A stretch of DNA of 64,000 nucleotides from Paraphaeosphaeria minitans (Eukaryota; Ascomycota; Dothideomycetes; Pleosporales; Didymosphaeriaceae): positions 806,001 to 870,000 of the forward strand of contig WJXW01000013.1 of the NCBI GenBank assembly GCA_015832175.1, written 5' to 3'. Of the stretch, positions 1 to 64,000 are shown piece by piece. The notes below the pieces were generated by a model that had not been told where the DNA came from, searched no databases, and worked only from the letters and a program-made list of their open reading frames with translations. The position numbers were made by a program, and so were the translations under genes. The stretch's first letter is position 1. The number at the start of each line of letters is the position of its first letter.

Positions 1-2290
1 ATTGAGGGACTCTCGTTGATCGTCGCCAATCCTTCCAAGAACCCAGCTAGAAAAGCCACCCTGATCGTTGCCCCAGTGGCCCTCATGCGGCAGTGGGAGA
101 AGGAGATTGAGCGACACATAAAACCAGCTCATCGCCTCAAGGTCTACACTTACCACCGGAACGGAAAGAAAGCCGACTTTAGCGTGCTTCGCGAGTACGA
201 CATTGTGCTCACAACTTTTGGCACGCTGGCAAACGAACAGAAGCGCATCGACACCCGCAAGGAGTCGGAGGCTAATGACCGTGAGCGTCGAGACCCGGCG
301 GCCACGCGCAAAGCGAAGGACAAGCTTGGCATTCTTGGGGATGAGTGTTACTGGTATCGAGTTATATTGGATGAAGCCCAGTGCATTAAGAATCGGAGCA
401 CCCTTACCTCGAAAGCTGCAGCCGCTATCCAGGCTGAGCTCCGACTGTGTATGACTGGAACACCTATGCAGAACTCTGTTGAGGAACTCTATCCCCAGAT
501 TCGGTTTCTGCGCATTTCCGCGTATCAGCAGTGGTCTTCCTTCAACGACCAGTTCGTGAAGCCTCTCAAGGCGAACAAGAACTATATGAATGAGCGGGGC
601 ATGTTGCGCTTGCAGGCACTTATCAAATCGTTCACCCTACGCCGCGAGAAGGTTACAATCATTGACGGGAAGCCCATTGTCAATTTGCCCCCAAAGACTG
701 TCAATATTCGACCTGTGGAATTTTCCGATGCGGAGCACGAGCTGTACAAAGCTATCGAGACCAAGTCGCAAATCCAGTTCAACCGTTACCTTAAAAAAGG
801 ACAGGTGACTAACAACTACGCCAACATCTTGGTCCTGCTGTTGCGCTTGCGCCAGATCTGTTGCCACCCTCACCTGGCCAACGATCTGGGTGTGCAGGTA
901 TCGACTGAGGGTATTTCGGAGGTTGACCTCAAGAGCCGTGCCAAGTAAGTCGCTTTGACGAAATTGACGAGAAGTACTGACATGCAGTAGGTCACTTGAC
1001 AAAGATGTTGTTCGCCGTCTGAAGGATAACGGAGGTGCCTTCGAATGCCCCATCTGCTATGAGGTACGTCTTGTTGGGTTCATTTCCCTTTAATCAAACC
1101 AAAGGGCGTATGAGCGAACCACTAACTGGGTGTCCAGTCGGACATCAATCCGACAATTATTATACCATGCGGACACCACACTTGCGGTGAATGCTTTCAG
1201 AAGCTTATCGACCCTTCCCGAGCCATCCAAGAGGGCAACGAGAATAGCACTCCGAAATGCCCTCATTGTCGCGGCACCCTGACTTCCGAGAAGATCACTG
1301 ACTACCGCCATTTCTGCAAAGTATTTTGCCCCGAGAAGTACGAGGAGCTCCGTGTCGCGTTTAATAATGCTACTGGAGAGGAAGATGGTGAAGACAGTGA
1401 CGGCAGTGATGTCAGCGATATCAGCGATGACGAAGAGTATGAAGATTCTAACGATACGACCCTCGGCGGGTTCATTGTGGATGATGACGACGACATAGAG
1501 GAGGACGAAGATGAAGACGTGAAGATGGAGAACGGTGCTGAGGATTCTGCTGCCGCGGTTCCTGGCCGCCACAGAAAGAAGAAAGGAAAGGTCAAGGCTA
1601 AGGCTAAGGTCAAGGAGCACCTCTCGCTTGCGCAGCTCAAGAAGTTGTCTCTTCGCAGTACGGATGCCAAGAAAATGTATATGAGGCGTCTCCAGAGGTC
1701 TTTTAAGAGTTCCGCGAAGATTGACGAGACGATGCGTTTGTTGACGGACATCCGCGAGAATGACCCCACTGAGAAAACGCTAATATTCTCATCCTTCACG
1801 ACGTTGCTTGACCTCATCGAGGTCCCTCTGCAGGAGCAGAAGTTCAATTATCAGCGTTACGACGGCAGTATGAATTTTGACGATCGAATCGATGCTGTCA
1901 ACGAGTTCATGGACAATGCGACAGAAAATATCATGCTCATCTCGATCAAGGCCGGGAACGCGGGCTTAAACTTGAACAAGGCTTCTCAAGTCATCATGCT
2001 TGATCCTTTCTGGGTATGTAGACGTTCCGGGACGACTCGAATGATGAACAATCGCTAACACGTCACAGAACCCGTTCGTGGAAGACCAGGCTGTCGACCG
2101 TGCTCATCGTATGCCTCAGCAGCGCGAAGTGCATGTCCATCGGGTTCTTGTTCCAGAGACGGTCGAGGACCGCATCTGCAAATTGCAAGACAGCAAGCGA
2201 GAGGTTATCAATGCGGCGCTCGATGAGCGTGCCGGAAAGAGCCTCACGAGGTTGACGGTCGGCGAGCTTCGTAGCCTCTTCGGCTTGTGA
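1..2290 (+). CDS. RING-finger SNF2-family ATPase (Rad5/Rad16/Uls1-like), 3' part
   Basis: The frame is open from base 1, so the 5' end, including the Walker A motif, lies outside the window. Proposed exons are 1-944, 991-1063, 1138-2013 and 2069-2290; all introns are GT-AG and keep frame, giving about 704 visible residues. Visible SNF2 motifs are LIVAPVALMRQWEKEI (Ia), LDEAQ at 370-381 (II), MTGTPMQN (III), KTLIFSSFTTLLDLI (IV) and, across the last intron, GLNLNKA, DPFWNPFVEDQAVDRAHR (V/VI). A C3HC4 RING begins at ECPICYE and ends at CPHC, inserted between the two helicase lobes as in Rad5/Rad16/Uls1/HLTF. A long acidic stretch follows the RING at about 1380-1540. By family it is a nuclear DNA translocase and possible ubiquitin ligase acting in DNA repair or on SUMO-modified chromatin proteins. 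Which orthologue it is cannot be settled without the N-terminus. Confidence 0.9.
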
Positions 2291-2828
2291 GCGAGGTGCT
2301 TTCTTGTTCGTACGTCGCGTTGTTGACGTTCACGGATGCCTTTGGCATCCTGATTCTCTGCCCTCTACTCGATTGTAATGGGGCGATACTACTCAGCACA
2401 GCATTTCGCGTCTGCTCATTCATGGCGCATCCCTTAGCAGTTATGATACCCTTTTCTTTTACGGACGAGGGCGTATTGGTCCGGAGAACTCGCTCAGAGC
2501 AGAGGGAGAAGAGCTGGGTACAGGTGCTAAGGCATGTTTTTCTCAGCTGCGCAGGTTAGAGCTGTAGTCGCGCGACGTGAAACGTACGGGACAATATCAA
2601 ATGATTACTTTTACAAACGTATGCGTGTTGGAGGGAAAGAGGGCCCCTACTATTCGCGGTTAGGGCGTTGTCCCTCCGATGTCGTCAGCCCTTTAGCCCT
2701 CACTCCCGAAGCAGTGGGGTGCCCCAGGTGCTCGAGAGTACGGAAAACGCCGACTGTATCTATCTCTGCATAACTTGTGGTCTACGTATTCTTACTTACT
2801 CTACGGGTCTGTTAGTACCTTTTGGACC
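2291..2828. other. Intergenic: SNF2 3' flank and F-box gene promoter
   Basis: The two genes run in the same direction. Reading frames here are short and match no family I know. No repeat or RNA gene is visible. Confidence 0.5.
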
Positions 2829-4760
2829 ATGCATCATCTCCCTGACGAGCTCGTCCTCCAGATCATATGCTGTAAGGCTCTCGGAACGCATCCATGCGAC
2901 CGGAACTGACACGGCCCGCCAGACCTCGAACCCGAAGAGCTCGTGAAGCTCCAACACGTCTCGCGCCAGTTCCTTCGCCTCTCGCGCGACAACAATCTAT
3001 GGCGCAGCTTGTGCTTCGAGCACTCGGCCGCCGAACGCAGGCGCCGCCGCATGCTGCCCACTACCGATATCGACCCTCGTCTAGCTGAGCTCATCCGCGC
3101 TGCCAACGACGTCGCGAACGCGTTCCCTCTCGGGGTGCACTATCCGACCGCCCCGAGCGCAGATGTACAAGCCCAGAGAAATGCGGGGAGGAGGAGGACG
3201 GCGCTGCTGGCGAATTGGGATCCGAGCTACCCTGGGGAGAAGGTGGATTTCTACCAGGAGTTCATACAGAGACATGCGCCGCATGAGCTGAGGTGGTTTC
3301 AGGAAATGCAGTATGGGAACCCAGAGGATAACTTGCGGCATGAGGCGACGGGCGCGGGGATTGTGTATGGGGAGGATGGGCTGGCGGAGAAGCTGGTTGC
3401 GCCGTTGGACGATGGGAGCGTGTGCGTGTGGGACGCGTCTGCGAGAGAGGGACGGCTGGGGCGCATCGTTGCGAGGAGCGCTGTAGGGCTATTGCCTGGC
3501 AAGGGTAGTGATCTGGATATGGACACGAGGCTTCGCCAGAGCCGGGCGGCAATGACAGAGACGGGGGCGGTCGAGTGCGTGAGCGTGGACAGCAGGGCAG
3601 CGAAGGCCTTCTTCGCGGTGCAGAACACACTCAACGAGGTGGACCTGAACACACTCCAGGTCGTATCCCGCGCGCCGTACCCGTTTCCCATCACCGCGCT
3701 GTCCGAGGCGCGCCATCCGACCCCTCTCACCGTCGGCACGAACTGGACGCTGCACCTGCACGACTCTCGAACACCACCCTCCACGTACACCCCAGCCGCA
3801 GGCGCCTCCCGCTGCGAACTCATCGCCGGCGCGCCCTCCTCGCCACTGACGTCTTTCTCCCGCCTCAAAACCACGGATGTAGGCGCCCACGTGTCCCTCG
3901 CACAGCCCGGCGCCCTCTCAATCGCGCACCTCCCCACCGCCCGCGAGTGGGATGCCAACGGCGATATCTGGGTCGCCGGCCGGTTTACTAGCCTGCTCAA
4001 CTTCGACCGCCGATTCTTCCCTCGCCTGAGGGGGACGGTGCATTCCGGTGCGCGCCTGAGCTGTCTCGCTGCGCTGCCGTTTCCCTTCGTCTCGCGGTCG
4101 TCCTCCTCCATTCCCACTTCTCAAGACGGCCAAGCAGCAGGCCACACGCTGGTCGCAGCGGGCGAGTATAAAGGCAAAGGCAGCCTGGAACTGTACAGCC
4201 TGAGTCCGCACACTTCGCGCGGTATCAACAGCAGCGACTCGCGCACCACGCGAAATGCCAGCGCGTGCTACCACAACCGGCAGACGGCGAGCGCATCGAA
4301 GCTGCTGTCCGTCGCGCCGCATGGCACGCGGCTCGTTTTCAGCGACGGAGACGGCGGGCTGAAGTGGGTGGAGCGCGACGCTTGTGCCGCTGTGCGCAGT
4401 CTGAACATCAACACCGACGTAGTAGACAAGGCGAGGCCCGGCACCGCGCAGGGCGAGACCAGACCCGCATCCGGCGACATCGTGCAAAAGGTTTTGCCGA
4501 CGGTGGACGCCTCGCTGCACGCCACTAGACCCGCGGTCCCGCTCGGGCAGGATCATCTCGTGCTGTGGACGGGGGATGGGAGGTTGGGCATGGTGGGGTT
4601 CGGGGCGCCGGTGGAGGAGGAGTGGAAGGATGCTGTGGAGGAATGGGAGGGCGAGGCGGCGGAGGAGAGGGGCAGGGAGAGGGAGTATGCGGGTAGAATG
4701 AGGGAGGCGTTGGAGATGCAGGCGAGGGAGCTGAGGTGGTTGAGGGGGTATGGGCTATAG
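2829..4760 (+). CDS. F-box protein with a beta-propeller-like middle region
   Basis: Start ATG is at 2829. A 51-bp intron at 2872-2922 (GTAAGG, ctgac branch, CAG) joins MHHLPDELVLQIIC to YLEPEELVKLQHVSRQF, which together make a classic N-terminal F-box (about residues 1-45). Exon 2 is 2923-4760, for about 626 residues. By family the F-box binds Skp1 and makes the protein a substrate adaptor of an SCF ubiquitin ligase. The middle has loose WD40-like blades (for example DDGSVCVWDASAREGRLG and a second one ending in LHLHDSR), which may be the substrate-binding part. The last 50 residues are Glu/Arg-rich and probably a coiled coil. The substrate cannot be inferred. Long antisense frames here are codon-bias shadows. 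Confidence 0.8.
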
Positions 4761-5168
4761 ATGAGGAGGGGAGGGAAATGGCTAGAGTATTCCTTAATAG
4801 GCAAAGAAAGAGTGTGTTGAAATAGACCAAGCCGCCGCGGTAGCCCATCGACCCTGGATTCGTTTCTCCGCCTGCCACTCGTGCGATTAGGAACGCACAA
4901 GTTCGACCATCTGGGAGACATCAGTAGACCTGTGGAGACTCGTTGGATGCAAGTTGCTCAAATCACGGGTGCCTGCGATATTGATGCATCTACCAGCCAG
5001 CGTGTAGATCATGTATACATTGTGCAGCCACTTCGAGAATGGAAGTCGACCAACATGCTTAGTTTTACAAAAGCCACCGTGCCAGATCCGACCATCAGAG
5101 ATACAGTCTGCCTATATTCCTCCTCCACTGTCCTGGTATGTTGTACCGACGGTCGGTGCTTTCAACGT
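4761..5168. other. Intergenic between convergent genes
   Basis: This is the shared 3' flank of the F-box gene (+) and the ATPase-inhibitor gene (-). I see no gene, RNA or repeat. Confidence 0.5.
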
Positions 5169-5650
5169 TTACGGCTTGCTCTCTCCGGGCTGCTCGCCCT
5201 GGCCGCCCTCCTGCTTGGTGACCTCATCGCTGTTGTACGTCAGTAGGTTGCCTTGAGTGCTGAGAATCGGGTGAACGGACATGTGCTTGGTCAGCTCGTC
5301 GATGTGCTTCTGCTGCTGTTGGAGCTTCTGGCGGATCGCAAGGAGTCTGGATGGGTCAGGTTGTGTGTAGAGCTACCGCAGACTGGAATGAACGGACCTA
5401 GCGCGCTCTTCCTGCTTAATGTACATCTCCTCGGCGGCAGTCTCGCGCTTGGTGAAAGCGTCACTGTGAGGACGGTTACGTCAGCATCTCTGGTTGTAAA
5501 TTGAAAGGGGATGTTGTCCTACCCTGAGCGGCTGCCACCCGGTCGCGACGAGCCAGAGCCGGTCTCACCAGCGAAGACGCGCACGGAGCTGGAGAAGTAG
5601 CGAGTGGTGGCGGGAAGACGGGCAGCCTTGATAACGGAAGTGCGGAACAT
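5169..5650 (-). CDS. INH1: Mitochondrial F1F0-ATP synthase inhibitor (IATP family)
   Basis: Three exons on the minus strand: 5650-5523, 5463-5398 and 5346-5169, giving 123 residues. The N-terminus (MFRTSVIKAARLPATTRYFS) is a mitochondrial presequence rich in Arg, Ser and Thr. The mature part has the family signature RPGGSRSGDAFTKRE across intron 1, then EEMYIKQEERARLLAIRQKL across intron 2 and a helical HIDELTKH segment. IATP proteins bind the F1 catalytic interface and block ATP hydrolysis when the proton gradient collapses. The central helix fits the family, and a polar tail of about 40 residues follows it. Intron 2 has the unusual donor GTCCGT but keeps frame. The gene is too finely split to show as one open frame. 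Confidence 0.9.
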
Positions 5651-7044
5651 TGTGAATGTGGTGATGAAGAGGCAATTGGGCGAGATGTAGTAGGTAGACT
5701 ATATGTGGGAGGGGAAGAGGTGGTTCGATGAGCTTGAGATCACGATCAGTCCATTGGAGCAAGCTGGAGCTTTGGGCACGGGCCTGCGTCATGTCATGTG
5801 ACGCTGGATGGCAGATGAGCAACCATCGGGCCATGCACTATCTATTGAGTGTTCGCAACGGGGCTGCATAATTCTGGTGATGCATGGATGGATCGATGTG
5901 ACCATCGCGCATTCATGCAAAGTTGTATATCAGAAATAGGTCGGAGGCTGCGATTGCGATGATAGCGGCTAGCGTCCAAAGGCGTGAATTGCCAGGCTCA
6001 AGGGCTCAAGGTGAAACCCCGCATAAACATGTCAACGGGTAGATTCGTTTGGGCTTCTGTTTCAGAAGAGGGCGGCGCCTGGCAGGTCGCGCGGTGCTTG
6101 GTGAGCACTGAGGCGTCTCTCCGTCCGCCGTGCGACCGCGCAGGTGAAGGGCAAGTCCCCGAGGTCTCGGTAGGTAGTCTACCGTACTGTCCAGCACCGT
6201 ATCGTAGCTATCATGGCGGGGCAGCGGACGCAAGGCGAAGGCGATGGCCAGAGCACGACATGCTGCGACTCGCATTGTGCGGTGTTGTTGGTGCTGGCCA
6301 GTAGAGCCGGCACGCAGTAGTCCACCAGTCTCTGCAGGCAGGTGCGATCGCCGCAGTGCAAGAAGGCGCGCCCCTTCTGGATCTGGGCTGTGAGGTAGGC
6401 ACGGCCGAGTCTTGGCAAGAGCACATTGACCTCCTCGACTTCACCTCTCCCCACTTCATATCAACACCGACACCTTCCACAGGAGACCTATACCCATCAC
6501 GCCCTTCAAACCACCCCCGCCCGTCAATTTTCTGCAGAGACATCTCGCCCGTCACTCTACAACCCTTCGTAAGTACCCGCCTGCGCGTTGGCTTTCGTCA
6601 TCTCCCCCTCTCCAAAGCCGCGGATCGGGCTGCATTTTGCTCCCTCGCCGCCTTGCCGCACGCCAGCCAGTGCCATCACGCCGTCGCCTCCGCCGATCCC
6701 GCCACCCTCGAAGAGCCTCGTTGCAGCACCTCGCGGGCAGGGACGACTGCTTGCGCAGCCACGCTGGTGTAAACTCTGCGCGACCCCTCCACGACACTAC
6801 TCGCTGCAGTAGCGTGCGGCTGCCTGCGTACGCAAACGGTCCACGGCACCCGCTGCAGATTCCAATTGGCGCGCATCTCGATACAGAGCCGCTATCGCCT
6901 GCGTGTTCCGCCTTCTGCGACAAACTTCACACAGCACTGACATCAGGCGCTCTGGCTGGCGTGACGTCGTCACAGATTGCGCCTCACTTTCGCAGCTGCC
7001 ATCTGCTAACTTCTGCCCGCATCAGATCTTCCTCCAACGACACA
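5651..7044. other. Divergent promoter region, INH1 (-) and 14-3-3 (+)
   Basis: A 1.4-kb region separates two divergent housekeeping genes. A C/T-rich stretch around 6,420-6,565 looks like the core promoter and leader of the 14-3-3 gene. A small inverted TAGGTAGTCTACC element lies near 6,170. No coding sequence is recognisable. Confidence 0.5.
6569..7025 (+). promoter_or_regulatory. Probable 5'-UTR intron of the 14-3-3 gene
   Basis: A consensus donor GTAAGT at 6569 follows a pyrimidine-rich leader. A CTGCTAAC branch-like site near 7003-7010 and a CAG acceptor at 7023-7025 sit 19 bp before the ATG. This is inferred from splice consensus only. The intron would be about 457 bp, far longer than the coding introns here, and contains the near-palindrome TGACGTCGTCA near 6962. 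Confidence 0.45.
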
Positions 7045-8058
7045 ATGGGCTACGAAGACTCAGTTTACCTGGCCAAGCTGGCCGAGCAGGCCGAGCGCTA
7101 TGAGGGTAAGTGATCCAGTGGCGACGCGCACATTTCCCGCTGATTGCCCTGCAGAGATGGTCGAGAACATGAAGGCCGTCGCTTCCGCAGACCAGGAGCT
7201 TTCCGTCGAAGAGCGAAACCTCCTCTCCGTCGCTTACAAGAACGTCATTGGTGCCCGCCGTGCCTCGTGGAGAATCGTCACATCCATCGAGCAGAAGGAG
7301 GAGTCCAAGGGCAACGAGACTCAGGTTGGACTCATCAAGGAGTACCGCCAGAAGATCGAGGCCGAGCTTGCCCAGATCTGCGAGGACATCCTGGCGTGCC
7401 TCGACGAGCACTTGATCCCCTCCGCCGAGAGCGGCGAGTCCAAGGTGTTCTACCATAAGATGTAAGCGCCGATGACGATCACAGCCGCACCAGCACGCAA
7501 ACTAACCACTTTCCAGGAAGGGTGACTACCACCGTTACCTTGCCGAGTTCGCCATCGGCGACAAGCGCAAGACTTCTGCCGACAAGTCCCTTGAGGCGTA
7601 CAAGGCTGCCACTGAGGTCGCTGCTAGCAGCTTGGCCCCCACCCACCCCATCCGCCTTGGTCTTGCGTTGAACTTCTCCGTGTTCTACTACGAGATCTTG
7701 AACTCTCCGGATCAGGCTTGCCAGCTCGCCAAGCAGGCGTTCGATGACGCTATTGCCGGTATGTATCACCCGTGCCAAAACTCGAACAGTGCTGACTCGA
7801 CTGCAGAGCTCGACACCCTCTCCGAGGAGAGCTACAAGGACTCCACTCTCATCATGCAGCTTCTCCGTGACAACCTGGTAAGCACCTCTAGCCCACTTTG
7901 AGTTTGACATAGACTAACGCAGGCCGCAGACCCTCTGGACCTCCTCCGAAGCCGAGGCTCCCGCAGAGTCCACTCCCGCAGATGCCCCCGCCGCCGCCGA
8001 CGCGACGAAGGAGGAGCCCGATGCCCCCGCTGCCGCCGCAGAGGAGTCCAAGGCCTAA
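7045..8058 (+). CDS. BMH1: 14-3-3 protein
   Basis: Exons are 7045-7105, 7155-7461, 7517-7758, 7807-7877 and 7930-8058, giving 269 residues; all introns are GT-AG and 48-55 bp. Family-defining segments are present: [20 protein letters not shown] at the start, [57 protein letters not shown] and [15 protein letters not shown]. The acidic Ala/Glu/Pro-rich tail is normal for fungal 14-3-3 proteins. The dimer binds phosphoserine/phosphothreonine motifs in many client proteins in the cytosol and nucleus and affects signalling, polarity and cell cycle. For exon 5 two acceptors lie seven bases apart (7922 and 7929); the second gives the conserved TLWTS. The symbol is taken from the yeast family; paralogues cannot be distinguished. 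Confidence 0.96.
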
Positions 8059-8804
8059 GCATCTACAATCGGTTCGGAGAGGCAAAAGTGAGGGTTATCG
8101 GTTTGGTGCATCGGAATGGGTAACAAACGCCTGGTTCATTGGTCCCGTGGCATGGAAGGTTCTCTAGAGTGCTAAGGGCTGCGCTTCATTAGACTCCGAA
8201 ATCATCCTGTCAACATCTTACTCCGCCTTCTATCCCGGGCCTCCCCTCGCCACTAATGCGCCCCCCTTACACACGAACGGTCTTGTATGCTCTCGGCTTC
8301 GCCGGATGGGGAATGGATCTGGGCCTCTGTTGGACACTATCTTACCCTGCGAAGCACTGAGCGTCTAATGAGTCTATGATTCAAGGGCGAACAACTTATC
8401 ATATATTTTCCTTTTCAATCTTTTCTTTTCCTGATCTGACATGTTGGTGTTGTTATCGTACGTTGCCTCTCCTGTCTCTTTCGCTCGCGCGCGCTTGAGT
8501 GGTGAGGCCATGCGGTTTAGATGTGTATGCGCTGTACGCGTTGTCTTCTTTGACTTGACACACGTCCGAAAACAAAATAAGATTATAGGCTCGCGAGGGC
8601 TCGTTATACCTTTACACGCTCGTTCTAGCTTCATTGCGAGATTTGTCTCTCACGGCTGCTCTGATCATCTCACGATGGTCGATTCGAGCGCAGGTGGAGG
8701 TCAGACAGGACAGATCCCTACGTGCTTCACCAGCAGGCCGTTTTTGTTGCACCAAGACTGGACGGTTGTCAAGTAGGTATCTTGCGCCTTTCCTGTCCAA
8801 AGTG

Positions 8805-8850
<46 letters not shown>

Positions 8851-11164
8851 CCAGACTTGTAACAGCTTTTGCGATCCAGCTGAAGGTCGAGGGTGTCAAC
8901 ACAGCCTTTTTTGTGAGCCTCCCCCGCCTTACAAAGACAAGCCATCCAATATTCCAGAACCCTCCCCATTGGCTCCGCTGCGGTATGTCGTCGTCGATAT
9001 CGAAGCCATCGCGGGAAATGGCCTCACCCCAGCTGCACGGCTAGAAGAGCGCCGCCTACGATGGACTACACAGCAAGAGCTCGACCAGCAGCGGTGGAAA
9101 CACAGCTGCGGACATTTCATTCAAGCGTTGGTCAACCGCGGAAAATATCCGATGCCAGCGTTGGGCCTTCAAGTGGTGTTCGTGGGTGACTGTCCTCGGT
9201 TGAGCATACCCGGTCTCAATGCACTCGCGAAGGGAGGGCATTAAACACTCCATGCATGAGGAAACGTCTATTTCGAAATTCGCATTCATTCATATGGTAC
9301 GGAATGGGAGTGTGGTATTTCAGCATGATATTCTCACACGACACTTTTTTTACTCGAACGGATAGGCATCCAGGTTCATTATAATGGAGTTGGCATCTCA
9401 TTGGGACGGATGGAAGTGCGAGACGAATCGAAGAAAGTAGGGTTTCCAAGAACCTCTTGGCTGAAGGTAATTTCGATTGTGCACAGTTCATGATCGGTAT
9501 GCTCACCGAAACGCACGTTATGGCTTCTAAAGCCTCATTTACATCCGTCGCAAGGTTCAGCCTAACTGAAAACTTTTCGGCGTTTTAATCTCTTATGGGA
9601 GGTTTGGTTGCTTAGTTGGTTGCTTTTTCTTTTTCTGTAACTCTGTTTCATTCTGGGCGTGGTCGACCTTGCGAGGTTTTATTGCGTTGCTCTTTCAAGA
9701 GGGATGCAACCAAGGCGTCATGTGCAGCAGTCACAAGGTATTCTATTTCTGGTCTTGATGGGATGGCTACAGACTGATAGAGCACTTGGTAGTGATCTGG
9801 ATGAAATTGCCAAATCAAGATCTTGTGCATATGCGTCCCCAGACCTCTGCGTCAGATTTCTTCTTCCGTGCCAAGTTCCCTCCTACCCAACAGGTTAGCG
9901 GAGCAGAAGCGCCATTACACAACAGCCCCAGTCTGCGTCATTGCCAAGATCTACATACTGCTCACGACTTCTCGTTTCCACCGCGTGCACTTCCACATTT
10001 CGGTTCTATCTGTCAAAGTCTCGCATAGCGGCTGCGATCGGTGTGCGCTGCTGGATTTGCAGGTGAGTCCAGTCGATGCTGCTTAAAAAGCGCCTCAACT
10101 GCTGATATATTTGGAGCATAAGCTTGTGTAAGAACACGCATGATAGCCACCATACATCCCATGGTTTCTCATGACTTTCAGATGGCTGTATAGCGTAGTC
10201 ATCCAAAATGTTGAGGTTGAAGTACCATTACAACGGGCATCGCCCCCACGGACCCCACAGGAACTTCACCATTACCAAGTCCAAGGGCCTCCTCAACACA
10301 CCTCCTCAACACGTGCGCTCGACTCTACTCCAGGCTACCAAGCATAGCAATTGTTTGGGATATAATATGCCTGACCTGGTACCTGCAAATGGCTACGAAA
10401 TAAGCCGCGAAGTTGATCCGGGTAAACAATCATCCAAACGCATGTGATCGTCCGGCGGTATGAAGGAGAAGGTACCGTAGGGCCGGATGGGTTCGCACCT
10501 CCCCTTCTATCATCGCTGCCTTTCAAATTGCCGTGTGCCTGCGGTAGGACCCATCCTCGGCTTTCCTTTATGACTCTGTATCACATTACACTGAGACTAA
10601 CAGGCATGTTCACTGTTTAGGTGCCCGGAAAGGGCTAACTTGTTCACTCGCATGAAACATGCCGGGGCTCGAAACGCGGGCCTCCTTTTCATCACAGGTA
10701 GGCCATATCTACACTGCGATCATCAACACGATGAGTTCTGCTGTGTTCGTTTGATTGAAAGAGCCTCGATCCGATGCTTTCCATCTCTGTGTTAACCCCA
10801 AGCGCGCATCATGAAATTGCCGTCGCGCAAGCCGAAACGTGGGGAAATCTACGGACCAGGAAACGTTCCGCAGCCACCTCCAAACCTTGCCACCCGCGAT
10901 CCGCAGTTGACCCGGGGAATGCACCGAAAAAGCTTAGCCCCGAAGACTGCACTCCTTTCGCTCTCCACACCGCTCACTTTTACTCCAGGATTGATATTGG
11001 TGTCCCGGGGTAAACAGCTGTGTTCTGAAGATGTACCGAGATGCATTTATGCAGGTATACGCGTCATGGTGCATGGACCTCGTGGGTGATGGGTTAAAAG
11101 ATGTGGATGCCTCGTGCAAATGGTTTACAGCGGTTGTATCGCACTTGCTGCTTGCGTAAAGATA
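8059..11164. other. Long intergenic region with no recognisable gene
   Basis: This is 3.1 kb between the 14-3-3 and tannase genes. It starts with the 14-3-3 3' UTR, and a CT microsatellite lies at 8807-8848. Frames such as 8,969-9,244 (+) and 8,374-8,634 (-) match no family I know and have no supporting splice structure. The last few hundred bases are the tannase promoter. Confidence 0.5.
8807..8848. repeat. (TC)21 microsatellite
   Basis: A perfect TC dinucleotide run of 42 bp, seen directly. It lies about 750 bp downstream of the 14-3-3 stop codon in non-coding DNA. Confidence 0.97.
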
Positions 11165-12882
11165 ATGCTTCAGAATTGGGCTCAGATCGCACTTACGGTG
11201 GGCGTCGCGCTCGCCAACCCTCTCATTCCGAGACAGTATGATACGGATGACTTTGAAGCGGATTGCGCAACCATCGCGTCGAAGCTCGAAGTAGAGAATA
11301 CGACGGCCTATTTCTCCCAATTTGTCGCCGCTGGTCAGAACCTGAGCATCCCGGATAGGAACGTAACATGCGGTGCACCGTATCAAGCTGTGTCTACAGA
11401 CTTGTGCCGCATCGCGTTGTACGTCGCTACATCGAACAGCTCGGGAATCAACATGGAAGCTTGGCTGCCGTAAGTCGTCCTTCTGAAAATTTCTGATATG
11501 TGGGATGCTAAAAAGAACATCGTAGTTCAAACTTCAGCGGTCGCTTCCTCTCGACTGGCAATGGCGGACTTGCAGGCTGCATCGGATACGATGACCTGGC
11601 GTATGCCACAAGCTTGGGTTTCGCCAGCGTTGGTGCAAACAACTGCCACAATGGAACGAGCGGAGGGGCTTTCTATAATCAGCCGGAAGTAGTAGCAGAC
11701 TTTGCTTATCGCTCGTAGGTCAAACGCTTACCATGAATCGAGCGTATGCTAAGTAAGAACAGAATCCATACCAATGTCTTGGTGGGTAAGGAAATCACGA
11801 AGCAGTTCTACGGCTCACCACACACCAAATCATACTACCTTGGATGCTCGACAGGTGGACGACAAGGTTTCAAATCGGCTCAGGACTTCCCCGAGGACTT
11901 TGATGGAATCGTTGCAGGAGCACCAGCTCTCGCATTCAATAACCTGACCTCGTGGAGTGGACATTTCTACAACGTCACTGGTCCGCCAGGCTCTGAGACG
12001 TTTGTACCGGCCACCATGTGGATGACTACCATCCATGAAGATATCATGAAGCAGTGCGATCTGATCGACGGCTACGCGGATGGCATCATTGAGGACGCCT
12101 CCACGTGCAAGTACAACGCGTCCAGCCTCCTCTGCGGCGGCAGCAACACGAACTCGTCATCTTGCTTGACAGCCACCCAGGTCGAGACCGTCCAGAAAGT
12201 TTTCTCCCCTCTAACTCTCTCAGACGGCTCCCTCGTTTACCCGCGCATGCAGCCCGGCTCCGAGGGCGTTGCCGCATTCGCAGTCTACAATGGTGCCCCA
12301 TTCATCTACAACGTCGACTTCTTCCGCTACGCAATCTACAACGACCCCAACTGGAACCCGCTCACCATTAATGATACCGATTACATCAATGCTGCGATCA
12401 AGAATCCCTCCGACATCGACACTTTCAAGGGCGACCTGACCGCAGTTCAAGCCCGTGGCGCTAAGATCCTGCACTACCACGGCCAGATGGACGGCATCAT
12501 CTCGTCTGAAAACTCGCCCCGCTACTACGAGCACGTGTCAGAAATCATGGGCAAGACGCCCGCCGAGCTCGACGACTTCTACCGCTTCTTCCGCATCTCT
12601 GGCACTGGGCACTGCCAGGGCGGAGACGGCGCATCGGTCATCGGCCAACGCCTTAACTCGTTCCAGAGCACGGATCCCGCCGAGAACGTGTTGATGGCTA
12701 TGGTTGACTGGGTCGAGAATGGAAATGCGCCTGAGACGATTGTGGGAACGCACTGGATCAATGGAACGAAGAGTGCCGGCGTAGATTATAAGAGGGCCCA
12801 TTGCAAGTATCCTAAGAGGAATGTGTACAAGGGCGAGGGAGATCCAAAGGCGATTGATAGCTGGAAGTGCGTTGAGCAGTAA
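11165..12882 (+). CDS. Secreted tannase / feruloyl esterase family protein
   Basis: Exons are 11165-11469, 11526-11714 and 11763-12882, giving 537 residues. The N-terminus (MLQNWAQIALTVGVALANP) is a signal peptide, so the enzyme is secreted. The family's CS-D-HC arrangement is complete: GCSTGGRQG with Cys193-Ser194, HGQMDG with Asp408, and GTGHCQGG with His448-Cys449; the two cysteines form the disulfide that holds the triad. The family hydrolyses ester bonds of gallate (tannins) or ferulate/coumarate on plant cell-wall polysaccharides; sequence alone does not decide which. About ten N-glycosylation sequons (NxS/T) fit secretion. Both introns give uninterrupted family sequence (WLPSNFSGRFL; YRSIHTNVLVGKE). 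A decayed hydrolase pseudogene lies just downstream on the other strand. Confidence 0.93.
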
Positions 12883-13038
12883 GTTTCGAGAGTTGATGTG
12901 TCTTACGTGCGTTTGGAGCGTGTTCGTAGTATTGTCGTATAAATTCATACATTGGTTTCTTATTATTCACTAATGCTCTCATATGGCTGAAATCGAGTAT
13001 TATACAGCCTTCGAATAGAAAGCCCTACCCTATCGCTG

Positions 13039-14073
13039 TCACTCTCGCGCTCGCGCTCGCGCCCTCACTCCCGTTTCCCAAGAAGAAAATCCCACAAGAG
13101 CATCTGCCGGCCGCGCTTCAGCCTCCAGCACCAGACTATGCCCACACTCGTCGAAGATATAGCTCTGCTGAAAATCGTTCGCTACCAACAGGATTTTCTC
13201 CCTCACGTTAATCCCAAACAATTCCGGTGCTCTAATTGTCATTATGCGCAACGTAAGCGGATATTGTCTGAGTTGCCGTTGTTGATTCGTCCTGGGCAGA
13301 CTCAGCATTCCCCCACCTCAAGATTGACGCTGTAAAGAGTACCATGAATTTTGGTGAGTATGAGGTAGCTCGCGGGTTACCAAGTCCGCTCTATACGTGT
13401 CCGAGACGCCTATCAGATCTCCCGGTTCTTAAATCGAATCAATTTACTCTATTATCGCTTCTCTGCTGATGGACATGGGGTTACAGCATTCTGCTCCTAT
13501 GAAGTGTGTCCAGAGCTCTGCTTCTTTGCCGGTGATTAGCTGTTCGGGGACGTTGGCGATCCAGAGAAAAGAGATGTAGCACTGTCATCCGCCGCGTAGC
13601 CTGCAGCGATGAATTACTGTGCTTGTGGAGACTTGAGAAAGGAAGCACTTACTCGTACTGCGCATTCACGTTTTCGGGCGTGAAGTAAGACCACGCATCT
13701 AGCGATACACCCGACAGAAGCATTTCGCAGAACGAGAGTTTGATCTCTCGATCCCGTTAAGTCGCTGCTACCGTGTAGGCGTACCCAGCACCGCCTAGGT
13801 TCACACGTTAGCACTTCACCCCTCAAAAGGCAGGTGTCAACACTTGCGATCCTCGCCATGCACGTAAAATCTCTCGAATCCTGACAAACTCATTGATCTC
13901 GCGGTATCCGCCGCCTGCGCCGTGTTATTATACCCCATCACTGCAGGCGGCTCGTCAGTGTACCCAAATCCGCGCACATGTGGCACAACTACCGTGAAAT
14001 ACGGCGTCAGTAGCGGTGTGAGCTTCTACCAGTAATAGTTCGTCTACATGGATTTTGTGTTGGTGCTTGGTCC
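13039..14073 (-). pseudogene. Decayed alpha/beta-hydrolase (epoxide-hydrolase-like)
   Basis: On the minus strand, pieces of an alpha/beta-hydrolase fold protein appear in order and in family register. Piece 1 (14073-13848) reads KLTPLLTPYFTVVVPHVRGF, then GYTDEPP and FERFYVHGEDR. Piece 2 (13794-13653) reads GAGYAYTVAAT, stop, then KLSFCEMLLSG. Piece 3 (from 13600) reads FLWIANVPEQLITGKEAELW. The C-terminal piece (about 13250-13060) contains RAPELFGINV and FDECGHSLVLEA with the catalytic-type His. In-frame stops interrupt it at several places (before TNYYW, before KLTPLL, in piece 2 and early in piece 3), and no start is evident. Between pieces 1 and 2 lies a GC-AG intron (GCAAGT donor), either original or a decayed GT. 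The low-complexity RARARARE end comes from a GCTCGC-type repeat. Family assignment is from memory of motifs. Confidence 0.75.
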
Positions 14074-14560
14074 AAGAATACGATCGCACACCACTAAATA
14101 AACAAATATCATTATAAATAGCTGTATAAGTCAAGTTCTGGGTTTCCTAGAACTTGAACTATATCATGTCCTGCGTTCATTGCCGTCAGTGTCCCCTTTT
14201 CCATTGAACCGTATACAAGATTTCTGAAGAAGGCAGTTTTCAAAAGTGTAAGTCTAAGCTGCTGATCATCGATTTATACTATTATTATTGGAAGTCAGCA
14301 CTTGGCGATATATGTAGTGAAATTTAGCCTTCGAAGTTATGTCTGCTCTAGAATCAGCGAGTCAGGACGCTTGTGTATCTTTCCGCCCCTAGATTCATTG
14401 GATATATCTAGAACACTGAGGACCGCTATTTGTCACCCCGAAAAGTATATATGGTCATGATCTTGAGGCTGCTATTGATTAAAGGCGACACCTCTATTAC
14501 TTTGCACTCGTATTTAACGTCTATACTCACTCAAAAAGTTTCCATTCAGTTGAAGCCAAC
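14074..14560. other. Intergenic, AT-leaning
   Basis: This is the 5' flank shared by the hydrolase pseudogene and the flavin-reductase gene. It holds AT-rich stretches and no gene or repeat I can identify. Confidence 0.5.
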
Positions 14561-15286
14561 ATGATAGATACGCACTCCATCATTACACCTGCTATCATGT
14601 ATTGGGGCACCCCGGTAACCATGATTACCACAGAAAATGAGGAAGGGACAGCCAACATTGGGCCGATATCATCAGCCTGGTGGCTGGGCCATCGCTGCGT
14701 CTTAGGACTCGCTTCGATGTCTCAAACCACGATCAACCTGCTGCGTACCCATCAGTGCGTCATCAATCTGCCCAGCGACGACATGGCGCGCTACATCAAC
14801 CCAATCGCCAAGACCACCGGAGCCCTCGACGTACCGCCAGTAAAGCAAGCACTTGGATACGAGCACTGCAACGACAAGTTCAGACTTTCCGGTCTAACAC
14901 TACGGGCATCGGACCTCGTGCAGCCCCCGCGCATCGCCGAGTGTCCCGTGCAGATGGAAGCCGAGCTCATGAGCAGCTTGGAGCTGATGCAGGATCTTCT
15001 CGACCGGAAGGGAGTCCTGCTCGCGATCGAGGTCAAGATTCTCCGGACCCATGTGCGGAACGATCTGCGCTTGGCTCACCACGCCAATCGGATCGACCCT
15101 GACCGCTGGCGACCATTGATCATGAGTTTTCAGGAGTTTTATGGTCTTGCGCCTGCAAAAGTGACAGAGTCGAAGCTGGCAACGATTAACGAGGATAAAT
15201 ATCGCGTGCTGACGAGGTCAGATGTCATCAAGCAAGGGGGCGATATGGACAGGGTGGACAGCGGAGAAGCTGCTTGTACCAATTAG
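14561..15286 (+). CDS. Flavin-reductase-like (FMN-binding split-barrel) domain protein
   Basis: A single exon of 241 residues begins at the first ATG. The N-terminal half fits the flavin-reductase-like/flavoredoxin family: a TPAIMYWGTPVTMITTENEE strand pair, then ANIGPISSAWWLG and a cofactor-loop region RCVLGLASMSQTT, followed by TTINLLRTHQCVINLPS. Members bind FMN and reduce flavin or act as FMN-dependent oxidoreductases, usually in the cytosol. There is no signal peptide. Length fits the fungal versions. The downstream region has no partner gene, so the substrate is unknown. Confidence 0.8.
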   Translation: MIDTHSIITPAIMYWGTPVTMITTENEEGTANIGPISSAWWLGHRCVLGLASMSQTTINLLRTHQCVINLPSDDMARYINPIAKTTGALDVPPVKQALGYEHCNDKFRLSGLTLRASDLVQPPRIAECPVQMEAELMSSLELMQDLLDRKGVLLAIEVKILRTHVRNDLRLAHHANRIDPDRWRPLIMSFQEFYGLAPAKVTESKLATINEDKYRVLTRSDVIKQGGDMDRVDSGEAACTN

Positions 15287-17346
15287 AAAGCGAGGGCATG
15301 AGATGTGTCCCATAATAGTGAGCTATTCAGAATACGGGATTTATTGTTTTGAACCTTTTGCGAGTTCGAACTTTCACTGTCTTGCAATTCTATGTATTAC
15401 GTTTACCACGACGCGTTAGCTGACACAATCCGTTTTTGTAATTGTCCCTGCACTCTTTTGCTCAGAAATCATCATTGAGAACCTTTCCTCCCAGAGGCAC
15501 AGCCTTGGATATTGACTGCCCATCATTATCGAGATCGCGTCATCCCAGTCTTTTCCATAAGAGTATGGAATTGCTAATAGATTTGTATCCGCCAGCGCCG
15601 CCTTTCGCCCCTCTGACTGAGGATCGCTGGTCAAGCCACAACTCGCGGCATGAACGGGCGAGGTGTTGGTTGCAAAAGGGCAACGTGGTCAGATCAATGG
15701 ATGGTAAGAACCGTCGTTTGCGCGACTTGTGCTTGTTAGTTCGAAAACCTGAAATCGACCTTGAAGCCGGGATGGAAGTGTTATGTGCTCTTTGGCCGGT
15801 ATGAGATACGAGGACGTCTTCGAATTACATGGCTTTAAAGTCTGGTCTTGACTGCCAACGACGCGTTCCTATACTCTGTGCCACCTCTACAATATCGAAC
15901 CCCTCACTATTAGCGAATCGGCGACTGAGTATTGGAGCAACGTCCCAGGACAGAAGTTGATGGAATTTGATGCAAGAGCTTGGTATGTCTTAGGTATAGA
16001 ACCGCAATCTCTTGCAGTCTCCCCTCGAATGCGAAGGTAATTATCGGCTCCTTCAAATACCCTTTTGTTGAGGAGAATGCGTCAGGCAAACTTTTACGGA
16101 GATGATCACAACGACGCTGCACCTCTTCTCGAAACTTGCTACAATACCTAGGTATGCTCCTGGATGGGTTAGCGACGCGTAAACCACGCCGTACCTACGG
16201 AATCGCTCGCAGCGTGCATAACAGTACTAAGTACGTACCTACTGTTCGAGGCTACTACGGTTACGGTACGGTTGGAAGTAGGTAGGAACTGGATGCATAT
16301 CGATATTCAGCTCAAGATACCTACAGTCTCTTCAGGTCGATACAATGGGAGCTTGTTCCGTGTTCCTGTTCCGAAAAGCAGGAAGCGTGCGCCACACCTT
16401 TGCACCGCCACCCTTCAGGGACTCTGTGATCGCCCAACCTGCCCACTGCAACCTCCGCATGTCGATCTTGCATCAAGTGTCGTGCGGCGTTGCAGCCGTT
16501 ATCACAAGACACACAAGGCAGGCTGTGAGGCCCAAGGAGGAAGGAGGAAACTGGCAGAGAATACAGCCTCGCGATTCGAGGGCGGCACGGCGATCGAAAT
16601 AGGTAGGTAGGTACCTATTGCACACTCCTTTCACGAGCACCCGCGGAGGCAGGATTAATGCTTGTCGCGTGTCTCCATGGATCGCCATGGCGGCGCACTA
16701 TTGGTGAAGTCGTGGTACGGGGTACGTTTGGGCGGCTCGACGTGGACAAAAGCAGGTTTCTTTTAGCCATCTTCGCGATGCAAAAGCCACCATGGATCCT
16801 GGCCGCCTTCAAAACATCGCTCTTCGACGCCAAAAGCTACCTAGTTATCGACGACTCCGTGGGGGCTTGGGGGGCTTGGGGGGCTTTGAGGCTGCGCCGT
16901 CATCTACAGTGGACGCCTCGGCTCTTGAAACTCGGAGCGACTCACAGGCACTCGCCATTGCGCGAGCATCGCGATGAGAGACGCAGGGTTATTTCGGGCA
17001 GTCTGCTCACCGCGGCCAAGATTGTTATAGATTGATTGACGTGCGACTGGAAGAGGGTCGGGAGTGGCATCGCTTGTGCGCGAACTGCGACATGGGCAAT
17101 GTCGAGCAAACCCAACGGCAGCAGGGCAAGTCGTCCATGCTTTTGGCTCGTCGTATTGGCTCCTAGTTGCACACAGGCTGCCTTGCTCCGCCATTCTCTT
17201 CCACTGTCTTCCCGACTGCTTGCTTCACCTTCACTTGTGTGTGGGTTGACCTTTACTTGCTGTTGCGCGCAAGATAGAGGCGGGCCCGCTTTCAGTTCGC
17301 CCTCCATCTCGACACCCGTCACACTCATGGTCTCAAATTCATAGCA
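15287..17346. other. Intergenic region with TAGGTA motifs, no recognisable gene
   Basis: A 2-kb stretch in which reading frames (for example 15,442-15,804) match no family I recognise. Clusters of TACCTA/TAGGTA tetranucleotide-type motifs lie at about 16,150-16,320 and 16,600-16,615. Three G-runs (GGGGG, GGGGGG, GGGGGG) separated by CTT lie at 16,860-16,882. The end serves as the promoter of the membrane-protein gene. Confidence 0.5.
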
Positions 17347-18830
17347 ATGGCGAACACCTTCTACTTGCGCATCACTGCCGTCGTTCTGGCTTTGCTACAA
17401 ATCGCCGCTGCGCAGCAATGCTGTGAGTTCGTCCGCGCTCGTACAAAGCTAGACGAGCTCTACTGACAGCTTCAGACTACCCAAATGGCAGCACAGCACC
17501 CGACTCGGAGAAGCCATGCTCATCTGTCGACGGCACCGCGTGCTGCCCAGACACGTGGCAATGCATGGATAACGGTCTCTGCTACAACCCAAATGTTAAG
17601 ATATACGGACGATACAGCTGCACGGACAAGGATTGGAAGTCTCCAGGCTGCCCATCGAGCTTGTGCACTGGTATGCTGCCATAGCACTCGAGATCGAGAA
17701 TAGCTGATTGAAGTCTCGCAGATCTACAACAAATTGGGGCTGAGGCGGTATCGCAGTGCAAAAATCACGACAATCAGTGGTGTTGCGACGCCAACAGAGT
17801 TGATGTAAAGTGCTGCCAGGAAAGCCCGAAGCCGAGGCCTTTCTTCGCGTTGCAAGACCCAAAGGCATACGGATCAATAGGAGGAAGCACCGGATCAAGT
17901 GCACCATACCTGGCCACCATCACGGGCAAAGCCAGCGGCAGTGGGAGCAGCTCACCATCCTCAACGGCAGCATCCAACCCCGCCTCCGCAACCAAGGACT
18001 CTCACTCTAGCAGCGATGTCTCTTCCACCGCCGCAAGCACGCTCACATCCCTCTCAACCACCGTATCGACAGGCACTGCCGGGCCCTCGACCATCGTGGA
18101 GACCGTCACACAACCTGCCTCCTCCACTTCCACTGGCGACCCCTCGCCCTCCGCAAACCCAGAGAAGAAGAACAACATCGGCTTCATAGTCGGATGCGCT
18201 GTCGGTATTCCACTCGCCATCGCCCTCGTAGGCATCCTTTTCTGGCTCTTCCGCAAACGCGCGCACCAAAAGGCGCAAGCCCAACCCTACAACACCTCCT
18301 CCACCGACGCCTTCACGCCCACCCCCGCAACCCCCGAGTTCGCCGCCGGCGCAAAACTACACAAGAACGGCGCTCCGACGGAATTCGCGTCGACGGACCC
18401 GGGTGTGCCAGAGCTCGCAGGCGGCCAGGGCGTCGGCCCGGAGAGGCCTGTCTCCATGATTCCGGGAAAGGCAGAGATGGACTCGGGGGGCGGTTTCGCG
18501 CCGGGCACGGTACCGCTCGCACCGCATCTCGTGGGCGTGAGCGGTGGAAATGGCAGCAGCTGGGGTAGTGCACCGCCGGGGTACTCGCCCGAGCAGCAGC
18601 AGCAGCAGCAGCAGCGGGCGTCGTGGGCACCAAATACGGATCCGATGGCGGGACAGTACCAGGCGTACCGACCAGGCGTTCACAATGTGCCTGAGATGGC
18701 GGAGCTGCCGGGCGTGCTGACGCCGCCTGTGGGGGAGCTGGGAAATCCGAGCCCGCCCACGGCAGCGGGTGTGGGTGCGAGGGAGTATCCCGGGATAGCT
18801 GAGGCGGCGGCAGAGGCGCCGAGGAAGTAG
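17347..18830 (+). CDS. Secreted-type cysteine-rich, Ser/Thr-rich single-pass membrane protein
   Basis: Exons are 17347-17422, 17476-17670 and 17722-18830, giving 459 residues. A signal peptide (MANTFYLRITAVVLALLQIA) leads into a Cys-rich ectodomain of about 110 residues (CCPDTWQC, NGLCYNPN, WCCDAN, VKCCQ). A Ser/Thr-rich stalk likely to be O-mannosylated follows (about 145-230). One transmembrane helix lies at about 243-267 (IGFIVGCAVGIPLAIALVGI), with a Arg/Lys stop-transfer (FRKRAHQK) and a 190-residue Pro/Gly-rich cytoplasmic tail. A run of eight Gln encoded by CAG repeats lies near 18,592-18,615. The layout resembles fungal cell-wall stress sensors (Wsc/Mid2-like), but I do not recognise the Cys domain, so a sensor role is inference. 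Confidence 0.82.
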
Positions 18831-20492
18831 GTACCTAGGGAGCGAGGCTGGCCGTGCGTTTGGGTTCCATTTCACGCACAGTGGGCACGAGGCGCGTGAG
18901 AGGTCGTGGAAACGGTGTGGGGCGTGGACGATACCATCATGTACTACCAGGCATGCTACATCAGCAACACAGCGGCACGTACGTAAATACTAATGAAGAC
19001 ACGGCAATTGCATCTCAATGCTGCATGTGCCACCGTCATTTTCGCGAGGAAGCTGATTCACTGATATGTGCTGTCAACAGTGGGCGCACCGCAACACGGC
19101 TTCTTACCTCATCGCAAACTTGGATCGCCATGAGCAATAGTTCACATGTAGGTTTACCAGCATATGGGATTTCTCACGGTACCGTACCTAAGCACCCATT
19201 TGGCAGTACCCTCCTAGGCAACCGTAAAAGATGATGAGCGCCCGGTCCGACACGCACACCAGCCAGCGTCTGCGTGGATCGAGCATCTGGATGCAGGACT
19301 CTGCATGCGCAAGCGCAAGCGCATGTCTCGGAGCTCGAAGCTACGGGAGAAATACTATCTACCTACGGTGATGTGAGATCTGGGCGGCGGCATTGAGCGG
19401 TGCCAATGAACGACACCACAAGACTACGACGGCTCCCCCTCATGCGACCACAACTGCATGATGGGTCGTTTATCCCCGCGAGCTGTAGACAGTCTTCTCC
19501 CGAGGTCGGCTTACTCCCACGTGACCTAGCTGGCGCTGTGAAACATAAATCGATCCGCGGGAGACTCTTAAGATGACTAACATTCCGCGCATCCTGCGCC
19601 ATAAGCACTCGGTCGAGATTCCGTCCCTGCGGTTTGAGCGCGTGTCTTTGATTTCTGGCGGGGGCCCCTTTCGTTCGCGTGACACGGGTAGCGTAGTCGT
19701 TACTGTCTGTTTGGGCTTCGTCCGTCCAATGCGCCTTTTTGTTGTCCAAAAGTACACAAGTGATATAGCTGTTGGCCGCGCGGGACTACAACCACCAGAA
19801 AACATTCCATCAGCTTCTGGATTAGTATTTCGGCTTGAGCGGACGAAATGAAATACTGCTGCAGTACGGCAAGACACAAGATTTGTGGCACCGTGGTGGC
19901 ATCAGGTAGCGTACGGTAGGTAGGCGTGCAGCGACCAAGGTTTGAAACACAATTAAACTCGCATCCCCTCCATCATCCCACGACTCTGCACGTTTTAGCG
20001 GTCGGATCGGAAAGTGTTGTGTTGGGAACATAGCGTATCAGATCCGCGACCGAGAGGAGCAGTGGACGTGTCGAATCCGGATTGGACTTGGGACTTTTTG
20101 GATCCAGTTCGCGAATGAATGGTAGTGCATTGGTATCTGAAGCGACTTGTTGTAGTATTCATGTAGATTTTTTTTCATTTAGATCATATGCCCTGACTTC
20201 CTGTCCGCCGCAGTGACATGCCTCTTCCGGTCCTCTTATCGCGCTGTTCTTCCTCCTAGGCCTTGCCCTCGCCCTTGACGCGGTGGGACTTATGTCTGTG
20301 ACAATCCTCGCATGCGAGCGTATAGCCTTGACTATACGCATCTTCCATCACAGCGAGATGCCGCATGCGCTAATACGCATGTCTTACGCTCCTATTGCTG
20401 GACTCATGTACATGCTGTAGCGCACGTGCAGGCTAGGATAGCCTTCCGAGTGTTCTTGTTAAATTGCATTCCGAAGTCTCGATGCGCGTCTC
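18831..20492. other. Intergenic between convergent genes
   Basis: A 1.66-kb stretch between the membrane-protein gene (+) and the histidine-kinase gene (-). Frames such as 19,363-19,749 (-) have no recognisable content. TAGGTA/TACCTA motifs occur near 18,829, 19,149, 19,185, 19,360 and 19,917. No RNA gene is seen. Confidence 0.5.
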
Positions 20493-23400
20493 TCAAGTGA
20501 AGTAGTTTTCGCCGCCTCGCTCGACCAAGCTTGGCGTTCTCGGCTCTGTCACCGGTATGATGACCTGTGGGACGAGCCCCTTCATCATATGCACCAGATC
20601 CGCGGCCTTGAATGGCTTCTGCATTACGCGATCCTAATTCACAAGTCAGTGACATGCTCCTTCTAATCCTGAATCTGCGATATACTCACCGCACCCGCCG
20701 CAAGGGCGGTATTGATCTGCTCCTGCCGCACATTCGCCGTGACTGCGATGATCGGCAATCTCGCCCCAAGCCTAGACTCAATCGACATTGCCTGGCTCAG
20801 CAAACCCTCGTCATCGGCCTCACGCTTGCGGATCGCCTTTGTCGCTTCCAGCCCGTTCAGCACGGGCATCTCCAGATCCATGAGCACAACATCGTACACC
20901 TTCTTCTCTACCAGTTCCAACGCTTCACGCCCGTGGTTTGCGACGTCGATAATGCAGCCCGCTTTTTTGAGCTGCTTGCCGAGGACCTGCTGATTGATGA
21001 CGTTATCTTCAACGAGAAGAACATGCAGCTTCTCGGGTGCCGGGCCCACGCCGCCGCTCTCGTGGAAAAGCTCGCCAAGGGTCTGTGGACGGCGTTCGAC
21101 GCGCCGGGTTTTGACGTAGAAGCCGAATGTGGAGCCTTGGCCGGCAATGGAGGACACACCGATCTCGCCGCCTTGCTTTTCGGTAAGCTCTTTGCCTGTG
21201 CAGATGTTAGTGATGATTCAGGCGAATTTGTTTGTGCAACGGACTGATGAAGAGTCCAAGCCCGCTGCCGCCGTATTTCACATGCGTCTTCATGTTTGCT
21301 TGGCGAAACCTCTCGAAAATCTTGTGAATCTCCTTTCCCTTCAGACCGATGCCCGAGTCTTGAACAGAAAATGTCAGATATACTTCTTCCCCTTGGCCCC
21401 AGTCTGGAGACGCTGTTACGTCTGAGTAGTCCTTAACTTTCGACGCCCAGAACGTGTCTGCGGCAAACATGGACCGTGGATCCGACCTGCTGGCACCGAA
21501 GCGGACCGAGATTGTTGGCACCTTTGAGGATTTCACAAACTTGATTGCATTGGTGAGGAGGTTGATAAAAATCTGAGTAACGCGCGATGGGTCGAGATGC
21601 ACATATTCAATATCTAACCTTGCTAGGGACGTGTCGGAAGTCACGCTGTAGCGAATATTGTTCGACTTGAGTTCCGCCTGAAAGATGCTCGAAATGGAGC
21701 TGACTAGCTTGGCAGGACGGGTGGCCGTCGGTGTGATGGAGAGCAGCATTGAGTCGAGCTTACTCAGTGTGAGTACGTCATCGATGATTCGCTTTTGATG
21801 GTTGGCGCATTGCATGATGATGTTTGCCGAGGCCAGGTTGTCATTCAACGTTTCGGAAAGCATCGCTGGAACGTCTGCGAGTTTGGACCGACATTCCTCC
21901 ACAGCGCTGGATATATCGTCTGCACAGTGCACGATTGCGCTGAGCGGATTCCGCATCTCGTGTGAAACAACGTCGATGAAGGCCTCCTGTTGTCGTTTCG
22001 CTTCGCGCGCTTCGGCGGCCAACCGTGCCTGAAAATTCTCCGCCCACTTGAGTCTCGAGATATCCGTAGTGCATGCCATGATGGACCGCACTGTTTCCCC
22101 CTCGCGGTAAGGGAAGGCTAGAACCTGGAGCTGTGCGGGCTCCGCGTCGCCGTTTGGTGCGGTGAACAGACGCTTCAGTCGCATCTCTAGGCTCACGTGG
22201 TTGACGCCCGACACTAGGGTAGCCCAAGCCTCTTGCCCTCTAGGCACATCTTCCTCGACGTAGACGTCCCAGAAACTGAATAGCCCCAGGTGCTCCTCCG
22301 CTGTCATGCCCGACAGTGCGTAGTATTGGTCGTTGGCCCATATGATGTTCCCATCGAGTCCCATGTGAATCATGCCGACTGATGCATGTTCGATCAGATG
22401 GCGCAGCTTCATGTCACTAAAGGCCAGATCATCTTCGAGCTTCCGTTGCCGCTCCCTCGTCTTGACAGCGCTGAACGCGAGATTCATGATGCTTGATACA
22501 GTACGTCCGACATCTTTCAAAAACTGCAGGCAAGCGTCATCAAAGGGTCGACGGGGATTGGTGGCGGCAATGAGGTAGCCAGACACTCGGGACCCGCTAG
22601 TGATGGGAAGGATGCCGATCTTTTTCGAGGGCGAGCCAAATCCGGTCCATGCCACGGAATCGAAGCGCTCGTCGTAGTCGATGGTCAAGATGTCGGAGCC
22701 CGCACGGCGACACTCGGGGATGAGACCTTGGTTGCTATCGATTTTCTGGTTGTCGGCTATCAAATTGTGGCCCTTTGGCAGGCCATAGTGCCCCCGGAGC
22801 CGCAGCACGTCTGATGTGGAGTCCCCCTGGCCATCCACCTCGTACAGCATAGCAAGGGGCAGGTCGTTGGCGTCGGTGGCGAGCGTGTCCAGGATGTGGC
22901 AGCAGGCGGTGTCGGGATCGAAGTCGGCTTGCGAGGCGAGGCGGTTGAGGAGCATGGCGCGGCGGTCGGACAGGCGCTGGCTCGTGACTTCGAAGAGCGA
23001 GTTGTAGTAGCCCTGGGGTTGGTTGGTGGGCCCGTTGCCGATTGGGACGAAATTGCCGTTGAAGAAGGCCCTGTGCCGTCAGAGAGGGAGCAGTCGACTG
23101 CGATGCGTCACTCACTCCTCAGGCCATCCTTTGCGCTCGACGATCAGGGCATGCTCGGGCGAATAGTCTAGGCCGACGCCGGAGTCGCGGCACTTGTCGA
23201 AGAAGGGCTTGATGCTGGGCCACAGCTCTGGGTAGCAATCCCAGAAGGAGGAGGCCATCCTGGGACTCGATCAGCGACTGCGCGAGGGCGAGGGCGGGCA
23301 AGGGTTGCTCACAACTTGGGATGGACGGCGGCTGCGAGCGGGGCATACGTCTCATTGTAGATGGCCGTGTACGAGTCGCCCCTGTGCCGTTAGCATCTGC

Positions 23401-23682
23401 GGTGCGCAATCGAGAGTGGTTGGGCACGGGTCCGTACCACCAGATGCAGGCGGCGCGCGAATCGGCGAAGACCATGCGGGTGAACAGGCGCAGCGTTGCA
23501 TGCCAGGTACTCAGCGGGCCCAGGGCACTGTTTGCCCAGTCAGTGTCGCGGAAGAATCGCACATGATGCGTGTCGGGGAGGTCCAGCGTCCAGTCGTGGT
23601 GGTCAGCCCGCTCCAGTTCCAGAGGATGCTCCGACTTCGGCTCCGGCATGGGTTTGGGCGGCAGACGGGTTCGAGGGTTCAT
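20493..23682 (-). CDS. Hybrid sensor histidine kinase (PAS/GAF-HisKA-HATPase-REC)
   Basis: Six exons on the minus strand: 23682-23438, 23381-23313, 23259-23116, 23070-21245, 21195-20690 and 20633-20493, giving 976 residues. Another in-frame ATG at 23706 would add eight. Domains in order: an N-terminal PAS-like region (RFFRDTDWANSALGPLSTWH, then CIWWGDSYTAIYNETYAPL); a GAF-like region (about 195-350); a PAS domain (SVGMIHMGLDGNIIWANDQY); the H-box FIDVVSHEMRNPLS with phospho-acceptor His523; an HATPase with N-box INLLTNAIKF, QDSGIGL and GGSGLGLFIS; and a C-terminal receiver (LLVEDNVINQQVL, MDLEMP with phospho-acceptor near Asp868, TAN, QKPFK). It should start a His-Asp phosphorelay through Ypd1-type transfer protein to response regulators. 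No membrane segment is seen, so it is probably cytoplasmic; the signal is unknown. Intron 4 uses the unusual donor GTCCGT. A CA repeat abuts the start region. Confidence 0.92.
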
Positions 23683-23705
23683 CAGAAGCACCACTGCCGC
23701 CCGCA

Positions 23706-23723
23706 TGTGTATGTGTGTGTGTA

Positions 23724-23769
<46 letters not shown>
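23706..23769. repeat. (GT/CA)n microsatellite in the histidine-kinase leader
   Basis: A 64-bp run of mostly GT on the plus strand, perfect from about 23,731 to 23,769 (CA on the kinase's coding strand). It ends at the upstream in-frame ATG (23706), so it lies in the 5' leader or core promoter. Confidence 0.95.
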
Positions 23770-23773
<4 letters not shown>

Positions 23774-25016
23774 GAGGTCGCAGACGAAACAGCGAGAGAG
23801 AGACTAGCATTGCGCCGACTGAGCTGACTCTTCGAGGCCGTGTTTAGGGCTGCAATCGAGATGGGGCGTTCGGCTGGGCTGAGATTAGCGAGCCAGCGCC
23901 AACTGCGGCCTCGAACACGCCCCGCTCAGAAACCGACATGGGCCAGGGAACAGAAAAAGGCCAGAGAGCTTGGATGTGATGGAGGATGGAGCATCCACCA
24001 GGCAGAGTCGAGGCTGCCCCAGCACCGCCAGGCAAGCGCACGCTCCTCTCCACAGTACACCAGGTAGTCTACCCACCAGACGCCGACGACGGTCCAGATC
24101 ATGTCGTGCATAGGTACGGTGAATGCTAGGATGCACTGCCGTACCTACTTCGGCTCTTGTTCCCGCTAAGCGAGCGCCTTCCTTCCTTCCGTATTGCTAT
24201 TTCCGTCGGCTTGTTCCCCAGACGCACCTGCTGCTTCCGTCTGAACCTCCACGCCTGTTCCACCCGACCCCGTGGAGGAAAGAGTCGCCCGCTTGGTTGT
24301 GACCGCCGTGGCCGTCATCGCCGCTGGGGTTGAGGTTTGCCAGTGTTAAACCATCCATCTTGCGCGGTCCTGAACAAGATGCTGCGCGATGGCTAGATAC
24401 GCTGTGTTGGAATAGTGAGTACAGCATTGCAGAATGAACAAGATGCTGAATAGTGACTGCAACATTGCAGAATAAATAAGATGCTGCGCAGCAACCGAAT
24501 ACGCTGTGTTGGAATAGTCACCACAACATTGCAGAATGAACAAGATGCTGCGCGACAACTCATTACGCTGTGTTGGGATAGTCACCGCAACTTTGCAGGA
24601 CAAACAAGATGCTGCACGGCATCTGAATGCCCTGTGTCTCGACAAACGTACAACTTTGGTTCATCGTGTTGCCGATACCGTATACCAGCGAGACTAGGAT
24701 GCCAGGAAATGTTGCCGCAGCACTGACACGCAAGGACGATGGCCTCATCGCCAAACGCGCCCATCGTCAGGCCGTCACTTGCACAACGCATCCCCAGTTG
24801 CCATGTTCTGCGCCTACATTCCACCGTCTGTGGGGCGGTCCGACGACCGCGCGTGAGACTCGCTAAACGTGGTGGGTCCACAACTTCGGATCATGGGGGG
24901 AGAATTTTCGGTAGAGAGCATTGATACGGTGTTGATGCATAGCATGGTGCAAGACGCAGCTCATACCCATGTATAGATATGAGCTATCTGGTGATAGTTG
25001 CATCGAATTACGATTA
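23770..25016. other. Intergenic: kinase promoter and minisatellite
   Basis: Contains the upstream region of the kinase gene, a short CCTTCC repeat near 24,180 and the 64-bp minisatellite listed separately. No coding sequence is recognised; repeated QCC/NTA-type frames on the minus strand are translations of the minisatellite. Confidence 0.5.
24372..24637. repeat. Minisatellite, about 64-bp unit, roughly 4.5 copies
   Basis: Units begin near 24,372, 24,436 (internally shortened to about 38 bp), 24,474, 24,538 and 24,600 (diverged and truncated). Each carries the landmarks AAGATGCTG, ACGCTGTGTTGG, AATAGT and CATTGCAGAA in the same order. Copies are imperfect and directly repeated without spacers, so this is not a CRISPR-like array. 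Confidence 0.88.
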
Positions 25017-25052
25017 GCATCGGTGGTTTAGTGGTAAAATTAGCCGTTGCCA

Positions 25053-25081
25053 TTGATCTGCCTTCACCAGTTCAATTAATC
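25053..25081 (+). other. Canonical-position tRNA intron (37/38), 29 nt
   Basis: It lies one base 3' of the anticodon, the only position used by ordinary nuclear tRNA introns, and removing it leaves a 7-nt anticodon loop. It would be cut by the tRNA splicing endonuclease. The exact boundary could shift by a base, since T occurs at both ends. Confidence 0.8.
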
Positions 25082-25103
25082 TCGGCTAGCCCCGGGTTCG
25101 ATT

Positions 25104-25154
25104 GTGAGTTACGCCAGTTGCAAAGAGTCCTTGATCATTACTAACATCTCCTAG
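25104..25154 (+). other. Spliceosomal-type intron inside the tRNA T arm, 51 bp
   Basis: It starts GTGAGT (25104), has a perfect TACTAAC branch site (25139-25145) and ends CTAG (25151-25154), with branch-to-acceptor spacing like that of fungal introns. Its length matches the 48-57-bp introns of the protein genes here. Precise removal restores a perfect T stem and loop. It could instead be a coincidental insertion, but all four signals and the clean excision agree. Confidence 0.8.
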
Positions 25155-25175
25155 CCCGGCCGATGCATCCAATTA

Positions 25176-25180
25176 TTTTT
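25176..25180 (+). terminator. RNA polymerase III terminator
   Basis: Five T residues begin nine bases after the tRNA 3' end, the standard Pol III stop signal and spacing. Confidence 0.75.
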
Positions 25181-25672
25181 GTCTCCAAGCGTCCGTAACA
25201 CTGCTCGTGTTCCTCATTGTATGCTGAATTCCTCTCTTCACGGCGACGACTTTCTTTGACACCCCAACCACCCATCTCTTTATAGTAAGATTCTCTTTTG
25301 GTACCAGGCACTCTATTTATCATGTCACTATAGGAGATATGCTAGTAGATCGCGAGAGGGCTTGGGAAGATATCACTCAGGTGGGTCATGGTTCACGGTT
25401 CCACCAGACAGCACCGAGGTTAGAGCTCGAGTACAATCGGTCTGTCTTTTGATGGCCTTGGGGCAACACAGTGCACTTCACTTCTGGCAATTGGCCTGTA
25501 CATGAGGCACCCTGGGGCATCACGATACACTGCTGCATGGGGACATTGCCGAAGAATGCACAGGACTATACTATTTACACTAGAGAAAGTATGATATATA
25601 TACACAAAAAGGTACTTCTCCACCACCATCAGTAATGTTCTACGCTCCGCCATCCGTTTCATGTCGACACCC
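25181..25672. other. Intergenic between tRNA-Gly and AA9 gene
   Basis: This is the 3' flank of the AA9 gene. It has AT-rich stretches near 25,590; no gene, RNA or repeat is recognised. Confidence 0.5.
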
Positions 25673-26809
25673 TTACACGCACTGCGAGTAGTAGTCGTTC
25701 ATCACAGTGCACATGGAGCCACTCTCGCAGCTCGTAGCACCGACGTGGTTCTTGCCACCGCACTGGCCGTACTTCTTCACTGCTCCGACACAGCCAGTGG
25801 AGCCGGGGGCGGAAGGAGCAGTGCCATTGGTAGGGGCTGCGATGACCGTGGTCTGGAAAGTGCTGGGAGCAGCAACGACCGGGGTCTGGAACGTGCTGGG
25901 TAAGACGAGGCTGGGAAGGGCGGAGGCGGTGGTGTTACCGCCAGGGGCAGCGGTGACGGAAGCCACCGGGGCGCTCGAGACGGGGGCGGCTACGCTGGAG
26001 ACAGCAACTTGGGTGGAGAGGCTGACGCTTGTGGACACAGCAGCGCTCGTCGCAGCGGCGGCTGAGGTCGCAGGTGTGGTGCTGTTGCTGGAGGGCTTGG
26101 GCGACACAGGCGTGGTGGAGTCAGAGCCGCCGCAGCTGCCAACGGGTCCTCCAGGGGCAGTGTAGTTGGTTGGGTCGAAGCCATTGTAGACGTTGGGAAT
26201 GTAGATGTTGGCATCCTCAGCGTTGTACGCCCCGGGGAGCTTGATCTCAGGACTGCAAGCGCCGTCGCTGCCGGTGCCGGTGATCTTGAGCTGAGCGCAG
26301 CCGATGTAGAACTGGGCTCCGCCCACGGTCTGCGCGCCGTGCAGCGCAAGCATCTCCGAGCGAAGGAGGTACTCGCCGCTGGGCAGACCCGTAGGGAGCT
26401 TGAACTCGTGCGTCATGTTGGCTGCGCCCATGATCTCGTTGGCCCACTTGCCATCAACGTAGTCGAGTTCGTCGATCTTGAACCACGAACCAACGCCGGT
26501 TGCATCCTTCGCGCTGTCAACAGGACCGAAGAGCATGTGGGTGATCGGGCCAGGGTGGCCAGACTGATCCCACTGGACCTTGATGGTGTTGCCTCCGCTG
26601 GCGGCAACAGTGTCGGCCACGCCGGTCTGTCCATTGACGTTGCAGGTGATATCTTCGCTCGTGACATCCGTTACGGGACTGTTGGACGGCGGCATCCGGA
26701 TGCCGACCTGGTAGCCGGGAGTCTCGTCATTGACCCAAAACTGGTGGAAGTTCTGATGAGCGGACACAGCCGCAATGAAGGAGGAAGCGAGGATGCTCTT
26801 GGAGAACAT
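25673..26809 (-). CDS. AA9 lytic polysaccharide monooxygenase with C-terminal CBM1
   Basis: An intronless gene of 378 residues; the ATG at 26809 begins the signal peptide MFSKSILASSFIAAVSA. Cleavage would leave His18 as the mature N-terminal residue, the first ligand of the copper histidine brace. The second ligand is in GHPGPITHMLFGP, and the axial Tyr in GGAQFYIGCAQLKI. These are the AA9 (formerly GH61) signatures. A Ser/Thr/Ala/Pro-rich linker of about 110 residues follows. A cellulose-binding CBM1 ends the protein (KKYGQCGGKNHVGATSC, then DYYSQCV). AA9 enzymes oxidatively cleave crystalline cellulose outside the cell, using an electron donor and O2 or H2O2. The divergent AA3-type gene 2.6 kb away could supply either. 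Confidence 0.96.
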   Translation of the reverse strand: MFSKSILASSFIAAVSAHQNFHQFWVNDETPGYQVGIRMPPSNSPVTDVTSEDITCNVNGQTGVADTVAASGGNTIKVQWDQSGHPGPITHMLFGPVDSAKDATGVGSWFKIDELDYVDGKWANEIMGAANMTHEFKLPTGLPSGEYLLRSEMLALHGAQTVGGAQFYIGCAQLKITGTGSDGACSPEIKLPGAYNAEDANIYIPNVYNGFDPTNYTAPGGPVGSCGGSDSTTPVSPKPSSNSTTPATSAAAATSAAVSTSVSLSTQVAVSSVAAPVSSAPVASVTAAPGGNTTASALPSLVLPSTFQTPVVAAPSTFQTTVIAAPTNGTAPSAPGSTGCVGAVKKYGQCGGKNHVGATSCESGSMCTVMNDYYSQCV

Positions 26810-29419
26810 TATGCAAAGCAAGTCAGTGATCCCGGATCACGACAAATGAATGAATGTAGTTGGAAAAGTGTAAACGTGGACGAAAAAAACGAATGCTAGT
26901 GGTGTAGGACTTGTCTAAGATGAAAAGAAAGGACGGCATAGCGGGAAAACTCTTATACATTTCCATGGCTCCTGGATCTCCGGCTTTCGTGATCGCCAGG
27001 CCTGAAATCCCTCGCATTCAAGGTAGTTCCATCCATTCCCATACATCCATTCCCGTACCACGCGCCAGAGGTTGATGGAGGGGCCAGGGCGCCCGTGAAC
27101 GTGGGATGACAGCCGCTGCACCATCCGCCAACAGTTCAAGCGGTTGCCGAATCAAGCGTAGCCGTGAAGCTTACGGTGGATGTGTGGTGTAGGTTTGGTG
27201 CGGTGGCGTCGATAGAATACCTACCCGATTATGCGGGTGGAGTCTGAGGGTGAGAAGCGAGATTGCCAGTTCGTCCACTTCCGCCGTTTCAAAACTGGAG
27301 CGAGAACTCCCACCAATCGGTCGTCGCATCGCATAGCGCTGCGTTGTTTCACGCAAGCGTTCGAAACCAACGACAAAGGCTTCGGATCTTTGAAAACGAG
27401 GCCAAGAGGCGAACATGTTCTGTGTTAATGATGAGGTGGGGCGCACCTGACGTGCTTGAAGGCAGGGAGGGAGCCGCCAACAAGATAAAATCCGCGTCCC
27501 GCATCACACTCGATGCACGGCCTGAGGAACCTGCTGGCCGCGATTTGAATCTGCAATATATCGTCAACCTTCTTCTGAGGCTCCGCAGTCTTCATAAACT
27601 CGCCTCGCCTCCCCGACAGTGGGCCACGATCATCGCCCATCTTGCTTGCTCCGTACTCATCCCTTGACCTCCACCCTGACACGGTCAGTATATGCGTCAT
27701 GCTGTACATTGTACGTGTATGCCAAGTTTAATATCGATGCTCCTTGCACGTGGCCGGATGTGAAATTGGGGTGTTACACTGCCAGCGGCTAAGCCTGTGA
27801 AGTGTTGAACGCTCCATCCTCACGTAGGTAGGACTGCCGGACGTGTGAGGTTAACAATACACCAGCGTGTCTCTATACCTCCCGGAGCCGCCTCTAGGAC
27901 ATGCACCCAGCAATCTAATGCAGCGAAGTGCGACATCTTGGTAAGATTTTCGCATGGCTAAGCTGAACATACTTCTCTCCTCGGTTGTTCTGTTGAATAC
28001 AACCATATTTTAAGCATTCTGAGTGAGGCAAACAGCTTACTAAGAGGATCTCGACAGTCATGTTTCGCCTGAATCTTGGAAATCCTAGTAACACCCTGCC
28101 TGTGGTCGGACAGCTGGTTGACGAAAGGCACCAACAGGAAGCGGAAACAGGCTGCTGTCGCTACAGGGTTTCCAGAAGTACCACCAAGTGTTGGAAAGGA
28201 AATCAGCTTTACCCAAATCAAATGATAGAGATAGATGTAGGTAGGTCTCCTCACACTTCAGATGCATCAATAATGTAGATTCAACACCAAGGGAGTCTCG
28301 ACACGAGGTTTTGGCAGAGTAACAAGCAAAACATAATAGCCAGGCTCAATCACAACGCCATCGAACCGTATGCCATAATTATCTGTCTCCTTTCTCTAAT
28401 AACATCTCTTCATTCTAGATATCTTCAAACCTACCAATATCTTATTCGCATTCTTCGGTACTGGCGCCACGACTGTTACCATCTTCTGTCCGCTCAATGG
28501 CGTCGTCACGACGTCATCAGCTCTCACGCAGATATCGAGTGAGTGGAAGGTCGTGGTAGCCGGGAATCGCGCACTTGTCTTGATTTCGAAGCATGGGTAA
28601 TGGTGTTCCACCGCTACCTACTCGAACAGGCCTTACCGTAGGTAATGGGCAATTGGCTTCTGCAACTTATTAGGTAGGTACGTCACTGCACGGACCGAGA
28701 TACAAACTAAACCCGGGACAACACACTGTGCCATGAATATGAGTCGCCTCTCGAACAGAATGTATACATGGAAGCAGCCTATCGCTCTGCTTGCAAGTAA
28801 AAGCTAACCCTTTCTTTTTAGAGCCGATACTGGCTAGCGCACTTAATATGGATTGGTTTTACCCCTCTTTCGTACTACCGGCTCTTTGCATCATCCTTAC
28901 TGTTCATCTATCTGAGCATTTTGAGGGGCCCTTTTTCGTATGCGTTCGACCGTGTTACAACCAGGTTCTTTTCGACTACCGCATCGCTCTCATGTTGCCG
29001 ATTGTCAATCTGCATCGCTCTGCACAAAGCCAGGCCTGATCATCTATCCGCAGAAGTCACGTATACTCCCTGGAAACACAAATAGCTATCATTGGAGTTT
29101 GCATCATGGTGGCTGGACATCAATGGCTCCTTTAGCTTCTATGAGTGCCTGCCCCACGCTTGGCGCAATATGAAAAGGAGGTCGGCGATGCTTCTTGCCA
29201 AAGACTGTGGGTTTGGAAAGTGGTTGATGAAGCAAGTGAAGAGACGGACAATTGCAGTCCAGAGTAATAATACATGGCAACGGCAGATGCTCAAGCTGAT
29301 GTGGCCGATGGAACTTAGTACCTCATATGCCAGCCTCCTCGATTAAATCTACCGGTCATTCCACGCGAGCCTTATAAGACACACAGTAACCACAGTTTCA
29401 CTCACAGCATCCCTTCGCC
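26810..29419. other. Divergent intergenic region between AA9 (-) and GMC oxidoreductase (+)
   Basis: A 2.6-kb stretch containing both promoters. TAGGTAGG-type motifs occur near 27,824, 28,234, 28,612, 28,638 and 28,671. A minus frame at 28,396-28,611 and others have no recognisable family, so I call no gene. Confidence 0.5.
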
Positions 29420-31452
29420 ATGCGTTTCCTACACATCGCGGCCATTCTGGCCAGCATCTTCCTTTCCGCTGCGCAGGACACTTACGATTACATCGTCATC
29501 GGTTCTGGTCCCGGCGGCGGCCCTCTAGCATCGAACCTCGCACGCGCTAACTACTCGGTGCTTCTTGTGGAGGCTGGCGACCAGTCCACGGCAGGTAACG
29601 CGGAATACCCACCACAGATCACTTGGGACTTCTTTGTCAGGCACTATGCGGACGACAAGAAGAACATGATGAACAAACACCTCACATGGAAGACCAAGGA
29701 GGGAAGGTACTGGGTTGCGGCAGGAGATGCGACGCCGCCCGCTGGCAGTACCTTTCTGGGTGTCTACTATCCGCGCGGTAGCAGCGTGGGCGGCTCAAGC
29801 ATGATAAATAAACTCTGTACTGTAAGATCTTCAATCTCTTTGATCGCATACAATTACTGATCGCAGATACCAAGTGGCTGCCTCCGAACAGTGACTGGAA
29901 CTACATCCAAAATCTTACAGGCGACGCTTCTTGGAAGTAAGCCTTTCGAGTTTTACTACGTGCCTGGACCTCTAGACGTTTGAGTGCACTGTTTTACTTA
30001 AACTTTTGACACAGTACTGTGCACTAACCCTTTCAGTTCGGACAACATGCGCAGCATCTTCCAACGCATCGAGAAAAACAATTACGTTCCTAAAGGGACG
30101 GCCGGCCACGGCTTCGACGGCTACTTCCAGACCAACATGAACAAGCCAGCGAGCCTAGGGCAACCCGCTTTAGGGATCTTGCAAGCTATCGCACAGAACT
30201 TCTCGCTTCCCACCACGCAGTCGGAGATCGTTGCAAGAATGGGCTCTGATGCGAACTACCTCAACCCAAAGCGCGATTGGACGACGGGGATATGGGGTCT
30301 TCCAATGCACCAAAAAGCTAGTGGTGATCGGTACAGCTCGCGCGACTACATACAAGACACGATTCAGAAGAAGTTCCCCTTGACGCTGAGTATGAATAGT
30401 CTCGCCACAAGGGTACTGTTCGCCAACGGAACAACCTGTGGCGGCCAGCCACGGGCGACAGGCGTGGAGTATCTCCAGGGTAAATCGGTTTACAAAGCCG
30501 ATGCCCGCTTCTCGTCGTCCAACAAAGGCACGATCAAGACCGCAACCGCACGGAAAGAAGTCATTGTCTCAGGTGGGACCTTCAACACGCCGCAGATCCT
30601 CATGCTCAGTGGTATCGGACCCAAGGAGCAGCTCGCGCAGTTCAACATCCCTCTTGTAGTCGACGCGCAAGGCGTAGGGAGAAATCTCCAAGACAACCAG
30701 GAAATTCCCATCATAGGACAATACTCTGGGACCAGCGCCGGATTCTCCCAGCCAATCATCATGATGAAAACCCCGCATTCACCCGACGGCGAACGCGACA
30801 TGTTCCTCATGCAAGGACAATTCGCGTTCCGTGGCTTCTGGCCTGCGAATCAGACGAACGCAGCGTTGCCACAGGACGCGCCCAATACGTACGGCATCAG
30901 CATGGTGAAAGGGAAGCCGCAGAATAAGAAGGGCTTCGTGAAGCTGGTTTCGGGTGATCCGACGGATGCGCCTGAGATTAATTTCATGCTATTTGAGGAG
31001 GGAAAAGAAGTTGATATGGCCGCTATGAAGGATACTATTGCGTGGGCACGGAAGATGTATGCGGGTGCGAAAGGCGTCAGTGTCCAGGCTAAAGAGCCGC
31101 CGTGCTCTGAGGGCCCGGATGCGCAGGGATACTGTGGGCAGGCGGATGAGGACTGGAGTAAGTCATATTCCCCTTCATCACTGTGTTAGAAGTTTCTGAA
31201 GATATCGCAGTTACTGGACAGACCTTCGGACACCATCCCACATCCACTGCGGCCATTGGAAAAGACGGCGATCCTCAGGCTGTATTAGACAGCCGGTTTA
31301 GGGTGCGAGGCGTGAAGGGGCTGAGGGTTGTAGACGCGTCGGCTTTTCCGAAGACGCCGGGTGTGTTCCCGGTCGTGAGCACGTTTATGATCAGCGAGAA
31401 GGCGAGTGATGTAATAAAAGAAGATGCGAAGAAGGATATATGTGCTGCGTAG
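29420..31452 (+). CDS. Secreted GMC (FAD) oxidoreductase, AA3-type
   Basis: Exons proposed: 29420-29816, 29867-29936, 30037-31157 and 31211-31452, giving 609 residues. A signal peptide (MRFLHIAAILASIFLSAAQ) precedes the FAD dinucleotide fold YDYIVIGSGPGGGPLASNLA. GMC motifs follow: YYPRGSSVGGSSMIN, SGGTFNTPQILMLSGIGP (signature 2) and a C-terminal TFGHHPTSTAAIG with the catalytic-base His. The end reads RVVDASAFPKTPGVFPVVST and lacks an obvious His/Asn at the second catalytic position as I align it. Such enzymes oxidise alcohols, sugars or aryl alcohols, reducing O2 to H2O2 or quinones; substrate is undetermined. Intron 1 needs donor GTACTG at 29817; the stronger GTAAGA five bases later would shift frame. 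The gene ends about 550 bp from the RIP-mutated block. Confidence 0.9.
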
Positions 31453-31996
31453 ATTGCGAAATGTTCTCCTAAGACGAACGTCTGTACTACACTCCTCCTG
31501 TTAACTACTGTTCTTAGATATTAGTTAACACTATCCCGGTCTCCGCATAGTAACTATATTAAACGCCGTAATTAATTAATTAATATGCTATAAATAGTAG
31601 TAGGTGCGTAGGTAGCCTACCCAGATAGCGACAACTGCGCGCTTAACTAGCTTAGGAGCACTACAGTAGGTAGACTAATTGTTTTCGCACGCACTGTATG
31701 CCACGCCTGCCTACTCTAGCCACCTAATGCCTCTTCTACCTGCCTTAACGCTCGCTGCATCCCCTACTGGCCACGTCGTGCTGCTACTAAGGGCGTGTTT
31801 GGCATTCTAGAACCTAGGGCCACAGAATTAGCCCCATCCTAAATATTAGCGCTGATGCTAAGAAGCTGGCTACTAGAACACTTAACGTGTTACGGCTCAC
31901 TGGCCTAATATATTATAAAAATCTAAAGACTACTGCATATAGTTACTTTAACAGCTTAAATTAGTAAGGAAGATATAATTTAAAAATCCAGGCGCC
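31453..31996. other. Transition zone between gene and retrotransposon block
   Basis: Includes the GMC-gene 3' flank, a (TTAA)n-like run near 31,569-31,585 and TAGGTA motifs at 31,600-31,675. From about 31,700 to 31,840 the DNA still has normal CA/TG dinucleotides. From about 31,850 it turns AT-rich like the block to the right. No gene is seen. Confidence 0.5.
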
Positions 31997-32210
31997 TATA
32001 ACGGGTAGATCACGATATTGTTGTAGTGTTGTGGTATCTAGCGCCAAGGCCTTATAGAGGGCCTGTGCGCTAAGCAGCCAGCTACGTAAAACCTACGCCG
32101 CGCCCTAACTCTATATAAGATAAGTATTATTCTATTAATATTACTAAGTTATCCTTTTACTATTCTTCCTAGTGTAAAGTAAGTACTATTACCTATAACT
32201 AGACTTTATA
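31997..32210 (+). repeat. 5' LTR of element A
   Basis: About 214 bp, matching the LTRs at 33030-33245, 39177-39392 and 35978-36193. Its landmarks are GGGTAGATCACGATATTGTT, GGCCTTATAGAGGG and ATTCTATTAATATTACTA. It differs from the least mutated copy almost only by C-to-T and G-to-A changes. Confidence 0.88.
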
Positions 32211-33029
32211 TAATAATACTTTATCTATAATAGTCTAAGGATAGCTCTTAGAGTTATATAAGCTACTAGTAAGAGGTAGACCTTACCTAAAGCCCCTAAA
32301 GGTAGTGAAGACCTTCTTATCTAGTATATAAGAGGAGAGCTAGTAATACGTAACTTAAGCCTACCTTTAATATTTAAGTAGTATATTTTAGTTACTAAAA
32401 AGAAGTATAATAAGCTTTACGCTATATATTAACTTTATACCTTAAAAGATAAAATTTTCTAACTTAAAAGTATAAATTAAACCCTTAGCATAGTAACTAC
32501 TACTAAGAATATTAAAATCCTATCTACTAATATATATAAGTAGGACGCGCCTATAGTATATATAGTAATATACGTTAAGCGTGCGCTTTAACCTAAGGAC
32601 TTTAATAAATATAAAGGTAAGAACTTTTAGCAATATTATAAATTTTTTTATTCTTATAAAGTGGCCTTTTACCTCTTACTATAAGAATTTGTGTAGCATA
32701 AAGATAAGGTTATTTAGGTAATATAGTACCTTATAGGCGACCTAAGAGAACTATAGTATATACACTATAAGCGCACCTTTAAAGCTAAGGGAGAACCACC
32801 TACCTAGAAGTACTTTAAGTAGTATACACTTAACTTACTTTTAGACCTAGTAAATTATAGTCTAAAAGCAGCTATAGCGTATACTTAGGTAATATAGTAA
32901 AAAAACTAAACTATTTACTTCTTTATAACCTACCTTAATATCCTTTAAAATTAACTTATACCTTATACTAAGGAGTAAAAGGTATAGCACCTTTTCTCTA
33001 AGCTTAAACCTAAGCTATAGAAGGCTATT
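32211..33029 (+). pseudogene. Element A gag, 5' piece
   Basis: A plus-strand degraded gag-like frame, the reverse complement of element B's gag (about 38,340-39,176). It stops abruptly at GGCTATT (33029), where element B begins, and resumes at 39393. Former Gln/Trp codons read as stops. Confidence 0.72.
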
Positions 33030-33245
33030 TATAAGGTCTAGTTATAGGCAATAGTACTTGCTTCACACTAGGAAGGACAGTAAAAGGATAACTCTAGTAA
33101 TATTAATAGAATAATACTTGTCTTGTGTAGAGTTAACGCGCGGTGTAGGTTTTACACAGCTAGCTCACTTAGTGCACAAACCCTCTATAAGGCCTTAGCG
33201 CTAGATACTATAACACTATAATAATATTATAATCTACCTATTATA
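33030..33245 (-). repeat. 3' LTR of element B
   Basis: 216 bp, same length and sequence family as 39177-39392. It begins TATAAGG (from TGTGAGG) and ends CCTATTATA (from CCCGTTACA). Confidence 0.9.
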
Positions 33246-34450
33246 GAACCTCCCCTTTTAGCTGCGGTCCTCTACAGTATACTATAGCCTTAATAAAAAC
33301 CTTATCTTATAGAAAAAAAAAAGTGCCTATAGGGGTGCACGTTGCGTATGTAATAACAATGTGTTATAAGTAAATAGTGTATATTGTAAACGCATTATGC
33401 GTGTTGTTTATTATAAGGCTCTTACGCCTTCTGTTTACTATAGCCTTTTGTAATATAGGGTAGTAGGGCTATATATTATTAATGTTATTTTAATCTTCGT
33501 GTGCTCTCTACCTATATAATACATAAATAATATATTATTAGTGTAGATAGAGCGCTTAATCTTTAAATAACCCCTTTAATTACCTAAGATGCTGTACTAC
33601 TTAGTACCTAAATATATTAAGAAGTCTAATCTCTATAATACTACTACCTTTGCATTTAGTAAAGATACTAAGTGCGTAGACTATAATGTAGTGCTTATAA
33701 CTTATATACGCTGTATGTAGAACTTAGTAAAACTCTCTAAGGACTATACTAAAAATAATAATAAGCACTGTAACTATTATATTAAAGGTAATTGCGAAAA
33801 ATATAACTTAGTATATCTAGAGTTGCGCGTTATATATGCGCTTTAGCTAATACTTATAGGTACTAAAGGCAATAAATAGGTGCCTTAATTACCTATACAC
33901 CCTTTGTAACTACTACTATATTATAGTTATAGAGACTTTAGGTAAGTAGCGTAAAATAGATAAGCGTATAAAGGTAGTAGGCCTAAAGCTAGCTTATTAC
34001 TAAAAGTGATTTAACTTAGAGCTAGCTAACTACTAGTGTGTTATAGCTTATATTAGTATACTTATAAGTGTGGCGACTTAGGTGCCTACTACTAGCCCTT
34101 AGTATCTAGGCTTAATCCTAGTAAAGTAGCGTTAGATTACTAATACTTTTAAAGTAGTTATTCCTTTTATATAGTAGATAGTAAGTTTGCACCTTTCCTA
34201 TACTTTAAATATATATTAATAACTTATTCTAGATTAATTTAGCGTCTGCTTTTTGCCGTAATAAGGGCAACTTAGATAATAGTAATAAAGAGAGTAAAGA
34301 GGAGGTTACTACTAGAGGTATAGTAGGTAAAAATAGTAAGGATAGTAAGGATAATAAAGATAATAAGTAGTAGGGGTGTAGGCAGCGCGTAGTTTAGTTA
34401 GATTACTTCTTAGAAGCTAGCCTATAGGCCTTAAGTAAATACCCCTAATA
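33246..34450. other. Element B 3' region with an unidentified degraded plus-strand frame
   Basis: Between B's chromodomain and its 3' LTR lie 1.2 kb that do not read as retrotransposon protein on B's strand. On the plus strand, from about 33,586, a degraded frame begins with MLYYLVPKYIKKSNLYNTT and later has a His/Cys-bearing stretch (KHCNYYIKGNCEKYNLV) where Tyr codons could be mutated Cys. I do not recognise it. It may be an accessory or captured gene, or coincidence. Confidence 0.35.
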
Positions 34451-34559
34451 AGGTATAAGTGCTCTATAAGCTATAGTACTCTATAATAATATATATTATA
34501 TCTATATTTTATATACTCTTATTATATCTTTTACTTTTTTTTTAAATGCGTAGCTCTTT

Positions 34560-37500
34560 TCCCTTTAAAGGTTTAGACTAGGTTATCTATATCTTTAAAG
34601 TCTAACTTTAGAATCTAGGTGTCTTAAGTCTTATTATAGCCTTTCTAGTAGAGTAGGTATTACTTTTACCCTTTTCCTATTTACTTAGCTAGGATTTCTT
34701 CTACTTCCTAGGCTTCTCTTCCTTTAGGTGTAACTTCTAGTAGCTAGGTATTAATATTTTCTACTCCTAGCCTTAGTTTCTATTATTTAAGAAAGGAAAT
34801 ATAAAATATATTATAAATATAATAGTATAGTAAGAAGAGTAAGTAGTATACCTATATTCTAACTGCGTCCTGCACTTAAAAGGGCCTAATAAATTTTCTT
34901 AATAGCTTTTTACTTAGTTATTAAGGCATATATATATTCTTTGTGCTAAGTAGGACGAAGTTGCCTCTCTAGAATAACTCTTACTTATACTTCTTATTAT
35001 AGTACTAGCTCTAATACTCTTATACTAAGTATAGGTGCTCTATAAGTAATGTGTGTACACTATATATACATTTTACTCTCTTAACTATATCTAGTAGCTC
35101 CCCCTCTAGCCTACTATCTATAGGAGGCGTAGTAAGAATAGGGCGCTTACTATATACTATATAGAAAGGCGTTATTTTTATTAAATTATAGATAGAGTTA
35201 TTATATGTAAATTGAGCTATTAGGAGCAGTTTAACCTAGTTTATTTATAGAGGTATAATAAATATGCGAAGGTATTATTTAAGTGTCCAATTCTAGCGCT
35301 CTGTTTGCTTATCTATTTAAAGGTAGAAAGTAGTGCTAAGCTTACGCTTTACCTATAGTTAGTAGTATATTTCTGCCTAAAAAGTAGAGGTAAAGGTAGA
35401 GCCCTTATTAAATATAATACCTTTCTAAATACTAGACTCTAAGATAACCTCTTAAAAGTAGGCTTCTATAAATTCTTTTATATCCTATATTTTCTGTGTA
35501 AGGATATAAATAGCTATTTTAGAGAAGTAGTATATAATTATAAAGATTATATTAAAAGTGTAGCTGCCTTAATCCTTTACTAGTAGGAATCTAGTTATAA
35601 AGTCTAGTAAGACTTCTTTAAAGATATCTTTTAGCGTTAGAAGAGGTAATAGCTAGCTATACTTATTATACTTTAGAGCTTTACTTCTTTAGTAAATAGT
35701 ATAAGTCTTTACGTACTTCTAAACATCTTAACCTATAAGAGGCTAATAGTAGGTCCTCTTAATAGCTTTAAGCGTTCTATATACACTAAAGTAGCCTACT
35801 ATATATATATTATAGTGCTAGAACAAAATCTTTACCTAATTACTAGTTTATCTAGAATATATAATCTACTATTATACTTTAGGACTTCTATTTTATTAAA
35901 GCGCTATACTTGCGCCTTACTACTACTTTAAGTGCTTCTTTTATACTTTAAGCTAGTAATATGCTTAATAGTAAAGGTGTAACGGGTAGATCACGATATT
36001 GTTGTGGTGTTGTGGTATCTAGCGCCAAGGCCTTATAGAGGGTCTGTGCGCTAAGCGAGCCAGCTGCGCAAAACCTACGCCGCGCGTCAACTTGACACAA
36101 GACAAGAATTATTCTATTAATATTACTAGAGTCATCCTTTTACTGTCCTTCCTGGTGTGAAGCAAGTACTATTGCCTATAACTAGACCTCACACATCGCC
36201 TATTATACTTATTATAGGTTTAGCTTCTGTATAGCGCGCATACTACGTAAGTTATTATAGTTACTTAGTACTTAAATTATGTACTATATGCTATCTAGAT
36301 AATATCTCTATTACTTAAAGTAGTAGACAATAGTAAGGAGCTTAAGGTTATATATTTTACAATTTAGCTCTGCTGCTTAAAGTTTTCTTAGTATAAAAGT
36401 AACTAGGTGCTACTTTTAGTCCTTAAATAGCTGCGAAAGAATACTATATATTATAAAAGTAGATATATTAGTCTCTAATTAGATTAGTAGCGCAGGGTTA
36501 AAGTAGCGTAAGATAGGCGCACTTAAGAAGTGTGTTTTAAGTATTTTAAAAGTATTATTAGCTTCTAGTAACTATTAGAACACTTAGTTCTTTTTAAGTA
36601 GGTTTAAGAGAAGAGTAGTTTTTTATATATATACCTTAATAAATCGCCTATAAAAGTTTATAAAGCCTAGAAATAACTAGAGTTCTTAGATACTAGTTAG
36701 CTATAGCTATTCTATAATAGTTACTATACGCGTAGGATTAGCGCAGATTCTTTACGTAGTTATAATAAAAGTAAGGAAGTAGACTTCGCCTAAGGCAAAT
36801 ATATACTTAGTTAAATTAATAAAAAGTTTAGCCTTACGTAGTAATTTAAGTATAACGTAGATAGCGCGCTAATAAAGCGTAAAATTCTTATTATAGGTAT
36901 AGATAAGTATATTATCTAGGTATATAATATATATGTAATTTAGGTGTAGTGCTAGTGCCTTATTAATATATACCTAGAAGCTCGCAAGGGTATTAGTTAA
37001 GCTAAATAGTATTACTAAGTATTTAAAGTAGCTATAGTAAGTTTAGAATATAGTTTTCTACTTGTCTCCTACCTAGATCTAAATTCTATAGTAGGCGTTA
37101 CGAAGATTAAGGGTCGTATAGTAGTATACGCCTAATAGGTAGTTAAGCGTCTCTCTAACTAAAAGTAGTAAGTAATAATTCGTAATAGTAATTATGTTAA
37201 GGCCCTAATAATCTACGTAAAGCTATAAGGTGTTATCTTTTTTAGAGATAAATAGAATTAGTGCTTTAGCTAGGCTAGTGCTATACCTAATCTATCCCTT
37301 TTTTAAGGTATTTTTTAGATACTCCTAAAGTACTTTAAGCTCCTGCTCTAAGAGATTATAAAATAGTCTATAAGGAGGTTCCTTTCCCTCTATAATAGGG
37401 ATAGTATAATTAGACTTTTTAAAATTTAGTAGAGTAGACGCTGCTTTTTTATTAAATATATTACTATATTCGCGTAATACATTAGAAATGCGTAGTACTT

Positions 37501-39160
37501 ACACTATACACGCTTTATTAATGCGCGCTAGGTGCTCTAAGCTTATACTAGTTGTCTATAAGACCCCTAAAAAGAACAAATCTAAGCTAGTATACTCTAT
37601 ATTATCTTTAAAGTCCCTTATAGTAATAAGCTATATTAAAGCTATAGTATAGCTTTAGCGCTATATTTATAAGCTATAATTAAAGTAGATATTACCTTTT
37701 TATAGGAAAGAGTTACTAAGTAAGAGAGGAATCCTTTCTTTATTAACGCTATAGATAGTAGTCTTTATTCTACGCTCTATCTCTATATTATCTATAATAC
37801 GTATCTAGAGTGTATAGGCAGCGTAGGTGCTTTACCTTTAGGCCCTAATTTATTCTAGTTTAGGGAGCTTAGCCCTTTTAATAGTCTTTAGATTTATTTT
37901 AATAGTAACAATCTAGCTAATTAGGCTAATATTAGCTTATAGTTAAGAATTATTTAGAGTTTTCTCTCTAAGCCTATGTCTCTAGCTACGCTACACGTGC
38001 GCTTTATACCTAGTAAGATATAAATTAGTAGGCGCCTTACTGTACCTAGGTTATAGATAACACTTAGCCTTTTCCTGTATAGTTTACTTATATAGGAATC
38101 TAGTTAGGATTACTACCTCTATATTTATTAGTATAGTAGCTAGTTTTATAGCACTTATAGTAGGTAACACTTTTCTTATTTTAGGTTTTACTATTACCTT
38201 TAGGTGTTTAGTAGTTTAGCGTAGTATTCTTAGATTTCTTTAATATATAATATAAGCTTAACTCCTATATTATAGGTGCATAGCGTAGGTTTTACTTAAG
38301 CGTAGAGCCTAAAGCGATAAAGTCTTCTCTAGTTATAGGCACCTAATAGTAGTTAGTAATAGCCCTCTATAGCTTAGGTTTAAGCTTAGAGAAGAGGTGG
38401 TACACTTTTTACTTTTTAGTATAAGGTATAAGTTAATCTTTAAGGATATTAAGGTAGGTTATAAAGAAGTAAATAGTTTAGTCTCTTCGCTATATTACCT
38501 AAGTATACGCTATAGCTACTTCTAGGCTATAATTTACTAGATCTAAAAGTAAGTTAAGTATATACTGCTTAAAGTACTTCTAGGTAGGTGTTTTTCCTTT
38601 AGCTTTAAAGGTGCACTTATAGTATATATACTATAGTTTTTTTAGGTTGCCTATAAGGTACTATATTACCTAAATAACCTTATTTCTATCCTACACAAAT
38701 TCTTATAGTAAAAGGCGAAAGGCCACCTTATAGGAATAGAAGAATTTGTAATACTCCTTAAAGTTCTTGCCTTTATATTTAGTAAGGTCTTTAGGTTAAA
38801 GCGTATACTTAACATATATTACTACGTATGCTATAGGCGCGTCCTACTTATATATATTAGTAGATAGGATTTTAATATTCTTAGTAGTAGCTACTACGCT
38901 AGGGGTTTAGCTTATACTTTTAAGTTAGGAGATTTTATTTTCTAAAGTATAAAATCAATATATAGCGTAAAGCTTATTATACTTCTTTTTAGTAACTAGA
39001 ATACGCTACTTAAGTATTAAAAGTAGGCTTAAGTTACATATTACTAGCTCTCCTCCTATATACTAGATAAGAGGGTTTTTACTACCTTTAGGGGCTTTAG
39101 GTAAGATCTACCCCTTACTAGTAGCTTATATAACTCTAGGAGCTATCCTTAGACTGTTAT
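34560..39160 (-). pseudogene. Element B gag-pol with chromodomain, degraded
   Basis: Reading leftwards on the minus strand: gag about 39,160-38,340; a zinc-knuckle region near 38,150; reverse transcriptase about 37,400-36,890 (FISKKDN-like, LYVDYQGLN, YLDN from YLDD); RNase H about 36,500-36,270; integrase core about 35,650-35,000 (DFIT, KGIIFNKGSTFTSTF, QTER); and a C-terminal chromodomain at 34,740-34,560 (EVEEILAK, KGYNKT, DNLV). Stops fall where Trp or Gln belong, for example before EVEEILAK and KGYN. Chromodomains tether integration complexes to heterochromatin marks. The integrase N-terminus is missing at the stray LTR. Confidence 0.83.
35978..36193 (+). repeat. Solo LTR inside element B, least mutated copy
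   Basis: 216 bp, TGTAACGGG...CCTCACA, opposite in orientation to element B. No target duplication is visible (AAAGG left, CATCG right). Compared with element A's intact copy at about 63,440-63,822, roughly 385 bp of element sequence are missing at this point. It keeps many CA dinucleotides lost in the other LTRs. Confidence 0.82.
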
Positions 39161-39176
39161 AGATAAAGTATTATTA

Positions 39177-39392
39177 TATAAGGTCTAGTTATAGGCAATA
39201 GTACTTACTTTACACTAGAGAGGATAGTAAAAGGATAACTCTAGTAATATTAATAGAATAATACTTGTCTTGTGTAGAGTTAACGTGTAGTGTAGGTTTT
39301 ACGCAGCTAGCTCGCTTAGCGCACAGACCCTCTATAAGGCCTTGGCGCTAGATACCACAACACCACAACAATATCGTGATCTACCTATTACA
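39177..39392 (-). repeat. 5' LTR of element B
   Basis: 216 bp, partner of 33030-33245. The right flank TATTACTAAC resumes element A's gag. Confidence 0.9.
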
Positions 39393-40574
39393 TATTACTA
39401 ACTACTATTAGGTGCCTATAACTAGGGAAGACCTTATTACTTTAGGCTCTACGCTTAAGCGAAACCTACGCTGTGCACCTATAATATAGGAGTTAAGCCT
39501 ACGTTATATATTAAAAGAAATTTAAAAATGCTACGCTAAACTACTAAATATCTAAAGGTAATAGTAAGACTTATAATAAGAAAAGTGTTACCTACTATAA
39601 GTGCTATAAAACTAGCTACTATACTAATAAATATAAAGGTAGTAATTCTAACTAGATTTCTATATAAGTAAACTATATAGGAAAAGGCTAAGCCTTACTT
39701 ATAATCTAAGTATAGTAAGGCGCCTACTAATTTATATTTTACTAGGTATAAAGCGCACGTGTAGTATAACTAGAGACATAGACTTAGAGAGGGAACTCTA
39801 AATAATTTTTAATCTATAGGCTTATATTAGCCTAATTAGCTAGATTATTACTATTAAAATAAACCTAAAGCCTATTAAAGGGGCTAAGCTTCCTAAACTA
39901 GAATAGATTAGGGCCTAAAAGTAGAGCACTTATACTACTTATACGCTCTAGGTGCGTATAATAGATAATATAAGAGTAGAGTGTAGAATAAAGACTACTA
40001 TTTATAGCGTTAATAAGAAAGGGATCTCCTTTCTACTTAGTAACTCTTTCTTAAAAAAGGTAATATCTGCTTTAATTATAGCTTATAAATATAGCGCTAA
40101 AGCTATACTGTAGCTTTAATATAGCTTATTATTATAAAGGACTTTAAAAATAATACAGAGTATACTAGCTTAGATTTATTTCTTTTAGGGGTTTTATAAA
40201 TAACTAGTATAAGTTTAGAGTACCTAGCGCGTATTAATAAAGTGTATATAGTGTAGGTACTACGTATTTCTAACGTATTACGCGAATATAGTAATATATT
40301 TAATTTTAAAGTAGCGTCTACCCTACTAAATTTTAAGGAATCTAATTATGCTATCCTTATTATAGAGGGAAAGGAACCTGTTTATAGACTACTTTATAAT
40401 CTCTTAGAGTAGAAGCTTAAGGTATTTTAGAAGTATCTAGAAGATGCCTTAAAAAAGAGATAGATTAGGTATACTACTAGCTTAGCTAAAGTACTAATTC
40501 TATTTATCTCTAAAAAAGATAACACCTTATAGCTTTACGTAGATTATTAGGGCCTTAACGTAATTACTATTAAG
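39393..40574 (+). pseudogene. Element A gag-pol, middle piece
   Basis: Continues gag from 33029. A zinc knuckle survives in mutated form (CYKTSYYTNKYK after YYK near 39,595-39,650), then protease and the first part of reverse transcriptase (LILFISKKDNTLQLYVDYQ). The frame is cut after NVITIK at 40574, where element D begins. Numerous stops are present. Confidence 0.78.
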
Positions 40575-40812
40575 TGTTGGTTTGGCTTAATCTGCAATTA
40601 AGCATTTAAGGGTTAATAGTATACTATTGTGTAAAGGGTAAGAAGTAGGTTTAATTAATTACGTCTTGTCTATTGTATAAAGGGGCACTAAGGGCTTTAT
40701 AAAGTCTCTGCCTCTTAGCGCTAACCTAAGTAGTAGGTCCTTATGCGGGTTCCTATAGGTAGGTAGGCCCCCACTTCATCTAGTATTACTTATATAATAA
40801 ACTGTACAGACA
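40575..40812 (-). repeat. 3' LTR of element D
   Basis: 238 bp, TGTTGGTTTGGC...GTACAGACA, the same length as its partner at 62218-62455. In the stretch compared, every difference between the two is a transition. Confidence 0.93.
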
Positions 40813-42199
40813 TTAGTAACTTTTCTTTTGTATAATAGCCTATATTTATTATACGCTTTCCTTTCCTGTCCTTCTCTATCTATATAGTTAGCCTTCCCCT
40901 ATTAGAATAGGTTGTAGGGTAAGTGCAGTGTTACTATGTAGTAGAAGTTCTATTTACACCTACTCTTATATAAATAGGTAGTAATAGCTAACCTACTTAG
41001 TTTTTACCTTACCTCCTTATACAGTAGTAGAGCTGTATCGCATAATGTAGCTCTTTCTAGGTATATGCCTTGTGCGTAAATAGAAGGTAGGGTGTTAAGC
41101 GATACAATGCTTAGCGCTAGGTCTTAGTAAGTAGGTATAAAAGGATGTCTCCTAGCTCCTCTAAACCCTCTCTTCTTTATTCTACTTTAATGTATATATA
41201 CCTTCCTCCTTTCTTGCTTTATTCTTTTTAGTGTTCTAGTGTTTAGTAGCTAGTGCTCTATTACTAGTAAATATGTATAGCTTTTTTATATAATACTAAT
41301 TTTTAATAAAACATATACACATACACACACACTTACTATTATATAATAGCTAATAACACTATTAGTCTATTAGGCGCTAGTGCCCTTACTACTAGTATCT
41401 TTGTGCTAGTTATTATAGGCTAGACTAGATTATATATCTAGATTAACCTCCCTACTAGTTCACCTAGTATAAGGGCCTTTATACAAAGCCTAGCGGTAGA
41501 TATATAATAAATCTTCTAGAGCATCTTTATTTTTATTATATAATGCTAATAGGTGTAGGATAAAGAGGCTAGAGTGGCCTAAATACCCTCCTAGGATATT
41601 GTTATGCAAATCCTAGTTAGTATAAACCTCTAGCGGTAGGCTGCTCACGTTGTATAATATAAGGGATATTAGTAAGCAGTGCTTATCTAGTCGCGCGGCT
41701 AAGTTTAAAATAAGCCTTATACTTACTTATACAGCACTGCTAATACTAGTAATTAGGTGTTTCTAGATTGTTATATAATCCTAGGTTATAAGTCTAGATT
41801 GTGCGGCGCCTATGTGTAGAAGTTACACAGTGCTTGTTGTAAGCGTTATGCATAGGGGGGGGTAAATATTTTTATTGCATAAAAGGGTAGGTAGGCCTAG
41901 TCTTAAGATATCTAAATTATTAATATAGAAAATATATTCTTTAATATCTTTATATAATCTCCTGTGATGTGTTCCCTCTTTTATAATAAAACTATAATGT
42001 TAAATTAGTAGTAGGGCTTATATAGCCTAAAAATAAATATGTCTGTGCGAAGTTGTAGTAAGTTAGATAGAAGAAAAGAAATTTTTTTTTTTTTTTTTTA
42101 AATAGTAAGTAAAATAACAAAAGAAATATTATATAGTAGAGTAGTTACTCTATTATATAGTCCTTGTTAATTCTATCTACTAAAGCCTTAATAGTAATG

Positions 42200-44843
42200 T
42201 GTAGTTTATTTATTAAGATTAGTGTTTAGAGTGCCTAGTTAGGTGCTTTCTTTGTATAAGTATTAGTAGGATTATCTTTGCTATTAATCCACCTAATCTC
42301 TGTAATTTCCTATTTTTTATACAACTCCCTAATTAACATAATGTTAATTATAAGGCGTTTTTTATTTATAGTGCCTAGTTGTACAAGGCATTCGTACAGG
42401 GATTTCGAGTTAGTATAGACTATAATAGGAATTAGAGGGATCTAAAGTGTTTATATAATTTATTAGAGTGTTATGCTTAATATAATTGCATTATTAAAAC
42501 TGCCTACTAGACTATATAATTCGCTTACTAGAACACTTCTAGTTACTCTTTTACACTTTACTAAGTTCTAGTAGATAATATTACTATAGATCTTAAAGTT
42601 CTAAGTCGTTATACAATATTCCTCTACTAGTATAATAATAAAGCTAAGCTGTAAGCTTAGGTCTCTATTATTAGCAAAAGAGTTATTTATAAAGATAAAC
42701 AGCTTCGTGCGACCTAGGTTAAGTGGAATAAATTTTAGTCCTCTTTATATATTTTAAATTTGCTAGTTTAAACGCATGTTTAGTGCCTTAATATTTTCTT
42801 CTATTAGTACTGTTGTTTACGCGGTAATAGATAGGTTAAATGTTACTTCTAGTTAGTAAACTAAAGAGATATATACACCTCTTACTTATTATATAATATA
42901 TTAGTGTGTAGCGTTTTTATCCTAGGGATTAATTGTGTAAAGGCTTTTAGCCTATCCCTTCTATTCTAAGGTAATAACACTCTAGGTAAGTTAGATTTTA
43001 CCTCTATTAAACTTAATTATCCTATTTTGTATTAAAACGCTTTTGTCTTTTATATAAAACTTTATAGTATAGAGCTACTCCTCTTCTTATTATATAAAGC
43101 TTTCTGTAACCACACTAAGGGTGTTATTAGTCTAGAGTTTAGTAATGCTAAACATCTTAAGTCACTTATCTATAATAAGTAGGCATAGGTTATACGTTAA
43201 CATATATATCCTTAGTTTCTCCTTATAGTAGTTGTGGTATGTCTTAAACTAATAGAGACCTAATTCTACTACGCTATATAGAGGTTATATAACTTATAGA
43301 ATTGTGTTTAGTAGGAAGAAATCGCGCATTTCTACTAGTAGTTAGGCGTATAATATGTGAAGAAGTTTATTAGTAGACTATATATAGGCCTAAGTAATAT
43401 CTTTAAGCTTAATGTGCATGTTGTACAACTAAATTAGTATTATAAAAAGAGCTAATAGCAACCTCTAGCTTATACGCTAAATAGTAGGGGATTATATAAA
43501 GATCTCCTTTTTTTCTTTGTCTAAATAGCTAGTAAAGACAAGTTTTAATTTCTTATATAGTTAGGTTGTCTTACCCTTAATCTCTTGTACAAGACGTAGG
43601 TTAAAGATATAGCTAGGTTATTTATTAGGGTTATATAACAAGATCTTAAAAGTGCTATTAGTAATAAAGGTATTTATTTCTACTATATCTAATTCTTTAA
43701 AGGGCTAGTTAAGTATAGTAATAACGCTATCTATACAAAGCTTTAGTATAAGCTTAAAGTTATCTTTTTTTTTTTAGATAATAAACTAAGTATTTAGTCT
43801 TCCTAATCTTTATTAAGCTTCACCTAATTATACAACTATAGTAGTTTAGTTCTTCCTAGGTCTTCCCCTTAGCCTTAGCTTTAGAGTTTTAATTCGTGCA
43901 GCTATAGAAGTATCTATATTCTATAGTTCCTGTGTACTGTCTTTAGTTGCGCGATAGTATAGTTTAACCTATATATAGCGTAGTTTTAGAGGTCTATTTT
44001 TAAGCTCTAGAATAATGTCTCTTCCTTTAATACTCTTAATCTTATATAGTTCTTACTATCCCTTCTTTTCTCTCTAGGCTATAACTTTAGAGCCTAGTAG
44101 GAGTGCAAGGGTTCTGTGCGATAATAGGCTATTCCTAGTGTTAATTATATAAGTAACTTTAACTTTAGCTCTATCCTTCTTAAGTATTTTTATTACTTTC
44201 TAAACTATATTAGCTTAGGCAATTAGTTCTAGTAAGGGTAGAGAGTTCTTATTAATCCTTAGGTAGGCACTAAAGACTAGGAGGGTAGGTACTATAATAT
44301 TAGGCCTAGCTATATTATTTAGTGCCTTTACTACTATCTATAGCACTATTTTATTATCTATATAACTATTAATCTTAGCTCTTAGAATATTATACGCTTA
44401 GTATAGTAGTGTATATACTTTTTTAATCTTACTTATAGCCTAGTGTGCCTCTACTAGTATTTGCCTATATTCTGCCCTAACTATCTTTACACAATTCTAA
44501 AACTTATTAGAAGCGAAGTTAGTTCCTAGGTTATAAATAATGTAATCTAGTGGGCCTTAGTATATATTAATTTAGCATTTTGTTAAGGCATCCTAGGTGT
44601 CTTATACAGTTATTAATCTTAGGAATTAGGCTACCTAAAATAATATGTCTATATTAATAACGTGTAGGATATCCCTTTTACTAATTTATACAATATTAAT
44701 AATAATCTTATAGTTAAAGTATAAGTTATTTTAGATAGAGAACTTAAAGCGTCTTAGCGCTTAGTTATATAACTAGTAGTAGTAATAGAACTTTCTTACT
44801 TCTTCTAGTATAGAGCTCTCTACTTTATGCCCTACTTAAGTAA
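42200..44843 (-). pseudogene. Element D pol, 3' part (integrase core, RT, RNase H)
   Basis: The minus strand carries copia-type pol remnants. RNase H reads SVLVSELYSLVG, PIIVYTNSKSLYECLVQLG and EITEIRWINSKDNPTNTYTK, ending near 42,230. Reverse transcriptase remnants lie at about 43,900-42,900. The integrase core is cut at 44,843 by E1. A 17-18-bp T run near 42,084 lies just past its 3' end. Confidence 0.75.
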
Positions 44844-44848
44844 GAAGC

Positions 44849-45043
44849 TGTTGAAGTAAAACACTCACTTCCGTAATTCTTTCTGGATCTACTAATTCAG
44901 ATCACGGGATTCTTACTAAGAGGCTCATTTCTTTTGTATATAGTCTGCCCTTTTAGCATCCTTTCCTACAATTAGCTCTTTATATTCTTTACAACTCTGC
45001 TCCTAAATATCCTGTGATAGTTTAAGCCCTTTTTACCATAACA
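44849..45043 (+). repeat. 5' LTR of E1
   Basis: 195 bp, TGTTGAAGTAAAACACTCAC...ACCATAACA. One of four direct copies of this LTR in the window. Confidence 0.94.
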
Positions 45044-45176
45044 GTTATAAGCCTAGCGCTTAGAATATAGGATAATTCTCCCTGCCTACTTAGTAATGCT
45101 CAAATTATTATACAACACTCTATTTAGAACCTCTCTACAATATAACCCCCTATTTCTAATTACAAAAATTATTAAA

Positions 45177-48100
45177 ATGGCAGAAGTATAGCTTATTAAT
45201 CGCGCTAGTTAGCCCTACTAGTTTGTCTAGCTTTAATTCTAAGCAAACTTAAAAAGAATCTAGAACTAAATTAACCTAGAGGCGATTAACGCTCTAGTAA
45301 TTAATTATATAAAGCTAGAACAACCTCTACTTTTATAGAAACTATTACTAATTGCAGATACAGCCTCTATAGTAAGTATTTAATTATACAAAGTAGAGCT
45401 TACTAAGTATAAAATAGATAAGGAGAGCTTTCCTTTATAAATAGTAGAATATAGAGCAGCAGTTTTAGACTAGTAAGCAGACTATACTAAGATACAGAAT
45501 CTCTAGACTTAGGTAAATACTACAGTATTGCCTAATCTACTTACTCCTGCTATAATTACTCTAGTTAATATACGCTAAACTACGCTTTAGTCCCTAATTT
45601 AACTCTTAAAGGAAGATCTCGCACTAAATAAAAGAGCTATATAGAATAATGTTTAAGCTTTATACTGCACTTATCTTAAGAAGGCTAAGTAGGCAAGATA
45701 AAGTCCTAAAACCTAGTTTAAAAAGTAGCAGCTCCTTTATTAAAAAGCAAAGACCTACTTAATTAGCAAAATTAGTAGACTGCTTACTACCTAAGATTTC
45801 CTAAATGCAATTACCGCGCGTATAGCACTAGATTAGGCCTAATTAATAAACTAACAGCTAATCTAGAATAAGACGCTAGGACAGAATTAGATCACGCTAG
45901 ATAATCTAGGGAAGGTATTTTTAGCGCTTGTTTAGAAGCATTTAATCTAATCTAGTTCTAATAAAATAAGTAGGGTATTCGCCACTTTTAATAGATTATT
46001 AAGACAATCTACTAACTCTAATAGTTCTAGTTTATCTAATTAGATAAAGAAACAACTAAACTGTCCCTATAAGCCCTATACTTATAGGTAGAAACTAATA
46101 GAGTACTAAAGACTTTAAACCGCGATAGCTGGATCACCCTAGGATAGAACATTATTATTTAATCTCACTAATAAAAAAAAATTAGAAATTCTTAATTAAC
46201 TTAAGCAGCCTAAGTAGTTAAACCTTTATAATACAATTACAAAGGCAGAATAGAATAAGAAACAATCCTCTACTAAGACTATTAAGTATTCTAGTAGTAT
46301 TACTACTGCTCTACTAAACCTATTTAATCTGCCTACAGATAATAGAGCATTAGGTGTTTACTCTACTCTACATTCTAACGCTTATCCTCTGTTAGAATGT
46401 ATAATACTAGACAGTGCTATAGCAGTTTACCTAGTTAACAATCGCAAAAGACTTATTCCTAGGACGTTTTAATTATTAAACAAGAGTGTAGAGGTAAGTA
46501 TATAAAGCCTCCTAATCTTAGGAATTAGTAATAGACTAATTAAGAACGCTTTGTATAGGAAAAATAGGAGATTTACAGAAGATCTGCTACTCTAAAGAGT
46601 AAGAGTAGTAAAAAGCTTTTATATAAATATTATATTAGAAGCTCTTTTAAAGAAAGTAAAGATTTAGTACCTTAGTTTAGATCACACTCTTAAGATTAGA
46701 AGTCTAGAATAAAGCGTTATCTTAGTAGACCTAAAATGTGAGCATAACTTTACTTTCCTATAATATAAGCTAATCTACTCTTGTCTAATTATTATAAGTA
46801 TAACTACTAAAGGATTATCCTAAGTTAATATTAAGAGATTAGATTCTAAGGACCTCTAGCACCTTTAAGCAGGGTATATAGGAAGTAGAGCCCTATAAGC
46901 TCTAGTAACTGCAGCCTAAAGTGTAAAGATTACTAGAATGTTAAGAAAGGATTATAAGCACTATACTACTGTACACGCAACTTAAGTGATCTCTAGAAAA
47001 CCTAGAGAATAATCACCTAGGCTATTTTACTTATTATCCTAGAATCTATTTAATATGCCCACTGCTTAAAATAGAGAAAACTAGGTTTTACTAATTAAAG
47101 AAGATTTTAGTAAGAAACCTTACATTTTTAATCTTAGAACAAAGACGCTTTCTAAGATAATAAGAGTGTAGCAGGATTTCTTAGCTCTTATTAATATAAA
47201 ATACAAGCTTTAAATCACAAAAATCTACTAGGACAATAATACAGCAACACTTTTATAAAAAGGGAAATCCTAGTACAAATTTTGGGCTAATTAGGAAGGG
47301 ATAATAATTAGTAGACCACCGCCCTATACGCATAAGCCTAATAGCGCTGCAGAAAAAGTAGGCTAAGAGCTTATAATAAAAGTAATTAAAATATAAATAA
47401 GCGTAAATCTACTATTAAATCTCTAGCCTAAGATTATATAAGCAGTATACTAGCTCTAAAGAATAATTCCTAGCCTAGCATTAGGCTATTAATCACCTAA
47501 TAAAACGTTAGATACTTAGTTTAGACAATATTTTTGTTATTTTAAACTAGTAAAAACACAATATAGAACAGCTAATCTTTGTCTAAACTAGAGTACTGTC
47601 TACGCCTATAGCTGCTAAGCTTACCCTTTAAATTAGGAGCGTGCAGCTAGGCGAGATAGAAGAGGATTTAAAATAAATCCTAGGGGCTATATTAGATACC
47701 TAGTAGGCTATAAAGCTTCTAATATCTACTAAATATAGATTCCCTAGCTTAATTAGGTAATTACTACACAAAACGTAAGGTTTAATAAGTCCTTATTTTA
47801 TAAAGAATTAGAGGAATAATCTATTCTAAAGATAGAAGTGTTAAAAATAGTAAAAAGTCTCTAAGAAAGAGAGCTAAACAATTTAGAAGAAGTGTATAAA
47901 AACACGCTTAATATTCTTTCTAAAATAAATAAGTATACAAGAACTACTACTAGACCTATAGGTGACCTTTAGGTAATTAAAAGCGAAGTAGGCTAGCTAA
48001 GTAATTAGGAACTTAAGGTACCTACTACTAAGCGAGCTATAGGCTTAGCTAGCTAGTAGCTAAGAATTTGCTTAAGTAGGAAAGGAAGCACAGGACTTAT

Positions 48101-50250
48101 AACCCCTAATTAGACACTAGAGCTAGGTAATCTTAGGGGTAATCTATTAAGTAATTAAGAAATATCTAGCAGCCACTAGAACACTACTAGGAGAGCTAGC
48201 CTGCCAGAATCTAAGGATTTAATACCCTATTTATTAGTAGAAACTAATTAGGTTACTAATTAACCTAGCGCAGATAACTTAATTACGCTAAATAAAACAG
48301 ATAACCTACTAGCGTACTAAAGGCGAAGGCAGATCTATCTAGAGGTAAGTAGAATAAGTAGGCGAAATTATAGTAAAGCACTAGAAATTAACTAACTAAT
48401 AAATTACTATCTACTATTGCAAAGATTAAGGAAGCAAAATAATTAGGATAATTAGCTAAGGGGTAGGTAAAAGCTAAGTGCTTATACACTAATTGCTAAT
48501 TATTTTTAAAGTAATCTTAATATAATATTAAAGCACACGTTTATACTAGGAGTAGCAGAGGCCTAGTCTAAGTAAGAAGAATATATTACACTAAATATAA
48601 TAGTATTCGCTTCTATACTTAGAAAGGCGCCTAGAGCGTCTTATACAGCTTAGACTTATAGAGATAAGCTTACACTAGAGCTAACCCTATAGAAACACCT
48701 TTATAATTATCTATATAGGAAGCTATTCCTCCTTACCGCTCGCAAAGAGATCTTAACTTTGTAAGATAAAGGTACTTAAATAGAGATTAAATAATTAGAG
48801 GTGTTAGAGCGACTACTCCCTTTAAAGTAGGTCTTTACCTACAAGTTTAATTAAAATAGATACTTTAAAAAGTGCAAAGCTTAAATTGTTATAAAAGGAG
48901 ATCTTTAGAAAAAGAATACTCTCTACTCTACTTATACTGCTACCCTAGCAGCAAGATCTTTTTAATTAGCTGTAGCTCTGGTAGCAGAATTCGATCTAGA
49001 AATCTTATAATTTAATATAGTAGGAGCGTTTCTAAATACTCTTATTATAGCCGCTAATCTAGTAACTTATGAATTACCTAATAGTTTTAAAAAGCTAGGA
49101 AAGTTTATAAGATTAAATTAAGCTTTATATAGCTTAAGAGATTTACCACTTCTTTAGTATAAGGAATTTACAAGATTACTACAATCTTATAGACTCTTAG
49201 GTTTGCTAGAAGAGCTATACCTTTTCTTTAATAGTAATTAAAGTATTATTATTCTATTTTATATTAACGACATTCTTCTTCTCTATTACAAAAGTAAAGA
49301 GAAAGAAGCCCTAGATTTTTAGAAGAAGATCGCGAACAAATATAAGATTAAATTAAAAGGACTAGTAGAGTAGTTCCTAGGTGTTTAAGTAATTAGGGAT
49401 AGAGAAGTAAGATTAATTTCTCTAGTCTATAATACCTACATTAATAAGATTACAAAAAAGTTTAACCTTTTAAACTCTAGGAGCTTCCCTCCTATACCTC
49501 TATTAGTAGAAGATCTCGTTCTAAGCATAGAAGAAGCCACTCCTTAATAAATAAAGCTCTTTTAAGAAGAAGTAGGATTAGCTCTCTACACAGCAATTAT
49601 GCTACGACTAAATATAGCCTTTGCAGTGTTAAAGCTATCACACTTTCTAATAAATCTAAGCAAAGAACACTTTACTACTATTAATTATATAATCCTTTAC
49701 CTCTATTAAACTAAATAGCAGGCTATAGTCTTTAGTGGCTACAATAGACCTAATCTACTAATATATAGAGATGCCTTATTCGCTAATAATCTAATATCAC
49801 AGTAATCTTCCTATAGATATATTATCTTATTATTTAGAGGAGCTATCCTATAGAAAGCAGCTTAATAGAACACAATTACTACTTTAATAACAGAAGCAGA
49901 GCTTCTAGCGCTTAAATATATAAGTAAAGAAGCTATAGTAATTAAGAGATTCTTTACTAAGCTTACTCTAGATCTAGGACCTTTATAAAAGGTCTATTAC
50001 AACAATCTTTAAACTATTTATTTAGTAATTAGAAAGAATAAAAGAATCACTACTTAACTGCGCTATATAGATATTTAGAATATATAGTTGCGGTAAGAGT
50101 ATACAAAAGGATTGTTTTAAGTAGAATATCTTCTAACTAGCGAAATGCTAGTAGATAGCCTTACAAAGGCTCTTACTTATTAGCAGTTTAATAGATTTAA
50201 AAGGCTATTAAATCTATAAAATATAAGTACAATAATTACAGAATAAGAGT
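45177..50250 (+). pseudogene. E1 copia polyprotein, degraded
   Basis: The ATG at 45177 survives. In order: gag (MAEVQLVNRA start, with Gln as stop); protease region (ILDSAIAVYLVNN near 46,410); integrase near 46,930-47,750; reverse transcriptase near 48,880-49,560 (LEILQFNIVGAFLN, YINDILLLYY from YVDD); RNase H near 49,750-50,200 (TEAELLALKY, RKNKRITTQLRYIDIQ). The Ty1/copia order (integrase before RT) is clear. Gln and Trp codons are stops throughout. Confidence 0.83.
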
Positions 50251-50943
50251 AGATAAGTAGAGAAATAATCTGTTAACTACCTAGAATTATTAATTTAGAG
50301 CTAGGAAACAAGAAAAGAAAAAGAAAAGAAAAAAAAAGATTAGAGGGAGAATAGGAATTAGAGAAAGAAGAGATTAAAGAGCTTATCTATAAGTATATAG
50401 ACTCTCTTCCTCCTCTACTTAATCGTAGAGGTGCGAGAATCTCCCCTATAATTAGTAGTAGGAGATTCTCCCTATTCTCCTTCTCTCCTCCTCTCTATAG
50501 TAGGTAATTCCTTACTCTATCTACCTCCTCTACCTCTTCTTTAATTAGCAGTAGGTAATAGCTTACCCTAGCCTCCCCTCTTTTAATTAGTAGGAGGAGA
50601 AGCACTTACCTAGCCTCTACTTTACTTTAGAGCTAATAGGCCGCTTATTTAGCTATTTTAATTAAAACATTAGCTGCGACCGCGCTGCTCTTTAATAGAT
50701 AGGGTAAAAGGGTAATTACTTTATCCTCTACTAAGAATTAGCTAGGAGGGAGGAAGTAAAATAGTAGCTACGTACTAAGCTTACTCCTCCTAACTACTAG
50801 TAGAAGGAGGAGCTTATAAGGCTACTTTAACCCTCTTACGTAGCTTAGTAATTAGCCTCTCCTATAAAAAGTATTAGCTAAACCTAGAACAAATCTTAAA
50901 ATAAAAGCTTATATTAGCACCCTCTAATAGTTAATAGCGGATA

Positions 50944-51138
50944 TGTTGAAGTAAAACACTCACTTCTGTAATTCTTTCTGGATCCACTAATTCAGATCAC
51001 AGGATTCTTGCCAAGAGGCTCGTTTCTTTTGTATATAGTCTGCCCTTTTAGCATCCTTTCCTACAATTAGCTCTTTGTATTCTTTACAACTCTGCTCCTA
51101 AATATCCTATAATAGTTTAAGCCCTTTTTACCACAACA
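50944..51138 (+). repeat. 5' LTR of E2
   Basis: 195 bp, TGTTGAAG...CCACAACA, directly following GGATA. Confidence 0.94.
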
Positions 51139-51272
51139 GTTATAAGTCTGGCGCTTAGAACGTAGAATAATTCTTTCTACCTACTTAGCAACGCTTAAAT
51201 TATTATACAACACTCTATTTAGAACCTCTCTACGATACAACCCCCTATTTCTAATCACAAAAATTATTAAAA

Positions 51273-54200
51273 TAGTAGAAGTACAGCTTGTTAATTGCGC
51301 TAGCTAGCCCTACTAGTTTATCTAGCTTTAATTCTAAGTAAACTTAAAAGGAATCTAGAACTAAATTAACCTAGAGGCGATTAACGCTCTAGCAATTAAT
51401 TACGCAAAGCTAGAATAACCTCCGCTCCTACAGAAACTATCACTAATTGCAGATACAGCCTCTATAGCGAGTATTTAATTATACAAAGCAGAGCTTACTA
51501 AGTATAAAATAGATAAAGAGAGCTTTCCTTTACAAATAGCGGAATACAGAGTAGCAGTTTTAGACTAGCAAGTAGACTATACTAAGATACAGAATCTCTA
51601 GACTTAGGTAAACACTACAGTATCGCCTAATCTACTTGCTCCTACTATAATCACTCTAGTTAATATACACTAAACTACGCTTTAGTCCCTAATTCAACTC
51701 TTAAAGGAAGATCTCGCACTAAATAAAGGAGCTACACAGAATAATGTTCAAACTTTGTACTGCGCTTATCTTAAAAAGGCTAAGCAGGTAAGACAAAGTC
51801 CTAAGACCTAGTTTAAAGAATAGCAGCTCTTCTATTAAAAAGCAAAGACCTACTTAATTAGCGAAATTAGCAGACTGTTTACTACCTAAGATTTCCTAGA
51901 TGTAATTGCCGCGCGTATAGCACTAGATTAGGCCTAATTAATGAACTAACAGCTGATCTAGGATAAGACGCTAGGACAGAATCAGATCACGCTAGATAAT
52001 CTAGGGAAAGTATTTTTAGCGCTTGTCCAGAAGCATTCAATCTAATCTAGTTCTAATAAAATAAGTGGGGTATTTGCCACTTTTAATAGATTATCGAGAC
52101 AATCTACCAACTCTAATAGTTCTAGTTCATCTAATTAGACAAAGAAACAACCAAACTGTCCCTATAAGCCCTATGCTTATAGGTGGAAACTAATAGAGTG
52201 CCGAAGACTTTAAACCGCGATAGCTAGATCACCCTAGGATAGAATATCATTATTCAATCTTACTAATAAAGAAAAATTAGAGATTCTTAATTAACTTAAG
52301 TAGCCTAAGTGGTTAAACCTTCGTAATGCGATCACAAAGGTAGAATAGAATAAGAAATAATCCTCTACTAAGACTATTAAGTATCCTAGTAGTATTGCTA
52401 CTACTCTACTAAACCTATTTGATCTGCCTACAGACAATAGAGCATTAGGTGTCTACTCTACTCTATATTCTAACGCTTATTCTCTGTTAGAATGTATAAT
52501 ACTAGACAGTGCTACAGTAGTTTACCTAGTTAACAATTACGAAAGACTTATTCTTAGGACGTTTTAATTATTAAACAAGAGTGTAGAGGCAGGTACATAA
52601 AGCCTCCTAATCTTAGGAATTAGTAATAGACTGATTAAGAACGCTTTGTATAGGAAAAATAGGAGATTTATAGAAGATCTGCTACTCTAAGGAGTAAAAG
52701 TAGTAGAAGGCTTTTATGTAAATATTATATTAGAAGCTCTTTTAAAGAAAGTAAAGATTTAGTACCTTAGTTTAGATCACACTTTTAGGATTAGAAGCCT
52801 AGAACAAAGCGTTATCTTAGTAGACCTAAAATGCAAGTATAACCTTACTTTCCTACAATATAAGCTAATCTACTTTTGTCTAATTGTTATAAGTGTAACT
52901 ACTAAAGGATTATCCTAGGTCAATATTAAGAGATTAGATTCTAAGAACCTCTAGCACCTTTAAGTAGGGCATGCAGGAAGTAGAGCCCTATAAGCTCTAG
53001 TAACTACAGCCTAAGGTGTAAAGATTACTAGAATGTTAAGAAAGGATTATAAGCACTGTACTACTACACACACAACTTAGGTAATCTCTAGAAGACCTAG
53101 AGAACAATTACCCAGGCTATTTTACTTATTATCCTAGGATCTATTCAATATGCCTACTGCTTAAAATAGAGAAAACTAGGTTTTGCTAATTAAAGAAGAT
53201 TTTAGTAAAAAACCTTATATTTTTAATCTTAGAATAAAGACGCTTTCTAAGATAATAAGAGTGTGGCAGGATTTCTTAGCTCTTATTAATACAAAATATA
53301 AGCTTCGAATTACGAAAATCCACTAGGACAATAATATAGTAACACTTCTATAGAGAGGGAAATCCTAGTACGAATTTTAGGCTAATTAGGAAGGGATAAT
53401 AATCAGCAGACCACTGCCCTATACGTATAAGCCTAATAGCGCTGTAGAAAGAGTAGGCTAGGAGCTTATAATAAAAGTAATTAAAATGCGAATAAGCGCA
53501 AATCTGCCATTAAATCTCTGGCCTGAGATTATATAAGTGGCATGCTGGCTCTAAGGAATAATTCCTAGCCTAGTATTAGGCTATCAATCACCTAATAAAA
53601 TGTTGGATGCTTAGTTTAGATAATATTTTCGTTATTTCGAACTAGTAAAAACACAATATAGGACAGCCGATCTTTGTCTAAACTAGAGTGCTGTCTACGC
53701 CTATGGCTACTAAGCTTACCCTTTGGATCAGGAGCGTGCAGCTAGGCAAGACAGAAGAGGATTTAAAGTGAATCCTAGGGGCCATATTAGATACCTAGTA
53801 GGCTACAAAGCTTCTAATATCTACTAAATATAGATTCCCTAGCTTAATTAGGTGATTACTACACGAAATGTAAGGTTTAATAAGTCCTTATTCTATAAAG
53901 GATTAGAGGAACAATCTATTCTAAAGATAGAAGTATTAAAAATAGTGAAAAGCCTCTAAGAAGGAGAGCTAAACAATCTAGGAGAAGCGTATAAAAACGC
54001 GCTTAATATTCTTCCTAAAACGAATAAGTATACAAGAACCGCTACTAGACCTATAGGTGACCCTTAGGCGATTAAAAGCGAAGTAGGCTAGCTAAGCAAT
54101 TAGGAACCTAAGGTACCTACTACTAAGCGAGCTGTAGGCTTAGCTAGCTAGTAGCTAAGAATTCGCTTAAGTGAGAAAGAAAGCACAGGACTTGTAACCC

Positions 54201-56345
54201 CTAACTAGACACTAGAGCCAGGTGATTTTAGGGGTAATCTATTAAGCGATTAAGAGATATCTGGCAGCCACTAGAACACTACTAGGAGAGCTGGCCTGCT
54301 AGAATCTAGGGATTTAATACCCTATTTATTAGTAGAAACTAATTAGGTTGCTAATTAACCTAGCGCAGATAACTTAATTACGCTAGACAAAGTAGATAAC
54401 CTACTAGCGCGCCAAAGGCGAAGGCAGATCTATCTAGAGGTAAGTAGAATAAGTAGGCAAAATTGTGGTAAAGCACTAGAAATTAACTAACTAATAAATC
54501 GCTATCTACTATTACAAAGATTAAGGAAGTAAAATAATTAGGACAATTAGCTAGGGGGTGGGTGGAAGCTAGGTGCTTATATACTAATTACTAATTATCT
54601 TTAAAGTGATCTTAATGTAATATTAGAGTACACATTTATACTAGGAGTAGTAGAGGCCTAGTTTAAGTAAGAAGAATATATTACACTAAATGCGATAGTA
54701 TTTGCTTCTATGCTTAGAAAGGCGCCTAGAGCGTTTTATACAGCTTGGACTTATAGAGACAAGCTTATACTAGAGCTAACCCTATGGAAACATCTTTATA
54801 ATTATCTATATAGGAAGCTATTCCTCCTTGCTGCTTACAAGGAGATCTTAACTTTATAAGATAAAGGTACCTGGACAGAGATTGAACAATTAGAGGTGTT
54901 AGAGCGACTGCTCCCTTTAAAGTAGGTCTTTACCTATAAGTTTAATTAAAACAGATACTTTAAAAAGTACAAAGCTTAAATTATTATAAGAGGAGATCTT
55001 TAGAAAAAGAATACTCTCTACTCCACCTATACTACTACCCTAGTAGTAAGATCTTTTCAATTAGCTGTAGCTCTAGCAGCAGAATTTAATCTGGAAATCT
55101 TATAATTTAATGTAGTAGGAGCGTTTCTAAATACTCTTATTACAGCCGCCAATCTAGTAACTTATAAATTACCTAATAGTTTTAAAAAGCTAGGAAAGTG
55201 TGTAAGATTAAATTAAGCTTTGTATGGCTTAAGAGATTTACTACTTCTTTAGTATAAAGAATTTACAGGATTACTTCGATTTTATAGACTCTTAGCTTCG
55301 CTAGAAGAGCTATGCCTTTTCTTTAATAGTAATTAAAGTATTATTATTCTATTTTATGTTAACAACATTCTTCTTCTCTATTACAAGAGTAAAGAGAAAG
55401 AAGCCCTGGATTTTTAGAAGAAGATTGTAAACAAATACAAGATTAAATTAAAAGGACTAGTAGAGTGGTTCCTAGGTGTTCAAGTAATTAGGGACAGAGA
55501 AGCAAGATTAATTTCTCTAGTCTATAATACCTACATTAATAAGATCACAAAAAAGTTTAACCTTTTAAACTCTAGGAGCTTCCCTCCCACACCTCTATTA
55601 GTAGAAGATCTCGTTCTGAGCACAGGAGAAGCCACTCCTTAATAAATAAAGCTCTTTTAAGAAGAGGTGGGATTGGCTCTCTACACAGCAATTATGCTAC
55701 GCCCAGATATAGCCTTTACAGTGTTAAAGCTATCACACTTTCTAACAAATCTAAGTAAAGAACACTTTACTGCTATTAATCGTGTGATCCTTTACCTCTA
55801 TTAAACTAAATAGCAGGCTATAGTCTTTAGTGGCTATAATAGACCTAATCTACTAATATATAGAGATGCCTCATTCACTAATAATCTAATATTACGGCGA
55901 TCTTCCTATAGATATATTATCCTATTATTTAGAGGAGCTATCCTATAGAAAGCAGCTTAACAGAACACGATCACTACTTTAATAACAGAAGCAGAGCTTC
56001 TAGCGCTTAAACATATAAGCAAAGAAGCTATAGCGATTAAGAGATTCTTTACTAAGCTTACTCTAGATCTAGGACCTTTATAGAAGGTCTATTGCAACAA
56101 TCTTCAAACTATTTATTTAGTAATTAGAAAGAACAAAAGAATCACTACTTAACTGCGCTATATAGATATTTAGAATATATAGTTACAGCAAGAGTATACA
56201 AAAAGATTATTTTAAGTAGAATATCTTCCAACCAGCAAAATGCCAGCAGATAGCCTTATAAAGGCTCTTACTTATTAGCAGTTTAATAGATTCAAAAGGC
56301 TATTAAATCTATAAGATGCGAGCATAACAATTACAGAACAAGAGT
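51273..56345 (+). pseudogene. E2 copia polyprotein, degraded
   Basis: Parallel to E1's coding remnant along its whole length. The E1 start codon is ATA here, while other codons are better preserved (for example CGGCCAG-type Gln/Trp positions in RNase H). Reverse transcriptase is near 54,970-55,640 and RNase H near 55,840-56,300. In the stretches compared, differences from E1 are almost all C/T or G/A. Confidence 0.83.
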
Positions 56346-58066
56346 AGGTAAGTAGAGAAACAATTTGTTAACTACCTAGAATTATTAATTTAGAGCTAAG
56401 AAATAAGAAAAGAAAAAGAAAAGAAAGAAAAGATTAGAGGGAGAATAGGAATTAAAGGAAGAAGAGATTAAAGAGCTTATCTATAAGTATATAGACCCTC
56501 TTCCTTCTCTACTTAATTATAAAGGTGCGAGAATCTCCTTTACAATTAGTAGTAAGAGATTCTCCCTATCCTCCTCCTCTCCTCCTCTCTATAGTAGGTG
56601 ATTCCTTACCCTATCCACCTCCTCCACCTCTCCTTTAATTAGCAGCAGGTAATAGCTTACCCTAGCCTTCCCTCCTTTAATTAGCAGGAGGAGAAGCACT
56701 TACCTAGCCTCTACCTTGCTTTAGAGCTAATAGGCTACTTATCTAGCTATTTTAATTAGGGTATTAGCTGCGACTACGCTACTCCTTAATAAGTAAGGCA
56801 GGAGGGTAATCACCCTATCCTCTACTAAGGATTAGCTAGAAAAGAGGGAGTAGGACAGTAGCTGTGTACTAAGCTTACTCCTCCTAACTACTAGTAGAAA
56901 GAAGAGCTTATAAGGCCACCTTAACCCTCTTACGCAGCTTAGTAATTAGCCTCTCTTACAAAAAGTATTAGCTAAACTTAGAAAGAATCTCAGAATAAAA
57001 GCTTATATTAGCACCCTCTAATAGTTAATAGCAGATGAAATCTATAGCTAGAGTCTAAATATACGGCTAGCTATAGGAACAATTAGCAAAATTAGCTAAA
57101 GTAACAGAATAACCCTATATATAGTAGTGTAAGAGTGGGTAAAGTAGGTATAGTAGCGCCTACTTAAGCTTAAAGCGTTATTATAGTAGTATCTATTACT
57201 CTTTCCTGCTAGAGCTCCCTTTAAGTAGCCTAAGCAGCTCACTTGTTTAAGAGCACTAAGCAATCGCTAGGGGCCTAGAGCTAGGGCAGGAGGAGCTAGT
57301 AAAGTAGGAAGATCTTAGTAAGAGGATTAGGAGCTTTATTTAGCAGCTTTTGCAGCCTTTACTACGTATACTTTAGCTAGGTTATTAGACATCTAAAAGA
57401 GTTAGCAAAGCTCTAAATAATAGAAAAAGCGCAAGGTAATAATTAGAAGAAGAGAACTTACTATAAGGTAGTAGGATTTAAAGGCTTAAACTAGTAGGCT
57501 TAAATTAGATAGGAGGTTAAAGCGTTAAAAGTAAAGGATTAAAGAGAGAAGATTAAGCGCTAGTAAAGGGCTTATATACTCTACCGCCTATCTAATTATT
57601 AAGCGCTAAATGCGCTCCTTCCTTACTACTTATTTCTCTTACTACTACTCTTTTCTAATTAAAACGCGCCTGCCTATTATACTTACTAGCTAGTAAGAGC
57701 GGGGAAATTACCTTACAGTTAATAAGAAGTAAGCAAAAAGAGTAGTAGAATAAAAGCGTTTACGCTCTAGGCCTTTGTGCCACGCTTATGAGCTCCCAAC
57801 CCACCAGAAGAAGAGATTCTGGACACGATTCACGATAGGATTTGTGATTTAAAAAATAAACAGTAATTGTTTTGCTATTACAATAAGTGGGGGGTGATAG
57901 AATCGCTGTTCTTAAAATAAGGAGATTTAGAAGAATAATTCTTAATAGTTTTTTAATCTTTAAACAGCCTTTAGATAGTTTTTTAAAGATCTTTAGAAAG
58001 GATTTAGACAATTATAGATTACTTCTTAGGATAGGTGATCCGCTTTGAGCGATCACCCAGGGGGTG
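56346..58066 (+). other. E2 3' non-coding region
   Basis: Begins with an A/G-rich tract (56,400-56,460) and CT-rich stretches. From about 57,027 it holds the 1-kb segment that reappears at 58262-59295 as E1's severed 3' end. It has no recognisable gene; the frame at 57,760-58,011 (-) is discussed under rejected items. Confidence 0.55.
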
Positions 58067-58261
58067 TGTTGAAGTAAAACACTCACTTCCGTGATTCTTT
58101 CTAGATCCACTAATTCAGATTACGGGATTCTTGCCAAGAGGCTCGTTTCTTTTGTATATAGTCTGCCCTTTTAGTATCCTTTCCTACAATCAGCTCTTTG
58201 TATTCTTTACAACTCTGCTCCTGAATATCCTGTGATAGTTCGAGCCCTTTTTACCACAACA
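58067..58261 (+). repeat. 3' LTR of E2
   Basis: 195 bp, partner of 50944-51138, followed by GGATA. Confidence 0.94.
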
Positions 58262-59295
58262 GGATAAAATCTATAGCTAGAGTCTAAATATACAGCTAGC
58301 TATAGAAATAATTAGCAAAATTAGCTAAAGTAATAAGATAACCCTATATATAGTAGTGCAAGAGTAGGTAAAATAGGCATAACAGCGCCTACCTAAGCTT
58401 AAAGCATTATTATAGTAGCGTCTATTACTCTTTCTTACTAAAGCTCCCTTTAAGCAGCCTAAGTAGCTTACTTATCTAAGAGCACTAAGCAATCGCTAGA
58501 GGCCTAAAGCTAGGGCAAAAGGAGCTAGTAGAGTAGAAGGATCTTAGTAAGAGGATTAAAAGCTTTATTTAGTAGCTTTTATAGCCTTTACTACGTGTGC
58601 TTTAGCTAGATTATTAGATATCTAAAAGAGTTAGCAAAGCTCTAAATAACAGAAAGAGCGTAAAGCAATAATTAGAAAAAGAGAACCTACTATAAGATAG
58701 TAGGATTTAAAGGCTTAAACTAGTAGGCTTAAATTAAATAAGAGGTTAAAGCGTTAAAAGTAAAGGATTAAAGAGAGAAGATTAAGCGCTAGTAAAGGGC
58801 TTATATACTCTACCGCCTATCTAATTATTAAGCGCCAAATGCGCTCCTTTTTTACTATTTATTTCTCTTACTACCACTCCTTTCTAATTAAAACGCGCCT
58901 ACCTATTATACTTACTAGCTAGTAAGAGCAGGGAAATTACCTTATAGTTAATAGGAAGTAAGCGAAAAGAGTAGTAGAACAAAAGCGTTTACGCTCTAGG
59001 CCTTTGTACCACGCTTATAAGCTCCTAACCTACTAGAAGAAGAGATTCTGGACACGATTTATAATAGAATTTGTGATTTAAAAGATAAATAGTGATTATT
59101 TTGCTATTATAATAAGTAGGAAGTGATAGAATCGCTGTTCTTAAGATAAGGAGATTTAAAAGAATAATTCTTAATAGTTTTTTAATCTTTAAACAGCCTT
59201 TAGACAGTTTTTTAAAGATCTTTAAAAAGGATTTAGACAATTATAGATTACTTCTTAGGATAGGTGATCCGCTTTAAGCGATCACCTAAGGGGTG
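58262..59295 (+). other. E1 3' region, severed from E1 body by E2
   Basis: Directly repeats about 57,027-58,066 of E2 and ends with a mutated purine tract (AAGGGGTG) at the E1 3' LTR. It looks like a tandem duplication but is explained by the GGATA insertion. Confidence 0.8.
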
Positions 59296-59490
59296 TATTA
59301 AAGTAAAACACTCACTTCTGTAATTCTTTCTAGATCTACTAATTTAGATTACAGGATTCTTGCTAAGAGGCTTGTTTCTTTTATATATAGTCTGCCCTTT
59401 TAGCATCCTTTCCTACAATTAGCTCTTTGTATTCTTTACAACTCTGCTCCTGAATATCCTATAATAGTTTAAGCCCTTTTTACCACAACA
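59296..59490 (+). repeat. 3' LTR of E1
   Basis: 195 bp, starts TATTAAAG (mutated TGTTGAAG) and ends CCACAACA, followed by target duplication GAAGC. Confidence 0.93.
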
Positions 59491-59495
59491 GAAGC

Positions 59496-61700
59496 TTATA
59501 TAGTCTTTCTATTTAGGGGTGTCTAAAATAGTAGTGTAGGTGTTAGAGTTCTGTCTCTATAAAGAAGAGAGCTAATTCCTTATTACTAAGGTTAAAGAAG
59601 GGGTAACCCTACTTTTATATAACTAGGACTATTATACTGTCCCTTTGTTTAATAATATCTAGGATGTTATTAAAATATGCCTTAAGTCTATTAGTATCTA
59701 CTAGCGATAGCAGGAATAGTGTTAGGGAGTTAAGAATATAGTAAGTTACTATTCCTATAAGGTTAGTAATTTATATAGTGCCTAGAGATATCTAGGAACC
59801 TTGTTTTCTAAAGCTAATGTTAGTAGATCCTAGTAACTAGTCTACTTTAGTAGTTAGGTTTTCGTGTAAGTAGGTAGTGAGCTGGTCCTTTCCTACTATA
59901 GACACTTATACAGCGCCTATGTCCTAGAGTTCTCTTTAGTACTTTATATAATACTAACTAGCTAGAGTGAATAGTTGTGTAGGTTCCTCTATATCTTTAT
60001 TATCCTTGCTATATTAGATGTCTTCGCTAGTTATGCGATAAAGGTAGGTAGTAGAAGTAAGGTATAAAGTAGCCTTTTATGCTTCTTCTTTATCACTTTA
60101 TTAGTCTTGTTTATTTTCCTCCTCTTTTATATAATAGTCTTCTTCCTCTAGCTCTTTTTTAAAGTTAAAGATGTATACTTATATATCTATAGTAGAGGGT
60201 TTATATTTATAGAAGTTAGCGTATAATAATATATATTACTTTCTAGCTCGCTAGGTGTCCCTTAGTAGATAGTTAGTAGACTAGTATCCTTCTTTATAGT
60301 ATATAAAGCATTTCTGCTTTATATAAGAGCTTAAATTTTTAAAGTTACTCTTTTCTTTTAGTCTAAAGGTTAATCTGCCTCTAGAGGGGCTAGATTTTCT
60401 TATGCGATTAAGATTGTTATATTATTAATTAGTGTAGTATACCTCTTTACTATCTTAGAGGAACTGTAACTTCTTCTTATTTTTAGTAACTTAAAGTAAT
60501 ATATAAAAGTCGCTAAGTAAGCCTTCTACTATATTTTTAGGGTTAAACATAGCTTGTTTAAGGTTAGGATGGCCGCAGTATACTTATATAATAGTAGTGT
60601 GTAGTTATAGTTTACTACTAAAGTCTTGTCTAAGAGCTCTTTAGCCTAAGGTAAGCTTATTAATTATTACTTCTAGGGCCTTATATAATATAGTAGCTAG
60701 ATTATCCCTTTTATAGTGTTTAAAAATAAGAGTGGTCTAGTCTATCTAGTACTAATTATAATTAACACTAGTATTAAAGTGCCTATTTAGTCTATTGTAC
60801 AATTTATCCTATAGAAGTCCTAGTCTAATGTTGTGTAGGTAGTAGGTACTCGCACGATTAGAAAGGATTCCTAAGAAGATGTTTATATACTAGTCCTATA
60901 GTATGCCTAGCCTATAGTATAGTTCTCTAAAGACTTTTACCTTATCTACTAAGATATTATACAGCCTACTAGTGTAGTTATTCTTTTTACTCTAAGCCTT
61001 CTAAAAGAGAATAATCTTGTCTAGCTAGATATAAGCATAATCTCCTAGTTATTAAGGAGACTAGGAGTGTCTAGCCTCTTTGTACGATGTGGTTTATTAG
61101 GTAAAAGTAGTCTAGGTTTTAGGCTACTACTACTAGTGTGGCTCTATATATAGTGTCTCTGTCCTCGCACGTATAGGGATAGGCCCTAGCTATACTCTAT
61201 ATATATATGTATTACCTATAAATAGTGTAGGTTATATTATTAGGATCGTGCGAAGCAGTTTAGGTTATAGTTATAGTGTTGTTATACAAAGGGTCTATAG
61301 CTTATAGTTAAGCTATAACAGTTTAAAGAGTTTCTTTACATAGGTGTCCTTTATTATAGAATTAGTAGCTATAAAGCCTTCCTTTATAAGAAAAGTAATA
61401 AGCTCTCTTTTTACTACACAACTAATCTTATTAAAGGTTCTTTCCTTCTAGTTATTAAAATCTTTAGTAAAAGAAGAGATTACCTCTTTACTTTTAAGGC
61501 TACTTGCGCAATATTGCGCAATTATATACACTATATAAGTGTTTAGCTGTTTTAGAGAAGGGGGTAGGTAGCTATGTAGATTTACTCTATCTACCTAGTA
61601 CTTTTGTGCAATCTCTCCTTTTAAGGTAATAGCCTTAATATTTATTACTTTCTCTACTTATTAAAGCTATGTTGCTTTATCTTCTTACTAAGGAGGCAGT
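59496..61700 (-). pseudogene. Element D gag and integrase N-terminus
   Basis: The minus strand reads towards 59,496. Close to the E1 junction lies the integrase zinc-binding segment (ELQHLHYYFRHPQIERLYKL, stops read as Gln). It continues across E1 at 44,843. Upstream (60,000-61,700) is degraded gag, which I can place only by position. Confidence 0.65.
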
Positions 61701-61900
61701 ATTAATTATTACGCGACGTCTTTAGGTTGTAGTTCCTTTAGGAAGTCTCCTAGTCTTAAGGCTATATTATTATTATCTTTCTTAGTTATGCAACGTGTCT
61801 ACGTTTAGTTGTTACTAGTTTAATCGTGCAACGTATTTACGTTTAGTTATTGCTAGTTTAATTATACAACGTGTTTTTTGGGGTTGTGAATGTGCTTACT

Positions 61901-62130
61901 ATCTCCTTTCTTTTCTATAGAATAGCTTAGACTAGATTATGCGACTCTTTACAAATGTGCGCACTTTGTTTCTGCTTATTATATAATCTAAAATTTAATC
62001 TCTAGTAAAGGTATTATCTCCTTTCTTTTCTATAGAATAGCTTAGACTAGATTGTGCGACTCTTTATAGATGTGCGCACTTTATTTCTGCTTATTATATA
62101 ATCTGAAATTTAATCTCTAGTAAAGGTAAT
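61901..62130. repeat. Tandem duplication, 115-bp unit, in element D leader
   Basis: Two direct copies, 61901-62015 and 62016-62130, each with ATCTCCTTTC, AATAGCTTAGACTAGATT, TGCGACTCTTTA and TCTAGTAAAGGTA. Just left, at about 61,787-61,875, a shorter repeat of roughly 38 bp (CAACGT...ACGTTTAGTT) occurs about twice. The position corresponds to D's 5' leader. Confidence 0.88.
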
Positions 62131-62217
62131 AATATAGAGCCTACGCATCTAGCTTGTAGGGCGCTCTGTCTTTAGACTTTGCTAGTTTACAGTTAATTAG
62201 AATTAACTACTAATTAG

Positions 62218-62455
62218 TGTTAGTTTGGCTTAATCTGTAATTAAGTATTTAAGGGTTAATAGTATACTATTATACAAAGGGTAAGAAGTAGGTTTAATTA
62301 ATTACGTCTTGTCTATTGTACAAAGGGGCACTGAGGGCTTTATAAAGTCTCTGCCTCTTAGCGCTAACCTAAGTAGTGGGTCCTTGTGCGGGTCCCTACA
62401 GGTAGGCAGGCCCCCACTTTACCTAGTGCTACTTGTACGATAAACTGTACAGACA
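62218..62455 (-). repeat. 5' LTR of element D
   Basis: 238 bp, partner of 40575-40812, followed by TTAAG and the resumption of element A's reverse transcriptase. Confidence 0.93.
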
Positions 62456-62460
62456 TTAAG

Positions 62461-64000
62461 AATTATTACTTACTACCCTTAGTTAGAGAGACGCTTAACT
62501 GCTTATTAGGCGTATACTACTATATAACCTTTAATCTTCGCAACGCCTACTACAGAATTTAGATCTAGGTAGGAGACAAGTAGAAAACTATATTCTAAAC
62601 TCGCTATAGCTACTTTAAATACTTAATAATACTATTTAGCTTAACTAATACCCTCGCGAGCTTTTAGGTATATATTAATAAGGCACTAGCACTACACCTA
62701 AATTATATATATATTATATACCTAGATAATATACTTATCTATACCTATAATAAGAATCTTACGCTTTATTAGCGCGCTATCTACGCTATACTTAAATTAC
62801 TATGTAAGGCTAAACTTTTTATTATTTTAACTAAGTGTATATTTGCCTTAGGCGAAGTCTACTTCCTTACTATTATTATAACTACGTAAGGAATCTGCGC
62901 TAATCCTACGCGTATAGTAACTATTATACAATAGCTATAGCTAACTAGTATCTAAGAGCTCTAGTTATTTCTAGGCTTTATAAACTTTTATAGGCAATTT
63001 ATTAAGGTATATATATAAAAAACTACTCTTCTTTTAAACCTACTTAAAAAGAACTAAGTGTTCTAATAGTTAGTAAAGGCTAATAATACTTTTAAAATAC
63101 TTAAAACGCGCTTCTTAAGTGCACCTATTCTATACTACTTTAACCTTGCGCTGCTAATCTAATTAGAGACTAACATATCTATTTTTATAATATATAGTAT
63201 CCTTTCGCAGCTATTTAAGAACTAGAAGTGGCACCTAGTTACTTTTATATTAAGGGAACTTTAAGCTATAAAGCTAAATTATAAGGTATATAACTTTAAG
63301 TTCCTTACTATTATCTACTACTTTAAGTAATAGAGATATTATCTAGATAGTATATAGCACATAATTTAAGTGCTAAGTAACTATAATAACCTACGCAGTA
63401 TACGCGCTATATTAAAGCTAAACCTATAATAAGTATAATAGGTAATATACCTAGTAGTTTTTAATTTTAAAGTGGAATACTGCCTAGGGAAAATAAACCT
63501 AGTGGATAGACTATTAAGGAGGGTAAATTATATATAAGAGAACCTATTACTAACCTATTTATTGCCTACCCTATATAATAAAATACTATAGAGGACTAAG
63601 CACAGTAGAGTAAGTAGATCTATAAATAAGCTAAGCTTATTAGGCGCATATAAGACGTATATTACTAATATTTATAAAGCTATAAGAGTCCCTACTACTA
63701 GTGCTATAGTATATACGCTATACGTACTACGCTCGCTAGCTAGAGTATTAGTTAGTAGTAAACCTATAATAAAAGAGTCTAACCTTATTACTAAAGTTTA
63801 GTAGCTTTAGTAAAGGGACGCCTTTACTATTAAGCGTATTACTAGCTTAAAGTATAAAAGAAGCACTTAAAGTAGTAGTAAGGCGCAAGTATAGCGCTTT
63901 AATAAAATAGAAGTCCTAAAGTATAATAGTAGATTATATATTCTAGATAAACTAGTAATTAGGTAAAGATTTTGTTCTAGCACTATAATATATATATAGT
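62461..64000 (+). pseudogene. Element A pol, 3' piece (RT, RNase H, start of integrase)
   Basis: Resumes with NYYLLPLVRETLN directly after LYVDYQGLNVITIK at 40574. YLDNILIY lies near 62,720, RNase H near 63,150-63,480, then a linker and the beginning of integrase, running off the window. It matches element B's pol in reverse complement and holds the roughly 385 bp (about 63,440-63,822) that B lacks at its stray LTR. Confidence 0.8.

Follow-up and report, generated by a model that had tools for sequence, protein, structure and literature searches.

Spliceosomal-type introns in tRNA genes of the fungus Paraphaeosphaeria minitans

The window analyzed in this study, a 64,000-nt stretch of the Paraphaeosphaeria minitans genome (assembly GCA_015832175.1, contig WJXW01000013.1, forward-strand positions 806,001 to 870,000), carries a tRNA-Gly(GCC) gene with two inserts (Table 1). 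The original prediction placed in the T arm of this gene a 51-nt segment that starts with GTGAGT, contains TACTAAC, and ends with CTAG, besides a 29-nt intron at positions 37/38, and both are present as described. The T-arm segment is flanked by TTCGATT and CCCGG. ARAGORN reported zero tRNAs on the unaltered window, and an Rfam search of the window gave nothing at gathering scores. After removal of the 51 nt, ARAGORN reported a tRNA-Gly(GCC) with the 29-nt intron and fully paired acceptor (7), anticodon (5), and T (5) stems, and the perfect stems predicted upon excision are thus confirmed.

Table 1. Features of the tRNA-Gly(GCC) gene and its flanks, in window coordinates.
Feature	Position	Strand	Basis
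tRNA-Gly(GCC) gene with two inserts (discriminator A, 25167)	25017..25166	+	Direct reading; ARAGORN after excision
Gly(GCC) exons	25017-25052, 25082-25103, 25155-25166	+	Direct reading
Ordinary 37/38 tRNA intron, 29 nt	25053..25081	+	ARAGORN structure line
T-arm intron, spliceosomal type, 51 nt, positions 60/61	25104..25154	+	Same site in 5/7 Gly(GCC) genes; signals tabulated
5′ splice site GTGAGT	25104..25109	+	Identical in 5/5 Gly introns
Branch motif TACTAAC, presumed branch A 25144, 10 nt before intron end	25139..25145	+	Signal table
3′ splice site CTAG	25151..25154	+	Signal table
A box TGGTTTAGTGG, intact	25024..25034	+	Direct reading; box positions from the available text of PMC3978253
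B box core GGTTCGATT, intact; C61 after the core replaced by intron	25095..25103	+	Direct reading
TATA-like element, 45 nt upstream of the gene, putative function	24972..24975	+	
T5 run, starting 10 nt past the gene, presumed Pol III terminator	25176..25180	+	

Several other features lie in the same window. By eye, a degenerate tandem array of a unit containing AACAAGATGCTGCG and GCTGTGTTGGAATAGT is visible just upstream of the tRNA gene (24340-24640). On the minus strand (25673-26809), an intact reading frame encodes an AA9 lytic polysaccharide monooxygenase with a CBM1 domain, which is 92% identical to a Paraphaeosphaeria sporulosa protein and 81% identical to a Karstenula rhodostoma protein. 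This single protein points to a member of the Didymosphaeriaceae (Pleosporales), the lineage of P. sporulosa. Additionally, the G+C content falls from 0.51-0.57 earlier in the window to 0.30-0.33 at 32001-64000, and we take this second half to resemble the repeat-rich fungal regions degraded by RIP.

The search for further tRNA-Gly(GCC) copies that the original prediction proposed was run on the genome (47.45 Mb, 30 contigs, completeness unstated) and returned seven genes (7/7 candidates scored, all read). Five of them carry an insert of 51-54 nt (GTGAGT...CTAAC...YAG) at the identical nucleotide of the T arm, while two (L003 and L004) have no T-arm intron. The exons of the copies are identical, with the exception of L007, in which an acceptor pair is compensated, C-G having become T-A through changes on both sides. 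The intron cores share a mean identity of 51%, against 47.5% (SD 5.2%) for shuffled cores. Conservation of exons and splice signals alongside drifting cores is the pattern expected of introns that are removed from working genes. The short motif GTTCGANNGTRHGT is not enriched by itself: the genome contains it 26 times and its reversed form 51 times, and the Gly(GCC) genes account for 5 of the 26. Upstream of six of the seven genes (L002-L007), a common block composed of GGTACTT (AGTACTT in L002), an A/T-rich stretch, and ATCA(G/A)(T/C)TGT lies approximately 10-55 nt away; the window copy does not have this block, which is either a shared promoter element or a trace of duplication.

An inventory of at least 93 tRNA loci, listed by hand, was built from the Gly search, an Rfam tRNA search (58 matches; best 62 of 1307 candidates scored), and exon queries, one of which scored the best 40 of 76 candidates; the totals of loci and inserts are lower bounds. 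At least 87 loci remain when four mitochondrial-type and two decayed ones are subtracted. Spliceosomal-type inserts were found in at least 19 tRNA genes, representing eight isotypes, 11 sites, and 13 contigs: Gly(GCC) (5), initiator Met (3), His (3), Leu (3), Pro(AGG) (2), Ser(CGA) (1), Ala(CGC) (1), and Thr(CGT) (1). Many of the remaining 68 loci are known as match coordinates only. The T-arm insert and its counterparts are real, recur across the genome, and exceed chance.

These genes were reached by different routes. In an excision scan over a subset of the genomic DNA, each GTRNGN..CTRAY..YAG stretch of 38-140 nt was removed and ARAGORN was asked for a tRNA spanning the junction; 15 of 956 candidates gave one (9 distinct genes, as some loci overlap), compared with 0 of 750 when the identical DNA was read backward. 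The scan added Pro(AGG), initiator Met, Ser(CGA), and Leu(CAG). The scan itself required the splice signals, which therefore do not count as independent evidence for the genes found in this way. Seven loci (L084, L085, L086, L088, L091, L092, and L093) were fetched solely because their exon matches were split, and the signals are present in all of them except L093, a decayed Ala gene. Moreover, four low-scoring loci in the Rfam results (L094-L097) proved to be three His genes and one Thr gene, all with the signals. Once the inserts were excised, ARAGORN reported a tRNA for 19/19 interrupted genes, although its anticodon label is wrong where the 37/38 intron is misplaced and is incomplete for Ser.

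The inserts occupy the acceptor stem (3/4 in Ser, 5/6 in Thr), the D stem (10/11 in Leu C10 and two 3′-strand sites one nucleotide apart in Leu C2a and C2b), and other positions (21/22 in Pro, 25/26 in Ala, 38/39 and 46/47 in initiator Met, 53/54 in His, and 60/61 in Gly), as assigned by eye from the structure lines. None of the 11 sites is 37/38; the nearest, 38/39, occurs in one initiator-Met gene (numbering by eye).

Nuclear genes for Phe, Trp, Tyr, Val, and elongator Met were not recognized among the at least 93 loci. By eye, we take the ARAGORN labels Val (L038), Trp (L054), and Tyr (L035) to reflect misplaced introns in Ala, Leu, and Arg genes, respectively. A query with seven yeast and Neurospora tRNAs gave 0 matches and also missed the His genes that are present, so it is uninformative for these five tRNAs. 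For U6 (1 locus) and 5S (28 full-length loci), no intron was seen, in a search that interrupted copies could escape; not all Pol III genes thus appear to be affected. A search for relatives gave one 20-nt pattern match, in a Deltaproteobacteria MAG, which is at about chance level by estimate and has no tRNA there, and viral contigs gave no match.

The inventory also contains loci of a different nature. Mitochondrial-type tRNA genes (L016, L019, and L020) lie at G000 C3:2840217-2853194, inside a 4.29-Mb contig, which reflects either a transfer of mitochondrial DNA to the nucleus or an assembly misjoin. Decayed copies, namely Ala L093 and a Glu copy in L049 (~4689-4762), give a picture of real tRNA decay in this genome. 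L032 (G000 C10:840122-840236) is tRNA-like, with an anticodon-arm insert composed of two near repeats, GGGCGGTTGTACGAAG and GGGCGGTGTACGAAG.

Judged by their signals, the inserts appear to be of the U2 type. All 19 have GT..AG ends and measure 49-66 nt. The 5′ sites are GTAAGT (7), GTGAGT (6), GTAGGT (3), GTAAGC (2), and GTACGT (1), and the 3′ sites are CAG (14), TAG (4), and AAG (1). The branch motifs are CTAAC (14), CTGAC (3), CTCAC (1), and CTGAT (1), and the presumed branch A lies 9-13 nt before the intron's 3′ end. For comparison, ten candidate mRNA introns from the first 32 kb of the window, picked by reading frame and in some cases doubtful, have a median length of 51 nt and a median branch distance of 11, and the tRNA inserts resemble them in both respects. 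The extended 5′ site with GT..AG ends, the branch spacing, and the mRNA-intron-like length are thus all found in the inserts. TTTT is absent from the 15 introns examined, without significance (0/15 against a shuffle expectation of 1.9, P 0.11), and is also absent from the candidate mRNA introns of the window.

Two other intron classes were considered and rejected. A group I or group II intron would need a catalytic core of hundreds of nucleotides, for which 49-66 nt is too short, and the window has no Rfam match at gathering scores. The mobile (introner-like) intron suggested by the original prediction was not borne out: 15 of the 19 inserts, the Thr intron not being among them, were queried against the genome (15/15 candidates scored), and no near-identical copies appeared, each insert matching only itself and the His introns resembling only each other.

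The interrupted genes carry candidate Pol III transcription signals. Runs of T4-T9 begin 3-38 nt past the gene end in 19/19 (no control), and TATA-like elements lie upstream of 15 of 18 genes (no control), the Thr locus, with 8 nt of upstream DNA only, being left out and Gly C5, C3, and C8b lacking the element. According to the available text of PMC3978253, the A box covers positions 8-19 and the B box covers positions 52-62. By eye, both boxes are readable in the interrupted genes. In the Gly genes, C61 of the box is lost to the intron. In His, the final AG of the intron precedes TTCGATTCCC, and in Leu C10, the final CAG precedes CCGAGCGG, so part of the box is rebuilt from intron bases in both.

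All three initiator-Met loci found are interrupted (C17 and C9 at 46/47 and C1 at 38/39; 7/7 candidates scored), as are all three His loci, each at 53/54 (6/6 candidates scored). No intact initiator-Met or His gene was found in the assembly, whose unstated completeness means that such a gene could be absent from it. Because both tRNAs are indispensable, the inserts must be removed, barring an intact gene that is missing from the assembly. The spliceosomal route appears to be the sole source of initiator-Met and His tRNAs in this genome. Across the whole gene, the two other His loci share 87% and 80% identity with the query. Beyond the splice signals, the His introns (L094-L096) share a GGCCCTCTC/GAGAG hairpin (by eye) and a TACTGACTGTA block, and they are more conserved than the other tRNA introns.

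Collectively, these features suggest that the interrupted loci are very probably tRNA genes that work, are transcribed by Pol III, and carry functional spliceosomal introns of the U2 type. Pol III would use A and B boxes that remain recognizable in spite of the intron, possibly helped by the TATA-like element. The nuclear spliceosome would excise the 49-66-nt intron through its pre-mRNA-type 5′ site, branch, and 3′ site. Pairing of the T, D, or acceptor stem and folding of the tRNA body would become possible only after this step. Next, the separate 37/38 intron would be cut by the tRNA endonuclease, with trimming and CCA addition to follow. Yeast Sen54 probably contacts the D arm and acceptor stem, as stated in the accessible part of PMC3978253, which argues that the endonuclease requires a folded tRNA body for the 37/38 cut and, in turn, that the spliceosome would have to act before it.

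The original prediction had left two readings of the T-arm segment, a spliceosomal intron in a tRNA gene or an insert that inactivates this copy, and would have taken the former as refuted if, among other things, intact copies existed elsewhere and this locus were absent or decayed in relatives. We favor the former. Intact copies do exist (two of the seven Gly genes), but the exons of the window gene match those of the other copies and show no decay. Applied to the whole set, inactivation would mean that the inserts create pseudogenes that are tolerated because intact copies are found elsewhere, as they are for Pro(AGG) (one of three, L089) in addition to Gly(GCC); uninterrupted full-length matches also occur for Leu(AAG), Ser(CGA), and probably Thr(CGT) (C11, match only), and decayed tRNA copies such as L093 belong to this genome. 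However, this explanation is very unlikely, since the same inserts are present in all initiator-Met and His loci found, where inactivating every copy would be lethal. Furthermore, the interrupted copies have exons free of mutations relative to their families, and the Gly intron cores are nearly random in identity, whereas L093, which is truly decayed, has mutated exons and no splice signals, as inactivation would look. It is also extremely unlikely that assembly or sequencing errors produced 19 inserts of differing sequence on 13 contigs, all precise at the tRNA exon borders and all with splice signals.

The remaining explanations concern the machinery. The inserts might be tRNA-endonuclease introns of the bulge-helix-bulge type at unusual sites, with incidental splice-like motifs. 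Ectopic tRNA introns of this type are known elsewhere (PMC3978253, available part), and three of the four central pairs are possible in 9 of the 19 inserts, including all three His introns. Nevertheless, none of the 19 forms the full four-pair central helix (one geometry, one shift, no positive control), and the spliceosomal signals at fixed spacing in 19/19 would be left unexplained, which makes this reading very unlikely. Alternatively, Pol II might transcribe the interrupted genes, and spliceosomal removal would follow from that rather than from the entry of Pol III transcripts into the spliceosome. Spliceosomal splicing is normally coupled to Pol II, and the TATA-like elements noted above would suit such transcription. 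However, these elements also occur upstream of uninterrupted tRNA genes, and in fission yeast, Pol III uses TATA-like elements at tRNA genes. The readable A and B boxes and the T runs likewise argue against Pol II, and we consider its involvement very improbable. Fungal U6, moreover, is itself a Pol III transcript. The original prediction assigned spliceosomal introns to Pol II transcripts, a premise that is overly restrictive, as fungal U6 snRNA and U3 snoRNA genes are often interrupted by introns, according to the available text of PMC5832005.

With functional spliceosomal introns as the preferred reading, the distribution of the two intron types among gene copies might record how one of them was lost. 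Gly L003 and L004 and Pro L089, which have no spliceosomal intron, retain the one at 37/38. Among the Gly genes, some with a long 37/38 intron have the T-arm intron and others do not, and the T-arm intron is also seen alongside a short 37/38 type; these combinations are explained more simply by a single loss than by repeated gains at the same nucleotide. Judged from the copies rather than from a tree, the disappearance of one intron alone would be accounted for by loss via an RNA copy that the spliceosome had already processed and the endonuclease had not. On a broader view, the spliceosome has probably become an obligatory tRNA processor in this pleosporalean lineage: initiator-Met and His tRNAs would exist only as spliceosomal-intron genes, introns would have entered at no fewer than 11 sites, filtered by the need for readable Pol III boxes (even boxes rebuilt from intron bases), and precise losses from copies that keep the 37/38 intron would be the trace of a spliceosome-first order.

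In textbook accounts, nuclear tRNA introns are cut at 37/38 by a dedicated endonuclease. If the inserts are spliced as the sequence suggests, two RNA-processing systems that are supposedly separate would work serially on one tRNA, the spliceosome would be fed by Pol III transcripts, and essential tRNAs would depend on it. Such genes would offer natural tests of whether splicing requires Pol II, of new-intron gain, with 11 sites spread over very short genes, and of the tolerance of Pol III factors for divided control boxes. If the spliceosome is indeed obligatory, translation initiation would depend directly on splicing capacity and might be tuned by it. In practical terms, essential tRNA genes can escape standard tRNA finders in such genomes, as the blank ARAGORN result on the window illustrates.

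The inserts can be placed among known introns. Ordinary nuclear 37/38 introns occur in the same Gly, Pro, and other genes here; in contrast to the inserts, they have a different position and no GT..branch..AG signals and would be removed by another enzyme. Introner-like elements, which van der Burgt et al. reportedly found in Dothideomycete fungi in 2012, are likewise new spliceosomal introns in the same fungal class, but they form multi-copy families, unlike the inserts tested here. mRNA-type introns in fungal U6 snRNA and U3 snoRNA genes are said to have been described by Tani and Ohshima in 1989 and by Canzler et al. in 2016. These introns are alike in placing a spliceosomal 5′ site, branch, and 3′ site in small structured RNA genes and in their repeated gain in fungi, and as of 2017, frequent interruption by an intron was known for no small structured RNAs other than U3 and U6 (PMC5832005, available part). 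Here, however, the hosts are tRNA genes, with 11 sites, eight isotypes, and no intact initiator-Met or His gene found, and U6 shows no intron at the one locus seen.

Spliceosomal introns in ascomycete rDNA (Cubero et al. 2000 and Bhattacharya et al. 2000, both as cited in the accessible text of PMC11889510) also reside in non-coding genes outside Pol II transcription, in the same subphylum, but their hosts are Pol I rRNA genes rather than tRNA genes. The ectopic tRNA introns of archaea and Cyanidioschyzon merolae, as described in the available part of PMC3978253, lie in the D, T, variable, and anticodon arms and the acceptor stem, as the inserts do; those introns form bulge-helix-bulge motifs and are cut by the endonuclease, whereas the inserts have spliceosomal signals and no full helix. 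The available part of PMC11782384 treats archaeal-type and group I introns in tRNA genes and does not mention spliceosomal ones. Among open-access titles and abstract openings, a scope that mostly excludes subscription papers, no report of spliceosomal introns in tRNA genes was found, and the exact phrase “spliceosomal introns in tRNA” is absent from the open-access literature searched. Collectively, these comparisons indicate that the kind of intron is known, while the tRNA hosts and the apparent dependence of essential tRNAs on it seem to be new.
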